Of a stretch of 64,000 nt of DNA, positions 1 to 64,000 are shown piece after piece. Within the stretch, counting starts at the first letter, position 1, and each line of letters opens with the position of its first letter. The position numbers and the translations under genes were made by a program. This DNA comes from Methyloversatilis discipulorum (GTDB lineage Bacteria; Pseudomonadota; Gammaproteobacteria; Burkholderiales; Rhodocyclaceae): positions 1-64,000 of the forward strand of contig NZ_JADMJL010000019.1 of the NCBI RefSeq assembly GCF_018780585.1, given 5' to 3'. The notes beneath the pieces were generated by a model that did not search any database, was not told the origin of the DNA, and was given only the letters and a program-made list of their open reading frames with translations.

Positions 1-69
1 TGGTAGACGCACTGGATTTAGGTTCCAGCGCCGCAAGGCGTGGAGGTTCGAGTCCTCTCCTGGGCACCA
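1..69 (+). tRNA. tRNA-Leu (anticodon TAG), 5' end cut by the window edge
   Basis: The anticodon arm is CTGGA-TTTAGGT-TCCAG, which places TAG at the anticodon and so reads CUA/CUN leucine codons. A long variable arm (GCCGCAAGGC), a T-loop GTTCGAGTC and a genomic CCA end at 67-69 follow, as expected of a class II tRNA-Leu. The acceptor 5' strand and part of the D-arm lie before the window, so roughly 15 to 17 bases are missing. Confidence 0.93.
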
Positions 70-81
70 GCCTGCGCTTGT

Positions 82-708
82 TCAGCCAGGCTTTCTCGCC
101 ACCATCCCCACGAGTGCCGACTGTCCGCGATGCGCGGAGCCTTCGTCGAGCACGTCCTCGTACTCGTCCAGCCGTTCGATGTCGAAGTCGCCGAAGGCTT
201 CGCGCAGCATTGCGGCGGTGTACAGGTTCTCGATGGCCGACGGCCCGCCGGTGCGGTAATCGAGCTGCTTCGGCGTATAGCCCTGCAGCACGATGCGACC
301 GCCCGGGCGCAGCGTGCGCTTCAGATTCTCGAACAGCCGGGCGCGTTCGTCAGGTGCCGCGAACTGGATGAAGATGGCCACCACCAGGTCGAAGGCTTCG
401 TCCGGATAGATCCAGTTCAGCGCATCGACGAGGGCAAAGTCGATCTGTACGCCGCGCGTGGCGGCGAGCGCTTCGGCTTTTTCCAGCGCGACCGGCGACA
501 GTTCGGTCGCCGTCACGTCCAGCCCCTGTTCGGCCAGCCAGACCGCGTTGCGGCCTTCGCCGTCGGCCACGCTGAGCGCGCGCTGTCCTACGCGGAGCAG
601 GCCGGCCTGTGCAGCGAGGAAGCGGTTCGGCGCGGTGCCGAACAGATAGGCCTCGCCGACGGCGCGGTACTTGTCGGACCAGAAGTCCTGCGCGTCGGCG
701 TGGCTCAT
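82..708 (-). CDS. Class I SAM-dependent methyltransferase, 208 aa
   Basis: Predicted cytoplasmic methyltransferase; substrate unknown. The N-terminal part has a Rossmann motif I (LSVADGEGRNAVWLAEQG, about residues 48-65) followed by the acidic VTATELS strand-2 end and the later RPGGRIVLQGY segment typical of the tellurite-resistance/TehB-like methyltransferase group. The start ATG at 706-708 overlaps the stop codon of the upstream ribA gene as TGATG, so the two are translationally coupled. The frame can be extended upstream through the ribA region, but that extension is an antisense-free shadow of ribA and has no family resemblance. The family assignment is firm; the substrate is not inferable. 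Confidence 0.85.
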   Translation of the reverse strand: MSHADAQDFWSDKYRAVGEAYLFGTAPNRFLAAQAGLLRVGQRALSVADGEGRNAVWLAEQGLDVTATELSPVALEKAEALAATRGVQIDFALVDALNWIYPDEAFDLVVAIFIQFAAPDERARLFENLKRTLRPGGRIVLQGYTPKQLDYRTGGPSAIENLYTAAMLREAFGDFDIERLDEYEDVLDEGSAHRGQSALVGMVARKPG

Positions 709-1391
709 CAGTCCTGGATGTGGCCCATGCGCTGGGCCTTGGTCGCCAGGTAGCGGTGATTCATCGGGTTGGCACCGGCGTGCAGCGGAATGCGCTCGAC
801 CACTTCGACGCCCTCGCTCTCCAGCGCCCGCACCTTCAGCGGATTGTTGGTGAGCAGGCGGGCCTGACGGATGCCGAGGCTGCGCACGATGTGCGCGGCG
901 TAGCGATAGTCGCGCGCGTCGTCCTCGAAACCCAGCATGCGGTTGGCGTCCACCGTGTCGGCGCCGCTGTCCTGCAGCGCGTAGGCGCGGATCTTGTTGA
1001 TCAGGCCGATGCCGCGCCCCTCCTGTCGCAGATAGACCAGGGCTCCGCGGCCTTCGGCAGCAATCGCGCGCAGCGACGCTTCGAGCTGCGGGCCGCAATC
1101 GCAGCGCAGGCTGAACAGCGTGTCGCCGGTCAGGCACTCGGAATGCAGGCGCAGCATGACCGGCGCGCCGTCGCTGAAGTCGCCCAGCGTCAGCGCAACG
1201 TGTTCGAGCCCGGTCTTCGGGTCGGCGTAGCCGTGCAGCGTGAAGTCGGCCCAACGGGTGGGCAGCCGGCAGACGATGTCCGACGGAGCGGTCGCGTGCG
1301 CGGTGGCGTCGGCCGGGTGGCGGCCGGCGTTGTCGCCTTCCGGCAGGTGGCCGATGGCGCGGTACTTCTTTTCACTGGAGTGCGTGCTCAT
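708..1391 (-). CDS. ribA: GTP cyclohydrolase II
   Basis: Catalyses the first committed step of riboflavin synthesis, GTP to 2,5-diamino-6-ribosylamino-4-pyrimidinone 5'-phosphate. The zinc-binding cysteines are C86, C97 and C99 in SECLTGDTLFSLRCDCGPQL, followed by the signature RQEGRGIGL at 122-130. At 227 aa it is a stand-alone RibA without the RibB (DHBP synthase) half. An N-terminal extension of about 35 residues precedes the usual E. coli start region. Its stop codon overlaps the start of the methyltransferase gene downstream. Other riboflavin genes are not in the window. Confidence 0.95.
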   Translation of the reverse strand: MSTHSSEKKYRAIGHLPEGDNAGRHPADATAHATAPSDIVCRLPTRWADFTLHGYADPKTGLEHVALTLGDFSDGAPVMLRLHSECLTGDTLFSLRCDCGPQLEASLRAIAAEGRGALVYLRQEGRGIGLINKIRAYALQDSGADTVDANRMLGFEDDARDYRYAAHIVRSLGIRQARLLTNNPLKVRALESEGVEVVERIPLHAGANPMNHRYLATKAQRMGHIQD

Positions 1392-1479
1392 GTGCTGCTT
1401 TGTGTTGGGGCCTGAAGCGGAGTGCGGGAGCAGGCCAAGGGGCGTAAGTATGGCCCATGTTGTGCTCGGGGCGGCACGG

Positions 1480-2199
1480 TCAGCTTAACCAGCGGGCGAT
1501 CAGCGGCACGACAATCGCCGTGACGACACCATTCAATCCCATTGCAAGCGCGGAGAAGGCGCCGGCCGTCTCGCCGAGCTGAAAGGCGCGCGCGGTGCCG
1601 ATGCCATGGGCGCTCATGCCGATGGCGAAGCCGGTTACCGCCGGGTCACGGGTGCCGGTGGCCTTGAGCAGCGCGGGGCCGATGACGGCACCGACGATGC
1701 CGGTCAGGATGACCAGAATGGCGGTCAGTGAAGGCAGGCCGCCGATCTTTTCCGAAATGCCCATGGCGATCGGCGTGGTGACCGATTTCGGCGCCAGCGA
1801 CAGCAGCGTACGCGGCTCGGCGCCGAGCGCCTGCGCGATCCACCATACGGACAGCACCGACACCACCGACCCGGCCAGCAGCGCCAGCATGGACGGGCCG
1901 AACAGCTGCTTCAGCCTGGGTAGCTGCGCGTAAAGCGGAACAGCCAGGGCGACCGTGGCCGGGCCGAGCAGGAAATGGACGAACTGGGCGCCGTCGAAAT
2001 AGACGGCGTAGGGCGTGCCGGTCAGCGTGAGCAGGGCGACGATGAGGGCGACCGCCAGGGCGACCGGATTGGCCAGCGGGTGCGACCCGAGCTTGAGGTA
2101 GAGCGCATGCGCCGCCTGGTAGGCCAGCAGCGTCAGCGTGAGGCCGAGCAGCGGGCTGGCCGCCAGATAGACCCAAAGCTCGCGGATTTCGCCCGTCAT
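1480..2199 (-). CDS. LrgB/CidB-family inner-membrane protein
   Basis: A 239-residue polytopic membrane protein with about seven hydrophobic segments. The signature region is AVTGFAIGMSAHGIGTARAF near residues 185-205, diagnostic of the LrgB/YohK family. The family works with LrgA-like partners and has been linked to murein hydrolase control and to small organic acid export; which applies here cannot be told. The ATG at 2197-2199 overlaps the stop of the LrgA-like gene as ATGA. The frame is open further upstream but only as a shadow of lrgA. Confidence 0.88.
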   Translation of the reverse strand: MTGEIRELWVYLAASPLLGLTLTLLAYQAAHALYLKLGSHPLANPVALAVALIVALLTLTGTPYAVYFDGAQFVHFLLGPATVALAVPLYAQLPRLKQLFGPSMLALLAGSVVSVLSVWWIAQALGAEPRTLLSLAPKSVTTPIAMGISEKIGGLPSLTAILVILTGIVGAVIGPALLKATGTRDPAVTGFAIGMSAHGIGTARAFQLGETAGAFSALAMGLNGVVTAIVVPLIARWLS

Positions 2200-2534
2200 C
2201 GACCACGCGCTCCGAGGCGCAGCACGGCAGCGGTGAGCAGCAGCGTGATCGCGCAGCTCAGCACGACGGCGGTCAATGTTGGCAGCCATTCGCGGGCGAG
2301 CAGACTGGCGTGCACCATGATGCCGGCGCCGGCCGGTACGAACAGCAGCGACAGGTGCTGCAGCAGGGTGTTTGCCGTTTCGCGCAGCGGTGCCGGGGTG
2401 TCGCGGCGGATCATCAGGGCGGCGAACAGCAGCGCCATGCCGACCACCGGGCCCGGCACCGGCAGCCCCAGCCACTGGACCAGCACTTCCCCGATCAGCT
2501 GCAGCACCAGCAGCAGGGTGAGCGACGCGAGCAT
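2196..2534 (-). CDS. CidA/LrgA-family holin-like membrane protein
   Basis: A 112-residue protein with four hydrophobic segments and the family pattern LPVPGPVVGMALLFAAL near residues 24-40, then HLSLLFVPAGAGIM at about 60-73. These match the small LrgA/YohJ partner of the LrgB family. It is the first gene of a two-gene operon and overlaps the lrgB-like gene by four bases. No LytTR regulator or other dedicated regulatory gene is adjacent. Confidence 0.88.
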   Translation of the reverse strand: MLASLTLLLVLQLIGEVLVQWLGLPVPGPVVGMALLFAALMIRRDTPAPLRETANTLLQHLSLLFVPAGAGIMVHASLLAREWLPTLTAVVLSCAITLLLTAAVLRLGARGR

Positions 2535-2588
2535 GACGACCTCCGGCCTTGATACATGACCGGATTCTACGGCGTCCGCGGATGTGAA

Positions 2589-2619
2589 AAGGCCCCGGTC
2601 CTTGCGGTACCGGGGCCTT
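2589..2619 (-). terminator. Rho-independent terminator of the iron-binding protein gene
   Basis: An 11-bp perfect stem (AAGGCCCCGGT with ACCGGGGCCTT, 9-base loop) is followed on the minus strand by TTTT. It sits 25 bases past the stop codon of the gene ending at 2644. Confidence 0.85.
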
Positions 2620-2643
2620 CGCTGACGGGTTTCGATCGCCGGA

Positions 2644-3672
2644 TCAGCGATAGCCGGCGCGGTCGAACACCTTCTGCGCCTGGGCCGTCGTGCGGGCCAG
2701 TTCGCCCACGTTCAGCGTGTCGGCCTTGAAGTTGCCGAGCGACTTCAGTTCCGGGTTCGCCACCACGGCCGACTTCACCACCGGCCACTCGTTGTTGCCG
2801 TTGGCGAAATAGGCCTGCGCCTCGTCCGAGGCGAGGTATTCCAGGAACTTGACTGCGGCGTCCTTGTTCGGCGCCGTCTTCAGCACGCCGCCGCCGGAAA
2901 TGTTGATGTGGGTGCCGAAGCTGGACTGGTTGGGCCACACGACGCCGACCTTTTCCATCATCGAGCGGTCTTCCGCTTTGCCCGAGCGCAGCAGGCGCAC
3001 CAGGTAGTAGGTGTTCGACACCGCCACGTCGCACTCGCCGGCCGCCACCGCCTTGATCTGGTCGGTGTCGCCGCCCTTCGGGGCGCGTGCGAAGTTGGCG
3101 ACCACGCCGCGTGCCCACTCTTCGGTCTTCGCCTCGCCCCAGTGCTGGATCAGCGCCGCGCCGAGCGACACGTTGTATGGGTGGGCGCCGGAGCGCGAAC
3201 AGAGCTTGCCCTTCAGCGCCGGCTTGGCCAGGTCTTCGTAGTTGGCGACGTCGGCCGACTTCAGCTTCATCTTGTTGTAGATGATGACGCGGGCGCGGGT
3301 CGAGAACGCGAACCAGTTGTTCTCGGGGTCACGCAGGTGGGCGGGAATGCGCTCTTCGAGCACGGCGGACTTTACCGGGGCGAACAGGCCGAGCGCGTCG
3401 GCCTGGGCCAGGCGCGAGGCGTCGACGGTGATGAACACGTCGGCCGGGCTGTTGGCGCCTTCGTTGCGGATGCGCTCGACCAGTTCGTCTTCCTTGCCTT
3501 CGATGCGGTTGATCTTGATGCCGGTCTGGCGCGTGAAGTTCGAGTACAGCGCTTCGTCCGTCTGATAGTGACGAGCTGAGTAGAGGTTCAGCACCTTTTC
3601 CTGCGCAAGCGCCGGGGTCAGCGCGAAGGCGGCGGTCAGCGCCGTTGCGAGGCGGATGAGTCGGGATTTCAT
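2644..3672 (-). CDS. Periplasmic Fe(3+)-binding protein (FbpA/FutA/IdiA type)
   Basis: Substrate-binding component for ferric iron ABC uptake. Residues 1-23 form a signal peptide ending in ALA. The mature start EKVLNLYSARHY and the tyrosine pair SNTYYLV at 222-223 are the hallmarks of the FbpA/FutA iron-binding family, in which tyrosines coordinate the metal. Total length 342 aa is typical. No permease (FbpB) or ATPase (FbpC) gene adjoins it: downstream lie lrgAB on the same strand behind a terminator. It is divergent from a DUF2325 gene, and a Fur-like box lies in the shared intergenic region, so iron-dependent control is likely. Confidence 0.92.
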   Translation of the reverse strand: MKSRLIRLATALTAAFALTPALAQEKVLNLYSARHYQTDEALYSNFTRQTGIKINRIEGKEDELVERIRNEGANSPADVFITVDASRLAQADALGLFAPVKSAVLEERIPAHLRDPENNWFAFSTRARVIIYNKMKLKSADVANYEDLAKPALKGKLCSRSGAHPYNVSLGAALIQHWGEAKTEEWARGVVANFARAPKGGDTDQIKAVAAGECDVAVSNTYYLVRLLRSGKAEDRSMMEKVGVVWPNQSSFGTHINISGGGVLKTAPNKDAAVKFLEYLASDEAQAYFANGNNEWPVVKSAVVANPELKSLGNFKADTLNVGELARTTAQAQKVFDRAGYR

Positions 3673-3750
3673 GGTCGCTCCAGGAGATACGGTCGCAAGG
3701 TTCGTGCGCGAATCAGTGCGTCACGATGCGGCCGGAAATTAGCAGAAGCA

Positions 3751-3780
3751 ATTCGCAATTGCAAAGCATTCGCAATTGCG
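3751..3780. repeat. Tandem 12-bp repeat containing GCAATTGC palindromes
   Basis: ATTCGCAATTGC occurs at 3751-3762 and again at 3768-3779, 17 bases apart. The second copy lies within the perfect palindrome CGCAATTGCG (3771-3780). Located between the divergent iron-binding and DUF2325 genes, it could be a dimer-binding operator, but no regulator is known for it from the sequence alone. Confidence 0.5.
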
Positions 3781-3789
3781 CTACCGTGA

Positions 3790-3804
3790 ATGCGAATCGT
3801 TCTC
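3790..3804. promoter_or_regulatory. Candidate Fur box
   Basis: TGCGAATCGTTCTCA fits the 7-1-7 inverted-repeat model of Fur sites: the half-site TGCGAAT agrees with the reverse complement of the other half, TGAGAAC, at five of seven positions. It lies directly upstream of the ribosome binding site of the DUF2325 gene and about 118 bases from the start of the iron-binding protein gene. Binding is inferred. Confidence 0.6.
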
Positions 3805-3818
3805 AAAAGGATGTTCGC

Positions 3819-4136
3819 ATGGACGCTGTTCTGGTCGGGGCCGATCGCCTCGGCAACATTCCCGAGGTGCTGGCCGAATTCGGCCTGAAGATCCGTCATC
3901 ACATCACCGGTCGCGATCCCAAGCACCAGCGGCAGGCGCAGCGCCTGCCCGGCGGGACCGACGTGGTGATCCTGTTTACCGACTTTCTCGGCCACAACGT
4001 GATGAAAGCCTATCGCGACGCGGCACGCGACAGCGGCGTGCCGGTGGTGGCCTGCCGTCGTTCGGTGTGCGCGTTGAAAACAGCGCTGGAGGGGTGCGGC
4101 GCGGTCAAGTGCGCGGCGTGTCCCCGCGCGAAGTGA
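3819..4136 (+). CDS. DUF2325 domain protein, 105 aa
   Basis: A small protein matching the DUF2325 pattern: an N-terminal MDAVLVGADRLGNIPEVL strand-loop, a central DVVILFTDFLGHN segment and a C-terminal CRRSVCALKTALEGC stretch, ending in cysteines (CGAVKCAAC). The function is not established. The start at 3819 is chosen because AAAGG lies 8 bases upstream; the frame is open earlier but without a ribosome binding site. The Fur-like box and the divergent ferric-binding gene suggest expression under iron limitation. The five cysteines in the last 40 residues could bind metal, which is inference. Confidence 0.8.
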   Translation: MDAVLVGADRLGNIPEVLAEFGLKIRHHITGRDPKHQRQAQRLPGGTDVVILFTDFLGHNVMKAYRDAARDSGVPVVACRRSVCALKTALEGCGAVKCAACPRAK

Positions 4137-4152
4137 AGCCGGCCGGAAGGAA

Positions 4153-4731
4153 TCAGCGCAGCGAAATGCTGGTGCCCTGATCGACGTCGATCCGGCGCGC
4201 GCCATTGAAGCGCTTGGCCCAGTAGCGGCCGGTCATGTCGTCGACGCGCACGCCGCCGCCGCGCGAATTGGCGTGCATGAACTTGTTGTCGCCAAGGTAG
4301 ATGCCGACGTGCGAGAAGGAGCGGCGCAGCGTGTTGAAGAACACCAGGTCGCCCGGCTGCAGTTCGTCCTTCGGAATCGTTTCGCCGACCCGTGCCATTT
4401 CGACCGCGGTGCGCGGCAGCAGCACGCCCAGCGCATCGGAAAACACGTGGCGCACGAAACCGCTGCAGTCGAAACCGCTCTGCGGCGTGTTGCCGCCGAA
4501 GCGGTAGCGAATGCCGAGCAGGGACAGGCCGTTGTCGATCAGGTCGGTCACCGCATCGGCTGCGGCGTTGGCGTGCTCGATCACGCGCTCGCCGGAGAAC
4601 GGACCGTAGAGCGTCGTGAATACGCCGCTTTCCGGTGCCGCAGCGGGCTCGGCCCGAACGGCGGGGGAGGCGAGAAGTGCGCAGGCAGAAGCGGCGCACA
4701 ACCACATCCGGAGAAGGGATATTCGGAGCAT
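4153..4731 (-). CDS. Secreted NlpC/P60 peptidoglycan endopeptidase
   Basis: Predicted periplasmic or outer-membrane cell-wall hydrolase that cleaves within stem peptides. A signal peptide spans about residues 1-27 (ending AVRA). The catalytic cysteine is C89 in FDCSGFV, and histidines H141 (SHVGIYLG) and H153 (FMHANS) complete the usual Cys-His-His arrangement. The ATG at 4729-4731 is preferred because it begins the signal peptide directly; an upstream in-frame ATG would add ten residues. No SH3 or LysM domain is present. It is convergent with the DUF2325 gene. Confidence 0.9.
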   Translation of the reverse strand: MLRISLLRMWLCAASACALLASPAVRAEPAAAPESGVFTTLYGPFSGERVIEHANAAADAVTDLIDNGLSLLGIRYRFGGNTPQSGFDCSGFVRHVFSDALGVLLPRTAVEMARVGETIPKDELQPGDLVFFNTLRRSFSHVGIYLGDNKFMHANSRGGGVRVDDMTGRYWAKRFNGARRIDVDQGTSISLR

Positions 4732-4856
4732 GGGGCCGGAATATACCGACGCAACCCCCATCTGCCAAGTTTTCCGACACCGCCAACATGTTGCGCGACA
4801 GCGCGCCGGCTTCCCCTACAATCGCGGGTCCGACCATCCCAGCCGACGCGCGGCCC

Positions 4857-6041
4857 ATGAGTGATTCCCCGCCCAGCGATGATGTGATGCACGCCAAGGT
4901 GCTCGTCGTAGACGACTCGCGCATGGTGCGCGCGTCCATCATCAAACGCATCCGCGACCGCTTCGAGTGTCGCGAGGAGGCCGACGGCGAAGCCGGCTGG
5001 GCGACGTTGCTGGTCGATGATTCGATCCAGGTCGTGCTGTCCGATCTGAGCATGCCGCACCTCGATGGCTACGGCCTGCTCGAACGCATCCGCGCCTCGC
5101 ACATCCAGCGCATCGCCGACATTCCGGTGATCATGATTTCCGGCGACGAGGATGACGCGGCACGCGAGCGTGCGCGGGCACTCGGCGCCACCGACTTCAT
5201 CACCAAGGGCATCGGCACGGTCGAGCTGCTGTCGCGCATCGAATCCGCCAGCCGGCTCAGCAAGACCTCCCGCGAACTCGCCGACAGCCGCGAGGCGCTG
5301 GCCGCCGCCTCGCCGATCGACCCGGATTCGGGCATGGCGACGCCGCAGTACATGGAAATCCACGGCGCGCAGCTGATGTCTGCGGCGGCGCGCTACCACG
5401 GTCAGGTCAGCGTACTGATCGTCGGCATCGACAACTTCGGCGAGATCACCCGCAACTTCGGTCGCCACGTGACCGACCTGATCATGCGCAAGCTGGCCAA
5501 GGTGCTGGCCACCAAGGTGCGCAAGGAAGACACCTTCTCGCAGATCGGCGACGGCCAGTTCGCCATCATCACGCCCGACATCAGCCTGCAGAGCGCGGAA
5601 CAGTTCGCCAACCGGATGCGCAGCGTGATCGGTGCGACGGCGATGCAGTATCGCGGCCAGACGCTGCGCATCAGCCTGAACATCGGCGTCGCGAACAGTC
5701 TGGCCGACCAGGCCGAATCGGTGTCGCAGATGCTGGGCCTGGCGGTGGCGCGTGCCGATCTGGCGCACCGCGAGGGCGGCAACGCGGTGCGCAGCACTGG
5801 CGGCGAGCCGCAGAAATTCGCGTGGACGGCCGGCATCGTCAGCATCGAGCGCGCGCTGCTGCTGATCAAATCGGGCGCGCAGGCCGAAATCGAGCCGCAA
5901 CTGCCGGCGCTGATCTACCGGCTGCTGCCGCTGCTCGAATTGATCGGAGTCAAGTACGACTGCAACATTCCGCTCGACTGCTTGCGCGAGCACGCAGCCG
6001 AAGCCGATACTTCGCTCCTCGGCAAGCAGCAGCCTGGCTAG
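4857..6041 (+). CDS. Response regulator with degenerate GGDEF domain
   Basis: 394 residues: a CheY-like receiver (about 10-130) and a GGDEF-like domain (about 150-320), plus a C-terminal region of about 70 residues. In the receiver the acidic pair D19/D20, phospho-acceptor D63 (LSDLSMP) and K117 are intact. In the second domain the active-site loop reads GDGQF (231-235) in place of GGDEF, so diguanylate cyclase activity is unlikely; it may bind GTP or c-di-GMP, or act through protein contacts. No cognate kinase is adjacent. The ATG at 4857 begins the receiver domain; earlier in-frame codons overlap the promoter of the divergent NlpC gene. Confidence 0.85.
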   Translation: MSDSPPSDDVMHAKVLVVDDSRMVRASIIKRIRDRFECREEADGEAGWATLLVDDSIQVVLSDLSMPHLDGYGLLERIRASHIQRIADIPVIMISGDEDDAARERARALGATDFITKGIGTVELLSRIESASRLSKTSRELADSREALAAASPIDPDSGMATPQYMEIHGAQLMSAAARYHGQVSVLIVGIDNFGEITRNFGRHVTDLIMRKLAKVLATKVRKEDTFSQIGDGQFAIITPDISLQSAEQFANRMRSVIGATAMQYRGQTLRISLNIGVANSLADQAESVSQMLGLAVARADLAHREGGNAVRSTGGEPQKFAWTAGIVSIERALLLIKSGAQAEIEPQLPALIYRLLPLLELIGVKYDCNIPLDCLREHAAEADTSLLGKQQPG

Positions 6042-6112
6042 GTCGGCAAGCAGAAACACAATAACAAGATCAATCAGGTCAATTCACAGTGGTGCGGGGT
6101 TGGAGGAGTTGA

Positions 6113-8002
6113 ATGTCAGCAAGCAAGGAATTCCGTGCCCGCTCTATCGCCAAACGCGATGAGTTCTGGGCCGAGCAGGCCGGTCTGATCGACTGGCAGA
6201 CGCCGCCGCAGCAGATCTGCGATTTTTCCCGTCCGCCTTTTGCCAAGTGGTTCGTCGGCGGTACGACCAATCTGTGTCACAACGCGGTCGACCGTCATGC
6301 CGCGCAGCGTCCGGACGCGCCGGCGCTGATTTTCGTGTCGACCGAGACCGACACCGAGAAGACCTACACCTTCGCCGAACTGCAGCGCGAGGTCGAGCGC
6401 ACGGCGGCCATCCTGCAGTCGCTCGGCGTGGGCCGCGGCGACCGCGTGCTGATCTACATGCCGATGATTGCCGAGGCCGCTTTCGCGATGCTGGCGTGTG
6501 CGCGCATCGGCGCCATCCACTCGGTGGTGTTCGGCGGCTTCGCCTCCGGTTCGCTGGCCACGCGCATCGATGACGCCCGACCCAAGGTGATCGTGTCGGC
6601 CGAGGCCGGCATGCGCGGCGGCAAGGTCGTGCCCTACAAGCATCTGCTGGACGAGGCCTGCTCGCTGGCCGAGCACCCGCCGGAGAAGGTGCTCATGGTC
6701 GATCGCGGGCTGGAGAAGGACTTCCCGCGCACCGCCGGCCGCGACGTCGATTACGCGACGCTGCGCGCGCAGCACATGGATGCCCGCGTGCCCTGCGTTT
6801 GGCTGGAGTCGAGCGAGCCCTCCTACATCCTGTACACCTCGGGCACCACCGGCAAGCCGAAGGGCGTGCAGCGCGACACCGGCGGCTACGCGGTCGCGCT
6901 GGCCGCGTCGATGAAGCACATCTACTGCGGCAACCCGGGCGAAACGATGTTCACGACCTCGGACATCGGCTGGGTCGTCGGTCACTCCTACATCATCTAT
7001 GGCCCGCTGATTGCCGGCATGGCGACACTGATGTACGAAGGCACGCCGCTGCGCCCCGATCCCGGCATCTGGTGGAGCCTGGTCGAGAAGTACAAGGTGA
7101 CGGTCATGTTCTCGGCACCGACCGCCGCGCGCGTGCTGAAAAAGCAGGATCCCGCCTACCTGAAGAAGCACGACCTGTCGTCGCTGCGCCATATCTTCCT
7201 GGCTGGCGAACCGCTGGACGAGCCGACGCACGAATGGCTGATGACGGCGCTCGACAAGCCGGTCATCGACAACTACTGGCAGACCGAAACCGGCTGGCCC
7301 ATCCTGTGCGAACTGCCGGGCGTCGAGAAGACGCCGATCCAGCTCGGTTCGCCGGGTGCGCCGGTGTATGGCTACGACCTGCGCATCTTCCGCGAGGACG
7401 GCAGCGAATGCGGCCCGAACGAGAAGGGCATTGTCGGCATCGTGCCGCCGCTGCCGCCAGGCTGCCTGTCCACCGTCTGGGGCGACGACGACCGTTTCGT
7501 CCGCACCTATTTCTCGCTGTTCAAGTCGCCGCTGGTCTATTCGTCCTTCGACTGGGGCATCCGTGACGAGGCCGGGTATCACAAGATCCTCGGTCGCACC
7601 GACGACGTGATCAACGTGGCCGGGCACCGCCTGGGCACGCGCGAGATCGAGGAGGCCATCCAGGCGCATTCGGCGATTGCCGAGGTTGCCGTGGTCGGCG
7701 TCGCCGATGCGCTGAAGGGTCAGATGCCGCTGGCTTTTGCGGTGGTGAAGGACCCGGCCCGGACCGCAACTGCGGAAGACCGCGCCAAGCTGGAGAAGGA
7801 AGTGATGCAGACCGTGGACGGCCTGCTCGGTGCGATCGCTCGCCCGGGCCGGGTCGTGTTCGTGAATGGTCTGCCCAAGACCCGTTCCGGCAAGATGCTA
7901 CGCCGTTCCATCCAGGCGATTGCGGAAGGGCGCGACCCGGGTGATCTGACCACGCTGGACGATCCGACGACGCTGGATCAGGTGCGCCAGGCGCTGGCCT
8001 GA
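6113..8002 (+). CDS. prpE: Propionyl-CoA synthetase
   Basis: Activates propionate with ATP and CoA through a propionyl-AMP intermediate, feeding the 2-methylcitrate or methylmalonyl route. The AMP-binding motif YTSGTTGKPKG is at 241-251, and the C-terminal catalytic lysine is K594 in RSGKMLRR, the site commonly acetylated in this family. Length 629 aa suits PrpE. It is separate from the Acs paralog at 60500 in this window, from which it differs in having a shorter N-terminus and the PrpE-like GGTTNLCHNAVDRH start. The prpBC genes are not adjacent. A strong terminator follows. Confidence 0.93.
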   Translation: MSASKEFRARSIAKRDEFWAEQAGLIDWQTPPQQICDFSRPPFAKWFVGGTTNLCHNAVDRHAAQRPDAPALIFVSTETDTEKTYTFAELQREVERTAAILQSLGVGRGDRVLIYMPMIAEAAFAMLACARIGAIHSVVFGGFASGSLATRIDDARPKVIVSAEAGMRGGKVVPYKHLLDEACSLAEHPPEKVLMVDRGLEKDFPRTAGRDVDYATLRAQHMDARVPCVWLESSEPSYILYTSGTTGKPKGVQRDTGGYAVALAASMKHIYCGNPGETMFTTSDIGWVVGHSYIIYGPLIAGMATLMYEGTPLRPDPGIWWSLVEKYKVTVMFSAPTAARVLKKQDPAYLKKHDLSSLRHIFLAGEPLDEPTHEWLMTALDKPVIDNYWQTETGWPILCELPGVEKTPIQLGSPGAPVYGYDLRIFREDGSECGPNEKGIVGIVPPLPPGCLSTVWGDDDRFVRTYFSLFKSPLVYSSFDWGIRDEAGYHKILGRTDDVINVAGHRLGTREIEEAIQAHSAIAEVAVVGVADALKGQMPLAFAVVKDPARTATAEDRAKLEKEVMQTVDGLLGAIARPGRVVFVNGLPKTRSGKMLRRSIQAIAEGRDPGDLTTLDDPTTLDQVRQALA

Positions 8003-8020
8003 TTTCGCTTGCGCACCAGG

Positions 8021-8048
8021 AAAGGGCACCTGCGGGTGCCCTTTTTTT
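8021..8048 (+). terminator. Rho-independent terminator of prpE
   Basis: A stem AAGGGCACC/GGTGCCCTT with a 4-base loop is followed by a run of T, 19 bases past the prpE stop. Confidence 0.9.
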
Positions 8049-8071
8049 CTTCCTCTTTCCCGGTTCTCTCG

Positions 8072-8929
8072 TCAGGCGGCGACGATGGTGTGGCGACCGC
8101 TCCAGTGTTCGCCGGCGGCCAGCGTCTGCGGGCGCTCGGCGATCGCCGGTTCGATGCAGATCATGCGGCGGAAATCGAGGTCAGGCATGTCGCTCAGCGC
8201 CCGGCACTTGTGTTCCCACGGATTCCACACGACCAGATCAGGGAATCCTTCGCTCTGGAAACCGAAGGCCCGCCCGCCATCGTGCAGCACCACGGTATCC
8301 GGCGCCCGGCGGTAGAGGCGATCGACCTCGTCCTCGACGATGAGGGCGTCCAGTTTGTCGTCCTTCGCCTTGTCTGCGTCGGTGGCATCGAGGTAACGCG
8401 TATTGCGCAGGCCTTCGAGGCGGCAGTTCTCGACCTCGGCGACGCGCAGATAGCTGTGCAACGCAGCGGCAAAGTCGAAGGCGGTGGCGCCGGTGTTGTC
8501 GACCGAAAGCTCGAGGTCGAGCCGGTTGCCACCGATCACCACGGTCAGCTCCAGCGCAAAGGCGTGCGGCCAGACCGCGCGCGTTGTGTCGTCGTCGGTC
8601 AGGCGCAGCGTCGCGATAGCGAAGTCCTTCGATACGCGGGTCTGATCGACCTGCCACACGCGGGTGCGCGCAAAACCGTGGCGCGGGCCGCTGCCGCGCG
8701 CGGCGAACTGCGGGAAGATGACCGGAATGCCGCCGCGCAGCGCGCTCTGGCCGTCGAAGCGCGCCTGCGGCGACAGATACAGCCTCTCCTTGCCGCCGGT
8801 CGGCACCCAGGACAGCACCTGCGCACCGAACAGGCTGACCACGCAGGTGGCGCCGTCGGGTGAGCGCAGTTCGAGCGCAGGCTGACCGTGAAAGTCTATG
8901 GTGTTAACAGAAGCGTCGGTCGAGGTCAT
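8072..8929 (-). CDS. D-hexose-6-phosphate mutarotase (YeaD type)
   Basis: Aldose-1-epimerase-like beta-sandwich enzyme predicted to interconvert the anomers of glucose 6-phosphate. The active-site histidines are H84 (PRHGFAR) and H158 (LHSYLRV), and the catalytic glutamate is E260 in CIEPA. With the ATG at 8927-8929 the protein is 285 aa; a GTG ten codons earlier is possible but lacks a clear ribosome binding site as well. Monocistronic, convergent with prpE. Substrate assignment is by family only. Confidence 0.88.
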   Translation of the reverse strand: MTSTDASVNTIDFHGQPALELRSPDGATCVVSLFGAQVLSWVPTGGKERLYLSPQARFDGQSALRGGIPVIFPQFAARGSGPRHGFARTRVWQVDQTRVSKDFAIATLRLTDDDTTRAVWPHAFALELTVVIGGNRLDLELSVDNTGATAFDFAAALHSYLRVAEVENCRLEGLRNTRYLDATDADKAKDDKLDALIVEDEVDRLYRRAPDTVVLHDGGRAFGFQSEGFPDLVVWNPWEHKCRALSDMPDLDFRRMICIEPAIAERPQTLAAGEHWSGRHTIVAA

Positions 8930-8979
8930 TGCGGGCGGCGACAGGAAAAGAGGGCGCACATGTTAGCGCCTACGGTGCT

Positions 8980-9411
8980 TCAGTCGTCCAGTCCGGCCCT
9001 TACACAGGCCACATAGGCGGCGCCGTCCGGCGGCTGGCGATCGCGCTGCGCGCGCCAGATGGTCTCGCCGAGGCAGTCCAGCACGCGGTGCAGCGCCTCG
9101 TGCTCGTCGCCCAGCCTGGCGCGCTGGGCCTCGAAGGCCGCACGTATGCCCGGCGGCTGGTCGATTGCCAGCTGTTCCTCGATCGCCAGGTGCAGCGACA
9201 GGTGCAGAAAAGGGTTGGTTTCGCCCAGTTCCGGCGGGTATTCACGGGTCAGCGCGCGTTCGCCCTGGTCGAGCAGTGCGTGGTACTCCGGATGGCGGCC
9301 CATCAGGGTCAGTGCCAGCGTTTCCATCTGCGTCAGCGGCTGGTTACCGCCGCGCTTGGCCCAGGTATCGATGAAGAACTGGCGGGCCTGGTCGCGGGAG
9401 GGGTTGAACAT
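8980..9411 (-). CDS. DUF1841 family protein, 143 aa
   Basis: A small soluble protein that starts MFNPSRDQARQFFIDTWAK and has the histidine-rich helix HLSLHLAIEEQLAID near residues 69-83, both typical of the DUF1841 family found across beta- and gammaproteobacteria. The function is unknown. It lies 50 bases upstream of the mutarotase gene on the same strand, so the two may be co-transcribed. No membrane segment or signal peptide is visible. Confidence 0.85.
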   Translation of the reverse strand: MFNPSRDQARQFFIDTWAKRGGNQPLTQMETLALTLMGRHPEYHALLDQGERALTREYPPELGETNPFLHLSLHLAIEEQLAIDQPPGIRAAFEAQRARLGDEHEALHRVLDCLGETIWRAQRDRQPPDGAAYVACVRAGLDD

Positions 9412-9578
9412 GGTGCGAAAAGCAGTCTGATGCGGACAGCTATTGCACCACAGCCAGGGATTTACCGCCGGATTAGTACATTTGCATTATTCTTCGGCTT
9501 CATCGTCCCGTGTAGCGTCGCTGTTTCCGGCGGCGCGTCGGCATGGGGTCGGCGCGAGGCAGACTGAAGGAGGCTGGC

Positions 9579-10646
9579 ATGGCCCGAGTGTGCTCATCAG
9601 TATTCTTTCCCCGTGTGTCCGAGGGTTCTCCGCGGCGCGAATTCCGCTTGCTGGTCGTGCAGCGTGCGGCACGCGGGCGGTTCAGTCCGCTCATCCCGCA
9701 CTGGGCGCAGCTGCCCGGCTGGCAGGTGCGGTCCGCCGCAAATCCCGGGTCGATGCGTCTGCCGACGGCGGCGATGCGTCCGCACGCGGTGCTGGTGGAT
9801 ACCGATCCCGGAACGGCGGCGCGCGTGCTGCGCGACTTTCCCGAGGCGCATCAGGTCCTTCATGTCGATGAGCGGACCGATCCGGCCGACGCGGCCGGCT
9901 TTGACGCCGTCGTCTGCTCGAGCTGGTGGCAGCGCGATCGTCATCCGGAGGTGCTGCGTTCGCGCATCGATGTCATCCACGAAGGCATTGCCAGCGCCCA
10001 GCCCCACGCCGTCGGCAAGGTGCTCAGCCGGGACGGACGGCCGCTGTTTCGCGGCGGGCCGGTGCTCAGCGTGCTGATGGACGATTGGGCCGACCCGGAC
10101 GATGCGCAGGCGCTTGCCGGCGCGCTCGAACAGGTGCTGCGCGCCCGCACCGATTGTCGGGTGCTGGTCATCGGGCGCCCGCTTCCATCGGTCAGCGGCA
10201 GCGCGGCCGACATCGCCCGTATCGATCTCGTCGATGACCCGGGAGAGGCGCGTAGGGGTGCGCTGCTGGCCTTGTCCAGGGTGCACCTGCACCCGGGCCG
10301 GAGCTCGCAATCGGCACTCGAAGCGATGGCGAGCGGGTGCGCGGTGGTTGCGCCAGAGCACGCGCCGGCGCGCGAAGTGCTGCGTGACGGCGTGAGCGGA
10401 TGCCTGGTGGAGGTGGCGAGCGCCGCAGCACTGGGCGATGCCGCGATCGGACTGCTCGACGATGCGGCAACTGCCGAGCGCTATGGGCGCGAGGCGCGCG
10501 CCGATGTCGCCCGCGACTACGATGTGGCGACCGCGGCGCGGCGCTATGCCCGCCTGCTGCACGGACCGCTGGACGAAGACGAGGATCTGCCGTGGTCAGC
10601 GCTGCCGTGTCGCGATCGCGTTGCGGCCTATTCGCTTCATCAGTAG
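9579..10646 (+). CDS. Glycosyltransferase, GT-B fold, group 1 C-terminal domain
   Basis: 355 residues. The C-terminal half carries the group 1 donor-binding pattern HPGRSSQSALEAMASGCAVV followed by APAREVLRDGVSG, where the glutamates recognise the nucleotide sugar. The N-terminal half is poorly conserved, as is usual for acceptor domains. The start at 9579 is fixed by a strong AAGGAGG at 9567-9573; an earlier in-frame start would hide that site inside the gene. No other polysaccharide gene adjoins it, so the acceptor is unknown. Its stop codon overlaps the end of ppsR on the opposite strand by seven bases. Confidence 0.8.
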   Translation: MARVCSSVFFPRVSEGSPRREFRLLVVQRAARGRFSPLIPHWAQLPGWQVRSAANPGSMRLPTAAMRPHAVLVDTDPGTAARVLRDFPEAHQVLHVDERTDPADAAGFDAVVCSSWWQRDRHPEVLRSRIDVIHEGIASAQPHAVGKVLSRDGRPLFRGGPVLSVLMDDWADPDDAQALAGALEQVLRARTDCRVLVIGRPLPSVSGSAADIARIDLVDDPGEARRGALLALSRVHLHPGRSSQSALEAMASGCAVVAPEHAPAREVLRDGVSGCLVEVASAAALGDAAIGLLDDAATAERYGREARADVARDYDVATAARRYARLLHGPLDEDEDLPWSALPCRDRVAAYSLHQ

Positions 10647-11455
10647 GGGTTCTCGTCCACCTGCACCGCCTGCAGCACGATGGCGGCAATTTCCTCGATC
10701 GATTTGTGCGTCGAGTCGAGCCAGCGTATGCCTTCCATGCGCATCAGCTTCTGTGCCGCATCGACTTCGAAGCGGCAGTTGTCGATCGACGCGTAGTGGC
10801 TGCCGCGCCGGCGCTCCTCGCGGATCTGCGACAGGCGCTCCGGCGAAATGGTCAGGCCGAACAGCTTGGCGCGGTATTTCACCAGTTCGGTCGGCAGCTT
10901 GTTGCGCTCGAAATCCTCAGGAATCAATGGATAGTTCGCCACCTTCACACCGAACTGCATCGCCATGTAGAGGCTGGTCGGCGTCTTGCCGGAGCGGGAC
11001 ACGCCGACCAGGATCACGTCCGCCTGCGCCAGTTCCTTGTGCGACATCCCGTCGTCGTGTGCCAGCGAGAAATTGATCGCCTCGATGCGGCGCTGGTAAT
11101 CGGCGCTTTCTTCCATGCCCTTCTGGCGGCCAACATTGTGGTTCGCCGCCTGGCCCAGCTCTTCCTCCAGCGGGCCGACGAAGTGCTCGAACATGTCGAG
11201 AAAGAGCGCATCGGCCTGGCGCACCGTGCGCGCCACCTCCGCATTGACGATCGACGTGACGACGATGGGTCGCTCGCCGTCGCGCATCTTGGCTTCGGTC
11301 ATCCGTTCGACGCAATCGAGCGCGTTATCGACCGAATCGACAAAGGGAACGCGGGTTTGCCTGAATTTCATACCCTCGAACTGGGAAAGCAGGCTGCGCC
11401 CCAGGGTTTCTGCAGTGATGCCGGTACTGTCGGAAATGAAGAAGACGGTTCTCAT
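10640..11455 (-). CDS. ppsR: PEP synthase regulatory protein (bifunctional kinase/pyrophosphorylase)
   Basis: Controls PEP synthase by ADP-dependent phosphorylation of its active-site threonine and by phosphate-dependent dephosphorylation. The DUF299 family features are the N-terminal [19 protein letters not shown] and the P-loop GVSRSGKT at 151-158. It is divergently transcribed from ppsA, its known substrate, with a 170-bp shared promoter region. The start at 11455 matches the family's usual N-terminus (271 aa); an ATG two codons earlier is equally possible. Confidence 0.93.
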
Positions 11456-11625
11456 GGCCATTTGCTCAGGAATCGGAACGTAAACATCACGTTGGACGGA
11501 AAAATTTCCGCAGCGCAACACCGACTTTAACTAGAATGCCGGGTTCCCGCGCACCCACCCGGTGCGACAGGAAAGTACACGGTCGCCGCAACAAGCGATC
11601 GCCCCATGTTCAAGAGAGGATACCC

Positions 11626-13995
11626 ATGTCTCGCTACGTCATCCCGTTCGAACAGCTTCGCATGACCGACGTCGAAAGCGTCGGTGGCAAGAATGCGTCG
11701 CTGGGCGAAATGATCAGCCAGCTCCCCAAGTCCGTGCGCGTACCCGGAGGTTTTGCCACCACGGCCGAAGCCTTCCGTGAGTTTCTGGCGCAGGACGGTC
11801 TGGCCGATCGCATCCATGCCGCCCTCGAGGCGCTGGATGTCGATGACGTCAACGCGCTGGCCCGTACCGGCGCGCAGATCCGTCAGTGGATGATGGATAC
11901 GCCGTTTCCGGCCCAGCTCGAAGCCGAAATCCGCAGCTTCTACGCCCAGCTCGACGCCGCCGGCAACGGCTCGTTCGCGGTGCGCAGCTCGGCCACCGCC
12001 GAGGATCTGCCGGATGCGTCCTTCGCCGGTCAGCAGGAAACCTTCCTGAACATTTCCGGCATCGACAACGTGCTGCATGCGATCCGTGAGGTGTTCGCAT
12101 CGCTCTACAACGACCGCGCGATCAGCTACCGCGCGCACAAGGGCTTCATGCACGCGGGTGTCGCGCTGTCGGCCGGCGTGCAGCGCATGGTGCGCTCGGA
12201 CAAGGGCGCGGCCGGCGTCATGTTCACGCTGGATACCGAATCGGGCTTCCGCGACGTCGTGTTCATCACCTCCAGCTACGGTCTAGGCGAGACGGTGGTG
12301 CAGGGCGCGGTCAATCCGGACGAGTTCTACGTGCACAAGCCCATGCTGGCCCAGGGGCGCCCGGCGGTGATCCGCCGCACCCTCGGCAGCAAGATGATCA
12401 AGATGGAGTTCGCGGCAACCGCAGCGGCCGGCCGCAGCGTGCAGACGGTGGACGTGAGCGACACCGACCGCCAGCGCTTCTCGCTGACCGACGAACAGGT
12501 GCTCGAACTGGCGCGCTACGCGATGACCATCGAAGCGCATTACGCCCGTCCGATGGACATCGAGTGGGGTCTGGACGGCGTCGACGGCCAGCTCTACATC
12601 CTGCAGGCGCGCCCGGAAACCGTGAAGTCCCACGAGTCCGGCATGTCGCAGCAGAAGTTCCGCCTGAAGCAGTACGGCAAGGTGCTGGCCAGCGGCCGTG
12701 CCATCGGCCAGAAGATCGGCGCCGGCCCGGTGCGCATCGTCGAGAGCGCAGCCGAAATGGACAAGGTGCAGGCTGGCGACGTGCTCGTCACCGACATGAC
12801 CGACCCGAACTGGGAGCCGGTCATGAAGAAGGCCGCCGCCATCGTTACCAACCGCGGCGGCCGTACCTGCCACGCGGCCATCATCGCCCGCGAACTGGGC
12901 ATTCCGGCCATCGTCGGCTGCGGTGACGCGACCGAAACGCTGACCGAAGGCGAGGAAGTCACCGCCAGCTGCGCCGAGGGCGATACCGGTAACATCTATC
13001 GCGGTCGCCTGGACTTCGAAGTGGTCACCTCCGACCTGTCCAATCTGCCCGATCTCGACCTCAAGGTCATGATGAACGTCGGCAACCCTGAACTGGCCTT
13101 CGATTTCTGCCAGCTGCCGAACGCCGGCGTGGGTCTGGCCCGTCTCGAATTCGTCATCAACAACACCATCGGCATCCACCCGAAGGCGATTCTCGAAATC
13201 GATCAGGCGCCCGCGCGCCTGCGCGAGGAAATCCGCCGCCGCGCCCGTGGCTACGCGAATCCGGAAGCCTTCTTCGTGGACAAGCTGGTTGAAGGCGTGG
13301 CCACCATCGCCGCCGCCTTCTGGCCGAAGCCGGTCATCGTGCGTCTGTCCGACTTCAAGTCGAACGAGTACAAGAAGCTGCTCGGCGGCGACATCTACGA
13401 GCCGGACGAAGAGAACCCGATGCTCGGTTTCCGCGGTGCGTCGCGCTACATCGCGCACAGCTTCCGCGACTGCTTCGAACTGGAATGCCGTGCAATGCGT
13501 CGCGTGCGCGACGAACTGGGCCTGACCAACGTCGAACTGATGGTGCCCTTCGTGCGCAACGTCGGCGAGGCGGCCGAAGTGGTGAAGCTGCTCGGCGAGC
13601 ACGGCCTGAAGCGTGGCGAGAACGGCCTGCGTCTCATCATGATGTGCGAGATCCCGTCCAACGCGCTGCTGGCCGAACAGTTCCTCGAGCACTTCGATGG
13701 CTTCTCGATCGGTTCGAACGACCTGACCCAGCTTACGCTGGGTCTGGACCGCGACTCCGGTCTGGTTGCCGGTGCCTTCGACGAGCGCGACCCGGCGGTC
13801 AAGATGCTGCTGTCGATGGCGATCCGCACCGCCAACCGACTGGGCAAGTATGCGGGCATCTGCGGCCAGGGCCCGTCGGACCATGCGGATTTCGCGCTGT
13901 GGCTGATGGACGAGGGCATCCAGAGCGTGTCGCTGAATCCGGACACGGTGGTTGATACCTGGCTGAAGTTCGCTGCGCACGCCAAGGAAAAGTAA
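11626..13995 (+). CDS. ppsA: Phosphoenolpyruvate synthase
   Basis: Converts pyruvate and ATP to PEP, AMP and phosphate, allowing gluconeogenic growth from C2/C3 compounds. 789 residues: N-terminal ATP-grasp domain ([20 protein letters not shown] near 122-141), central phosphohistidine domain with the catalytic H416 in [19 protein letters not shown], and a C-terminal TIM-barrel PEP domain with GFRGASRY and [17 protein letters not shown]. The start at 11626 is preceded by AGAGAGGA. It pairs with ppsR on the opposite strand and ends in a UUCG-loop terminator. Confidence 0.96.
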
Positions 13996-14013
13996 TCGGC
14001 GCTGCAGCAGGAA

Positions 14014-14038
14014 GCCCCGCTTCGGCGGGGTTTTTTTT
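14014..14038 (+). terminator. Rho-independent terminator of ppsA
   Basis: GCCCCGC-TTCG-GCGGGGT hairpin with a stable UUCG tetraloop and eight T residues, starting 19 bases past the ppsA stop. Confidence 0.93.
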
Positions 14039-14073
14039 CGCCCGCATCATTTACCGGACGAGAGCGGGAGGCG

Positions 14074-14101
14074 AAAAAAAAGCGCACCGTGAGGTGCGCT
14101 T
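14074..14101 (-). terminator. Rho-independent terminator of the cold-shock gene
   Basis: A 9-bp stem AAGCGCACC/GGTGCGCTT with loop GTGA; on the minus strand it is followed by a T run. It is 48 bases downstream of the csp stop codon and faces the ppsA terminator. Confidence 0.9.
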
Positions 14102-14148
14102 TCTTTCAGTGCAGATCGCCTTGCGGCGATCTCAAACCGTCTGAAGAA

Positions 14149-14352
14149 TCAGAGCGGCTTGATTTCGGAGGCCTGCAGACCCTTCGGGCCGCGGGTCACT
14201 TCGAACGACACCTTCTGGTTTTCTTGCAGCGACTTGAAGCCGTTGCCCTGGATCGCGGAGAAGTGCGCGAACAGGTCTTCACCGCCGTCGTCCGGGGAGA
14301 TGAAACCGAAACCCTTGGCGTCATTGAACCACTTGACAGTACCAGTTGCCAT
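14149..14352 (-). CDS. CspA-family cold-shock protein
   Basis: A 67-residue single OB-fold nucleic-acid chaperone. RNP1 is KGFGFI (residues 13-18) and RNP2 is DLFAHF (26-31). AAGGA lies seven bases before the ATG. Whether it is cold-induced or constitutive cannot be read from the sequence. The long non-coding stretch upstream (14353-14679) would allow a structured leader, as in cspA genes. Confidence 0.95.
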
Positions 14353-14679
14353 TTTTGAATTCCTTTGAATACGTAGTTTTGAACAAGTCTTCGCAACACG
14401 CGAGGACCGTAGCGCAGGGAAACCTCAAGGGGAATATGGCAAGCGGAGTACTGACTTGAAAATCGAGAACCGACGCACAACACGTTCATGCTTGAAATCA
14501 CCTACAGACGTGCTTATACGGGAATAGCGCGCGCGACGCAAATGGTATTTTCACTGATGCATTGTTTGCAGGTGAGCAGCGATTGCCGGCAACGCTTCAG
14601 TACGGCGCACGGACTGACGTTATCCGGTACGAAGTGAATGCATGATGTGCACTGACGTGGACGCGGAACAGGAGACCAC
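14353..14679. other. Intergenic region between csp and the PhnD-like gene
   Basis: About 330 bases without a supportable gene. It must hold divergent promoters for the cold-shock gene and the PhnD-like lipoprotein gene. It is less GC-rich than the surroundings. No clear repeat, operator or RNA gene was recognised. Confidence 0.6.
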
Positions 14680-15648
14680 TTGATAACTGCGACGGTGCCC
14701 GAAGCCGCTCGAATGCAGCGGCGATGCGTCGATACGCTGCGCCGGGGCGTGCGCGCTGTACTGGGCGTGATGGCCGTCTCGCTGCTGTCCGGCTGTGCCG
14801 ACGACGCGCCGGTGGTGCAGCGGCCGGAGTATGCACGGGCCGATGCGGTGCCGCAGTTGCGCCGCCTCAGCTTCGGTGTGCACCCTCTGCACAACCCCGG
14901 GCGTCTGATGGCGCTTTACGGCCCTATCGTCGAAGCGCTCAACGAAGCGCTGCCCGATGTGGTGATCCGTCTGGAGGCCTCGCGTGACTACGCGGATTAC
15001 GAACGCAAGCTGCGCGAGCGGACGCTCGATCTGGCACTGCCCAATCCCTATCAGACGGTCTCGGTCGCGGCGCCTGCCTACCGCGTCTTCGGCAAGGTGT
15101 CTGGCGACGAGGACTTTCATGGTCTGATACTGCGGCGTCGCGACAGTCCGATCAGGCAGCCGCTCGACCTGCGCGGGGCGACTTTCAGCTGTCCGGCGCG
15201 CACCGCGGTGGCGGCCTGCATGCTGCCGCTGCTGCATCTGCGCGAGGCGGGTCTCGACGTCGCTCGCCAGCTCGACGTCAGGACAGTCGGCTCGCAGGAA
15301 TCCAGTATCCTGAATGTGGCGCGTGGCCTGGTTGACGCAGGCGCAACCTGGCCGCCGCCCTGGCGTGCGTTCCAGAAGGACTACCCGGGGCTCGCTGCCC
15401 AGCTCGAGGTCGCCTGGGTTACCGACAACCTTCCGAACAACAGCCTGATGGCACGGGCGGATCTGGAGCCCGAACTGGTCGAACGTGTCGCGCAGTTCCT
15501 GTTCGGTCTGGCGGCGACCGAAGAAGGGCGGCGACTGCTGGTCAATGCCGAGATTGCCGGCTTCGAACCGGCGACCGATGCCCGCTACGCGCCGGTGCAG
15601 GCGATGCTCGCCCGCTACGCCGAATTGATAGGCCCGATCGGACCATGA
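14680..15648 (+). CDS. PhnD-like periplasmic substrate-binding lipoprotein
   Basis: 322 residues with a lipoprotein signal ending in LLSGC (lipobox), so it should be anchored on the periplasmic side. The mature part follows the phosphate/phosphite/phosphonate-binding (PhnD) fold: RLSFGVHPLHNPGRLMALY at about 62-80 and the ALPNPYQTV segment near 121-129. The TTG start is preferred because ACAGGAG lies five bases upstream; the first in-frame ATG (14713) has no such site. No ABC permease or ATPase gene is nearby. Its stop overlaps the start of the PAS-GGDEF-EAL gene as ATGA, so it probably presents a ligand to that sensor rather than to a transporter. Confidence 0.8.
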   Translation: MITATVPEAARMQRRCVDTLRRGVRAVLGVMAVSLLSGCADDAPVVQRPEYARADAVPQLRRLSFGVHPLHNPGRLMALYGPIVEALNEALPDVVIRLEASRDYADYERKLRERTLDLALPNPYQTVSVAAPAYRVFGKVSGDEDFHGLILRRRDSPIRQPLDLRGATFSCPARTAVAACMLPLLHLREAGLDVARQLDVRTVGSQESSILNVARGLVDAGATWPPPWRAFQKDYPGLAAQLEVAWVTDNLPNNSLMARADLEPELVERVAQFLFGLAATEEGRRLLVNAEIAGFEPATDARYAPVQAMLARYAELIGPIGP

Positions 15649-18600
15649 CGCTCGCCGCTAACTTCGCTGCCAGACTGCGCACGCTGCTCACGGCGTCGCT
15701 GACGCGTCGGCTGGTGTTGTCTATCGTCGTGCTGCATGCGGTACTGATTTCGTTCTTCGTCAGTGATCTGGTTCGCCGGGAGCGCGAGGTGCTGCTGGCG
15801 CAGTCGCGTGCGGCGCTGCTGGCCGAGGTCGAACTGCTGTCGCGCAGCGGCAGGGAATGGGTGCTGGCGAACGATCTCGCCGGCCTCGACGAGTTGCTGC
15901 AGAGCGTGCGCAGTTCGCCCGGCATCGAATACGCGATGTATCTGGATTCCGACGGCCGGGTGCTGGTGCATACCGAGGCCGAGCGCAGCGGTACGGTGCT
16001 GTCGGACGCACTCAGCCTGTCCGCTCTGTCAGCGGGCGTCGGGCAAGGTGCGCGGCTGCTGCAGCAGACGGCGGAACTGAGCGATGCACTGGCGCCCGTG
16101 CATTACGGCGACCGGCTGGTCGGCTGGGTGCGCATCGCGCGCAACCACCAGAGCGAGGCGGCGGCGCTGCAGCGCGCGGTGTTCGATGGCGCGCTCTATG
16201 CGCTGACGGCCATCGTCATCGGCACCCTGCTGGCGATGCTGCTGGCGCGCGGTCTGACCGCGGACCTGCGCCGCGCACGCGGCCTGTTCGAGCGGGTACG
16301 CGAGGGCGATCTGTCGCAGCGTCTGTCGCATCGCCGCCAGGACGAACTTGGTCATCTGCTCGACGGCATCAACGACACGCTCGATACGCTGATGCGTAAC
16401 GACCGCGTGCTGCAGCAGACTCAGGAGCGGCTCGAGCTCGCCGTCAAGGGCTCGAACGACGGGGTGTGGGACTGGGACCTGGCGAGCAACGATGTCTATT
16501 ACTCGCCGCGCTGGAAGCAGATGCTCGGCTATTCCGACGACGAGCTGGGCAACCGGCCCGACGCCTTTCTCGATCGCGTTCATCCGGACGATCTGCCGCG
16601 CCTGCTCGACCGCATCAACGACTATCTCGAAGGGCGCATTCCGGTCTACGAAATCATCATTCGCGTACGACATCGCGACGGCGGCTGGCGCTGGATCATG
16701 TCGCGCGGATCGGCGGTGCGCGACCCCGGCGGACACGCCCGGCGGATGAGCGGCACCCATACCGACATCACGCCGCTGAAGAACGCCGAAGCGGGCCTCG
16801 CACTCGAGCGGTCGCGCCTCTACAGCCTGCTCGCGCAGATGTATATCGGCGTCGTGATGGAGGACGCCGACGGGCGGATCGCACTGTGCAACCACGCGTT
16901 CTGCGACCTGCTGTCGGTGTCGGGAGATCCGGCCGACTTCATCGGTCGGCGGCGTGAGGACCTGCTGATCGACGCGCAGGCGCTTTTCGCCGACGGTGCG
17001 GCCGCTGTGCAGCGCGCACTCGACATCGCGCAGCGCGGCGAGGCGGTGATCGGCGAGCGCGTGCACCTGAAGGACGGCCGCGTGATCGAGCGCGATTTCC
17101 TGCCCATCCGCGTCGGCGACGCGCAGCAGGGGGCACTGTGGACGTTGCGTGACATTTCGGCCCGCATTCGGCTGGAGCGGAATCTGTCGGCGGAGAAGGA
17201 GCGGCTGCGCGTCACCCTGCTGTCGATCGGCGATGCGGTGATCTCGACCGGCGAGGACGGCCGTATCGATTTTCTGAACCCGGTTGCCGAGCACCTGACC
17301 GGCTGGTCCAACGAAGAGGCGGCGGGCCGACCGCTGGCCGAGGTGCTGCGCCTGGTCGACGGCGTGACCCGCCAGCCCCGTCCCGATCCGGCGATCGAGG
17401 TGCTGCGCCAGCAGGTCGTGACGCCGCTGGAAGGCGAGACGCTGCTGGTGTCGCGCAGTGGCGAGGAGCGTGTGGTCGAGGACTCGGCCGCGCCGATACG
17501 CGATGCGCAGGGCGGCGTCTGTGGCGCGGTCGTCGTGTTCCGTGACGCCACCGACCGCCATCGCATGCAGGAGCGCCTGCGCTGGCAGGCGACGCACGAT
17601 CCGCTGACCGGTCTGGCCAACCGGCTGCTGCTGGAGGATCGCCTGACCCAGGCCATGGCGCGCGCTCGCCGCCAGGACAAGCTGCTCGCGGTTTGCGTGC
17701 TCGACCTCGACGAATTCAAGGCGGTCAATGACCGGCTCGGCCACGAAGCCGGCGACGAACTGCTGCAGGCCATCGCACACCGCCTCAGCGTGTCGGTGCG
17801 CATGGACGACACGGTGGCGCGGCTGGGCGGCGACGAATTCGTCGTGCTGCTCGGTTCGCTCGGCGATGTCGGCGAGATGGAAGCCTGTCTCGAACGCATG
17901 CTGGCCGCGCTGGCCGAGCCGCTGCATCTCGCCGGCGAGGAGGTGAGCACGCCGGCAAGCATCGGCGTCACGCTCTACCCGCTCAACGACAGCGAGGCCG
18001 ACGCGCTGCTGCGCCACGCGGACCAGGCCATGTACGCAGCCAAGCAGGCCGGCGGGCGCTGCTACCGGCTGTTCGATTTCGAGCACAGCCAGGAATCGGT
18101 CGAACGCCTGCGCCGCAAGGAGCGCATCGGCGAGGCGATCACGCATGGCGAAATGAGGCTGTACTTCCAGCCGCGCGTCGACATGCGCGAAGGGCGCATG
18201 GTCAGCGCCGAGGCTCTGGTGCGCTGGCAGCACCCGGAGGAAGGCCTGCTGCCGCCAGACAGCTTTCTGCCACTGATCGACAACGATCTGGAAATCCATC
18301 GCCTCGGCGAGTGGGTCATCCGCGATGCGCTGCGCCACCTCGCCACATGGTGGGCGGCCGGCGCGCATTTCAGTGTGTCGGTCAATATTTCAGCCCCGCA
18401 CCTGCTTGCACCGGGCTTCGTCATGCGGCTGGCCGAACTGCTGGCCGAGCAGCCGCAACTGCCGCGTCGCGTGCTCGAAATCGAGGTGGTCGAATCGGTG
18501 GCGCTGAACGACATCGAGCGCGCCGCCACGGTGGTCAGCGACATCCGCCGGCTGGGCGTGCGCGTGGCGATCGACGACTTCGGCGTCGGCTACGCCTCGC

Positions 18601-19283
18601 TTGGCTATCTGCGCCGGCTGCCGGTCGATGTCGTCAAGATCGACAAGTCCTTCGTGCTCGACATGCTGGACGACGAGGACGATTTCGAGGTCGTGCAGGC
18701 GGTCATCGCGCTGGCGCGCGCGCTGCGCCGGGAATCGGTAGCCGAAGGTGTCGAGACGGCCGAGCACGGGCTGCTGCTGATGCGTCTGGGCTGTCACCAG
18801 GTACAGGGCTACGGCATCGCGCGACCGATGCCGGCGGACGATCTGCTGCCCTGGCTGGCGAGCTGGGTGCCGGATCCACGGTGGACGGAGTGGCGGGATT
18901 TCAGCTGGGATATCGACGATCGCCCACTGTTTACCGCGATACGCGACTTCAACCGCTGGGCCGACGACGTACTGGCGATCGCCGCCGGCAACACGACGCG
19001 CCTGAGCGACGTCGAGGTGCGTGACCCGACGCAATGCCGCTTCGGTCTCTGGTTCCACGCCGAGGGCGAACAGCGCTACGGCAGCCTCGACGAATATCGG
19101 CGCCTCGATGTGGCGCACCGCGAGCTGCACGAACTGGGTGCCGACATCATCGATTGTCTGCGGCGCGGCGACGCGGCCGCGGCGCAGGCCGCTGCGCTCA
19201 GGCTGAGTGCAGCGCGCGAGCGCGTGACGGCCTGCATCGACGCGCTGCAGCGCGCTGCACGGCGCCGAGCGGTCACCGGCTGA
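15645..19283 (+). CDS. Membrane-bound PAS-GGDEF-EAL protein with C-terminal CZB-like domain
   Basis: 1212 residues predicted to make and/or break c-di-GMP. Order: TM1 (about 20-42), periplasmic sensor (43-180), TM2 (183-205), HAMP (206-258), three PAS domains (about 262-645), GGDEF with an intact motif at 728-732, EAL with an intact motif at 856-858 and DDFGVGYASLGYL later, and a C-terminal chemoreceptor zinc-binding-like region (1095-1205). In the last, C1131, H1158 and H1162 have the exact spacing of CZB ligands but the first histidine position is F1101. Both catalytic domains look active. Coupled by ATGA to the PhnD-like gene upstream. Confidence 0.92.
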   Translation: MTLAANFAARLRTLLTASLTRRLVLSIVVLHAVLISFFVSDLVRREREVLLAQSRAALLAEVELLSRSGREWVLANDLAGLDELLQSVRSSPGIEYAMYLDSDGRVLVHTEAERSGTVLSDALSLSALSAGVGQGARLLQQTAELSDALAPVHYGDRLVGWVRIARNHQSEAAALQRAVFDGALYALTAIVIGTLLAMLLARGLTADLRRARGLFERVREGDLSQRLSHRRQDELGHLLDGINDTLDTLMRNDRVLQQTQERLELAVKGSNDGVWDWDLASNDVYYSPRWKQMLGYSDDELGNRPDAFLDRVHPDDLPRLLDRINDYLEGRIPVYEIIIRVRHRDGGWRWIMSRGSAVRDPGGHARRMSGTHTDITPLKNAEAGLALERSRLYSLLAQMYIGVVMEDADGRIALCNHAFCDLLSVSGDPADFIGRRREDLLIDAQALFADGAAAVQRALDIAQRGEAVIGERVHLKDGRVIERDFLPIRVGDAQQGALWTLRDISARIRLERNLSAEKERLRVTLLSIGDAVISTGEDGRIDFLNPVAEHLTGWSNEEAAGRPLAEVLRLVDGVTRQPRPDPAIEVLRQQVVTPLEGETLLVSRSGEERVVEDSAAPIRDAQGGVCGAVVVFRDATDRHRMQERLRWQATHDPLTGLANRLLLEDRLTQAMARARRQDKLLAVCVLDLDEFKAVNDRLGHEAGDELLQAIAHRLSVSVRMDDTVARLGGDEFVVLLGSLGDVGEMEACLERMLAALAEPLHLAGEEVSTPASIGVTLYPLNDSEADALLRHADQAMYAAKQAGGRCYRLFDFEHSQESVERLRRKERIGEAITHGEMRLYFQPRVDMREGRMVSAEALVRWQHPEEGLLPPDSFLPLIDNDLEIHRLGEWVIRDALRHLATWWAAGAHFSVSVNISAPHLLAPGFVMRLAELLAEQPQLPRRVLEIEVVESVALNDIERAATVVSDIRRLGVRVAIDDFGVGYASLGYLRRLPVDVVKIDKSFVLDMLDDEDDFEVVQAVIALARALRRESVAEGVETAEHGLLLMRLGCHQVQGYGIARPMPADDLLPWLASWVPDPRWTEWRDFSWDIDDRPLFTAIRDFNRWADDVLAIAAGNTTRLSDVEVRDPTQCRFGLWFHAEGEQRYGSLDEYRRLDVAHRELHELGADIIDCLRRGDAAAAQAAALRLSAARERVTACIDALQRAARRRAVTG

Positions 19284-19301
19284 AACCGGCGACCGCGCCT
19301 G

Positions 19302-21212
19302 TCACGCGTCGATCAGGATGCCCAGATCGCGCAGGCGCTGCATCATTTCATCGACCGTCTGTTCGATGTCGCGGCCGCTGGTGTCGATGCGGATCTCCGC
19401 GTTCTCCGGTGCTTCGTAGGGCGAGTCGATACCGGTGAAGTTCTTGATCTCGCCGCGTCGCGCCTTCTTGTACAGCCCCTTCGGGTCGCGCTCCTCGGCC
19501 ACCGCGATCGGCGTGTCGACAAAGATTTCGATGAATTCGCCGTCCTCCAGCAGACCGCGCGCCATGCGGCGTTCGGAGCGGAAGGGCGAGATGAAGGCGG
19601 TAAGCACGATGAGACCGGCGTCCACCATCAGCTTGGCCACTTCGGCGACGCGACGGATGTTCTCGACGCGGTCCGCTTCGGTGAAGCCCAGATCCTTGTT
19701 CAGGCCGTGCCGCACGTTGTCGCCGTCGAGCAGATAAGTGTGACGGCCGAGCGCGTTCAATCGCTTTTCGAGCTGGTTGGCGAGCGTCGATTTGCCCGCG
19801 CCGGACAGGCCGGTGAACCACAGCACGCAGGGTTTCTGGCCCTTCATCGCGCCGCGGGTTGCCTTGTCCACATCGACGTGCTGCATGTGGATGTTGTGCG
19901 AGCGGCGCAGCGCGAAGCGCAGCATGCCGGCGCCTATGGTGGCGTTGCTGATGCGGTCGATCAGGATGAAGCCACCGGTTTCGCGTACCGATTCGTAGGG
20001 GTCGAAGGCGATCGGCCGGTCGATGCTGAGCTTCACCTGCGCGATCTCGTTCAGCGCGAGCTGTTTGGCCGCCAGATGCTCCAGCGTGTTCACGTTCACC
20101 TTGTGCTTGATGTCGGTGACCGTGGCAGTGACCGTGCGCGTACCGATCTTCATCAGGTAGGCGCGGCCGGGCATCATCGGCTCGTCCTGCATCCACACCA
20201 GCGTGGCTTCGAACTGGTCGGCCACTTCTGCTGGCGTGTCCTTGTGCGAAATCACGTCGCCGCGGGAAATGTCGACCTCGTCCTCCAGCACCAGCGTGAC
20301 CGACTGACCGGCGATGGCACGGGGCAGGTCGCCGTCGGCGGTGACGATGCGCTTGATCGTGCTGGTGCGGCCCGACGGCTGCACGCGGATGGCTGCGCCC
20401 GGTTCGATCACGCCGCTGGCGATGGTGCCGGCGAAGCCGCGGAAATCGAGATTGGGGCGGTTCACCCACTGCACCGGCAGGCGGAAGGGACCCTTCAGCC
20501 GGCGCTTCTGGTCGACCTCGACGGTTTCCAGATAGCCCATCAACGTCGGGCCGTGGTACCAGCCCATCTGTTCGCTCTGTGACGTGATGTTGTCGCCCTT
20601 CAGCGCGGACATCGGTATCGCGACGATGTCCTCCAGGCCCAGCTGGGCGGCGAAGGCGCGGTAGTCGTCGAGGATGCGGCGGAAGGTGGCCTCGGAATAG
20701 CCGACCAGGTCCATCTTGTTGATGGCGACGACGACGCGCTTGATGCCGATCAGCGACACCAGGAAGCTGTGGCGGCGGGTCTGCGTCTGCACGCCGTGAC
20801 GGGCGTCGACCAGGATGATGGCCAGATCGGCGGTCGAGGCGCCGGTGACCATGTTACGCGTGTACTGCTCGTGGCCCGGCGTGTCGGCGACGATGAACTT
20901 GCGCCGGTCGGTCGAGAAGAAGCGGTAGGCGACGTCGATCGTGATGCCCTGTTCGCGCTCCGCGGCCAGGCCGTCGACCAGCAGCGCGAAGTCGAGGTCG
21001 CCGCCCTGTGTGCCCACCTTCTTCGAGTCGGCTTCGAGCGCGGCCAGCTGGTCCTCGAACAGCATTTTCGATTCGTACAGCAGGCGGCCGATCAGCGTGC
21101 TCTTGCCGTCATCGACGCTGCCGCAGGTGATGAAGCGCAGCAGGCTCTTGTGCTCGTGCTGCTTCAGGTAGGCGCCGATGTCCTGCGCGATGAGGTCGGA
21201 TACGTGTGCCAT
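19302..21212 (-). CDS. cysNC: Bifunctional sulfate adenylyltransferase subunit 1 / APS kinase (CysN-CysC fusion)
   Basis: Large GTPase subunit of ATP sulfurylase fused to adenylylsulfate kinase, so it makes APS with CysD and then PAPS. The N-terminal elongation-factor-like GTPase has the P-loop GSVDDGKST (31-39); the C-terminal APS kinase has GLSGAGKST (about 468-476) and the [11 protein letters not shown] segment. Length 636 aa matches NodQ/CysNC fusions. Its ATG abuts the cysD stop with no gap, marking a cysD-cysNC operon. The product PAPS fits the adjacent cysQ gene, whose enzyme removes PAP. Confidence 0.95.
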
Positions 21213-22991
21213 TTAGAAATAACCCTCTTGCTTCTTCTTTTCCATCGAACCGGCCGAATCGTGGTCGATCACGCGGCCCTGGCGCTCCGAAGTCTTCGTG
21301 AGCAGCATTTCCTGGATGATTTCGGTCAGCGACGATGCATTCGACTCGACCGCGCCGGTCAGCGGATAGCAGCCCAGGGTGCGGAAACGCACGCTCTTCA
21401 TCTGCGGCACTTCGCCAGCGCGCAGCGGCATGCGCTCGTCGTCCACCATGATCAGCGTGCCGTCGCGCTCGACGACCGGGCGCGGCGCCGAGAAGTAGAG
21501 CGGCACGATGGGAATGTTCTGCAGATAGATGTACTGCCAGATGTCGAGCTCGGTCCAGTTCGAGATCGGGAAGGCGCGGATCGATTCGCCCTTGTGCTTG
21601 CGCGCGTTATAGAGGTTCCACAGTTCTGGCCGCTGGTTCTTCGGGTCCCAGCGGTGCTGCGCTGTGCGGAAGGAGAACACGCGTTCCTTGGCGCGCGATT
21701 TTTCCTCGTCGCGGCGGGCGCCGCCGAAAGCGACGTCGAAACCGTACTTGTCCAGCGCCTGTTTCAGCGCCTCGGTCTTCATGATGTCGGTGTGGATGGC
21801 GGAGCCGTGCGTGAACGGGTTGATGCCCTTGGCGACGCCTTCCTGGTTGATGTGCACGATGAGGTCCATGCCCAGCTTCTTCGCCATCTCGTCGCGGAAC
21901 TGGTACATCGCCTTGAACTTCCAGGTGGTGTCCACGTGCAGCAGCGGAAAGGGCGGCACGGCCGGGTAGAAGGCCTTCATCGCAAGGTGCAGCATGACCG
22001 CGCTGTCCTTGCCGATCGAGTAGAGCATGACCGGGTTTTCGGCTTCGGCCACCACCTCGCGCATGATGTGGATGCTCTCGGCTTCCAGCCGCTGCAGGTG
22101 GGTCAGGGTGTCGGGATCGATCGCTTCGGGTGTGGTCTGCATGGGCGCTCTCGGTTTGATCGCGGAATGATGGGGTGCCGCCGCGACGTGCGCGTTCGAG
22201 CGCGTCACGGCGGGCGGCGGATTCGAGGACTGGGCTGCGGCGGGCGTCACGGTCGGCGACATCGGCAGCGCGGTCCAGCTTAACGGCGGCGTCTGCGCCG
22301 ACATCCAGCGATCCAGTTCACCGCCCGGCGTCAGCGTCAGGCCGCTCAGCAACAGATGCACCGGCCGCTTCCGTTCGGCGGCGAGACGCTGCCAGAAGCG
22401 CGTCCAGTCGTCGGTATCCGGTGGGTTCTGGCATGCCGACCAGTGCAACTGGCCGCGGCTGCCACGTGCGAACAGGAGCCAGTGACGGTGCTCGGCGGCG
22501 GTACCGGGCAGGGAGCCGCACCAGAAGGGGTCGTGGTCGTGCGCGACCGATTTCATCAGCGCGTGCAGCTGCCGGTCGTCGTCGTCGGACAACGCGGGCT
22601 GCAGGCCCCAGCCGGCGCGGTAGCGACCCAGGCTGCGCCGCGGCGGCACCGGCAGACCTTGCTGCACGAACCACGCCGCAATCGCCTCGTCGCTCCACAG
22701 ACGCTGCGGCAGGCCGAGCGCATCCGGGGTGTGTCCGACCATGGCGGTCAGCAGTCTGCGCTCGACCGAGGCGTCGAGCTTGCGGCCGCTGCCGGCACTG
22801 CGGCCGCGACGGCGCAGCAGCACCGCATCCCATCCGCCAGCCAGATAGGCCTTGTGGGCAGCGATGACCGTTGGCGCGCTCAGGCGCACCGCGGCCGATA
22901 CCGCGGCCACGGTCATGCCGGCCAGGCGCAGCCTGACGGCTTCGCGGCGGCGTTCGTTCAACTCTTCGGCAGGCAGGTTTCTAGCGTCCAT
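21213..22991 (-). CDS. cysD: CysD (sulfate adenylyltransferase subunit 2) with in-frame IS630-transposase-like N-terminal module
   Basis: The C-terminal 309 residues, from M284 (ATG at 22140-22142), are a complete CysD that forms APS from sulfate and ATP: PP-loop YSIGKDSAV and the CysD landmarks [15 protein letters not shown] and [15 protein letters not shown]. Upstream the same frame is open for another 283 residues with a helix-turn-helix (about 26-56), a region laid out like an IS630 DDE transposase but without its acidic residues, and a Pro/Ala-rich linker (about 245-283). Either a fusion is made or CysD starts internally at 22142, where GAGAG lies five bases upstream next to a rare AGA codon. 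CysD itself is certain; the extension's translation is likely but unproven. Confidence 0.85.
22143..22991 (-). other. Degenerate IS630-like transposase module preceding CysD
   Basis: Residues 1-283 of the cysD frame. The start [20 protein letters not shown] and the helix-turn-helix [24 protein letters not shown]-like region resemble IS630-family N-termini. Further on, [22 protein letters not shown] occupies the place where IS630 enzymes have the strand ending in a catalytic aspartate (LVLDN) and a following histidine; here both are lost. No terminal inverted repeats or TA duplications were noticed. It looks like a domesticated DNA-binding module rather than a live element. Confidence 0.6.
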
Positions 22992-23111
22992 TCTTCACGG
23001 ACAGGGTTGTCATCCGTCATGTAGAGTACAAGCATTCAGTGCGCAGATAATGTGCATTAATTATTTAGTGGCCGTTAAACCGACGGACACCGTGGCTTGT
23101 CAGGAGAAAAC

Positions 23112-23888
23112 ATGAAGGACGTCGCCGAACTGAAGACCTTGCACGCGGCGCTGCTGGACATCGTCCGGGATGCGGGCAAGTGCGTGATGGATGTCTATGC
23201 GACGGATTTCGAAGTGACTGATAAGTCGGACAATTCGCCCGTGACGCAAGCCGACAAGAAGGCTGACGAGGTCATCGTTGCGCGCTTGAAGGCGCTGACG
23301 CCGGACATTTTCATCGTGTCCGAAGAGTCCACCGAAGCCGGTCAGCGGCCGGCGGACGGCGCACCGTTCTGGCTGGTCGATCCACTGGATGGCACGAAAG
23401 AGTTTATCAACCGCAACGGCGAGTTCACAGTCAACGTCGCCCTGATCGAGAACGGCCAGCCGGTGCTGGGCGTCGTGCTGGCGCCGGCGCTGGGCCGCCT
23501 GTTCTCTGGCATCGCCGGTGTCGGCGCCTGGCTGGAGGACGCCGACGGCGCGCGCGAAATCCGCTGCCGCGTGCCGCCAGGCGAAGGGCTCACGGTGGTG
23601 GCCAGCCGTTCGCACGGCGACGCGGCCGCGCTCGAGGCCTACCTCGCAGGGCGCACGGTGGCAGACCTGCGCAACGCCGGCTCATCGCTGAAGATCTGTC
23701 TGGTCGCGGCCGGCGAAGCCGACGTCTATCCGCGCCTCGGTCGCACGATGGAATGGGACATTGCCGCCGGTCACGCGGTGCTGGTGGCCGCGGGTGGCCG
23801 CATCGAGCAGGTCGACGGTTCGCCGTTCAGCTACGGCAAACCGGATTTCGCCAACCCGCACTTCGCCGCCTGGGGGCTGGGCGCCTGA
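23112..23888 (+). CDS. cysQ: 3'(2'),5'-bisphosphate nucleotidase
   Basis: Hydrolyses PAP, the by-product of PAPS reduction, to AMP. The inositol-monophosphatase-fold metal site is visible: DPLDGTKEF at 90-98 with metal ligands D90 and D93, an upstream EE pair (71-72), and WDIAAGHAVL near the C-terminus. 258 aa is normal. The ATG at 23112 has CAGGAG eight bases upstream. It is divergent from the cysD-cysNC operon and 10 bases upstream of an SLC13-type permease gene, completing a sulfate-assimilation cluster. Confidence 0.94.
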   Translation: MKDVAELKTLHAALLDIVRDAGKCVMDVYATDFEVTDKSDNSPVTQADKKADEVIVARLKALTPDIFIVSEESTEAGQRPADGAPFWLVDPLDGTKEFINRNGEFTVNVALIENGQPVLGVVLAPALGRLFSGIAGVGAWLEDADGAREIRCRVPPGEGLTVVASRSHGDAAALEAYLAGRTVADLRNAGSSLKICLVAAGEADVYPRLGRTMEWDIAAGHAVLVAAGGRIEQVDGSPFSYGKPDFANPHFAAWGLGA

Positions 23889-23898
23889 GTCTCCGCTC

Positions 23899-25629
23899 AT
23901 GACTGCCTGGCTGGTTCTCGCCTCCATCGGGCTGTTGTTGGCGCTACTGGTGCATGGCCGCATCGCGCCGGCACCGCTGTTCGCCGGCCTGGCCACCTGT
24001 TACTACCTGGCCGGTCTGCTCGACCAGAAGGCCTGGCTGGCCAGTTACACCAATCCGGCGCTGGCCATGCTGGTGATGCTGCTGCTGGTGTCGCTGGTGA
24101 TCGAGCGCTCGCCAATACTGGAGCGCGTGTCCGACCGGCTGCTGCGCGGCTCGCCCGGCTGGGCGGTGGTGCGCTTCACCTCGGTCACCACGCTGTTTTC
24201 CGCCTTTCTGAACAACACGGCGGTGGTGGGGGCGCTGCTCGGCGTGGTGACCAAGCAGCGTCATCACCCGGCCTCGCTGCTGCTCATCCCGCTGTCCTTC
24301 GCCGCCATTGTCGGTGGCGTCACCACGCTGGTCGGTACCTCGACCAATCTGGTGGTCAGTTCGTTGATGGTGAATGCCGGCATGAAGCCGCTGGGCATGT
24401 TCGACCCGAGCTGGGTCGGCGTGCCGGTGGCGCTGGTCTGTGTGGCTGTGCTGGCGCTGAGCGTGCGTCTGCTGCCCCGGCATGCCGCGAACGACCGCGA
24501 ACTGCAGCAGGCCTATTTCCTCGAGGCGCGGGTCGAGCCGGCGTCGTCGCTGATCGGCCGCAGCATCGAACAGAACAGGCTGCGCAATCTCGAAGGCCTG
24601 TTCCTGCTTGAAATCATGCGCGAGGGCAGGCTCATCTCCCCGGTCGCACCGACCGAGGTAATCGAATCCGGCGATGTGCTCATCTTCACCGGCGAAGTGG
24701 ACAAGATGGCCGCGCTGCAGCGCTTCGACGGCCTGCAGGTGTTCGGCGTCGAGGCGGATTCGCTGCTGCGCTCCAACCTTCTCGAAGTGGTCGTGTCCAG
24801 CCAGTCCGAACTGGCGAACAAGACGCTGCGGGAAGTCGATTTTCGCACCATGTTCGACGCCGGCGTGGTCGGCATACGCCGCGGCGACAAGCGCCTGACC
24901 GGCCAGCTCGGGCGCGTGCCGCTGCACGTCGGCGACAGCCTGCTGCTGGCGGTCGGCCCCGATTTCGCGAACCACCGCAACATCGACCGCAACTTCCACC
25001 TGGTTGGCGGCACGGTGCGGCCGCGCCTGACGCCGCTGCAGAGCCGGCTCACGCTGGGCGCCTTCGCGGCGGTGATTGCGCTGTCGGGGCTGGAGATCGT
25101 GCCGCTGTTCACCGGCCTGCTTCTGCTGCTCGGAGGGCTGGTCGTCAGCGGCCTGCTGACCTTGGGCGAAATGCGGCGCCGCTTCCCGTTCGACCTGGTA
25201 CTGACCATAGGCTCGTCGCTGGCCATCGCCCAGGTACTGGAAAACAGCGGCGCCGCGGAACTGATGACCGGCGCGTTGCGCGCGCTGTACGACGGCCACG
25301 GCGTGGTCGGCGCCTTCATCGGCATCTACCTGCTGACGGTCATCCTGACCGAACTGGTGACCAATAACGCCGCTGCGGCGTTGGCCTTTCCGATCGCGCT
25401 GTCGACCGCGCGTGCCTTCGACGCCGATCCGATGCCCTTCGTGATGGCGGTGCTGTATGGCGCCAGCGCCGGCTTCCTGATCCCTTTCGGCTACCAGACC
25501 CATCTGATGGTGTATTCGCCCGGGCGCTACCGCATGCTGGATTTCGTCCGCATGGGCCTGCCGATCACCCTTGCCTATGGCGCGACCGTGCTGCTGCTGG
25601 TGCCGGTGTTCTTCCCGTTCGTCCGCTGA
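23899..25629 (+). CDS. SLC13/DASS-family permease with RCK_C domains, probable sulfate transporter
   Basis: 576 residues: about ten to twelve membrane segments in two halves separated by a soluble region (about 205-370) that reads as two TrkA-C/RCK_C regulatory domains. The N-terminal half has FLNNTAVVG (near 98-106) and the C-terminal half TNNAAAALAFPIAL, the paired asparagine motifs of the DASS/SLC13 fold; GTSTNLVV is also present. The start at 23899 begins the first membrane segment and follows the cysQ stop by 10 bases. Given the cysQ, cysD and cysNC neighbours, sulfate is the likely substrate; dicarboxylates are the alternative. Confidence 0.85.
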   Translation: MTAWLVLASIGLLLALLVHGRIAPAPLFAGLATCYYLAGLLDQKAWLASYTNPALAMLVMLLLVSLVIERSPILERVSDRLLRGSPGWAVVRFTSVTTLFSAFLNNTAVVGALLGVVTKQRHHPASLLLIPLSFAAIVGGVTTLVGTSTNLVVSSLMVNAGMKPLGMFDPSWVGVPVALVCVAVLALSVRLLPRHAANDRELQQAYFLEARVEPASSLIGRSIEQNRLRNLEGLFLLEIMREGRLISPVAPTEVIESGDVLIFTGEVDKMAALQRFDGLQVFGVEADSLLRSNLLEVVVSSQSELANKTLREVDFRTMFDAGVVGIRRGDKRLTGQLGRVPLHVGDSLLLAVGPDFANHRNIDRNFHLVGGTVRPRLTPLQSRLTLGAFAAVIALSGLEIVPLFTGLLLLLGGLVVSGLLTLGEMRRRFPFDLVLTIGSSLAIAQVLENSGAAELMTGALRALYDGHGVVGAFIGIYLLTVILTELVTNNAAAALAFPIALSTARAFDADPMPFVMAVLYGASAGFLIPFGYQTHLMVYSPGRYRMLDFVRMGLPITLAYGATVLLLVPVFFPFVR

Positions 25630-25645
25630 AGCGCAGCGGGCGCGC

Positions 25646-26836
25646 TCAGGCGGCCTGACCGGCACACCAGCCGGACGACCAGGCCCACTGGAAGTTGTAG
25701 CCGCCCAGCCAGCCGGTCACGTCGACCACCTCGCCGACGAAGTGCAGGCCAGGTACGCGCCGGGCAGCCATCGTCTTCTGGTCGAGCTCGCGCGTGTCCA
25801 CGCCGCCCAGCGTCACTTCCGCCTTGTTGTAGCCCAGCGTGCCCGACGGATGCAGCGCCCAGCCTTTGAGCTTGGCCGCGACGTCGGCCAGCGCGGCGCG
25901 CGGCAACTCGACCAGCGCGCTGTCCCATCGGCCGCCGCCTTCGAAATCCACCCACTGCTGGGCGAAGCGCTTCGGCAGGTGTTCCGCCAGCAGCCCAGCC
26001 AGTGTCTGCCGGCCAGCACGTGCCGATTGCAACCAGCTCTCCACGTCGTCCACGTCCGGCAGCAGGTCGATGCGCACCGGCTCGCGGCCACCCGCCTGCT
26101 GCCAATAGCTCGAAGCCTGCAGGATGGCCGGGCCGGACAGGCCGCGGTGGGTGAGCAGGGTCTGTTCGCGGAATTCCGGGCCGTCGCAGGAGGCGATCGA
26201 ATCGAAGGAGGCGCCGGACAGTTCGCCGAAGCGCGCCAGCCACTCCGGGTCCAGCGCCAGCGGCACCAGTGCCGGCTTGGGCGGGACCACCTTGAGGCCG
26301 AACTGCTCGGCCACCTTGTAACCGAAGGGGGTGGCGCCGATCTTGGGCACGGTGAGCCCACCGGTGGCGATCACCAGCGAGGCGGCGAAGCGCGCCCCTT
26401 GGTCGGTGTCGACGCGGAACAGATCACCTTCGCGCGTGACGCCCGCTACCGCTGAAGGCTGTTGCCAGCGCACGCCGCCAGCGTCGCACTCGTCCTTCAG
26501 CAGATCGATGATCTGCTGCGAACTGTCGTCGCAGAACAGCTGGCCCAGCGTCTTCTCGTGATAGCTGACGCCGTGCCGTTCGACCAGCGCGACGAAATCG
26601 CGCGGCGTGTAGCGCGACAGCGCCGAGCGGCAGAAATGCGGGTTCTGCGACAGGAAACAGTCCGGCCGCAGATCGCGATTGGTGAAATTGCAGCGGCCGC
26701 CGCCGGAAATGCGGATCTTCTCGGCCAGCTTCGGGTAGTGGTCGATCAGCAGCACGCTCCGGCCGCGGCTTCCCGCGGTAGCGGCACACATCAGGCCGGC
26801 CGCGCCGGCGCCGATCACGATCACGTCGACATGCAT
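25646..26836 (-). CDS. HI0933/BaiN-family flavoprotein
   Basis: 396-residue FAD-binding protein. The dinucleotide motif GAGAAGLMCA is at 8-17 and the family signature ISGGGRCNFTN at about 43-53; a middle domain of roughly 150 residues and the C-terminal FVGEVVDVTGWLGGYNFQWA segment follow. The family is annotated as NAD(P)/FAD-dependent oxidoreductase; no physiological reaction can be assigned. Convergent with the permease gene, which ends 17 bases away. Confidence 0.9.
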   Translation of the reverse strand: MHVDVIVIGAGAAGLMCAATAGSRGRSVLLIDHYPKLAEKIRISGGGRCNFTNRDLRPDCFLSQNPHFCRSALSRYTPRDFVALVERHGVSYHEKTLGQLFCDDSSQQIIDLLKDECDAGGVRWQQPSAVAGVTREGDLFRVDTDQGARFAASLVIATGGLTVPKIGATPFGYKVAEQFGLKVVPPKPALVPLALDPEWLARFGELSGASFDSIASCDGPEFREQTLLTHRGLSGPAILQASSYWQQAGGREPVRIDLLPDVDDVESWLQSARAGRQTLAGLLAEHLPKRFAQQWVDFEGGGRWDSALVELPRAALADVAAKLKGWALHPSGTLGYNKAEVTLGGVDTRELDQKTMAARRVPGLHFVGEVVDVTGWLGGYNFQWAWSSGWCAGQAA

Positions 26837-26916
26837 GGACGGGGAGGGCGGAAGGACGAAAGGCGCGAGTGTAGCGGGCGGCAGCGCAAACCCGGGGCCT
26901 GAAGTAGCATCGCCGG

Positions 26917-28929
26917 ATGCGATTCATTCATTCCTTGCGCCGCGGTTCGGTGCGCACCCGGCTGGTCATGCTGGTGCTGGCGCCGCCGCTGCTGATGCTG
27001 CCGCTGCTGATCGGGCTGGTCGTGCACTGGGGCAATTCGGCCTACGACCAGTTGCTCATCTACAAGGTGAATGCCGAACTGACCATCGCCCGCCAGTATT
27101 TCGACCGCGTGCTCGACGGCCAGAAGCAGGCGATCGCCGGGCTGGCCGCATCGGGCCGGCTGCGCAGCGTGCTCGACAACCCGGTCAGGCTCGGTACGCT
27201 GCTGGCCGCACAGGCCGGTTCGCAGCACTTCGACTACCTCTATGTGCTCGATCGCCAGGGGCAAGTGCGTGCAGCATCGAACGGCGCGAAGCCCGGTGAG
27301 GCGCGCGCTGACTGGCCGGTGGTGCGCGGCGCGCTCGAAGGCGAGGCCCGGGTTGCGCTGTCGGTGTTTGACGCTGCCCGGCTCGACGCGATCGGCCCGC
27401 CGCTGCTCGAACGTGCCCGTCTTGCCATCGTGCCGACCACCAACGCCCGGCCCGACCCGCGCAGCGAGGAAGACCGCGGCATGGTCATCCACATCGCCGT
27501 GCCGATACTCGACGCGCGGGGCGAACAGATCGGCGTGCTCGAAGGCGGTCAGCTGCTGAACCGCAACCTCGACTTCGTCGACACCATCAACGACCTCGTC
27601 TACAACGACGGCGCATTGCCGCTGGGCTCGCGCGGCACCGCCACGCTCTTTCTCGACGACGTGCGCATTGCCACCAATGTGCGCATGTTCGGCGGCGACC
27701 GCGCGCTCGGCACGCGCGTGTCGTCGGCGGTGCGCCATCGCGTGCTCGACAACGGCGAACGCTGGCTGGACCGCGCCTTCGTCGTGAACGACTGGTATGT
27801 GTCGGGCTACGAACCGGTGGTCGATGGCGACGACCGCCGCATCGGCATGCTCTACGTCGGCTTTCTCGAAGCACCCTTCCGCGAAGTGAAGCAGAACATC
27901 CTGGCGGCGCTGATCGGCCTGTTCGCGCTCATCATGGCCACCGGCGTCGTGCTGTCGCTGCGCGGCGCGCGCAGCATCTTCCGGCCGATCGAGCGGATGG
28001 ACGCCACCATCGGTGCGGTTGAGAAGGGCGACGCGTCGGCGCGCACCGGTGCCGTCGAAGGGGGTGAAGAAATCGCCCGTCTGGCCAGTCACCTCGATAC
28101 GCTGCTCGATACGGTGGCCGCGCGCGAAGCCGAACTGAAGCAGCTCAACGCCGAACTGGACCAGAAGGTGGTCGAACGCACCGCCGAACTGCGCGAGGCG
28201 CAGCGCCAGCTGGTGCGCTCGGAAAAGCTGGCGGCGATCGGCCAGCTCACTGCCGGTGTGGCGCACGAGATCAACAATCCGATCGCCGTGATGCAGGGCA
28301 ATCTCGACCTGATGCGCGCCTTGCTCGGCCCGGCCGGCAATACGGTGAAAACCGAAGTCCGCCTGCTCGACGAACAGATCAACCGCATCCGCGTCATCGT
28401 GACCAAGCTGCTGCAGTACGCGCGGCCGGGCGAGTTCGCAGGCTATGTGGACGAGCTGGACACCGCCACGCTGCTGCACGACACGCTGCCGCTGGTGCAG
28501 CACCAGGCGCGCAAGTCCGGCGTCGACATCGTGTTCGATACCGCGGCGACGACACGCGTGCGCATCAATCGCGACGAATTGCAGCAGGTGCTGGTGAATC
28601 TCATCGTCAATGCGCTGCACGCGATGCCCGACGGCGGCACGCTGACGCTGGCGACGCGCGACAGCGCAGATCCGGCGGGCGCACGGATAGACGTGCGCGA
28701 CACCGGCCACGGCATCGCGCCCGAGCACATCGGTCGCGTGTTTGACCCCTTCTTCACCACGAAGCGCTCTGAAGGCACAGGCCTCGGGCTGTCGGTGTCG
28801 CTCGGACTGATCGAGCGCTATGGCGGCACCATCACGGTCACCAGCACGCCGGGCGAGGGCACCTGCTTCAGCGTGCACCTGCTGGCGGAACCGCAGTTCC
28901 GCGGCGCCGAGGGGCCGGCGCACGCGTAG
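26917..28929 (+). CDS. Membrane sensor histidine kinase with periplasmic Cache-like domain
   Basis: 670 residues: TM1 (about 18-38), a large periplasmic region (40-327) that reads as a double or single Cache domain, TM2 (328-349), HAMP (350-403), a coiled-coil linker, HisKA with H450 in GVAHEINNPIAV, and a HATPase domain with N-box NLIVNALHAM, DTGHGI and GTGLGLSVS. The autophosphorylation and ATP sites look intact. No response regulator gene is adjacent on either side, so it is an orphan kinase. The ligand is unknown. Confidence 0.9.
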   Translation: MRFIHSLRRGSVRTRLVMLVLAPPLLMLPLLIGLVVHWGNSAYDQLLIYKVNAELTIARQYFDRVLDGQKQAIAGLAASGRLRSVLDNPVRLGTLLAAQAGSQHFDYLYVLDRQGQVRAASNGAKPGEARADWPVVRGALEGEARVALSVFDAARLDAIGPPLLERARLAIVPTTNARPDPRSEEDRGMVIHIAVPILDARGEQIGVLEGGQLLNRNLDFVDTINDLVYNDGALPLGSRGTATLFLDDVRIATNVRMFGGDRALGTRVSSAVRHRVLDNGERWLDRAFVVNDWYVSGYEPVVDGDDRRIGMLYVGFLEAPFREVKQNILAALIGLFALIMATGVVLSLRGARSIFRPIERMDATIGAVEKGDASARTGAVEGGEEIARLASHLDTLLDTVAAREAELKQLNAELDQKVVERTAELREAQRQLVRSEKLAAIGQLTAGVAHEINNPIAVMQGNLDLMRALLGPAGNTVKTEVRLLDEQINRIRVIVTKLLQYARPGEFAGYVDELDTATLLHDTLPLVQHQARKSGVDIVFDTAATTRVRINRDELQQVLVNLIVNALHAMPDGGTLTLATRDSADPAGARIDVRDTGHGIAPEHIGRVFDPFFTTKRSEGTGLGLSVSLGLIERYGGTITVTSTPGEGTCFSVHLLAEPQFRGAEGPAHA

Positions 28930-28970
28930 GGGCGGCGTCGCGATGCAGCGGGCTTCGATGCAGGCCGCAA

Positions 28971-29053
28971 TCGCGAGCAAGCGCGCTCCCACTGAACCTT
29001 CGCTCGGGCGGCTGCTCTGGCGTGGTTCTGTGGGAGCGGTCTTCCGACCGCGA
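28971..29053. repeat. REP-type inverted pair
   Basis: TCGCGAGCAAGCGCGCTCCCAC (28971-28992) and GTGGGAGCGGTCTTCCGACCGC plus GA (29030-29053) face each other. The GTGGGAGCG head followed by a short hairpin is the form of REP/BIME elements mobilised by RAYT (TnpA-REP) proteins in gamma- and betaproteobacteria. It lies in the 212-bp gap between the convergent kinase and phospholipase genes, a usual REP position. Confidence 0.7.
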
Positions 29054-29141
29054 CTGGGCTGTTGATCCAGCGCCGACCCCTGTCCCCGCCGCCGTCGGCC
29101 GACAACAGAAGGACGCCAGCGATCCGCCCCGTGCCGACGCG

Positions 29142-30338
29142 TCAGCGCACGATGGAAAATCCGACCCGGAACTGCGCCGGACCGCTGCGGTTGTAGTCGA
29201 TCAGGCCCTCCCCGTAGCCATTGAAGTACTGGAAGTGCAGGAAGCCGCCAGCGCCGGCGTCCGCCAGCAGGCGGCGCTTCAGGCGGTAGGACAGGTCGAG
29301 CTGCAGTGAGCCCTGGTCGCCCGGATAGCTTTCGGCCTTCAGCAGCCAGCCGTCGTCATTGCCGACTTCCAGGCCGACCAGCGCGTAGCCGCGGTACTTC
29401 GAAATGTCGCGGTTGGTCGGGTCGCGGTCGGTGTAGTCGAACAGCTTCACCGAGGCGCCGATGTGCGTGTTGTGGTCTATGTCCCAGCGCCAGGACGGTT
29501 TCACGAACAGGGTGTCGATCGAGCGCGATTCGCTGCCGTCGCGGCCGTTCGACTGGTGTTCGTAACCCGCCTGGGCGCTCACAGTGTGACGCGAGCCGAT
29601 CTGCCGGTAAGGGCCGAACTCGTAGAAGAAGCTGGGTTTGTAGGTGGTGTCGCGGAAGGGTTTGGAGTCGCCGCTCCAGTCCCAGGTCGAGGTCTGGGTG
29701 TAGCCGAAGTGCAGGCCGGTCAGCAGTTCGCCCAGCGGCAGTTCGGTCGCCCAGCCTTCCGGGTCGAAGATGCGGTACTTGAACGACAGCTGGAAGCGCG
29801 CCGTGGTGTCGCCGCGCGAGCCGGCGACGAAGTAGACCGGTTCGTGCGTCCCCAGACCGATGCGATTGCGGCCCAAGTTGACCACGCCCGCCGGTTCGGC
29901 GTCCTGGTCTTCGGGCGCGGCGGGACGTGTGGCGCCGGGTGTCGTGATCGCGACGGCGCCGGCGGCCAGTGGTGCCGGTCTGAGCTGCACCAGCAGCACG
30001 CTCGACGCGGCCGACGTCAGTTCCAGGCGACCGGTGCCTTCGAGATCGGTCGGGAATACTGCCGAGTAATCACGGCGACCGCCCTGTGCCGGCGCGGTCG
30101 CCCGCAGCGTCACGTCGGCGGCGCGGGCGCCGACGATGATGCGCGCCTTCAGTTCGTCGGGCAGCGCTTCGCTGGCGGTTGATACGACGGTGAGCGTGAG
30201 CGGCAGACCGGGGTCGATCACGGTCTGCCGCGTGGCGAGCAACAGGTCGGCCTGTGCGGGCGCTGCGAGCAGCGCGCCGAGCAGCGCAAGCAGTGGTGCG
30301 GATCGACGGGAAGACGCGGCGTGGCGCGGGCGGATCAT
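29142..30338 (-). CDS. pldA: Outer-membrane phospholipase A (OMPLA)
   Basis: Outer-membrane beta-barrel hydrolase of phospholipids that reach the outer leaflet. Signal peptide 1-30 (APAQA). An Ig-like N-terminal region of about 110 residues precedes the barrel, making it longer (398 aa) than the E. coli enzyme. The catalytic stretch YKPSFFYEFGPY and GYEHQSNGRDG supplies H261 and S263. The third residue, Asn156 in E. coli, falls at D275 here (SRSID in place of SRSWN). GGAG precedes the ATG. Convergent with the histidine kinase gene across the REP pair. Confidence 0.9.
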   Translation of the reverse strand: MIRPRHAASSRRSAPLLALLGALLAAPAQADLLLATRQTVIDPGLPLTLTVVSTASEALPDELKARIIVGARAADVTLRATAPAQGGRRDYSAVFPTDLEGTGRLELTSAASSVLLVQLRPAPLAAGAVAITTPGATRPAAPEDQDAEPAGVVNLGRNRIGLGTHEPVYFVAGSRGDTTARFQLSFKYRIFDPEGWATELPLGELLTGLHFGYTQTSTWDWSGDSKPFRDTTYKPSFFYEFGPYRQIGSRHTVSAQAGYEHQSNGRDGSESRSIDTLFVKPSWRWDIDHNTHIGASVKLFDYTDRDPTNRDISKYRGYALVGLEVGNDDGWLLKAESYPGDQGSLQLDLSYRLKRRLLADAGAGGFLHFQYFNGYGEGLIDYNRSGPAQFRVGFSIVR

Positions 30339-30439
30339 GGCGAAGCTCCAGGGTGGACTGCCCGCGATTCTGCCTTGCCGCCGCCCGCTTGCGCTGTCGG
30401 CATGGACCGACCACGCGCAGGCGCCGTCCTACCGGGTGC

Positions 30440-31642
30440 TCACCACAGCGTTTCCCGTTCCGGCGACGCGCTGATGCGATGGATCGCGAGGTCGGCGCCT
30501 TCGAATTCCTGTTCCGCGTCGAGCCGGAGGCCGACGAAGACGCGGATCGTGCCGTAGATGACGAAGCCGCCTGCCAGCGCAATGGCAACGCCGGCGACGG
30601 TACCGACCAGTTGCGTCATGAAGGTGACCGAGCCGAGACCGCCGAGCGCTTCCAGCCCGAACAGACCGGCTGCGATGCCGCCCCAGGCACCGCACAGACC
30701 GTGCAGCGGCCACACGCCGAGCACGTCGTCGATCTTCCAGCGGTTCTGCGTCAGCGTGAACATCAGTACGAACAGGCCGCCGGCGACCGCACCGGTGGCC
30801 AGCGCACCGAGCGGGTGCATCAGGTCCGAGCCGGCGCAGACCGCGACCAGTCCTGCAAGCGGGCCGTTATGCACGAAGCCCGGGTCGTTGCGGCCGGCCA
30901 CCAGCGCCACCAGCGTGCCGCCGACCATGGCCATCAGCGAATTGACGGCGACCAGGCCATTCACCGCTTCCAGCTTCTGTGCGCTCATGACGTTGAAGCC
31001 GAACCAGCCGACGGTCAGGATCCATGCGCCCAGCGCGAGAAAGGGAATGCTCGACGGCGGGTGGGCAGAGATGCCGCCGTCGCCTGAGTAGCGGCCGCGC
31101 CGTGCGCCGAGCAGCAGCACGGCGGCGAGCGCGACCCAGCCGCCGAACGCATGCACCACCACCGAGCCGGCGAAGTCATGGAAAGGGGCGCCGAACTGCG
31201 TTTCAAGCCAGTTCTGGAAACCGAAGTTGGCGTTCCACACCATGCCTTCGAACAGCGGATAGAGCAGGCCGACGATCAGCGCGGTCGCCATCACCTGCGG
31301 CCAGAAGCGCGCGCGTTCGGCGATGCCACCGGACACGATGGCGGGTATCGCGGCGGCGAAGGTGAGCAGGAAGAAGAACTTCACCAGGTCGTAACCACTC
31401 GACTGGGTGAGCGACGCTGCACTGCCGAAGAAATGCACGCCGTAGGCAATGCCGTAGCCGATGAAGAAATACACCAGCGTCGATACGCAGAAATCGACCA
31501 GAATCTTCACCAGGGCGTTCACCTGGTTCTTGCGTCGCACCGTACCGACTTCGAGGAAGGCGAAGCCGGCGTGCATCGCCAGCACCATGATGGCGCCGAG
31601 CAGGATGAACAACACGTCGGCCGAGGTCTTGAAACTGTCCAT
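30440..31642 (-). CDS. amtB: Ammonium transporter
   Basis: 400-residue, eleven-segment Amt channel for NH4+/NH3 uptake. The conserved HDFAGSVVVHAFGG (pore aspartate and first pore histidine) and WPLHGLCGAWGGIAAG (second pore histidine) are present, and the C-terminal tail carries GLRLDAEQEFEGADLAIH, the cytoplasmic motif contacted by GlnK-type PII proteins. The start at 31642 has GGAG upstream. No glnK adjoins it. It is divergent from gdhA with a 271-bp shared promoter region, forming an ammonium uptake and assimilation pair. Confidence 0.94.
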   Translation of the reverse strand: MDSFKTSADVLFILLGAIMVLAMHAGFAFLEVGTVRRKNQVNALVKILVDFCVSTLVYFFIGYGIAYGVHFFGSAASLTQSSGYDLVKFFFLLTFAAAIPAIVSGGIAERARFWPQVMATALIVGLLYPLFEGMVWNANFGFQNWLETQFGAPFHDFAGSVVVHAFGGWVALAAVLLLGARRGRYSGDGGISAHPPSSIPFLALGAWILTVGWFGFNVMSAQKLEAVNGLVAVNSLMAMVGGTLVALVAGRNDPGFVHNGPLAGLVAVCAGSDLMHPLGALATGAVAGGLFVLMFTLTQNRWKIDDVLGVWPLHGLCGAWGGIAAGLFGLEALGGLGSVTFMTQLVGTVAGVAIALAGGFVIYGTIRVFVGLRLDAEQEFEGADLAIHRISASPERETLW

Positions 31643-31913
31643 GAGGGCTCCGGAAATCACAATCGCGGTGCGTTTAGCAAGGAGCGCACCAGAATGTGTC
31701 GGTCCGATGACAGTCGATGCACGATGATTGAGCGTGATCCGGAAAGTCGCACCAGGCCGTGCTGCCGGCAATGCTCATCGGTCGGTCGTGGAGCGCACTG
31801 TGTCGGGGCGTGGCGTGTTTTCGGGCACTAAAAGTGTGCTTGCTGAAACAAATTCGATCAAAATGCCCTGCTGTGGTGCAAGACAGCCTTAGTGCGTGAT
31901 TCAGGAGACAGCG
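31643..31913. other. amtB-gdhA divergent intergenic region
   Basis: 271 bases holding the promoters of both genes. I did not find a convincing sigma-54 promoter (TGGC-N8-TTGC) or other nameable operator. Confidence 0.5.
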
Positions 31914-33257
31914 TTGAAGTACAGCAATTTCAAGTCGTTCGTGAGCGTCGTCGAGGCGCGCAATCCGGGTCAACCGGAATTCATGCAAGCCGTCACCGAA
32001 GTGATGGAAAGCCTGTGGCCCTTCATCGAGGCGCATCCGCGTTACGCCGAACAGGCTTTGCTCGAGCGGCTGGTTGAACCCGAGCGGGTGATCATGTTCC
32101 GTGTCAGCTGGGTGGACGACAAGGGCGAGGTGCAGGTGAATCGCGGCTATCGCATCCAGCACAGCTCGGCCATCGGCCCCTACAAGGGCGGCATCCGTTT
32201 CCACCCGTCGGTGAACCTGTCCATCCTGAAGTTCCTGGCCTTCGAGCAAACCTTCAAGAACGCGCTTACCACGCTGCCGATGGGCGGCGGCAAGGGCGGC
32301 TCGGACTTCGATCCGAAGGGGCGCAGCCAGGGCGAAGTCATGCGTTTCTGCCAGGCTTTCGTGTCCGAACTGTTCCGCCATATCGGCTCGGATACCGACG
32401 TGCCGGCCGGCGACATCGGTGTCGGCGGTCGTGAGGTCGGCTACATGGCGGGCATGATGAAGAAGCTGTCCAATCGTGCGGACTGCGTGTTCACCGGCAA
32501 GGGCCTGAGCTTCGGCGGTTCGCTGATCCGCCCGGAAGCGACCGGCTACGGCACCGTCTACTTCGCCGAGGAAATGCTGTGCCACGCCGGCCATTCGATG
32601 GCCGGCCTGCGCGTCGCCGTGTCCGGCTCGGGCAATGTGGCGCAGTACGCCGTGGAAAAGGCGATGGCGCTCGGCGCCAAGGTGGTGACGGTATCCGACT
32701 CCGGCGGCACGGTGATCGACGAGGACGGCTTCACGCCGGAGAAGCTGGCCATCCTGATGGACGTGAAGAACGTGCAGTACGGCCGCGTCAGCGACTACGC
32801 GAAGAGGGTGGGCGTGGCTTTCGAGGCGAACATGCGGCCGTGGCGGGTGCCGGTCGATGTCGCGCTGCCGTGCGCGACGCAGAACGAACTGGACGAGAGC
32901 GACGCGCGCACACTGATCGCCAACGGTGTCCGTTGCGTGGCCGAGGGCGCCAACATGCCGTCGACCATCGAAGCGGCCAAGGCATTCGAGGCGGCGGGCG
33001 TGCTGTACGCGCCGGGCAAGGCGTCGAATGCCGGCGGCGTCGCGACCTCGGGTCTGGAAATGAGCCAGAACGCGGTCCGCATGAGCTGGACCCGCGACGA
33101 GGTCGATACCCGTCTGCTGCACATCATGCAGGGCATCCACGGTGCCTGCCTGCAGTACGGCAAGCGCAAGGACGGGCGCGTCAGCTACCTCGACGGCGCC
33201 AACGTCGCCGGCTTCGTCAAGGTGGCCGAGGCCATGCTGGGGCAGGGCGTGGTCTGA
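31914..33257 (+). CDS. gdhA: NADP-specific glutamate dehydrogenase
   Basis: Reductive amination of 2-oxoglutarate to glutamate, cytoplasmic hexamer. Catalytic and substrate regions are intact: GPYKGGIRFHPSVN, the KNALTTLPMGGGKGGSDFDP block and the dinucleotide fold with VSGSGNVAQYA. A TTG start at 31914 is chosen: CAGGAG ends six bases upstream and the resulting 447 aa and MKYSNFKSF N-terminus match the E. coli-type enzyme. A GTG six codons earlier would place that ribosome site inside the gene. Terminated by a bidirectional hairpin. Confidence 0.94.
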   Translation: MKYSNFKSFVSVVEARNPGQPEFMQAVTEVMESLWPFIEAHPRYAEQALLERLVEPERVIMFRVSWVDDKGEVQVNRGYRIQHSSAIGPYKGGIRFHPSVNLSILKFLAFEQTFKNALTTLPMGGGKGGSDFDPKGRSQGEVMRFCQAFVSELFRHIGSDTDVPAGDIGVGGREVGYMAGMMKKLSNRADCVFTGKGLSFGGSLIRPEATGYGTVYFAEEMLCHAGHSMAGLRVAVSGSGNVAQYAVEKAMALGAKVVTVSDSGGTVIDEDGFTPEKLAILMDVKNVQYGRVSDYAKRVGVAFEANMRPWRVPVDVALPCATQNELDESDARTLIANGVRCVAEGANMPSTIEAAKAFEAAGVLYAPGKASNAGGVATSGLEMSQNAVRMSWTRDEVDTRLLHIMQGIHGACLQYGKRKDGRVSYLDGANVAGFVKVAEAMLGQGVV

Positions 33258-33352
33258 CGGATCTCTCCCGCTCGGCGCCGCCGTGCGGGAGAGCGGTGCT
33301 CGCGACATCGGCCGGGGTGCTGCAACGACGCGTTGCCGTGCATCCTGGCCAA

Positions 33353-33384
33353 CAAAAAGCCCACTCCGAGGAGTGGGCTTTTTG
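33353..33384. terminator. Bidirectional terminator between gdhA and the aminotransferase gene
   Basis: A 14-bp perfect stem (CAAAAAGCCCACTC with GAGTGGGCTTTTTG) around CGAG, with A and T runs on its two sides, serving both convergent genes. Confidence 0.92.
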
Positions 33385-33402
33385 TCTGCGGCGGCGTCCC
33401 GA

Positions 33403-34608
33403 TTACTTCAGGATGATCGCCAGCGAATCGGCCACGTAATCGATGTTCTTCGAGTTCAGCGCGGCCAGGCAGATGCGGCCGGTGCTGACCGCGTAGATGC
33501 CGAATTCGTCGCGCAGGCGATCGACCTGGGCCACGGTCAGGCCGGTGTAGCTGAACATGCCGCGCTGGCGCACGACGAAGGAGAAGTCGCGGGCGACACC
33601 GCGGGCCGACAGCTTGTCGACCAGGCCGGTGCGCATGGCACGGATGCGCTCACGCATTTCGCCGAGTTCCTCTTCCCACATGGTGCGCAGTTCCGGCGTG
33701 GCGAGAACAGAGGCGACGACGGCGCCGCCGTGGGTCGGCGGGTTCGAGTAGTTGGTGCGGATGGTGCGCTTGAGCTGGCTCAGAACGCGCGCCGACTCGT
33801 CCTTCGACGCGGTCACGATGGACAGCGCGCCGACGCGCTCGCCGTAAAGCGAGAAGGACTTCGAGAACGAGCTGGAAATGACGAAGCTCAGGCCGGACTG
33901 CACGAACTGGCGCACCGCCACGGCGTCCTGGTCGATGCCGTCGGCGAAGCCCTGGTAGGCCATGTCGAGGAAGGGCACCAGGTTGCGCGACTTGCACACC
34001 TCGACCACTTCGCCCCACTGGGCGTCGGTCAGATCGGCACCGGTCGGGTTGTGGCAGCAGGCGTGCAGCAGCACGATCTGGTTGGCCGGCAGCGCCTTCA
34101 GGTGGGCCATCATCGCGTCGAAGCGCACGCCGCGGGTGTCGGCGTCGAAGTACGGATAGACATCGACTTCGAAGCCGGCGGCTTCGAACAGCGCACGGTG
34201 GTTTTCCCAGCTCGGGTCGCTGATGTACACCTTGGCCTGCGGCAGCAGACGCTTCAGGAAGTCGGCACCGATCTTCAGCGCGCCGGTGCCGCCCAGGGCC
34301 TGGGCGGTGACCACGCGGCCGTCGGCGGTCAGGGCGGCGCCCTGCCCGAACAGCAGGTCCTGCACCGCCTTGTTGTACGCCGGCGCACCTTCGATCGGCT
34401 GGTAGCCGCGCGGCGGCGCATTCTTCATGCGCGCCTCTTCGGCGGTACGCACCGCGCGCAGCAGCGGCAGCTTGCCCGCGTCGTCGTAGTACACGCCCAC
34501 GCCCAGATTCACCTTGGTGGTGCGGGTATCAGCGTTGAAGGCTTCGGTCAGGCCCAGGATGGGGTCGCGCGGGGCCATCTCGACGGACGAGAAAACGGAC
34601 GGGTTCAT
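33403..34608 (-). CDS. Aspartate/aromatic amino acid aminotransferase (class I)
   Basis: 401-residue PLP enzyme of the AspC/TyrB subfamily. The PLP lysine lies in SSSFSKSFSLYGERVG, the cofactor region HACCHNPTGADLT is present, and the C-terminal STGRICLAALN supplies the arginine that binds the substrate carboxylate. It transfers the amino group of glutamate made by GdhA, its convergent neighbour. Whether aspartate or aromatic acids are preferred cannot be decided by eye. Confidence 0.92.
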   Translation of the reverse strand: MNPSVFSSVEMAPRDPILGLTEAFNADTRTTKVNLGVGVYYDDAGKLPLLRAVRTAEEARMKNAPPRGYQPIEGAPAYNKAVQDLLFGQGAALTADGRVVTAQALGGTGALKIGADFLKRLLPQAKVYISDPSWENHRALFEAAGFEVDVYPYFDADTRGVRFDAMMAHLKALPANQIVLLHACCHNPTGADLTDAQWGEVVEVCKSRNLVPFLDMAYQGFADGIDQDAVAVRQFVQSGLSFVISSSFSKSFSLYGERVGALSIVTASKDESARVLSQLKRTIRTNYSNPPTHGGAVVASVLATPELRTMWEEELGEMRERIRAMRTGLVDKLSARGVARDFSFVVRQRGMFSYTGLTVAQVDRLRDEFGIYAVSTGRICLAALNSKNIDYVADSLAIILK

Positions 34609-34778
34609 GCGTGCTCCGGTGTGCAGGGTTGGTTTGCCCGGTACGGGCGGTGCGTCGTGCTATTAAAGATAGGTCGAAAAACGGACAACAATCGCGCTAA
34701 TGTCTGCCTTTGCCCGAACGCCGCCGAAGTCGCGCGGTCATCAGGCTGCAAACGATTTGTGCAACGCAAAATTCTACC

Positions 34779-36821
<2,043 letters not shown>

Positions 36822-36833
36822 GCGGGCACGGTC

Positions 36834-39485
36834 TCAGCGACCGGCCGCCGCTTCGCGTCGCGGCAGCGGAATGGCCGGGGCCGGCGGAGTGCTCCCACCG
36901 GCGAGGCGATTGACGATGCGTTCGACGCCGAGCACCAGCAGCAGCGCTTCGTCGCCGTCGCCGCTGCCGCCCAGCACCGATTCACCCAGCACATTGCCGC
37001 CGGCCAGCATCGCCGGTATGGGGCGCAGGCGGGCGGTCGAAACTTCCGGAATGTCGCCCAGCGCGTCGGCCAGTATGCCGATGCGGGTATCGTCGTCGCG
37101 GCGCAGCACCAGTACCTGCCGCGTCGAGTCGTCGGGTGCCGACGGGAGCGCTTCGTCGTCGTGCAGCATGCTGGCGATATCGAACACGGCGATCGGCACG
37201 CCGTCGTGCATCAGATAGCCGGCCATCGTTTCACCGGCACCGGGCACGCCGGTCAGACCGGCCGCATCGACCGCCTCGATGACTTTTTCGGTGCGCAGCC
37301 CGAACCAGTTCCGGCCGACGCGGAAGGTGGCGATTTCCACCGTGTCGTCGCTGCTCGCGTCGCCGCGGATCGACGGCGCCGTGCAGCTCGCCGTAGCGGA
37401 CTGCACGGCGACCGCGCACAGGGGCATGAACACCAGTGCGCTGACGCGTGTGCGGGCGGCGTTCGCGCCGCTGCCGTACTCACGGTAGCCGTGCGAGTTC
37501 GCCACGCCGACCGCGAAGTACTGATCGTCGATGCGCAGCACGCCGCTGCCGTCGTCGGCCAGCGCCAGTGCCTCGACGGCCTCCGGCGGGCGGTGACCGG
37601 GGCGCCAGCGCTCGTCGGTGCAGGCGATCACCTGTGCGTCGGCGTCGATGAAGGCCGCGAAGCAGCCGTTGCGGACCGCGCCGTCGGCGCCGCGCGGCAG
37701 GCAGTCGCGCAGCATGGCGAGCAGTTGCGGCGCGCTGTCGAACACGATACCGACGCCGCCGATGACTGCCGCCTTCTCGTCGCCGGCCGACGGCGCGCGC
37801 AGCGCTGCACCATATATATAGGTGGGCGCGTTGCCGTACAGCGCGCTCGGCGCGAAGGCGGACACTGCCCAGGCCTGGGAGTCGTCCAGCGCAAGCGTCC
37901 GGCGTACCCAGTCTTCGGCCGGCGCGCGCCCGCTCCATGATGCGCCGCCGACGGTCGAACCCGATTCGGCGACAACCACGCCTTGCGTGTCGAACACCAG
38001 CAGATTGGCGTAGACGGTGTAGAGCGAGTGGATGTAGCGCAGCACCTCGGTGACGCGCTGTCGGCCCGCCTCGTCGACCGGCGCCGCAAGCACCTCGCGG
38101 AACACCGAGGTGAGCGCCCACCAGCGGCAGTCATTGGCGCGCTCGTACAGATTGCGGTCGAGGATGTCGATGGCCAGCGACGCGGCGAAGCGGCTGTCGT
38201 GCAGGATGGCCGACACCACGGTTTCGTGCAGGTTGGCGATGGAGCGCTCGAACACGTCGCGTGTGCGGTCGCCGGTATTGCTGATCTCCCACAGCAGGAT
38301 TTTCGAGAAGGCCGGGTTCAGCGCACGCTGCGAACTGCTCTGCCGGACGTTGCCGTTCCATACCGAGCGATTCAGCGTGCGCTGGATGCGATCGGCCTGT
38401 TCCGGGATGCGCCGCAGTTGTTCGGAGAACAGTGTCGGGCTGGACATGATGGCGCTGCGTACCTCGTCGCCCAGCGCGCGCAGCGGCGCGGCCGCTTCGC
38501 GTGCGAACGCGTGCTCGACCGGCAGCATCACCAGCCCGCACCAGCCGGGGCCGGCATAGCCCTGATAACCGCGGCTCGGGCAGCGCATGGCGAGGTATTC
38601 GCGCGCGGCGAAGCGCAGCCGCTGGACCTCCGGACCATCGGAGCAGGGCAGACGGGCACCGAGCGGAACGTGGAAGCGGTCCGAACTGGCGATCACCCGG
38701 TGGTCGGCGTCGACGACCAGGATGACCGCCCAGTCGGCGGCCGTCAGCAGGCCGTCGAAGATGCGCTGCATCTCGTCGTCGAAGCGGAATACCAGGCTCA
38801 GTACGCCGATTGCCCCGCCCGCGTCGTCGCAGACGCGGCAGGAATAGACCAGCGACTGTGTCTGCGTCGGAAGGAAGTCGATGGCGCGGAAGGTTTCCAC
38901 GTAGCCGGCGTCGGTCGCCAGGGCGTCGGCGATCAGCGCGTCGTGCGACTGTGCCGGTGCCGTCGCGTCGTCAAGCCGCAGCAGGATGTGGCCTTCGGTG
39001 TCGGTCAGCACGATGTCTGAATACACCGTGTACTTCGCCGCGTATTCGGCGAAGCGCGCGCGCAGTTGCGTCCGCGCGGCGGCCAGGTCGCGCGCCAGCA
39101 GCACGTTTCCGGCGCATTCACGCACCTTGCCGATGAACTGCCGGATGTCGGCGTCGCAGGCGAGGAAACCGATGTCGGCGGTGCGCTCGAACAGGTTGCG
39201 CACCAGGATGTCGATCGCGACCTGCGCCTTGGCCGACATGTCCTGCCGGCAGGTGCGCAGTTCCTCGTGGCCGAGCTGGTTCAGCAGCGTGCCGGTCAGT
39301 TCGGCGAAAGCGTGCCGGGTGCCGCTCATGTCGGTGCCGGTGCCGGACAGCTGGCCCAGCATGGTCAGGTTGTCCCAGACCGACTGCAGGTTACGCAACA
39401 GTTCGCGGTACTCCTCGACGTTGTCCATATGGCGGATGACACCCGCCAGCTCGGCATCGACTTCGATGTTCTTGTACTGGGCCAT
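36834..39485 (-). CDS. CheW-domain protein with two tandem Cache/PAS-like sensory halves
   Basis: 883 residues, without signal peptide or membrane segment, so probably cytoplasmic. Two related halves are visible: about 87-330 and 434-695, each beginning with a near-identical helix (VAIDILVRNLFERTAD and LAIDILDRNLYERAND) and followed by YTVYSDIVLTD or YTVYANLLVFD strands. The last 150 residues form a CheW domain (TVEIATFRVGRNWFGLRTEKV), the adaptor that links receptors to CheA. It may carry a sensory signal straight into a chemotaxis-type array. GAGGAG precedes the ATG at 39485. No other che gene lies in the window. Confidence 0.82.
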   Translation of the reverse strand: MAQYKNIEVDAELAGVIRHMDNVEEYRELLRNLQSVWDNLTMLGQLSGTGTDMSGTRHAFAELTGTLLNQLGHEELRTCRQDMSAKAQVAIDILVRNLFERTADIGFLACDADIRQFIGKVRECAGNVLLARDLAAARTQLRARFAEYAAKYTVYSDIVLTDTEGHILLRLDDATAPAQSHDALIADALATDAGYVETFRAIDFLPTQTQSLVYSCRVCDDAGGAIGVLSLVFRFDDEMQRIFDGLLTAADWAVILVVDADHRVIASSDRFHVPLGARLPCSDGPEVQRLRFAAREYLAMRCPSRGYQGYAGPGWCGLVMLPVEHAFAREAAAPLRALGDEVRSAIMSSPTLFSEQLRRIPEQADRIQRTLNRSVWNGNVRQSSSQRALNPAFSKILLWEISNTGDRTRDVFERSIANLHETVVSAILHDSRFAASLAIDILDRNLYERANDCRWWALTSVFREVLAAPVDEAGRQRVTEVLRYIHSLYTVYANLLVFDTQGVVVAESGSTVGGASWSGRAPAEDWVRRTLALDDSQAWAVSAFAPSALYGNAPTYIYGAALRAPSAGDEKAAVIGGVGIVFDSAPQLLAMLRDCLPRGADGAVRNGCFAAFIDADAQVIACTDERWRPGHRPPEAVEALALADDGSGVLRIDDQYFAVGVANSHGYREYGSGANAARTRVSALVFMPLCAVAVQSATASCTAPSIRGDASSDDTVEIATFRVGRNWFGLRTEKVIEAVDAAGLTGVPGAGETMAGYLMHDGVPIAVFDIASMLHDDEALPSAPDDSTRQVLVLRRDDDTRIGILADALGDIPEVSTARLRPIPAMLAGGNVLGESVLGGSGDGDEALLLVLGVERIVNRLAGGSTPPAPAIPLPRREAAAGR

Positions 39486-39557
39486 GGCTCGGCTCTCCTC
39501 ATGTGCGACGTGTGCTGACGCACCCGTAGGGCGCCGCTTCTTGTTTTCGCTCTGCAA

Positions 39558-39780
39558 CCCAAGTCATAACGATCGCCGGGCGCGGATTCATGAGCATCGT
39601 TAGTGCCGTAACTCCCGTTCTTCCGTGACGCAGTGCCTTATTGCCGGACGCAGCGCGCCGGCCTTGTCGCCGCTGCCGTAGGCGAGGCGATGGAAGCGAA
39701 CCGGCATCGTCTATCGTGGTCGACTGAGCGACGAGCAAACGGGCGCCCGGCGCTCGCACGATATTCATACCTTCCGCACG
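39558..39780. other. Promoter region between the CheW-domain gene and dsbD
   Basis: About 220 bases between divergent genes. No recognised operator, repeat or small gene. Confidence 0.5.
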
Positions 39781-41877
39781 ATGTCCTTCATTCGTCATCT
39801 CTGTTGTGTACTTGCGCTGACCAGCGCCGCGCCGGCGTTGCACGCCGCGCGCAGCGAGGCACAGGTCAGCCCGCGCGCAACCGTCGCGCTGCTGTCGGCG
39901 ACCGACGTCGCCGCGCCCGGGCAGACGCTCGGCCTCGGTCTGCACTTCCGCTTCCAGCCCGGCTGGCACATCTACTGGATGAATCCGGGCGATGCCGGCC
40001 AGGCACCGCGCATCGAGGTGTTCGCGCCTGCGGGCTCCGTGCTCGGCGAAGTGAGCTGGCCGGCACCGGAACGCCACGTCGATGGACCGATCACCACCTT
40101 CGTCCATCAGGGCGAGGTGCTGCTGCCCTTCACCGTGACGCTGCCGCCGGCTTTCGCCGGCGCAGCCGCTTTGTCGGTGAAGGCGAACTGGCTGGTGTGC
40201 AAGGACATCTGCATTCCGGAAGAAGGGGTGTTCAGACTCGAACTGCCGGCTGGCACCGCGCAGGACAGCCCCGATGCGACCCTGTTCGACGCGGCGCGCG
40301 CGGCGATGCCGACGCGCAGCGAGTGGCGCGCGACGGTCGATGCACAGGGCGTACTGACGCTGGAGGGGACGGGCGCCGGCAGCCTGCAGTCGGCCGACTT
40401 CTTCCCGGCCGACTGGGGGCGCGTCGAGCACGGCGCTGCCCAGACCCTGAGCACGGCAGGCGATGCGGCGCGCATCGCATTGAAGCCCGGCCCTGACTTC
40501 GATCCGGCCAAGGCGCTCGAGGGCGTGCTGCGTGTCCGCGGCGCCGACGGCGTCGAGCGGGCGCTGTGGGTGGCGACGCCGGGCGAGTCGCCGGTACGTA
40601 CGCCGGTGCTCAGCCTGGCGGCCGCCGATGCCCTGCCGCCTGCGGCACCGGCGCGCCCGGTCGCGGCGCCCGCCGACGAGGGGCTGCTGTGGCCGCTGCT
40701 GTTCGCCTTCGCCGGCGGCCTGCTGCTGAACCTGATGCCCTGCGTGTTCCCGGTGCTGGCGATCAAGGCCTTGTCGTTCGCGAGGATGGGGGGTGACCGC
40801 GCTGCGGCGGTGCGCCTGCAGTCGCTCGCCTATTGCGCTGGCGTGGTCGCCAGCTTCCTGCTGCTGGCCGCACTGCTGCTTGCCTTGCGCGCCGCCGGCA
40901 GCCAGGCCGGGTGGGGCTTCCAGTTCCAGTCGCCGGTGTTCGTCGCTGCCATGGCCACGCTGCTGTTCGGCATCGGGCTGAATCTGTCCGGCGTGTTCGA
41001 CATCGGTGCCCGGCTGGCATCGGCTGGCGAATCGCTGGCTTCGCGCGGTGGGCTGGCGGGCAGCTTCTTCACCGGCGTGCTGGCGGTGGTGGTCGCGACG
41101 CCCTGCACCGCGCCCTTCATGGGCGGGGCGATCGCGGCTGCGCTGGGCGCACCGGCGCCGGTGACCGTGGGCATCTTCGTCGCGCTCGGACTGGGCATGG
41201 CGCTGCCCTATCTGCTGTTCGCCTTCTTTCCGGCGGCGGCTGCACACATGCCCAGACCGGGCGCCTGGATGGACCGACTGAAGCAGGCGCTGGCCTTCCC
41301 GATGTACGGCGCGGCCGCCTGGCTGGTCTGGGTGCTCAGCCAGCAGAGCGGGGCCGATGGCGTGCTGCACGTGCTGGCCGCGCTGCTGCTGGTGGCGCTG
41401 GCGGCCTGGCTGTTCGGTGTGGCGCAGCGCGGTGCAGCGCGCCCCTTGGGCTGGCACAGCGCGGCGGCACTGGTGCTGCTGGCCGGCCTGCTGGCGCTCG
41501 GGCGCACACCGGAGCCGGTGGCGCCGGCGGCCGTCGCGCAGCAGGCCGAAAGCGCCTACTCGGCGCAGCGCCTGGCCGATCTGCGCGCCGCCGGCCGACC
41601 GGTGTTCGTGAACATGACGGCCGCCTGGTGCGTCACCTGTCTGATGAACGAAAAGGTGGCGCTGTCGACCGATGTCGTGCAGCGTGCCTTCGCCGACCGC
41701 GGCGTCGTCTACCTGAAAGGCGACTGGACGCGCGCCGACCCGGACATCACCCGTTTCCTGCAGTCGCACGGTCGCGACGGCGTGCCGCTCTACGTGTATT
41801 ACGCGCCCGGCCGGGAGGGCGTCGTGCTGCCGCAGATACTGACGCCGCAGATCGTGCTCGATCACATCGCTTCATGA
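39781..41877 (+). CDS. DsbD/ScsB-type thiol:disulfide interchange protein
   Basis: 698 residues that pass electrons from cytoplasmic thioredoxin to periplasmic thiol proteins. Signal peptide (about 1-22), N-terminal DsbD-alpha-like domain with the cysteine pair VCKDICIPEEG, an eight-segment membrane domain with MPCVFPVLAIKALSF and TPCTAPFMGGA supplying the two membrane cysteines, and a C-terminal thioredoxin-like domain with CVTC (617-620). Its stop is followed closely by a redoxin gene, a likely periplasmic partner. It is the ScsB-like form, judging by the large N-terminal domain. Confidence 0.9.
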   Translation: MSFIRHLCCVLALTSAAPALHAARSEAQVSPRATVALLSATDVAAPGQTLGLGLHFRFQPGWHIYWMNPGDAGQAPRIEVFAPAGSVLGEVSWPAPERHVDGPITTFVHQGEVLLPFTVTLPPAFAGAAALSVKANWLVCKDICIPEEGVFRLELPAGTAQDSPDATLFDAARAAMPTRSEWRATVDAQGVLTLEGTGAGSLQSADFFPADWGRVEHGAAQTLSTAGDAARIALKPGPDFDPAKALEGVLRVRGADGVERALWVATPGESPVRTPVLSLAAADALPPAAPARPVAAPADEGLLWPLLFAFAGGLLLNLMPCVFPVLAIKALSFARMGGDRAAAVRLQSLAYCAGVVASFLLLAALLLALRAAGSQAGWGFQFQSPVFVAAMATLLFGIGLNLSGVFDIGARLASAGESLASRGGLAGSFFTGVLAVVVATPCTAPFMGGAIAAALGAPAPVTVGIFVALGLGMALPYLLFAFFPAAAAHMPRPGAWMDRLKQALAFPMYGAAAWLVWVLSQQSGADGVLHVLAALLLVALAAWLFGVAQRGAARPLGWHSAAALVLLAGLLALGRTPEPVAPAAVAQQAESAYSAQRLADLRAAGRPVFVNMTAAWCVTCLMNEKVALSTDVVQRAFADRGVVYLKGDWTRADPDITRFLQSHGRDGVPLYVYYAPGREGVVLPQILTPQIVLDHIAS

Positions 41878-41890
41878 GGAGACCTTGTCG

Positions 41891-42502
41891 ATGACCATCA
41901 AAGCCATGCTTTGCTCAGGCCTGCTGGCCAGCACGCTGCTTGCCGCCGCCGTCCATGCCGCGCCGCGTATCGGCGAGCCGGCGCCGGCCTTCACCGCCGT
42001 CGATTCCAATGGCCGTAACGTGAAGCTGTCCGATTTCGCCGGCAGGACGGTGGTGATGGAATGGACCAATCACGGTTGCCCCTACGTGCAGAAGTGGTAT
42101 CGCGGCGGCATGCAGACGCTGCAGAAGGACGCGACCGGGAAGGGGGCGGTGTGGCTCACCGTGCTCAGCTCGGCACCCGGCACCCAGGGCCACGTCGACG
42201 GCCCGACGGCGAACCGCATGATGAAAGAGCAGGGGGCAGTGCCAACCCATTACCTGCTCGATTACGAAGGCAAGGTCGGTCGTGCCTATGCTGCACAGGT
42301 AACGCCGCACATGTACGTCATCGCGCCCGACGGCCGGCTGGCCTATATGGGTGGTATCGACAGCATCGCCTCGCCGGATGTGAACGACATTCCGAAGGCC
42401 GAGCCGCTGGCACGGCTGGCCATCGATGCGGTACTGGCGGGGAAACCGGTGGCCAAGGCGCAGACGCGCCCCTATGGCTGCTCGGTGAAGTACGCGAACT
42501 GA
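41891..42502 (+). CDS. Secreted AhpC/TSA-type redoxin
   Basis: 203 residues with a signal peptide (about 1-23, VHAA). The thioredoxin-fold active region reads TNHGCPYVQKWY, with a single cysteine C63 and no CXXC, and the later APDGRLAYMGGID loop is typical of redoxin-domain proteins. GAGGAG at 41876-41881 supports the ATG at 41891 (spacing 9); a TTG two codons earlier is possible. It is encoded 13 bases after the DsbD-like gene, so that protein may keep C63 reduced. Confidence 0.83.
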   Translation: MTIKAMLCSGLLASTLLAAAVHAAPRIGEPAPAFTAVDSNGRNVKLSDFAGRTVVMEWTNHGCPYVQKWYRGGMQTLQKDATGKGAVWLTVLSSAPGTQGHVDGPTANRMMKEQGAVPTHYLLDYEGKVGRAYAAQVTPHMYVIAPDGRLAYMGGIDSIASPDVNDIPKAEPLARLAIDAVLAGKPVAKAQTRPYGCSVKYAN

Positions 42503-42515
42503 GGCGTAAGGTGAT

Positions 42516-42544
42516 CCGGCCGGTGCGTGCATCGCACCGGCCGG
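42516..42544 (+). terminator. Strong hairpin after the redoxin gene
   Basis: A perfect 12-bp stem (CCGGCCGGTGCG/CGCACCGGCCGG) around TGCAT, 14 bases past the redoxin stop. There is no T run, so it may stop transcription weakly or only protect mRNA ends. Confidence 0.5.
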
Positions 42545-42556
42545 CGGTCGGAACAC

Positions 42557-43474
42557 TCAGGCGCTGACGCTGCCGGTGCCCGGGTGATTCGCTGCGTGCA
42601 TGCGGTTCTGCGCCTTGACCAGGCGTTCCATCGTGCGCAGGTCCTTGCGGTCGAGTTTCATCGCGCCGCGTACCCATTCGCGCGTCACGTCTTCCAGTTC
42701 CTGGTAGGTCAGACGCACGTAGGCGTGCATCTTGGCGCGCTGGAAGGCGCGGAAACCCTTGAGCTGGGACGACATCGAGCGCATCACGTCACGCGCAACC
42801 CATTCGCCGCGGCCCGGCTCGGCGAGGTGATCGACCAGCCCCAGTTCGTACATCTTCTCGGCCGGCAGTACCTTCGCGTTCAGGATCAGGTCTTCCGCCA
42901 CGCGCGGGCCGGCCTTGCGCGCGACCAGGCTGTAGGCACCCATGCCCGGAAACAGGTTGAACATCATTTCCGGGAAGCCCAGCTTGGCGCCGCGTTCGGC
43001 GATCACCACGTGGCAGGACAGCGCCGCCTCGAAACCGCCACCCAGCGCGTCGCCCTGGACCACGGCCATCGACACCGCGTCGGCATGCAGGCCGGCGACG
43101 TTGTTGTTGATGGCGCGGATGCAGGCTTCGGCGTAGCGCATCAGTCCGGCCTCGTCGCCTGCCTCGACCAGCTTCTGGAACAGGTCGAGATCGCCGCCGA
43201 GGTTATAGACGCCGGGTACGCCCGAGCAGTTGAGGAAGAAATCCACCGTGCCCGGCGCCAGTTCCACCTCCTGCTGCTGCGCCACGACGTCGGCCAGCAA
43301 CTCCGGCGTGAAGCAGGGGCGTCCGGTCGGGTGGGCATACATCCACAAGGCGCGCGTTTCCGCCTCGTAGCGCGAAGTGAGGATAGGTGTGGACAGCAGG
43401 CGTGGCGCATTGGCGGCCATGCCGGGCAGCGGCACCGTGTGCAGATGAGCACGGGTGCGATCAATGATCTGCAT
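42557..43474 (-). CDS. RpfF-type crotonase, probable DSF (diffusible signal factor) synthase
   Basis: 305-residue enoyl-CoA hydratase-fold enzyme closely following RpfF of Xanthomonas: FNLGGDLxLF-like YNLGGDLDLFQ at 90-100, VVQGDALGGGFEAALSCH at 138-155 and GFPEMMFNLFPGMGAYS at 167-182. The two catalytic glutamates E149 and E169 have the same 20-residue spacing as E141 and E161 of RpfF. Such enzymes make cis-2-unsaturated fatty acids for quorum sensing. GGAGG lies six bases before the ATG at 43474. No rpfC, rpfG or rpfR gene is adjacent. Confidence 0.82.
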   Translation of the reverse strand: MQIIDRTRAHLHTVPLPGMAANAPRLLSTPILTSRYEAETRALWMYAHPTGRPCFTPELLADVVAQQQEVELAPGTVDFFLNCSGVPGVYNLGGDLDLFQKLVEAGDEAGLMRYAEACIRAINNNVAGLHADAVSMAVVQGDALGGGFEAALSCHVVIAERGAKLGFPEMMFNLFPGMGAYSLVARKAGPRVAEDLILNAKVLPAEKMYELGLVDHLAEPGRGEWVARDVMRSMSSQLKGFRAFQRAKMHAYVRLTYQELEDVTREWVRGAMKLDRKDLRTMERLVKAQNRMHAANHPGTGSVSA

Positions 43475-44011
43475 TGCACGCCTCCATACGAAATACATCG
43501 TGGGCAGGCGCGGCAGCGTCGATACTCTTTCCGGAGCGATACGGCAGGTGCCGTCCTGCTCCATGGCGCGGGGTCAACAGATCCATTTCAGCCTCCGTCG
43601 GCATGTCCGACTTTAAGCATGCTGAAAACAATCGCCTCTTGAGGCGAATTGGAGAGGCAGTTTTCCTGCCTTTTTTTCCTGCTGTCTGGTGCACGAATCC
43701 AGACAGAGTCTGACCCTGTAAGTGCATGTTACGACAAGGCGGAACAGTTTTGCTTGAAAATTTGATTGCACCCTGCGCCGGGTTCGTGGATGGCCCGTGC
43801 AGGGTGTCGTACGCCTCGCCGGAACGGCCCTGGCTGCGGCTGCTGCTTGCCTTGCCTGATGAGGGCTCCCGGGTGATGCGGTGCACGATCCGTAGCAGCC
43901 AGCCCGCCGTCGGTCAGCGCCCGCTCGGCTATAGTCGGGAGCACAGGATGGGGTGTCCGCCCCCGGCGCGTGCCGGGCGCAGAGCATGCGGACCCGATCC
44001 ACGGAGACATT
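43475..44011. other. Long intergenic region between the rpfF-like and gspE-like genes
   Basis: 537 bases with no convincing protein gene; the plus-strand frame beginning at 43726 runs out of frame into the ATPase gene and has no family features. It holds three short hairpins ending in a T run at 43597-43677, a small palindrome CAGACAGAGTCTG near 43701-43713, and the divergent promoters of both flanking genes. Confidence 0.5.
43597..43677 (+). ncRNA. Candidate small RNA 3' region with terminator
   Basis: Three successive hairpins on the plus strand: GTCGG-CATGT-CCGAC (43597-43611), TCGCCT-CTTG-AGGCGA (43632-43647) and AGGCAG-TTTTC-CTGCCT (43655-43671), the last followed by TTTTTT. No plus-strand gene lies directly upstream that would need this terminator, so a small RNA or a leader of the downstream gene is possible. 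No promoter was identified. Confidence 0.3.
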
Positions 44012-45802
44012 ATGAAACAGGCCTCGTCCGGCAAGGACACGCGGGAACACAAGGTCACGCTGCAGGAACTGGTGGAGGGCATGGTGGCCGACGGCCTGCT
44101 TGGCGAGTCGGTGGCCCGCGTATTCCTGCACGACCGTCGCTACTGGCGGGGCGGTGACCATCCGCTGGTGGTGCTGGCCGGCCAGAAGTGGAAATCGCTG
44201 CATCCACCGCACCGGGTGCTCAATCTCGATGCGCTGACCGAGTGGATGGCCGGCTGGAGCGGTCACGACTACTACCACATCGATCCGCTGAAGGTCGATT
44301 TCGCGGCAGTGACCGAAGTGGTGTCGAGCGCCTACGCGAACCGCTTCCGCATCCTGCCGGTGCAGGCGTCGACGCGCGAGGTGGTGATCGCCACCGCCGA
44401 GCCCTTCATGACCGAGTGGGAGAAGGAACTGGCGCCGATACTGCGCCGGCCCATCCGTCGCGTCATCGCCAATCCGGACGACATCGCCCGCTATGTGGTC
44501 GAGTTCTACAGCCTGGCCAAGTCGGTCAAGGGCGCGGCCAAGCGGGGCGACGTCAGCGGTGCGGGCGCCTCCAACTTCGAGCAGCTGGTCGAACTGGGGC
44601 GCAGCAACCGGCCGCTCGATGCCAACGACCAGCACATCGTCACCATCGTCGACTGGCTGTGGCAGTACGCTTTCGAGCAGCGCGCCAGCGACATCCACAT
44701 CGAGCCGCGGCGCGATTTCGGCGTCGTGCGCTTCCGTATCGATGGCGTGCTGCATCAGGTCTACCAGATCCCGATGCCGGTGCTGGGCGCGATGACCTCG
44801 CGCATCAAGATACTGGGCCGTATGGACGTGGTGGAGAAGCGCCGTCCGCAGGATGGGCGGATCAAGACGCGCGCGCCGGACGGCCAGGAGATCGAACTGC
44901 GGCTGTCCACGCTGCCCACCGCCTTCGGCGAAAAGCTGGTGATGCGGGTGTTCGACCCCGAAGTGCTGGTGCGCGACTTCCGCGACCTCGGTTTTTCCGA
45001 CGAGGACGCGCGGCGCTGGAAGCAGATGACCACGCAGCCGAACGGCATCGTGCTGGTGACCGGCCCGACCGGCTCCGGCAAGACCACCACGCTTTATTCG
45101 ACGCTGAAGAACCTCGCCACGCCCGAGGTGAACGTCTGCACGCTGGAAGACCCGATCGAAATGATCGAGCCTGCCTTCAACCAGGTGCAGGTGTCGGCCG
45201 ACATCGGCGTCACCTTCTCGGCCGGCATCCGCTCGCTGATGCGGCAGGACCCGGACATCATCATGGTGGGCGAGATACGCGATCTCGAAACCGCCGAAAT
45301 GGCGATCCAGGCGGCGCTGACCGGCCACCTCGTGCTGTCCACGCTGCACACGAACGATGCGCCATCAGCCATCACCCGTCTGCTCGATCTGGGTGTGCCC
45401 AGCTATCTGCTGAACGCGACCGTGCTCGGCGTGATGGCACAGCGGCTGGTGCGCACGCTGTGTCCGCATTGCCGCAAGCCCGCGTCCCCGCAGGACACCG
45501 ATCCGCAGGCGTGGAAGGATCTGGTGGCACCGTGGAAGGCCACCCGGCCGGAACGCTTCACGCAGGCCGTCGGCTGTCTGGACTGCCGCATGACCGGCTA
45601 TTCGGGGCGTATCGGCATCTACGAAATCCTGCTGATGTCACCGGAAATCAAGTCGCTGGTGTCGACCGGTGCGGACATCGGCGCGCTGCGCGATCAGGCC
45701 TATCGCGAAGGCATGTACCCGCTGCGCGTGTCCGGTGCACTGAAGATCGCGCAGGGCGTCACCACGATGGAAGAGGTGATGAAGGTGGCGCCGCCGGCCT
45801 GA
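44012..45802 (+). CDS. GspE/PilB-family secretion or pilus ATPase
   Basis: 596-residue hexameric motor ATPase for type II secretion or type IV pili. N-terminal MshE/GSPII_E domain, then ASDIHIEPRRDFG, Walker A GPTGSGKTT with K357, the Asp box, Walker B DPDIIMVGEIRD, the His box LSTLHTNDAPSA, and a tetracysteine zinc site (CPHC and CLDC). The start at 44012 follows GGAG by five bases. No secretin, platform or pilin gene adjoins it; three pseudopilin genes lie about 8 kb away at 53568-55175. Confidence 0.9.
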   Translation: MKQASSGKDTREHKVTLQELVEGMVADGLLGESVARVFLHDRRYWRGGDHPLVVLAGQKWKSLHPPHRVLNLDALTEWMAGWSGHDYYHIDPLKVDFAAVTEVVSSAYANRFRILPVQASTREVVIATAEPFMTEWEKELAPILRRPIRRVIANPDDIARYVVEFYSLAKSVKGAAKRGDVSGAGASNFEQLVELGRSNRPLDANDQHIVTIVDWLWQYAFEQRASDIHIEPRRDFGVVRFRIDGVLHQVYQIPMPVLGAMTSRIKILGRMDVVEKRRPQDGRIKTRAPDGQEIELRLSTLPTAFGEKLVMRVFDPEVLVRDFRDLGFSDEDARRWKQMTTQPNGIVLVTGPTGSGKTTTLYSTLKNLATPEVNVCTLEDPIEMIEPAFNQVQVSADIGVTFSAGIRSLMRQDPDIIMVGEIRDLETAEMAIQAALTGHLVLSTLHTNDAPSAITRLLDLGVPSYLLNATVLGVMAQRLVRTLCPHCRKPASPQDTDPQAWKDLVAPWKATRPERFTQAVGCLDCRMTGYSGRIGIYEILLMSPEIKSLVSTGADIGALRDQAYREGMYPLRVSGALKIAQGVTTMEEVMKVAPPA

Positions 45803-45816
45803 GCCGGCAGAGTGGA

Positions 45817-46479
45817 TCAATAGCCGGTGGACGGCGGCCAGCCGATGCCGGCGAAGGGCGGCTTGCGGCCAACCAGACCTTCGAGCAGCGTCAGTTCGGC
45901 GTCGGTGTGATTGATGACACCGGCGGCCGACATCATGTCGACGCCGGGTTTGTCGCTGAGCCACATCGGCTTGTCGTGGTGTCGCGTGCGCACGGTTTCG
46001 CGCTGGGACGGATCGCTGTTGCGCGCCAGTTCCGCCTCGCCGTAGCACAGACAGAAATAGGTCCGTTCCTCGGCCGCTTCGATGTAGCAACCGGTGCCGC
46101 GTATGCCTATCGTCGCGGCCGGTGTGGCGATGCGCTTCTGGCCGCGGTCGAACACGGACAACAGCTTGCCGGTGATCACCCGCATCAGGTCGGCGGCAGC
46201 GCCGCTGCCGAAGGCGACATGCGATTCGCCACGCTGCAGGAAGGCGTCGCGACCGAGCACATAGATCGCCTCGGCGCCCGGGCCGGTACGTATCGTGTCG
46301 CCCGGACGGATTTCCATGTGGAAGTTCGCTGGCGCGCCATTGACACTGACGTCGCCCCGGAAGCCGCGCAAGCCGGTACGGCTGTCACGGGCGAGGGCTT
46401 CGCGCACCAGTGCGTCGAAGGCCAGCGGGGCAGCGGCACCGCCGGCCAGCAGGGTGGTCAGTACGCGTCTTCGATCCAT
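45817..46479 (-). CDS. FecR-domain protein with Tat-like signal
   Basis: 220 residues. The N-terminus MDRRRVLTTLLAGGAAAPLA has a twin arginine before a hydrophobic stretch, suggesting Tat export. The following part has the FecR-domain pattern: RPGDTIRTGPGAEAIYVLG and later TPAATIGIRGTGCYIE, typical of FecR-like proteins in which this domain is not linked to FecA signalling. Two further cysteines (YFCLCYG) follow. Convergent with the ATPase gene, 14 bases apart. No sigma factor gene is adjacent, so a FecI-type signalling role is unlikely. Confidence 0.75.
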   Translation of the reverse strand: MDRRRVLTTLLAGGAAAPLAFDALVREALARDSRTGLRGFRGDVSVNGAPANFHMEIRPGDTIRTGPGAEAIYVLGRDAFLQRGESHVAFGSGAAADLMRVITGKLLSVFDRGQKRIATPAATIGIRGTGCYIEAAEERTYFCLCYGEAELARNSDPSQRETVRTRHHDKPMWLSDKPGVDMMSAAGVINHTDAELTLLEGLVGRKPPFAGIGWPPSTGY

Positions 46480-46537
46480 GTCGTTTTCTCCTTCTTCTGA
46501 TGCAGCGATTATTGCGCGGGCAGGAGACCAGACCCGT

Positions 46538-47020
46538 TCATTCGTTCTCGGGCGTCACCGAATCGCCCTGACGGATCAGGCCGCTGCGCAGCACGCGTGC
46601 AGTGATGCCGCCATGACCGCGCATTACGTTGTAGCCCCCCTTGCCCAGATTGGTTTCCATGCGCGAGCACGGGTCGCAGGGGCCGGTGTATTCCAGCAGG
46701 GCATCGCCGACGCGGAAGCGCTTGCCCTTGAGTGCCAGCAGATTCAGACCGCTGACCACGATATTGCGCCGTACCAGGCCGGGGTCGACCTCGCCCAGAC
46801 CGAGCAGGTCGGCCACCGTCTGCAGGTGTTCGGCCTGGATCAGCGTGACCTGCCGCTTGCCGTCCGGGCTGGCGTAGCGGTCACCTTCGAGCCCGAGCGA
46901 TTCGATGGCCTGCACTGTGTCGACGACGCGCAGCGGCTGCATCCGCGCCGGGCGTACGCCTATCCAGGTGACCTGTCCGGCGTGTGCGAAGGTGGAAGTG
47001 AGTGTCTGCAGGGTGTCCAT
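46538..47020 (-). CDS. MOSC-domain protein
   Basis: 160 residues matching the MOSC (molybdenum cofactor sulfurase C-terminal) fold, whose members bind molybdenum cofactor or carry sulfur with a conserved cysteine. The signature region is EYTGPCDPCSRMETNLG (about 109-125), with LGLEGDRYASPDGKRQVTLI earlier. The substrate is unknown. It lies between a FecR-domain gene and imuB on the same strand, with gaps that suggest independent transcription. Confidence 0.85.
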   Translation of the reverse strand: MDTLQTLTSTFAHAGQVTWIGVRPARMQPLRVVDTVQAIESLGLEGDRYASPDGKRQVTLIQAEHLQTVADLLGLGEVDPGLVRRNIVVSGLNLLALKGKRFRVGDALLEYTGPCDPCSRMETNLGKGGYNVMRGHGGITARVLRSGLIRQGDSVTPENE

Positions 47021-47064
47021 GATCGTCGTTTCATCGTACGCAATGTGTCGGGACGGATGCTACT

Positions 47065-48519
47065 TCAGGCGAACAGCCCCTGCAGATACCAGCGATGCGG
47101 CGCCGTGTGTTCGCGATAGATCCACAACCGTTCCTGGCGTGGTCCGACGGCGATGTAGTAATCGCGCAGCGCTTCGGCCGGATGGTCGTTACCGCCAGCG
47201 TCGTCCCACCAGCCGGCCTCGATTCGCTCGGCGCGGCCGAGGCAATGCAGCGGCCCATTGCGCCAGGGCTGACCGTCGCGTTCGGCCAGCAGTTCGGGTT
47301 CCGGCAGTAGCCACAGGGGACGCTGAGGCTTGCCGGCAGCCGGCTGCGCACGACCCGGTTCATCCCGATGCTGCGCCCGTTCCGGACGGTGGTCGCCGCT
47401 GGCCGACAGACTGTAGACCGCATCGGGACCGAGGCGAGCACGCAGCCGTTCGACCAGTACGTCGCGGGCTTCCTGACGGTCCTGCGGCGAGGGTGCCTGG
47501 GTGCCGAACAGGTCGCGGCTGCGGCCGGGCTGTTCGATCCAGTCGGGTGCCCGCAGTCTCAGCGCGGTGACCGCTTCGGGCAGGGCGATGCGCGCCAGAT
47601 GCTCGCGCGTCAGCGATGCAAGCAGGCGGGCGTCGTGGGTGGGGGTACCGGTGCGCAGTTCCAGCCGGGTGGGGGCTTCGTGCTCGTGCTGCAGTTCGAG
47701 CAGGCACTCGGCGATGCCAGCGTGTGCCGCAGCCAGCTGGGAGCACGCACTGTTGAACAGCCGGCTGGCGGCGAACAGCAGTACATCGGCATCGTGACGC
47801 GGTACCGGCAATTCGATCCGGCTGTCGATTTCCGGAGGCGGCGAGAAGAACGTGCGCGGATCGGCTGTCTGACCGAGCGCCTGATCGATCAGGCGACGCA
47901 GGGCCTGTGCATCGCGCAGCGCCAGTGCGTCGCGCGGCAGCTTCATCGCGTCTCCCACGCTGCGCAGACCGGCTTCGCGCAAGGTGGCCAGTCGTGCCTC
48001 ACCTGCTTCGGTCACGTCGAGCGGCAATGCGGCCAGCGCTGCCGACAAGGCTCCAGGCCCGCGTATCGTACGACCAGGTGTGCCGAGGGCGAGCCAGCGC
48101 GCGGCGCGCGGTGTCGGGGCGCAGGCGCTGAGGGCATGAAAACCGGCGGCGGCCAGCGCGCTGCGCAAGGCGCGCAGCAGACCGTCGAGGCCGCCGAACA
48201 GACGGATGCTGCCGGCGATTTCCAGCAGCAGTCCGTCGGTTGCGAGGGCGACATGAGGGGTGAAATGCAGTGCGCAGCCGGCGGCGTCCTTCAGTGCCGC
48301 ATCTTCCACCCGGCTGTCGCGCGGGCTGATCAGCAGGTCGGGCGCTAGTGCCAGTGCGTCGGCCACCCGCTGGCCGGGGCGCACGCCCTGAGCCAGCGCT
48401 GTCGCATCCAGCGCGACCACACGCTGCTTCGCCGCCACCGCCAGCGGCTGTGTGTGAGCCTGAGCGCGGAAGCGCGCCTGCAGCGGCCACTCGGGAAAGA
48501 CCAGTGCCAGCCAGAGCAT
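47065..48519 (-). CDS. imuB: ImuB, Y-family polymerase-like protein
   Basis: 484-residue catalytically inactive Y-family polymerase homolog that recruits the error-prone DnaE2 to the beta clamp during SOS mutagenesis. It begins MLWLALVFPEWPLQA and lacks the usual acidic catalytic triad (DLDAFFAS in true Y-polymerases is replaced). The LFGGLDGLLRAL segment is typical. It sits downstream of imuA with a 29-bp gap, in the order lexA-imuA-imuB. No dnaE2 follows; the next gene is a MOSC protein. Confidence 0.9.
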   Translation of the reverse strand: MLWLALVFPEWPLQARFRAQAHTQPLAVAAKQRVVALDATALAQGVRPGQRVADALALAPDLLISPRDSRVEDAALKDAAGCALHFTPHVALATDGLLLEIAGSIRLFGGLDGLLRALRSALAAAGFHALSACAPTPRAARWLALGTPGRTIRGPGALSAALAALPLDVTEAGEARLATLREAGLRSVGDAMKLPRDALALRDAQALRRLIDQALGQTADPRTFFSPPPEIDSRIELPVPRHDADVLLFAASRLFNSACSQLAAAHAGIAECLLELQHEHEAPTRLELRTGTPTHDARLLASLTREHLARIALPEAVTALRLRAPDWIEQPGRSRDLFGTQAPSPQDRQEARDVLVERLRARLGPDAVYSLSASGDHRPERAQHRDEPGRAQPAAGKPQRPLWLLPEPELLAERDGQPWRNGPLHCLGRAERIEAGWWDDAGGNDHPAEALRDYYIAVGPRQERLWIYREHTAPHRWYLQGLFA

Positions 48520-48548
48520 GTCGTACGCAGATCCATGTCGCAGGCCTG

Positions 48549-49235
48549 TCAGCCGACCAGCGCCAGGGCAGGGCGCCGGCGCAGGATGTCTGCACGCCGC
48601 ACCGGGATGCCCGGACGTGTTCCGAGATGAACCGGCCGGTTGGCTGGGCGACCGCGTCGCTTCAGGATGTCGATGCGCACCTCGCCTTCCGCAGCGATGG
48701 ATACTTGCAGGCGCAAGGCGGCTGGCGAGGCCATATGCGCGTCGGAGGCGGGGCGGAACAGCACCAGCGGCAGCGCGGCCTCACGCACCGCCAGCTGCAG
48801 CCGGCGCAGCAGGGCTGTGTCTACCCGGTCGAGCCAGCCGGTGACTGCACTGCACGCCCCCGAGTTGAGTGCGTGACGCAGCGCCCAGACACGCTCGCCG
48901 GCACTCCCCGCCTGGATCACCAGCATGCGAGGCGTGCACAGACCCGCGGCGGCGAGCGCCGAAACATTCGGATACCAAGGCGGCGCTACCCAGGCCACCC
49001 AGCCATCGGCCTGACTGGCTTGGGCCAGCATGGGCAGCAGCAGGGAGACTTCACCGTGCCCGCAGCAGTCGGTCAGCACTTCGCTCATGTCGCCGATCGG
49101 CCAGCCTCCGCCGGGCAGTTCGGCGTCGAGCGCCGGATGACCGGTGGACACGGTGGGGCACGCGTCCGCCGCCGTGTCGTTGGCACGCCAGACATCCGGA
49201 CGGTGCAACAGGGTATGCAGGCTGGAGGCGCTCAT
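48549..49235 (-). CDS. imuA: ImuA, RecA-like SOS mutagenesis accessory protein
   Basis: 228 residues resembling a shortened RecA/SulA-type core: TGHPALDAELPGGGWPIGDMSEVL near 31-54 and ILKRRGRP near the C-terminus. ImuA acts with ImuB and DnaE2 in translesion synthesis. The start may be the ATG at 49235 or the GTG one codon earlier. It begins 5 bases after the lexA stop and is therefore under the lexA SOS promoter. Confidence 0.88.
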   Translation of the reverse strand: MSASSLHTLLHRPDVWRANDTAADACPTVSTGHPALDAELPGGGWPIGDMSEVLTDCCGHGEVSLLLPMLAQASQADGWVAWVAPPWYPNVSALAAAGLCTPRMLVIQAGSAGERVWALRHALNSGACSAVTGWLDRVDTALLRRLQLAVREAALPLVLFRPASDAHMASPAALRLQVSIAAEGEVRIDILKRRGRPANRPVHLGTRPGIPVRRADILRRRPALALVG

Positions 49236-49239
49236 CACG

Positions 49240-49848
49240 TCAGACCGCGCTGCCGTTGCGGATCAGCCCCACCATGACGCCCTCGATCACCAGCGGGTCG
49301 CGCCGGGTGTCGACGACGATGGGACTGAATTCGGGATTTTCCGGCAGCAGCTCGACCTGTGCACCACTGCGACGCAGACGCTTCACGGTCACTTCGTCGT
49401 GCAGCCGGGCGACGATGATCTGGCCGTTGTGTGCTTCGGAGGTGGCATGAACGGCGATCAGGTCGCCGTCGAGGATGCCGGCGTCGCGCATGCTCAAGCC
49501 CCGCACACGCAACAGATAGTCGGCACGTGGCGAGAACATCGACGGGTCAACCTGATAGCGTCCCTGCACGTGGGCGTCGGCAAGAATGGGATTGCCGGCC
49601 GCGACCCGGCCTATCAGTGGAATGCCTGCGGGCTCGGACAGCCGGATGCCGCGTGCGCGACCTTCGTCGAGACTGATGACGCCCTTGCGTGCCAGTGCGC
49701 GCAGATGGCTTTCGGCGGCGTTCGGCGAACGGAAGCCGAAAGCCTGCGCGATTTCGGCGCGTGTGGGCGGGCTGCCGCGTTCGCTGACTGCGTCACGGAT
49801 CAGTTGCAGGATTTCTTGCTGGCGGGACGTCAGGCTGTCGTTCGACAT
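49240..49848 (-). CDS. lexA: LexA repressor
   Basis: Self-cleaving SOS repressor of 202 aa. N-terminal winged helix ([20 protein letters not shown]), cleavage site A84-G85 and catalytic S119 (GLSMRD) and K156 (VTVKRL) at the same positions as in E. coli LexA. It heads the lexA-imuA-imuB operon and is autoregulated through a perfect box 26 bases upstream of its start. Confidence 0.97.
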
Positions 49849-49873
49849 GGGGTGGGCGCTTGCTGTACGAGAA

Positions 49874-49889
49874 CTGTATTTTTATACAG
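49874..49889. promoter_or_regulatory. SOS (LexA) box
   Basis: CTGT-N8-ACAG, perfectly matching the LexA consensus, inside the palindrome ACTGTATTTTTATACAGT. It lies 26 bases upstream of the lexA start and controls lexA-imuA-imuB. Confidence 0.93.
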
Positions 49890-49890
49890 T

Positions 49891-50146
49891 TATTCATGGT
49901 GGCGCAAGCAGGCCGAGTGTCGATTGTCGACAATTGTTACAGAGCGGGATGTGTTCGCCTGCACCCTGCCCGTCCAGGCAGGTCAAGGTGGTTTGTGCAG
50001 TGCGATGAAAAGAAAAGGGTTTTTGCCGAGGCGCCCGGATGGCAGGATGTTCGGGCGGGGCATCTAATACCGAAGTACTAGGTTCCAGCTGTCGATATTC
50101 TTGACAGTGTTGCGGCGCAGCAGGTCCGGATGCTTCGATCAGGCAA
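49891..50146. other. Intergenic region upstream of lexA
   Basis: About 255 bases with no gene. It contains the 12-bp palindrome ATTGTCGACAAT (49923-49934). Nothing else was recognised. Confidence 0.5.
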
Positions 50147-50174
50147 CAAAAAAGCACCCGAAGGTGCTTTTTTG
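50147..50174 (-). terminator. Terminator of the PEP-CTERM gene
   Basis: A perfect 12-bp stem CAAAAAAGCACC/GGTGCTTTTTTG around CGAA; the T-rich arm works on either strand. It lies 19 bases past the stop at 50193. Confidence 0.92.
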
Positions 50175-50192
50175 TTTTCAGGCAGGTGAAGC

Positions 50193-50681
50193 TCAGCCCA
50201 TGCGACGCTTTGCCATCAGGCCGATCATGCCCAGGCCAGCCAGCATCATCGCGTAGGTGTCTGCTTCCGGCACCACGGCAATCGGAGCGGTCGTCGAGCT
50301 CAGAGTGAAGGAACCACCACGAGGACCTGTAACCAGGCCGGTCACCTTGTAGTAGTAATCACCGGCTTCCAGATTGAAGGCCGAGAAAAGGCCACCGGTA
50401 CCGGCATAGGCCGACAAGAAGGTATCGGTTGCGCCATTTTCCTTGTAGAGCCACACCATCCCATCGTCGATTTTGAACGCATCATTGCTCGACACGTCAA
50501 GAGACGTCGACAGGCTTGTGGTTGAGAGCAGCGAGAAGGTGAAAATTTCAGAGATGGAGCCGGAGAGCAGCCCCGAGAAAGCGATTTCGTCGGTGTCGTG
50601 AACTCCCCAGTCGGTCGCGGCTTGAGCTCCGCTTACCGCGCAAAAGGCACTGACTGCGACTGCCAGCAAGGTTTTCTTCAT
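50193..50681 (-). CDS. PEP-CTERM sorting-domain protein
   Basis: 162 residues: signal peptide (about 1-22, GAQA), a beta-rich body with a FTF-type early region, and a C-terminal VPEADTYAMMLAGLGMIGL segment followed by AKRRMG, the PEP-CTERM signal for exosortase (EpsH) processing, usually linked to exopolysaccharide. The start at 50681 (MKKTLLAVAV) is supported by AGGA upstream. No exosortase gene or exopolysaccharide cluster is in the window. Confidence 0.88.
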   Translation of the reverse strand: MKKTLLAVAVSAFCAVSGAQAATDWGVHDTDEIAFSGLLSGSISEIFTFSLLSTTSLSTSLDVSSNDAFKIDDGMVWLYKENGATDTFLSAYAGTGGLFSAFNLEAGDYYYKVTGLVTGPRGGSFTLSSTTAPIAVVPEADTYAMMLAGLGMIGLMAKRRMG

Positions 50682-51097
50682 ATCCTGTCCTTTCACAAAA
50701 AGTGACAAAGTGGAACCCAGATTCTTGCAAGAACATCAGCCCCCCACAATCCGCGATGACGCCCTCATTTGCAACGACAAGTAAGGAGGTCATTCCGCAC
50801 ACTGCAAGCAGCTCAGCGTTCCTGGTGAAACAGGTATGCAAGACTCAGGCCACTTTCTGTTTGTCATTGCTCTTTCTGAAGACAAATTTTCAACTATTTG
50901 AATATATTTAATAAAGTTGATTGTTGACGGACGTTCGACTCAGTCGGGGTGTGATGCTCTTTGGTGCGTCAGGACCACATTTGTGCAATGCGGCGACGGC
51001 TTTTTTTACAACGGCGCGGAAGGCTCGCCTGATAGAATCCGCCGGACTCCAGAGCGTGCGATGTTTCGTGGTCGCGTCGTGTGGATGGGAGGTGCGC
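50682..51097. other. AT-rich divergent intergenic region
   Basis: 416 bases between the PEP-CTERM and bcp genes. The stretch around 50870-50920 is markedly AT-rich against the high-GC background. AAGGAGGT at about 50783 looks like a ribosome site but no normal start codon follows it within range. No gene is called. Confidence 0.5.
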
Positions 51098-51613
51098 ATG
51101 TTGAATGCAGGACAACCCGCTCCGCTGTTCGAACTGCCGGATGCCGATCTGGAGTTGTTCAATCTGGGCGACCAGCTGGGGCAGCACCTGATGGTGCTCT
51201 ACTTCTACGCCAAGGACGACACCCCGGGCTGTACGGCCCAGGCCATCGAGTTCAGCGATCTGGACGACGATTTCCGGCGTTGTGACTGCACCGTGCTCGG
51301 TGTCAGCCGCGACGAATGTTTCACACACGCAGATTTTCGCGACAAGCACGGCCTGACGGTCAGGCTGCTGTCGGACATCGACGGCGAGGTCAGCCGGCGC
51401 TACGGCGTCTGGCGTGAGCGCGAGGTCGACGGAAAGCTGCGGTTCTGCATGACCCGCTCGACATTCATCATCGATCGGAAGGGTGTCATACGTTACGCGC
51501 AATATGGCGTGAATCCGCGCGGGCACGCCGGGGAAGTCCTCGAACGCGTGCGCGCACTGCACATGAAAGGAATCAGGAATGCTCATCAGCAAGAACTCGG
51601 TCGTCACCCTTAA
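51098..51613 (+). CDS. bcp: Peroxiredoxin, Bcp/PrxQ type
   Basis: 171-residue thiol peroxidase. The peroxidatic cysteine is in DDTPGCTAQAIEF (about 43-55). The ATG at 51098 has GGGAGG upstream; the longer frame starts in non-coding sequence. The last 35 bases overlap the start of the slyD-like gene, so the C-terminal tail (KGIRNAHQQELGRHP) is an extension beyond the usual Bcp end. Confidence 0.92.
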   Translation: MLNAGQPAPLFELPDADLELFNLGDQLGQHLMVLYFYAKDDTPGCTAQAIEFSDLDDDFRRCDCTVLGVSRDECFTHADFRDKHGLTVRLLSDIDGEVSRRYGVWREREVDGKLRFCMTRSTFIIDRKGVIRYAQYGVNPRGHAGEVLERVRALHMKGIRNAHQQELGRHP

Positions 51614-52058
51614 GTACAGCGTGACGGATCCGGACGGCAATATGGTCGATCCGGGCGAAGCCCCGCTGGCCTATCTGCACGGCGGTTACGGCGGTATTTT
51701 CCAGCCGATCGAGGAAGCACTTGAAGGCAAGACCGTCGGCGACGAAGTGGTCGTGAAGCTGCAGCCGGAAGATGCCTTCGGCGAGTACGACGAAGAACTG
51801 GTCGAGATCGAATCGCGTGCGAACTTCCCGGACAACATCGAAGTCGGCATGCAGTTCGAGCGCGTCAGCGAAGATGGCGAGGAAGAAGGCCTGTACACCG
51901 TGACCGACATTGCCGACGACCGCGTCGTGATCGACGGCAATCACCCGCTGGCCGGCACCGCACTGGTGTTCTCGTGCTCGGTGTCAGCAGTGCGCCAGGC
52001 GTCGGCGGAAGAGCTGTCGCACGGCCACGTGCACGGCGACCACGGCCACCACCACTGA
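51579..52058 (+). CDS. slyD: SlyD-type FKBP peptidyl-prolyl isomerase
   Basis: 159 residues: an FKBP domain with an inserted flap (SlyD architecture; YLHGGYGGIFQPIEEALEG) and a histidine-rich C-terminus (HGHVHGDHGHHH) that can bind nickel or other divalent metals. Its ATG lies within the end of bcp (35-base overlap), so the genes are coupled. The metal role is inferred from the tail. Confidence 0.93.
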   Translation: MLISKNSVVTLKYSVTDPDGNMVDPGEAPLAYLHGGYGGIFQPIEEALEGKTVGDEVVVKLQPEDAFGEYDEELVEIESRANFPDNIEVGMQFERVSEDGEEEGLYTVTDIADDRVVIDGNHPLAGTALVFSCSVSAVRQASAEELSHGHVHGDHGHHH

Positions 52059-52145
52059 GATCGTCCCCCGCCGGGCGCCGACGAGGGCCCCGGCGTTCTC
52101 CGCCCACTGTCGGGCGCTGCGTCGAAATCCTGTCAGGGAGCATCC

Positions 52146-53162
52146 ATGTCGCGTGTGCTGGTCACCGGTGGCGCGGGCTATATCGGCTCGCACACCTGCA
52201 TCGAACTGATGGCTGCGGGCCACCAGGTGGTGGTTGTAGATAACCTGTGCAACAGCAAGCGCGAATCCCTGACGCGCGTCGAACGCATCGCCGGGCAGGC
52301 GCTGCGGGCCTTCGTGCAGGCCGATGTCCGCGATCGCGCCGCGATGCGCGCGGTATTTGCGGCGCACGACATCGACGCAGTGATCCACTTCGCCGGCCTG
52401 AAGGCGGTCGGCGAGTCGGTCGCGAAGCCGCTCGAGTACTACGACAACAACGTCAGCGGCACGGTGGCGCTGTGCGAGGTGATGGCCGAAGCCGGCGTGA
52501 AGACGCTGGCCTTCTCGTCGTCGGCCACGGTTTACGGTGATCCGGCGTCGGTGCCCATCCGCGAGGATTTCCCGACCGGGCCGACCAATCCTTACGGCCG
52601 TTCGAAATGGATGGTCGAGTACCTGCTGCAAGACCTCGTTGTGGCCGATCCGTCCTGGCGCATCGCACTGCTGCGCTACTTCAATCCGGTCGGCGCGCAT
52701 GAGTCCGGCCTGATCGGCGAAGACCCGAACGGCCTGCCGAACAATCTGATGCCTTTTGTCAGCCAGGTGGCGGTGGGCAAGCTGGCCGAGTTGCGCGTGT
52801 TCGGCGGTGACTGGCCGACGCCGGACGGCACCGGCGTGCGCGACTACATCCACGTGCTTGACCTCGCTCAAGGCCACGTGCGCGCCATCGACTACCTTGC
52901 GGAACACACCGGTCTGCTGACGGTGAATCTGGGTACCGGTCGTGGCTACAGCGTGCTTGAAGTCGTGCGCGCCTTCGAGCAGGCGAGCGGACGCGCGGTG
53001 CCCTACCGCATCGTCGATCGACGGCCGGGGGACATCGCCCAGTGCTACGCCGACCCGGCGCACGCAAACCGGCTCCTGGGCTGGGTTGCGCAGCGCGACC
53101 TCGCGCAGATGTGCGCCGATGCGTGGAACTGGCAGCGCAGCAACCCGCAGGGCTATGCCTGA
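52146..53162 (+). CDS. galE: UDP-glucose 4-epimerase
   Basis: Interconverts UDP-glucose and UDP-galactose for surface polysaccharide. 338 residues; NAD-binding TGGAGYIGSHTC (7-18), catalytic YGRSK (YxxxK) motif with the preceding FSSSATVYG, and the GRRPGD-like DRRPGD late segment. GGGAG precedes the ATG. It lies 87 bases after slyD and 110 bases before a small hypothetical gene. Confidence 0.95.
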   Translation: MSRVLVTGGAGYIGSHTCIELMAAGHQVVVVDNLCNSKRESLTRVERIAGQALRAFVQADVRDRAAMRAVFAAHDIDAVIHFAGLKAVGESVAKPLEYYDNNVSGTVALCEVMAEAGVKTLAFSSSATVYGDPASVPIREDFPTGPTNPYGRSKWMVEYLLQDLVVADPSWRIALLRYFNPVGAHESGLIGEDPNGLPNNLMPFVSQVAVGKLAELRVFGGDWPTPDGTGVRDYIHVLDLAQGHVRAIDYLAEHTGLLTVNLGTGRGYSVLEVVRAFEQASGRAVPYRIVDRRPGDIAQCYADPAHANRLLGWVAQRDLAQMCADAWNWQRSNPQGYA

Positions 53163-53277
53163 CGCGCGTCGCGCGCGGAGGGCAGAAAATCTCGGCGCGC
53201 CGCGATAGATGACGACCGCCGCTTCGTGCTAAATCAGTAGCTCGCCGTCGGTCGGAACCAGCCCGGGAGGATTGCTC

Positions 53278-53520
53278 ATGCACCTGCAAGTCGTGTTCGA
53301 AAAGGCGCACGCCGCGGACAGCGGAAACAGCGCATCCATCTTCCGGCAGTTGCTCGACGCGCTCGAGCACGATGCGCCATTCGACCTGCAGCTGCTGTAT
53401 CAGTTGCCCTATGCCGACTTCGACACCGCGCTCAACGCGCTGCGCGAGTGGCGTTCGCAACGCTACGTATGGTTGCGCGAACACGACGGCCCTCAGCCCT
53501 GGCGCAGTCATCTGAGCTAG
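53278..53520 (+). CDS. Hypothetical small protein, 80 aa
   Basis: A short acidic protein beginning MHLQVVFEKAHAADSGN, with no recognised domain, signal peptide or membrane segment. GGGAGG lies seven bases before the ATG at 53278, which supports it as a real gene; a TTG two codons earlier is too close to that site. It is positioned between galE and the pseudopilin genes. Confidence 0.6.
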   Translation: MHLQVVFEKAHAADSGNSASIFRQLLDALEHDAPFDLQLLYQLPYADFDTALNALREWRSQRYVWLREHDGPQPWRSHLS

Positions 53521-53567
53521 GGTCTGCTGTCACGGTGCCGTGATGGTGCTGTGTTAACCTGCGGCGC

Positions 53568-54053
53568 ATGCTGCGTCATACACGTATTTCCCGCGGTTTC
53601 ACGCTGATCGAGCTGATGGTGGTGATCGCCATCGTCGGCGTGCTCGCGACCATGGCCATGCCCATGATGGAACTGGCGCGCGTGCGTGCGAACGAGGCCG
53701 AACTGCGTACCTCGCTGCGGCAGATACGTACCGCGCTCGACGATTACAAGAAGGCCTGGGACGAAGGGCGCATCGAGAAGAAGGTCGGTGCCAGCGGCTA
53801 TCCGCCCAGCCTCGACGTGCTGGTCAATGGCGTGCGCGACGTCAAGCAGCCGAACGACGTGAAGATCTACTTCCTGCGCCGCGTGCCGCGCGACCCCTTC
53901 CATACGGATACATCGACGCCGCCCGAGCAGACCTGGGGCCTGCGCAGCTACGCCAGCCCGCCGGACGAACCCGTGCCCGGCGCCGATGTGTTCGATGTCT
54001 ATTCGCTGTCCGGCCGCACCGGCCTGAACGGCATTCCGTACCGGAACTGGTGA
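53568..54053 (+). CDS. Type II secretion pseudopilin (GspG-like)
   Basis: 161 residues with a prepilin leader cut before FTLIELMVV (RG|FTLIELMVVIAIVGVL) and a hydrophobic helix with E5 of the mature protein. Later segments (YPPSLDVLVNG, LRRVPRDPFH and WGLRSYAS) resemble GspG major pseudopilins, including the calcium-loop area. The next gene starts at its stop (TGATG). Cleavage would need a PilD-type peptidase, not seen here. Confidence 0.85.
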   Translation: MLRHTRISRGFTLIELMVVIAIVGVLATMAMPMMELARVRANEAELRTSLRQIRTALDDYKKAWDEGRIEKKVGASGYPPSLDVLVNGVRDVKQPNDVKIYFLRRVPRDPFHTDTSTPPEQTWGLRSYASPPDEPVPGADVFDVYSLSGRTGLNGIPYRNW

Positions 54054-54439
54054 TGTTCACTTTCGCCCGCAAGCGCGGTTTCACGCTGATTGAATTGCTG
54101 GTGGTCATGGCCATCATCGCGGTGCTGCTGACCATTGCCGCACCGCGCTACTTCGAACATCTCGATCGCTCGAAGGAGGCGACGCTGAAGCAGACGCTGG
54201 CGGTCACCCGCGATGCGATCGACAAGTTCCGCGGTGACCGCGGTGCCTGGCCGCAAAGCCTGCAGGACCTCGTCGACAAGCAGTATCTGCGCAAGCTGCC
54301 CTTCGACCCGGTCACCGACAGCAGCGAAACCTGGATCGTCGTGCCGCCGCGCGATTCGGCGACCGAGAGTGGCGTGGCCGACCTGAAGAGCGGTGCCGAA
54401 GGCACGTCACGCGACGGCGTCGCCTATTCCGACCTCTGA
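54053..54439 (+). CDS. Type II secretion pseudopilin
   Basis: 128 residues with a class III leader (KRG|FTLIELLVVMAI) and the conserved glutamate at mature position 5. After the helix comes a WPQSLQDLVDKQYLRKLPFDP segment typical of GspG-like minor pseudopilins. The ATG overlaps the preceding stop as TGATG; a GTG one codon earlier is possible. The next gene begins 5 bases downstream. Confidence 0.83.
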   Translation: MFTFARKRGFTLIELLVVMAIIAVLLTIAAPRYFEHLDRSKEATLKQTLAVTRDAIDKFRGDRGAWPQSLQDLVDKQYLRKLPFDPVTDSSETWIVVPPRDSATESGVADLKSGAEGTSRDGVAYSDL

Positions 54440-54443
54440 CGCG

Positions 54444-55175
54444 ATGCGGGCGGATCAGCGCGGCTTTTCCTATCTGCTGCTGCTGTTCGCAGTCGCTGCG
54501 CTGGGCATTGCTGCTGCCGGCAGCGCGCTGATGTGGACCACGCTGTCGCAGACCGAGCGCGAACGCGAACTGCTGTTCATCGGCGGCGAGTTCTCGCGTG
54601 CGCTGCAGCGCTACTACGACGCCTCGCCGGCGGAGCCGAAAGCCTATCCGGCACGGCTGGAGGATCTGCTTGAAGACAAGCGGCATCAGGTGCCGATGCG
54701 CCATCTGCGCAAGATCTATGTCGATCCGATGACCCACAACCGTGACTGGGGGCTGGTCATGTCGCAGGGGCAGATCCGCGCGATACACAGCCGATCGGAA
54801 AAGGTGGCGCGCATCCACGTGCTGCCGCGCTGGGTCGATGCGACCGGCGACAAGGTGGCGACCAGCCTCAAGACGCCACTGACGCAGCCGTCCGCGACCG
54901 TCCCGGGTCAACCGCAGGCCGTGCCCGGACCGGTCAGTCCGACGGCGCGCACAGCTGCCCGTCCGGCGGGCGATCTGCGTCATGCCGACTGGCTGTTCGT
55001 GCCGGTGGCCGACACGCCTGCGCAGCAGGACACGCCGGGTTCGTCGCCGTCCGCCCCCGGATCTGCGGCGGGCAGCACTCCGGTAGTGGTCGGAGAGGGC
55101 GGCGATGGCAGCGGTGCTTCGCAACCCGACGGTTCAGCAGGATCGCTGCAGGAGCAATACACCGGCAAGCGCTGA
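54444..55175 (+). CDS. Pseudopilin-like protein with Pro/Ser/Gly-rich tail
   Basis: 243 residues. The N-terminus RG|FSYLLLLFAVAALGI is a pilin-type leader and helix, although the helix lacks the glutamate usual at mature position 5. A central YPARLEDLLEDKR block resembles the previous gene. The last 90 residues are low-complexity Pro/Ser/Gly/Ala. Third in a coupled group of three pseudopilin genes; likely a minor component. The start at 54444 omits an upstream shadow extension. Confidence 0.75.
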   Translation: MRADQRGFSYLLLLFAVAALGIAAAGSALMWTTLSQTERERELLFIGGEFSRALQRYYDASPAEPKAYPARLEDLLEDKRHQVPMRHLRKIYVDPMTHNRDWGLVMSQGQIRAIHSRSEKVARIHVLPRWVDATGDKVATSLKTPLTQPSATVPGQPQAVPGPVSPTARTAARPAGDLRHADWLFVPVADTPAQQDTPGSSPSAPGSAAGSTPVVVGEGGDGSGASQPDGSAGSLQEQYTGKR

Positions 55176-55183
55176 AGCGGTCG

Positions 55184-55672
55184 TCAGATCAGCCAGGCGG
55201 CCAGCGCGATGCCCAGCATCATGAAGGCGATGGCCACCTTGGCGACCGCGGCGATCAGCATGCCCAGCCAGGTGGCCACGCCAACGCGCGCGGCCTGCAG
55301 CGCGTCGCGTCGCGCAATGTATTCGCCGATCGCCGCGCCCGCCAGCGGCGCGAACAGCAGGCCGATCAGGCCGGCGAACAGCCCGAGCACGGTACCGATC
55401 GCAGCGCCGACCAGCGCCAGCGTGCTGGCACCCACCCGCTGTGCGCCGATCACGCCCGACGCGAAATCGATCAGCCAGGCGAGTACTGTCAGCCCGCCCA
55501 GCACGGTGAGCGTGATCGTGCCGATGTGGGTGAAGTCGTCCAGCCAGGCCATCATCAGGAAGCCGCCGAACATCAGCGGAATGCCGGGCAGGGCCGGCAA
55601 TACGACGCCGGCAAGTCCGATCAGCACCAGCAGTGCCGCGATCGACCACAGCAGGATGTCCATGCCGCTCAT
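55184..55672 (-). CDS. DUF456 membrane protein
   Basis: 162 residues in four to five hydrophobic segments with glycine-rich pairs ([14 protein letters not shown] and [14 protein letters not shown]) typical of DUF456. Function unknown. The ATG overlaps the stop of the YbdK gene as ATGA, so it is the last gene of a three-gene operon. Convergent with the pseudopilin genes. Confidence 0.88.
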
Positions 55673-56787
55673 TGGGCGAAGGCGGCGACCGCGTCGTCGA
55701 CCACCGCCAGCAGGTTGCGCGTGCGGGCGTGCACCGCGCGCAGTCGCGTGGCGTCGTTGCCGCCGCCGCGGACCATGCGGTGCAGCGCGTCCAGTGCGTC
55801 CGACGAACGCAGTGCGTCGGCGTGCGGCGCCAGCCGTTCGAGCGTGGCGGCGATGTCGTCGCGCAGCGGCAGCGCGGCGTGGCTGCGCGGATGCACGATC
55901 AGTCCGTCGAGACCGAAGCGGCAGGCCTGGAAGCGGTTGTAGGTGTACACGAGGTAGTCGTCCTCCACCGGTTCAGGGTCCTCGCCGGACAGGATGAGTC
56001 GGCACAGCGCCTGCAGGTAAACCGCGATCTGCGCTGCCCGATCGACGCCCAGCGGCGTGTCGCAGACACGCAACTCTATCGTGCCGTACTCGGGCTTGGG
56101 CCGGATGTCCCAGTAGAAATCCTTCATGCTGCGCACGATGCCGGTGTCCTCCATCCGCGCGAAGTAGTCGCGCTCGAAGCGCGACCATTCGAGCACGAAG
56201 GGCGCGCGGCCGCTGAGCGGAAAGGCAAATACGGAATTCAGCCGCGCCGAATCGAACAGCGTGTCGCTGCCCTGCGAGAACGGCGAGGAGGCGGACAGGG
56301 CGATGAAGTGCGGCACATAGCGCCCGAGCGCGTGCAGCACGCGCAGCGCGCTGTCCGGATCGGGCATGCCGATGTGCACGTGCTGACCGAACACCGTGAA
56401 CTGCTTGGCCAGATAACCGTAGAGACCGGACAGTTGCTGGAAGCGAGGTGCCGAGAAGATGCGCCGTTCCGACCATTGCTGAAAAGGGTGGGTGCCACCG
56501 CCGCACAGCGATACATTGAGCCGCGTCGCATCCTTCACCAGCGCATCGCGCATCAGGCGCAATTGTGCGAGCAGCGTGGCGTGGCTGTCGTGGATGCCGG
56601 TGGCCACCTCTATCATGCTGTCGGTCATTTCCGGCTTGATGTCGCCGGGAAAGGTCTGGCGCTGCGCCAGTTCCAGCAGGTCGGCCGCGGCCGACGCGAG
56701 GTCGCGGTCGTGTTCGCCGACCAGCTGCAGTTCGAGTTCGACGCCCATGCTGAGCGCCGACGAGGCGTGAAAGGTTTCGAGCGGCAT
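55669..56787 (-). CDS. YbdK-family carboxylate-amine ligase (GCS2)
   Basis: 372-residue glutamate-cysteine ligase type 2-fold enzyme. The [22 protein letters not shown] and [17 protein letters not shown] motifs are the YbdK family marks. YbdK has weak glutamate-cysteine ligase activity in vitro; the true substrate is unknown. It is coupled at both ends: TGATG with the antiporter gene upstream and ATGA with the DUF456 gene downstream. Confidence 0.9.
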
Positions 56788-57980
56788 CAGGCGTCCTCCG
56801 TCCTCTGTGCTTCTCCGGCCAGCACCAGCGCCCACTGGGCGAACACCGGCCCGACGAACTCCATCACGATCACCATGCCAGCGATGGCCGACAGCGCGCT
56901 GTCGGCGAGTCCGAAGCCGGCGGTGCGGCTGTATTCGAGCAGCAGCAGCGCAAAGGTGGACAGCGGTGCCAGCGCCAGCCCGGTCAACGCACCCTTGCGT
57001 GTGCTGGTTCCGCTTACATGGGCAAAGGCAGCGGTCGCGCTCATCTTCGCCGCGATGCGGCCGAGCGACAGCAGCACGGCCAGTGCCAGTCCGGCGGCGG
57101 TGGTCGGCCAGGTCGCCATGCCTGCAACGAAGACGAACAGGAAAAGCGTCAACAGTTCGCCCAGCACGCCGAAGTTGCGCTGCGCCGGCGTCAGCACCAG
57201 CCGCTTGCGGCGCATCAGCACCCCCAGCGTCAGCGCGGCCAGCAAGGGCGACACGTTGACGCCCTGGGTGAGCAGGGTGACCAGCATCACCGCCAGCGCG
57301 AACACAATGGTGACGCCACGTTCGTCGGCGCGCAGCCGGCGCAGCAGCCAGGGCAGCGGCACGCCGACCAGGATGCCGCAGCCGACCGATACGGCGAGAA
57401 TGGCAGCACTGTTCCACACCGCGCTGACCACACTGCCGGACGCCAGCAACTGCCAGTAGCCGATCGCGCCCTTCATCAGCAGCACCGAAATCAGGCAGTT
57501 GATGGCGCACAGATGCAGCGCGCGTTCGGTCACCTGGCCCGAGCCGCGCAGGTCGTTGACCACGCGTACCAGTGCGGCCGGCGAGGTAGCCACCGACAGC
57601 GCCCCGAGCACCATCGCAATCTCAGGCGACTGGCCCATCGCAAGGGCGATGGCGCGCACCACGACGAAGGTGAGCAGCGATTCGGCAATCCCCGTCAGCG
57701 TGAGCCAGTAATTGGTCACCAGCCAGCGCAGATTGATGCGGTGACCCAGCTCGAACAGGAACAGGGCGAGCGAGAAATTGGCCAGGAAGGACATGGCGGC
57801 CCGGGTTTCGGCATCGTGCGGCGCGCCGCCCCAGGCGCTGTAGACGATGCCGGCGAGCGAATAGGCGCAGACGCGCGGTATCGCCAGCCCGCGGTGGGCA
57901 ATCTCGCCGGCCAGCCAGGCGAGCAGTAGAACGGCCGGCCAGCCGACCAGCGTGAATATGCGACCTGCTTCGAAGATCAT
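56787..57980 (-). CDS. CPA2-type cation/proton antiporter
   Basis: 397 residues with about twelve membrane segments in the Na+/H+ exchanger fold, including the [19 protein letters not shown] stretch that occupies the ion-binding helix. No RCK domain is fused. The ATG at 57980 has GGAGG seven bases upstream. First gene of the antiporter-YbdK-DUF456 operon. Substrate ion unknown. Confidence 0.83.
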
Positions 57981-58169
57981 CGCGTCGCCTCCGTTCTGCA
58001 CGCACTGCGCGCGGGAAGACAGAAGCCGTGCCTGTGCGGCACGACGGCGGATTTTTCTGCGGGGAATACGGACCGCTTCCAGGCGGCCTCTGTTGTTGCT
58101 GTGCGGACCGGCTGGCGCCGGTCTGCTTATCGGGCCGGCGGTGCCGGCCTCAGGTAGCGCTGGAGACTA

Positions 58170-59705
58170 TCACGCGGTGGCGACAGGAATCTTCCCGATC
58201 TTCGTCTGCCATTCCTTCGGACCGGTTTCGTGCACCGAGGTGCCGCCGGCGTCGACGGCGACGGTGACCGGCATGTCGACCACGTCGAACTCGTAGATCG
58301 CTTCCATGCCAAGGTCCTCGAAGCCGACCACCTTCGCTGCCTTGATCGCTTTCGACACCAGGTAGGCGGCACCGCCGACCGCCATCAGGTAGGCGCTCTT
58401 GTGCTTGCGGATGGCCTCGATCGCCGCCGGGCCGCGTTCCGACTTGCCCACCATCGAAATGAGGCCGGTCTGCGCCAGCATCATTTCGGTGAACTTGTCC
58501 ATGCGGGTAGCCGTGGTCGGGCCGGCCGGGCCGACCACCTCGTCGCGCACCGGATCGACCGGACCGACGTAGTAGATGACGCGGTTGGTGAAATCGACCG
58601 GCAGCTTTTCGCCTCTGGCCAGCATGTCGGCGATGCGCTTGTGCGCGGCGTCGCGGCCGGTCAGCATCCTGCCGTTCAGCAGCAGGGTCTGGCCCGGCTT
58701 CCAGGAGGCGACTTCTTCCGGCGTGAGCGTATTGAGGTCCACCCGCTTCGAGGTCTTGGTGTCGGCCTGCCAGGTCACCGCCGGCCAGTCTTCGAGGCGC
58801 GGCGGTTCGAGCTTCGCCGGACCGGAGCCATCGAGGTGGAAGTGCACGTGGCGGGTCGCCGCGCAGTTCGGAATCATCGCCACCGGCAGCGAGGCGGCGT
58901 GCGTCGGGTAGTCGAGAATCTTCACGTCGAGCACGGTGGACAGGCCGCCCAGGCCCTGGGCGCCGATGCCCAGCGCGTTCACCTTTTCCATCAGCTCCAG
59001 CCGCAGTTCCTCGATGCGCGTGAGCTTTTCGCCACGCGCCGCCTTGTCGGCGACGATCTGGATGTTCACCGGCTCCATCAGCGATTCCTTGGCCAGCAGC
59101 ATGGCCTTTTCCGGCGTGCCGCCGATGCCGATGCCCAGCATGCCCGGCGGGCACCAGCCGGCGCCCATGGTCGGCACCGTCTTGAGCACCCAGTCCACGA
59201 TGGAATCGGACGGGTTCAGCATGACCATCTTCGACTTGTTTTCCGAGCCACCGCCCTTGGCCGCGCAGATCACCTCGACGTGGTCACCGGGCACGATTTC
59301 GTAGTGGATGACCGCCGGCGTGTTGTCCTTCGAATTCTTGCGGGCGCCCGCCGGGTCGAGCAGCACCGAGGCGCGCAGCGTGTTGTCCGGGTGCAGATAG
59401 GCGCGGCGAACGCCTTCGTTGACCATGTCGGTCACGCTCATCGATGCGTCCCAGCGCGCGTTCATGCCCACCTTCAGGAAGACCACGGCGATCCCCGTGT
59501 CCTGGCAGATCGGGCGCTTGCCTTCCGCACACATGCGCGAATTGGTCAGGATCTGCGCGATCGCGTCGCGCGCCGCCAGCGACTGTTCCCGCTCGTAGGC
59601 CGCTCCCAGCGCCTGGATGAAGTCGAGCGGGTGATAACAGGAAATGAACTGGAAGGCGTCGGCGATGGACTGGATGAAGTCGTCCTGGCGGATGGGTTGG
59701 CTCAT
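58170..59705 (-). CDS. Class I (iron-sulfur) fumarate hydratase
   Basis: Interconverts fumarate and malate in the TCA cycle with an oxygen-sensitive [4Fe-4S] cluster. 511 residues; cluster ligands C67 (RPICQDTG), C185 (GAGWCPPG) and C281 (IPNCAATRHVHF) have nearly the same spacing as in E. coli FumA. It is shorter than E. coli FumA/FumB at the N-terminus. A class II FumC is not in the window. Confidence 0.95.
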   Translation of the reverse strand: MSQPIRQDDFIQSIADAFQFISCYHPLDFIQALGAAYEREQSLAARDAIAQILTNSRMCAEGKRPICQDTGIAVVFLKVGMNARWDASMSVTDMVNEGVRRAYLHPDNTLRASVLLDPAGARKNSKDNTPAVIHYEIVPGDHVEVICAAKGGGSENKSKMVMLNPSDSIVDWVLKTVPTMGAGWCPPGMLGIGIGGTPEKAMLLAKESLMEPVNIQIVADKAARGEKLTRIEELRLELMEKVNALGIGAQGLGGLSTVLDVKILDYPTHAASLPVAMIPNCAATRHVHFHLDGSGPAKLEPPRLEDWPAVTWQADTKTSKRVDLNTLTPEEVASWKPGQTLLLNGRMLTGRDAAHKRIADMLARGEKLPVDFTNRVIYYVGPVDPVRDEVVGPAGPTTATRMDKFTEMMLAQTGLISMVGKSERGPAAIEAIRKHKSAYLMAVGGAAYLVSKAIKAAKVVGFEDLGMEAIYEFDVVDMPVTVAVDAGGTSVHETGPKEWQTKIGKIPVATA

Positions 59706-59756
59706 GGAAAGGTCCTCGGGTATTGAAGAGGCCGCTCGTGGCGGCCCGGGCTGCGC

Positions 59757-60281
59757 TCAGTGGTGCGCCTTGTTGAGCACCAGCGTCTGCGTCATCAGCT
59801 TGTCGGTGTAGGCCATGGCCATGGCCGACACGACGAACACCATGTGGATCACCACCTGCCACAGCACGACGCGGTCGTCGAGCTGGCCGGCGTTGATGAA
59901 GGTCTTCAGCAGGTGGATGGCCGAAATGCCGATCAGGGCGGTGGCCAGCTTCACCTTAAGCACGCCGGCGTTGACGTGCGACAGCCATTCCGGCTGATCC
60001 GGATGGTCTTCCAGGTTCAGTCGCGACACGAAGGTTTCGTAGCCACCGACGATGACCATGATGAGCAGGTTGGCAATCATCACCACGTCGATCAGGCCCA
60101 GCACGATGAGCATGATGTCGGTTTCGGTCAGGTTGCCGATCTTGTGGATCAGGTGCGACAGCTCGACCATGAACAGGTAAACGTACACCGCCTGGGCGAC
60201 GATCAGTCCAAAGTAGAGCGGGGCTTGCAGCCAGCGACTGGCAAAGATGAGGCTTTTTAGAACGCGTCCAAGATTAGTCAT
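59757..60281 (-). CDS. UPF0114 (YqhA) family membrane protein
   Basis: 174 residues with about four hydrophobic segments and the family sequence [20 protein letters not shown] near 64-83. Function not established. The ATG at 60281 gives the usual [18 protein letters not shown] start. It precedes the fumarase gene by 51 bases on the same strand, so the two may be co-transcribed. Confidence 0.88.
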
Positions 60282-60499
60282 GCGCAGTCGAATATAAGAC
60301 AAAAGACGGCGCCGATATTACCATCCGGTTCTTGCAGCTTCGGTCCGCGAGCGTAAGCGGTCTGTAAGCCGCAAAGGCTGTAATCGATGGAAGAAAAACG
60401 AGCGCGAAGTTCTGCGCCTGTCGGCGGCCCACAAGGCCGTACGTTGCACGGCGGTTTCCATCCGCCTGCTTGCAGATTTGAGATGACGGAGGAGGTTGT

Positions 60500-62470
60500 A
60501 TGTCTGAAGCTACGGAAGTTCGCGTGTACCAGCCCTCGCAAGACATGGTGAGCAATGCCGCCGTGTCCGGCATGGATGCCTACAAGGCTCTGTGCGCCGA
60601 GGCGGAACGCGACTATGAAGGGTACTGGGCTCGTCTGGCTCGCGAGCATGTGACTTGGCAGACGCCGTTCACGCGTACCCTGAATGAAGACAATCGCCCG
60701 TTCTTCAAGTGGTTCGAAGACGGCAAGCTGAACGTGTCCTACAACTGCCTGGACCGCAACATCGAAGCGGGTCTGGGTGACAAGACCGCGATCATCTTCG
60801 AAGCGGACGACGGCACCGTCACCCGCGTCAGCTACAGCGACCTGCTGGTCCGCGTCAGCCGCCTGGCCAACGCGCTGCGTTCGAAGGGCGTCAAGAAGGG
60901 TGACCGCGTCGTCATCTACCTGCCGATGTCGATCGAAGGCATCGTCGCGATGCAGGCCTGCGCCCGCATCGGCGCCACCCACTCGGTGGTGTTCGGCGGC
61001 TTCTCCGCACAGTCGCTGCGCGACCGTATCAGCGACGCCGGCGCGGTCATGCTGATCACCGCCGACGAACAGTGCCGCGGCGGCAAGAACATCCCGCTCA
61101 AGCCCATCGTCGATGAAGCCTTCGGCATGGGCGGCTGCGAGTCGTGCAAGACGGTCATCGTCTACAAGCGCACCGGCGGCGCCTGCAACATGGTTGCCGG
61201 CCGCGACGTGTGGCTGCACGAGGCACTCGAAGGCCAGGCCGACACCTGCGAACCGGAATGGGTCGAGGCGGAACACCCGCTGTTCCTGCTCTACACCTCG
61301 GGTTCGACCGGCAAGCCGAAGGGTGTCCAGCATTCGTCCGGCGGCTATCTGCTGCACGCCATCCTGACGATGAAGTGGACCTTCGACATCAAGCCTTCCG
61401 ATGTCTTCTGGTGTACCGCCGACATCGGCTGGGTCACCGGCCACACCTACATCACCTACGGCCCGCTGGCCTGCGGTTCGACCGAAATCGTGTTCGAAGG
61501 CGTGCCGACCTACCCGGACGCCGGCCGCTTCTGGAAGATGATCCAGGACCACAAGGTGACCGTGTTCTACACCGCGCCGACCGCCATCCGCTCGCTGATC
61601 AAGGCGGCCGATGCGAACGACGCCGTGCACCCGAAGAGCTACGACCTGTCGTCGCTGCGCATCCTCGGCTCGGTCGGCGAGCCGATCAACCCGGCGGCCT
61701 GGGAGTGGTACTACCAGAACGTCGGCGGCAGCCGCTGCCCCATCGTCGATACCTTCTGGCAGACCGAGACCGGCGGCCACATGATCACGCCGCTGCCGGG
61801 TGCCACGCCGATGGTGCCGGGTTCGTGCACGCTGCCCTTCCCGGGCATCCAGGCTGCCATCGTCGACGAAACCGGCAATGACGTGCCCTGGGGCCAGGGC
61901 GGCATCCTGGTCGTCAAGAAGCCGTGGCCGTCGATGATCCGCACCATCTACGGTGATCCGGACCGCTTCGTGAAGAGCTACTACCCGGCCGACTTCCAGG
62001 GTCGTTACTACCTGGCGGGCGACGGCGCGATCCGCGACGCGAAGACCGGCTACTTCACCATCACCGGCCGTATCGACGACGTGCTGAACGTGTCGGGCCA
62101 CCGCATGGGCACGATGGAGATCGAGTCGGCGCTGGTGGCGCATCCGCTGGTGGCCGAAGCCGCCGTCGTGGGTCGTCCGGACGATCTGACCGGCGAAGCC
62201 ATCTGCGCTTTCGTCGTGCTGAAGCGTTCGCGTCCGACCGGCGACGAAGCCAAGCAGATCGCCAACGAGCTGCGCAACTGGGTGGGCAAGGAGATCGGTC
62301 CGATCGCCAAGCCGAAGGACCTGCGTTTCGGTGACAACCTGCCGAAGACCCGCTCGGGGAAGATCATGCGCCGCCTGCTGCGCTCGATCGCCAAGGGCGA
62401 GCAGATCACGCAGGACACCTCGACGCTGGAAAACCCGGCCATCCTCGATCAGCTGGCGCAAACCCTCTGA
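60500..62470 (+). CDS. acs: Acetyl-CoA synthetase
   Basis: High-affinity acetate activation to acetyl-CoA via acetyl-AMP. 656 residues; [11 protein letters not shown] at 265-275, [11 protein letters not shown], and acetylatable K621 in [17 protein letters not shown] precedes the ATG. Together with prpE, ppsA and the fumarase it supports growth on C2/C3 acids. A CBS-DUF294 gene follows, separated by 57 bases with a GC hairpin. Confidence 0.96.
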
Positions 62471-62477
62471 TCGGGGC

Positions 62478-62502
62478 CCGCGGCGCGTCTCCCGCGCCGC
62501 GG
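62478..62502 (+). terminator. GC hairpin after acs
   Basis: A perfect 10-bp stem CCGCGGCGCG/CGCGCCGCGG around TCTCC, 8 bases past the acs stop. It lacks a T run, so it may attenuate rather than fully stop transcription into the next gene. Confidence 0.5.
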
Positions 62503-62527
62503 CTCTGCCCGTTCCGGTGGGGTGTCG

Positions 62528-64000
62528 ATGAGTGCCGCTGACACCACACCGACCTCCGGTCCGCTGCACGGCGGGCCGGATCTACACCTTCCCCTGCATC
62601 GCCTGATCCGTCGCGCAGCTGTTTGCGTGCCTGCGGATGCATCGCTGCGCGAAGCGCTGACTCGAATGAACGACGAGCGCGTCGGTTCGGTGCTGGTGAC
62701 TGAGGCGGGGCGTGCGATCGGCATCCTGACGCTGCCCGACCTGCCGGGGCGCGTGCTGCTGCCCGGCCTGTCGCTCGACACCCCGGTGGCGCGGGTGATG
62801 AGCAGCCCGCTGCACGTGCTCGACGCCGATTGCAGCGGCGAAGACGCGGCGCGGCTGATGGCCCGCCACGACGTACGCCACATCGCGGTGACCGATCACG
62901 ACCAGCGGCTGCTCGGCGTGATTGCGCAGAACGATCTGTACGCGAGGCTGCGCAGTGACATCCGCTCGCTCGCCGGTCGCATCCATGCGGCGGGCGACCT
63001 GTCTGCGCTGGCCGACGCTGCGCGTGCGGTGCGCCGCTTCAGTGTTGCCCAGTTGCAGGACGGCAGTTCGGCCGAGGCGCTGACGCTGCACCTGTCCGCG
63101 CTGAACGACGCGCTGACCGCACGCGCCATCGACCTCGTGCGCGCCACTCACCCTGACGGTGCGGTGTTCGACCGCGTGCGCTGGTGCTGGCTGGCCTTCG
63201 GCTCGGAAGGGCGGATGGAACAGACCTTCTGCACCGATCAGGACAATGGGCTGGTGTTCGATGCGCCGCCCGGTCTTGCCGCGGACAGTGTGCGACCGGC
63301 TCTGCTGCGTGTCGCCGGCGACATCAACCGCGCGCTGGCGCAGCTCGGCTTTCCGCTGTGCGAAGGCGGGGTGATGGCCGGTCAGCCGCGCTGCTGCCTG
63401 TCGCTCGACGAATGGCGCCAGGCCTTCGTCGACTGGATTGCCGAACCGCAGCCCGAGGCGCTGCTGGCGGCCAACATCTTCTTCGATCTGCGGGCGCTGC
63501 ACGGTGACGCCGCACTGGCCGACGCGCTGCTGACGGAACAGGTGGCCCAGGCTGCTGCCGGCACCCGCTTCCTGCGTCTGATGGCACAGAACGCCTTGCG
63601 TGCACGTGTGCCGCTGGGCCTGTGGGGACGCCTCCGCGTCGACGACGTGCGCGACGCACCGCACACGCTGGATCTGAAGGCCGGCGGCGCGCGCGTCTTC
63701 GCCGATTGCGCGCGGCTGCTGGCCCTGCGCGATGGCGTCGCCGCGCGCTCTACCAGCGCGCGGCTGAGGGCGCTTGCGCGGCAGGGTGGGCTGGCCGGCG
63801 ACGACGTCGAGGCGATGATCCGCGCCTTTTTCTTCGTCCAGCAACTGCGGCTGCTGCACCAGGGCGAGCGCGCGTCAGCCGGTGCGCACCCGGCGGCAAA
63901 CCGCATCGATCCACATGCGCTCAACGCGCTCGACCGGGCCGTGCTGAAGCAGGCGCTGGTCCAGGCGCAGCGCCTGCTCGACCGCATTCGCATCGACTGG
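62528..64000 (+). CDS. CBS-domain and DUF294 nucleotidyltransferase-like protein, 3' end beyond window
   Basis: An ATG at 62528 opens a frame of 491 codons that continues past the window end. Two CBS domains (about residues 25-140; e.g. ALTRMNDERVGSVLVTEAG and RHDVRHIAVTDHDQRLLGV) lead to a nucleotidyltransferase domain with FGSEGRMEQTFCTDQDNG, the GlnD-like GSEGR...TDxDN motif. DUF294_C follows. CBS domains bind adenosyl nucleotides, so this is likely an energy- or nucleotide-sensing regulator. Its place after acs suggests a role with acetate metabolism. The N-terminal cyclic-nucleotide domain seen in some relatives is absent. Confidence 0.88.
   Translation, partial: MSAADTTPTSGPLHGGPDLHLPLHRLIRRAAVCVPADASLREALTRMNDERVGSVLVTEAGRAIGILTLPDLPGRVLLPGLSLDTPVARVMSSPLHVLDADCSGEDAARLMARHDVRHIAVTDHDQRLLGVIAQNDLYARLRSDIRSLAGRIHAAGDLSALADAARAVRRFSVAQLQDGSSAEALTLHLSALNDALTARAIDLVRATHPDGAVFDRVRWCWLAFGSEGRMEQTFCTDQDNGLVFDAPPGLAADSVRPALLRVAGDINRALAQLGFPLCEGGVMAGQPRCCLSLDEWRQAFVDWIAEPQPEALLAANIFFDLRALHGDAALADALLTEQVAQAAAGTRFLRLMAQNALRARVPLGLWGRLRVDDVRDAPHTLDLKAGGARVFADCARLLALRDGVAARSTSARLRALARQGGLAGDDVEAMIRAFFFVQQLRLLHQGERASAGAHPAANRIDPHALNALDRAVLKQALVQAQRLLDRIRIDW

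Follow-up and report, generated by a model that had tools for sequence, protein, structure and literature searches.

The stretch of DNA analyzed here, hereafter the window, is 64,000 nucleotides long and comes from Methyloversatilis discipulorum. It contains an E. coli-type cysD gene, followed by cysNC, that is separated from a cysQ-like gene by a divergent intergenic region (Table 1). Since cysNC includes an APS kinase domain, the cysD-cysNC operon should make PAPS. Divergently upstream of cysD, beside the cysQ-like gene, Pfam also places a CitMHS/TrkA_C transporter, and in most of the related loci whose cysD is fused as described below the divergent cysQ is again the neighbor. A gene for a PAS-GGDEF-EAL protein with a CZB zinc-binding domain (window positions 15645-19283) lies tail to tail with cysNC and is retained in some genomes of the same genus. 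A sigma-70 promoter scan over positions 22100-23150 found nothing. The same genome holds a second E. coli-type CysD with cysNC, which has no extension (L099, contig C75, 42000-55000), and several genomes of the genus likewise hold both a fused and an extension-free CysD.

Table 1. Features of the fused cysD locus, in window positions.
Feature	Position	Strand	Evidence
cysNC (CysN GTPase and APS kinase), downstream of cysD	19302..21212	-	Pfam
Fused gene: IS630-derived extension, linker and CysD	21213..22991	-	592 codons; profile matches; layout conserved in relatives
CysD core (sulfate adenylyltransferase small subunit)	21213..22142	-	TIGR02039 and 1zun_A matches
Internal ATG, conventional CysD start (309 aa)	22140..22142	-	In-frame ATG near the core in relatives
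Weak Shine-Dalgarno-like GAGAG ahead of the internal start	22148..22152	-	42% of sequence windows in the gene pair as well
Pro/Ala-rich linker	22143..22256	-	Sequence and alignment
Degenerate RNase H-like domain, DDE acids lost (residues about 136-245)	22257..22586	-	IS630 alignment; AlphaFold2; weak Foldseek
Second helical, HTH-like stretch (residues about 74-126)	22614..22772	-	IS630 profile to residue 133; AlphaFold2
N-terminal winged HTH (residues about 8-70)	22782..22970	-	HTH_29/HTH_23 and IS630 profile; AlphaFold2; w 0.03-0.24
cysQ/fused-cysD divergent intergenic region	22992..23111	.	Contains a block conserved in ten same-group sequences
AT-rich, palindrome-like site TAAATAATTAATGCACA, candidate operator	23051..23067	-	Motif search; lies in the conserved block of the intergenic region
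cysQ-like inositol-phosphatase family gene, divergent	23112..23888	+	Pfam PF00459

The cysD frame is open for 592 codons and the methionine at which CysD conventionally begins is residue 284, so that 283 codons precede it, as the initial annotation had stated. The enzyme that occupies the end of the frame appears to be complete: the CysD model TIGR02039 covers residues 299-592 with 515.5 bits against a curated cut-off of 396.6 (E 4.8e-155), and the solved CysD 1zun_A matches the CysD part of the fusion at an E value of 4.5e-157.

The residues ahead of the enzyme match IS630 transposases. NCBIfam's IS630 transposase model, NF033545, aligns to residues 14-133 at E 1.1e-9, its 38 bits falling short of the curated cut-off of 100, and Pfam's HTH_29 and HTH_23 align to residues 15-77 (E ~7e-6) and 13-53 (E ~8e-6), respectively, of which only HTH_23 clears its cut-off, and only with the extension scanned alone. 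When a profile was built from the extensions themselves it retrieved IS630 proteins at E values down to 4e-68. We aligned 37 extensions (33 with the N-terminal winged helix-turn-helix, or wHTH, of the IS630 family and 4 without it) with 5 IS630 proteins; the IS630-like recognition stretch is kept wherever that part of the extension is present, and 15 columns are invariant in 28 sequences. The helix-turn-helix, the overall IS630 layout and the Pro/Ala linker before CysD that had been read from the letters at the outset are borne out by these comparisons. It had also been claimed that the catalytic positions were replaced, which the alignment upholds, but the positions, given then as aspartate and histidine, should read as the DDE acids. 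In the window the 'WGDE' of IS630 has become 'WCGS' and 'LDN' has become 'LSG', and the third-acid segment is absent, with the linker standing in its place. Across the extensions the first acid motif is graded from 'WVDE', near that of IS630 (L066, L073, L094), to the lost 'WCGS' of the window. The group of extensions that lack the wHTH aligns to positions 89-232 of the extension profile with an hhalign probability of 94.9 (E 4e-8), five column-shuffled control profiles all giving 0.3 or less.

AlphaFold2, run with four sequences, predicts the wHTH with confidence (residues 11-50, pLDDT 85-93) within a model that is weak overall (59.7), in which helices at 74-86, 101-110 and 118-126 have low confidence and a beta-beta-beta-alpha-beta-alpha-beta order follows past residue 150. 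The best eight Foldseek matches were chains of IstA, TnsB/CAST and Mos1 entries, all with E values above 1e-3, and a sequence search of the PDB with the extension profile gave one match, at E 0.67.

A live insertion sequence was considered and rejected, in keeping with the original reading, on the grounds that the DDE acids are gone and that the extension is single-copy in the window's own genome. A tblastn search of 72,556 plasmid records gave no match to the extension, and a pattern scan of viral contigs returned 17 stretches with no relative among them. In another genome of the same family (G336) there is a stand-alone IS630-like frame of 290 aa without recognizable DDE acids (L024, 1444-2313); it reads 'FFAGEMTPP' at the place of the first acid, has no CysD frame near it within the 3.7 kb examined, and is possibly another domesticated copy.

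The openness of a frame is by itself weak proof of a fusion, since an unfused locus (L080, 4297-6360, in G428) has 394 open codons before its CysD core that resemble the antisense of cysQ, so that the locus only mimics the arrangement described here. We take the fusion to be real on account of the homology and of the fused layout conserved in other genomes, the same observations that sustain the earlier view of the extension as something other than random shadow sequence. A chance open frame was likewise rejected, because the frame encodes a conserved protein.

We searched 395 genomes of the family with a CysD profile and obtained 105 E. coli-type CysD rows (at least about 466 bits) in 87 genomes, of which 41 rows are fused, as judged from the DNA of the rows with frames of at least 385 codons (except one CysD each of G730 and G461), the shorter-frame rows being classed as unfused by frame length, with no extension in the flanks of 19 of them (among L034-L062). 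The fused rows comprise 32 with the full extension, 1 with the wHTH and linker only (G400, L114) and 8 that have no wHTH and keep the rest of the extension (L095, L096, L097, L102, L109, L110, L111, L112). Many relatives have no extension. Three loci found in a scan of named genomes (L031, L032 and L033, the last from M. thermotolerans 3t) are all fused in frame. Among 399 genomes drawn evenly from the order, fusions (frames of ~600 codons, E <1e-80) occurred in the window's genome and in two genomes of family f4, the other strong matches among those listed having IS630-like lengths or being fragments, and a draw of 360 genomes of the class added one further fusion, in family f195. It seems that in a group of environmental bacteria a sulfate-activating enzyme has retained a dead transposase as its N-terminal half.

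We compared the parts of the fusion by pairwise Nei-Gojobori estimates of dN/dS (w) in 16 chosen pairs, obtaining 0.03-0.24 for the wHTH, 0.04-0.51 for the middle part, 0.13-0.79 for the RNase H-like part and 0-0.13 for CysD. The wHTH is under strong purifying selection and is the best-conserved part of the extension; the RNase H-like part and the linker evolve fast.

Upstream of the extension, a Gibbs search of 26 such regions yielded the motif TTAAACATTTAATT with a total of 282.9, four shuffles run with fewer restarts giving totals of 189.3-195.2. Scored with a matrix that omits the locus's own group, 25 of the 26 wHTH fusions reach at least 10.9, and 24 outscore every background window of their own locus (L082 is equalled by 1 of 56 and L094 is siteless), although high scores are favored here, the regions scored being those in which the sites had been chosen. 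Another eight near-identical fusions have scores of 21-27 under the full matrix. Against dinucleotide shuffles p was <0.05 in 21 of the 26, the exceptions being L070, L089, L094, L101 and L114. Among unfused cysD loci (35 of 36, L113 left out) a single one reaches 10.9 (L115, 12.5) and the others score 7.0 or less, in upstream regions that are mostly higher in G+C than the fused ones. The eight wHTH-less fusions score 2.8-15.9, half of them at 11.1 or more. At the f195 locus, which was never in the matrix, the best site of 9 kb (score 17.0) lies directly upstream of the extension.

At genome scale, TAAATAATTAATGCACA is unique in the window's genome at up to 3 mismatches. For the general motif at one mismatch or fewer, the 3.1 Mb genome of G422 has only two matches, the site upstream and an inverted one in the linker, and the sole match in G534 and in G624 is the upstream site; G505 has the exact motif in the linker and a one-mismatch match elsewhere, while genome G000 has no match and G540, of the same genus, none at the locus. 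At two mismatches the genome matches are about as many as for the reversed pattern. The AT-rich motif could be a promoter element. It was also considered as the ends of present-day IS630 elements and rejected: in 12 nearby IS630 loci the ends are clear in about four (L005, L012, L013, L019), where they are CTATTGATCCGGCA- or TATTAACCCGGCA-like and differ from the conserved motif.

Given these observations, we incline modestly to the reading that a domesticated IS630 transposase now serves as an autoregulatory DNA-binding domain of CysD and that plain CysD is probably made as well. An IS630-type transposase lying beside an E. coli-type cysD, with its cysD-cysNC operon and divergent cysQ, would have been domesticated and fused in frame; its wHTH would bind the AT-rich motif, and the long wHTH-RNase H-like-CysD protein would regulate its own operon and perhaps cysQ, while an internal start on the same mRNA would supply the plain enzyme. 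Because the long protein carries the enzyme, it could sense a ligand of CysD (ATP, sulfate or APS) or its pairing with CysN. Of the functions open to the extension this one appears the likeliest, since the wHTH is the part kept best, one genome keeps only the wHTH, and the motif accompanies the wHTH. The initial annotation, which had supposed a domesticated transposase acting as a local regulator fused to, or nested before, a sulfate-activation enzyme, is in part supported, by the IS630 origin, the catalytic loss, the in-frame fusion, its occurrence in relatives, the purifying selection and the candidate operator; of the outcomes that it had held to be fatal, absence of the extension from relatives and a dN/dS near 1 (in the wHTH) were looked for and not found.

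In seven of the 26 wHTH fusions (L066, L070, L072, L073, L075, L078, L082; not in the window) an inverted copy of the motif also lies in the linker, 86-98 bases before the CysD core, and all seven copies exceed every background window of their own locus. The pairing may recall terminal inverted repeats around an IS630 gene; the copies are unlike the few clear IS630 ends. A more ambitious reading, which we hold tentatively and think rather unlikely, is that the whole transposon was domesticated, the transposase becoming the DNA-binding half and the ends becoming the operators (the upstream site and the inverted linker copy); by binding both, the fusion would sense sulfate activation and loop or occlude its own promoter.

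The extension might instead be a nested gene, a regulator made from its own weak initiation, with the activity residing almost wholly in the 309-aa CysD and the fused state incidental. We regard this as doubtful, but several properties of the translation starts are consistent with it. In 25 of the 26 wHTH fusions there is an in-frame ATG at most 30 codons ahead of the CysD core (L094 has TTG only), often preceded by GA-rich sequence. Pairing with the anti-Shine-Dalgarno sequence at this internal start is moderate: its median percentile among windows of the gene in question is 0.19, two of 26 fall in the best 5%, and the value for the window analyzed here is 0.42. At the long start such pairing is absent (median percentile 0.85; none of 23 in the best 5%), so that the long form may be rare or leaderless. 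Synonymous divergence in the linker is depressed in several pairs, with a dS of 0.09 between the window and L090 against 0.15-0.39 elsewhere and of 0.02 between L071 and L077; it is high (1.28) between L074 and L088. Among the eight wHTH-less fusions, six have a GTG or TTG within 20 codons of the core, but the nearest ATG is 34-158 codons before it, and L102 and L109 lack all three of these codons over the 34 codons ahead of the core.

A natural deletion bears on the same question. G507 (L105) is nested among the nearest fused relatives of the window and has the same neighbor genes; between cysQ and its CysD core the slice measures 281 bases, as against 1023 in the window (slice ends of our choosing). 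The extension is gone, and what remains is the last part of the linker with the internal ATG. In this one case no motif site was found.

Against an incidental fusion stands the linker itself. Among 34 wHTH fusions it has 24 different lengths, between 29 and 94 codons, yet none of the 34 has a stop in the cysD frame, whereas 29 and 22 of them have stops in the other two frames, an absence that is partly by construction since the fusions were found by their long frame. As a control for this bias we searched the 46 genomes that have E. coli-type CysD rows but no fusion for a separated extension beside cysD. Twenty of them have a match to the extension profile at an E value of 1e-5 or less, and by coordinates no separate extension adjoins a listed CysD in any but G459. 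There an excellent extension match and a CysD lie at the ends of different contigs (C73, 138-896, and C23, 68-949), and this is probably a fusion split by the assembly. Stop-free linkers together with the lack of separated extensions beside cysD are hard to explain unless the joined protein matters. At the same time, the moderate Shine-Dalgarno-like sequence at the internal start and its absence at the long start make it a serious possibility that the gene is both fused and nested. We infer that two proteins are made, of which the longer has a poor or leaderless initiation, and plain CysD is probably translated from the internal start on the same mRNA.

In a tree of 77 CysD cores the wHTH-less fusions form one clade (100/96), which retains only the RNase H-like half of the extension joined to CysD. 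This clade would suit a module for protein-protein contact or assembly, acting on CysN/CysNC or on oligomerization and not on DNA. We think such a role improbable given that no part of the extension is better conserved than the wHTH, that the motif goes with it, and that G400 has kept the wHTH without the remainder. Explaining the full fusions on the same tree takes 10 changes, and the backbone has little resolution, so that one gain with many losses is a reading and not a result; transfer may also have occurred. A test on independent pairs came out as expected in about four of four at a score threshold of 10 (p 0.125) and in about three of four at 16 (p 0.25), the test being too small to reach significance. 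That the extension is a chance-fused IS630 copy in decay, with the paired inverted motif as its old ends, is very improbable: the w values of up to 0.79 in the RNase H-like part, the fast linker, the tree labels that fit repeated loss and the inverted copies flanking the domain in seven of 26 fusions are compatible with it, but the purifying selection on the wHTH already strains it, the frame is open in three families, and the upstream site is kept where the linker copy is gone.

If CysD does carry an autoregulatory domain of transposase origin, bacteria would have their own parallel to transcription factors that derive from transposases, here joined directly to an enzyme of core metabolism, and ATP sulfurylase would report its own state to transcription in these bacteria. 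As the gene occurs naturally with the full extension, with the wHTH alone, without the wHTH and with the extension deleted, and has a predicted operator, the family would offer a clean test bed.

In a literature search there was no CysD-transposase or CysD-HTH fusion among the matches listed. The extension shares with IS630 and Tc1-mariner transposases the order of an N-terminal wHTH, a second helical region and an RNase H-like core; unlike them it has neither the DDE acids nor the third-acid segment, exists in a single copy and is joined to CysD. With the CysD of CysD-CysNC type (TIGR02039, 1zun) the fusion shares the full catalytic subunit, but the 283-residue N-terminal extension is absent there. 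In animals, host-transposase fusion transcription factors join the DNA-binding domain of a transposase to a host domain; the protein described here differs in being bacterial, in having a metabolic enzyme as partner and in forming one continuous frame without splicing.

Enzymes that carry a DNA-binding domain in the same chain offer another comparison, PutA and BirA being examples. The proline dehydrogenase/repressor PutA and the biotin ligase/repressor BirA are described as metabolic enzymes that act on their own operon (PMC6978683). Like these trigger enzymes, the fusion combines an enzyme with what is predicted to be a DNA-binding domain, the wHTH in frame with CysD. Unlike them, its predicted DNA-binding part is transposase-derived, its enzyme is ATP sulfurylase, and a short enzyme-only product seems possible. 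PutA and BirA are the nearest working models for the CysD fusion, which would itself be a trigger enzyme.
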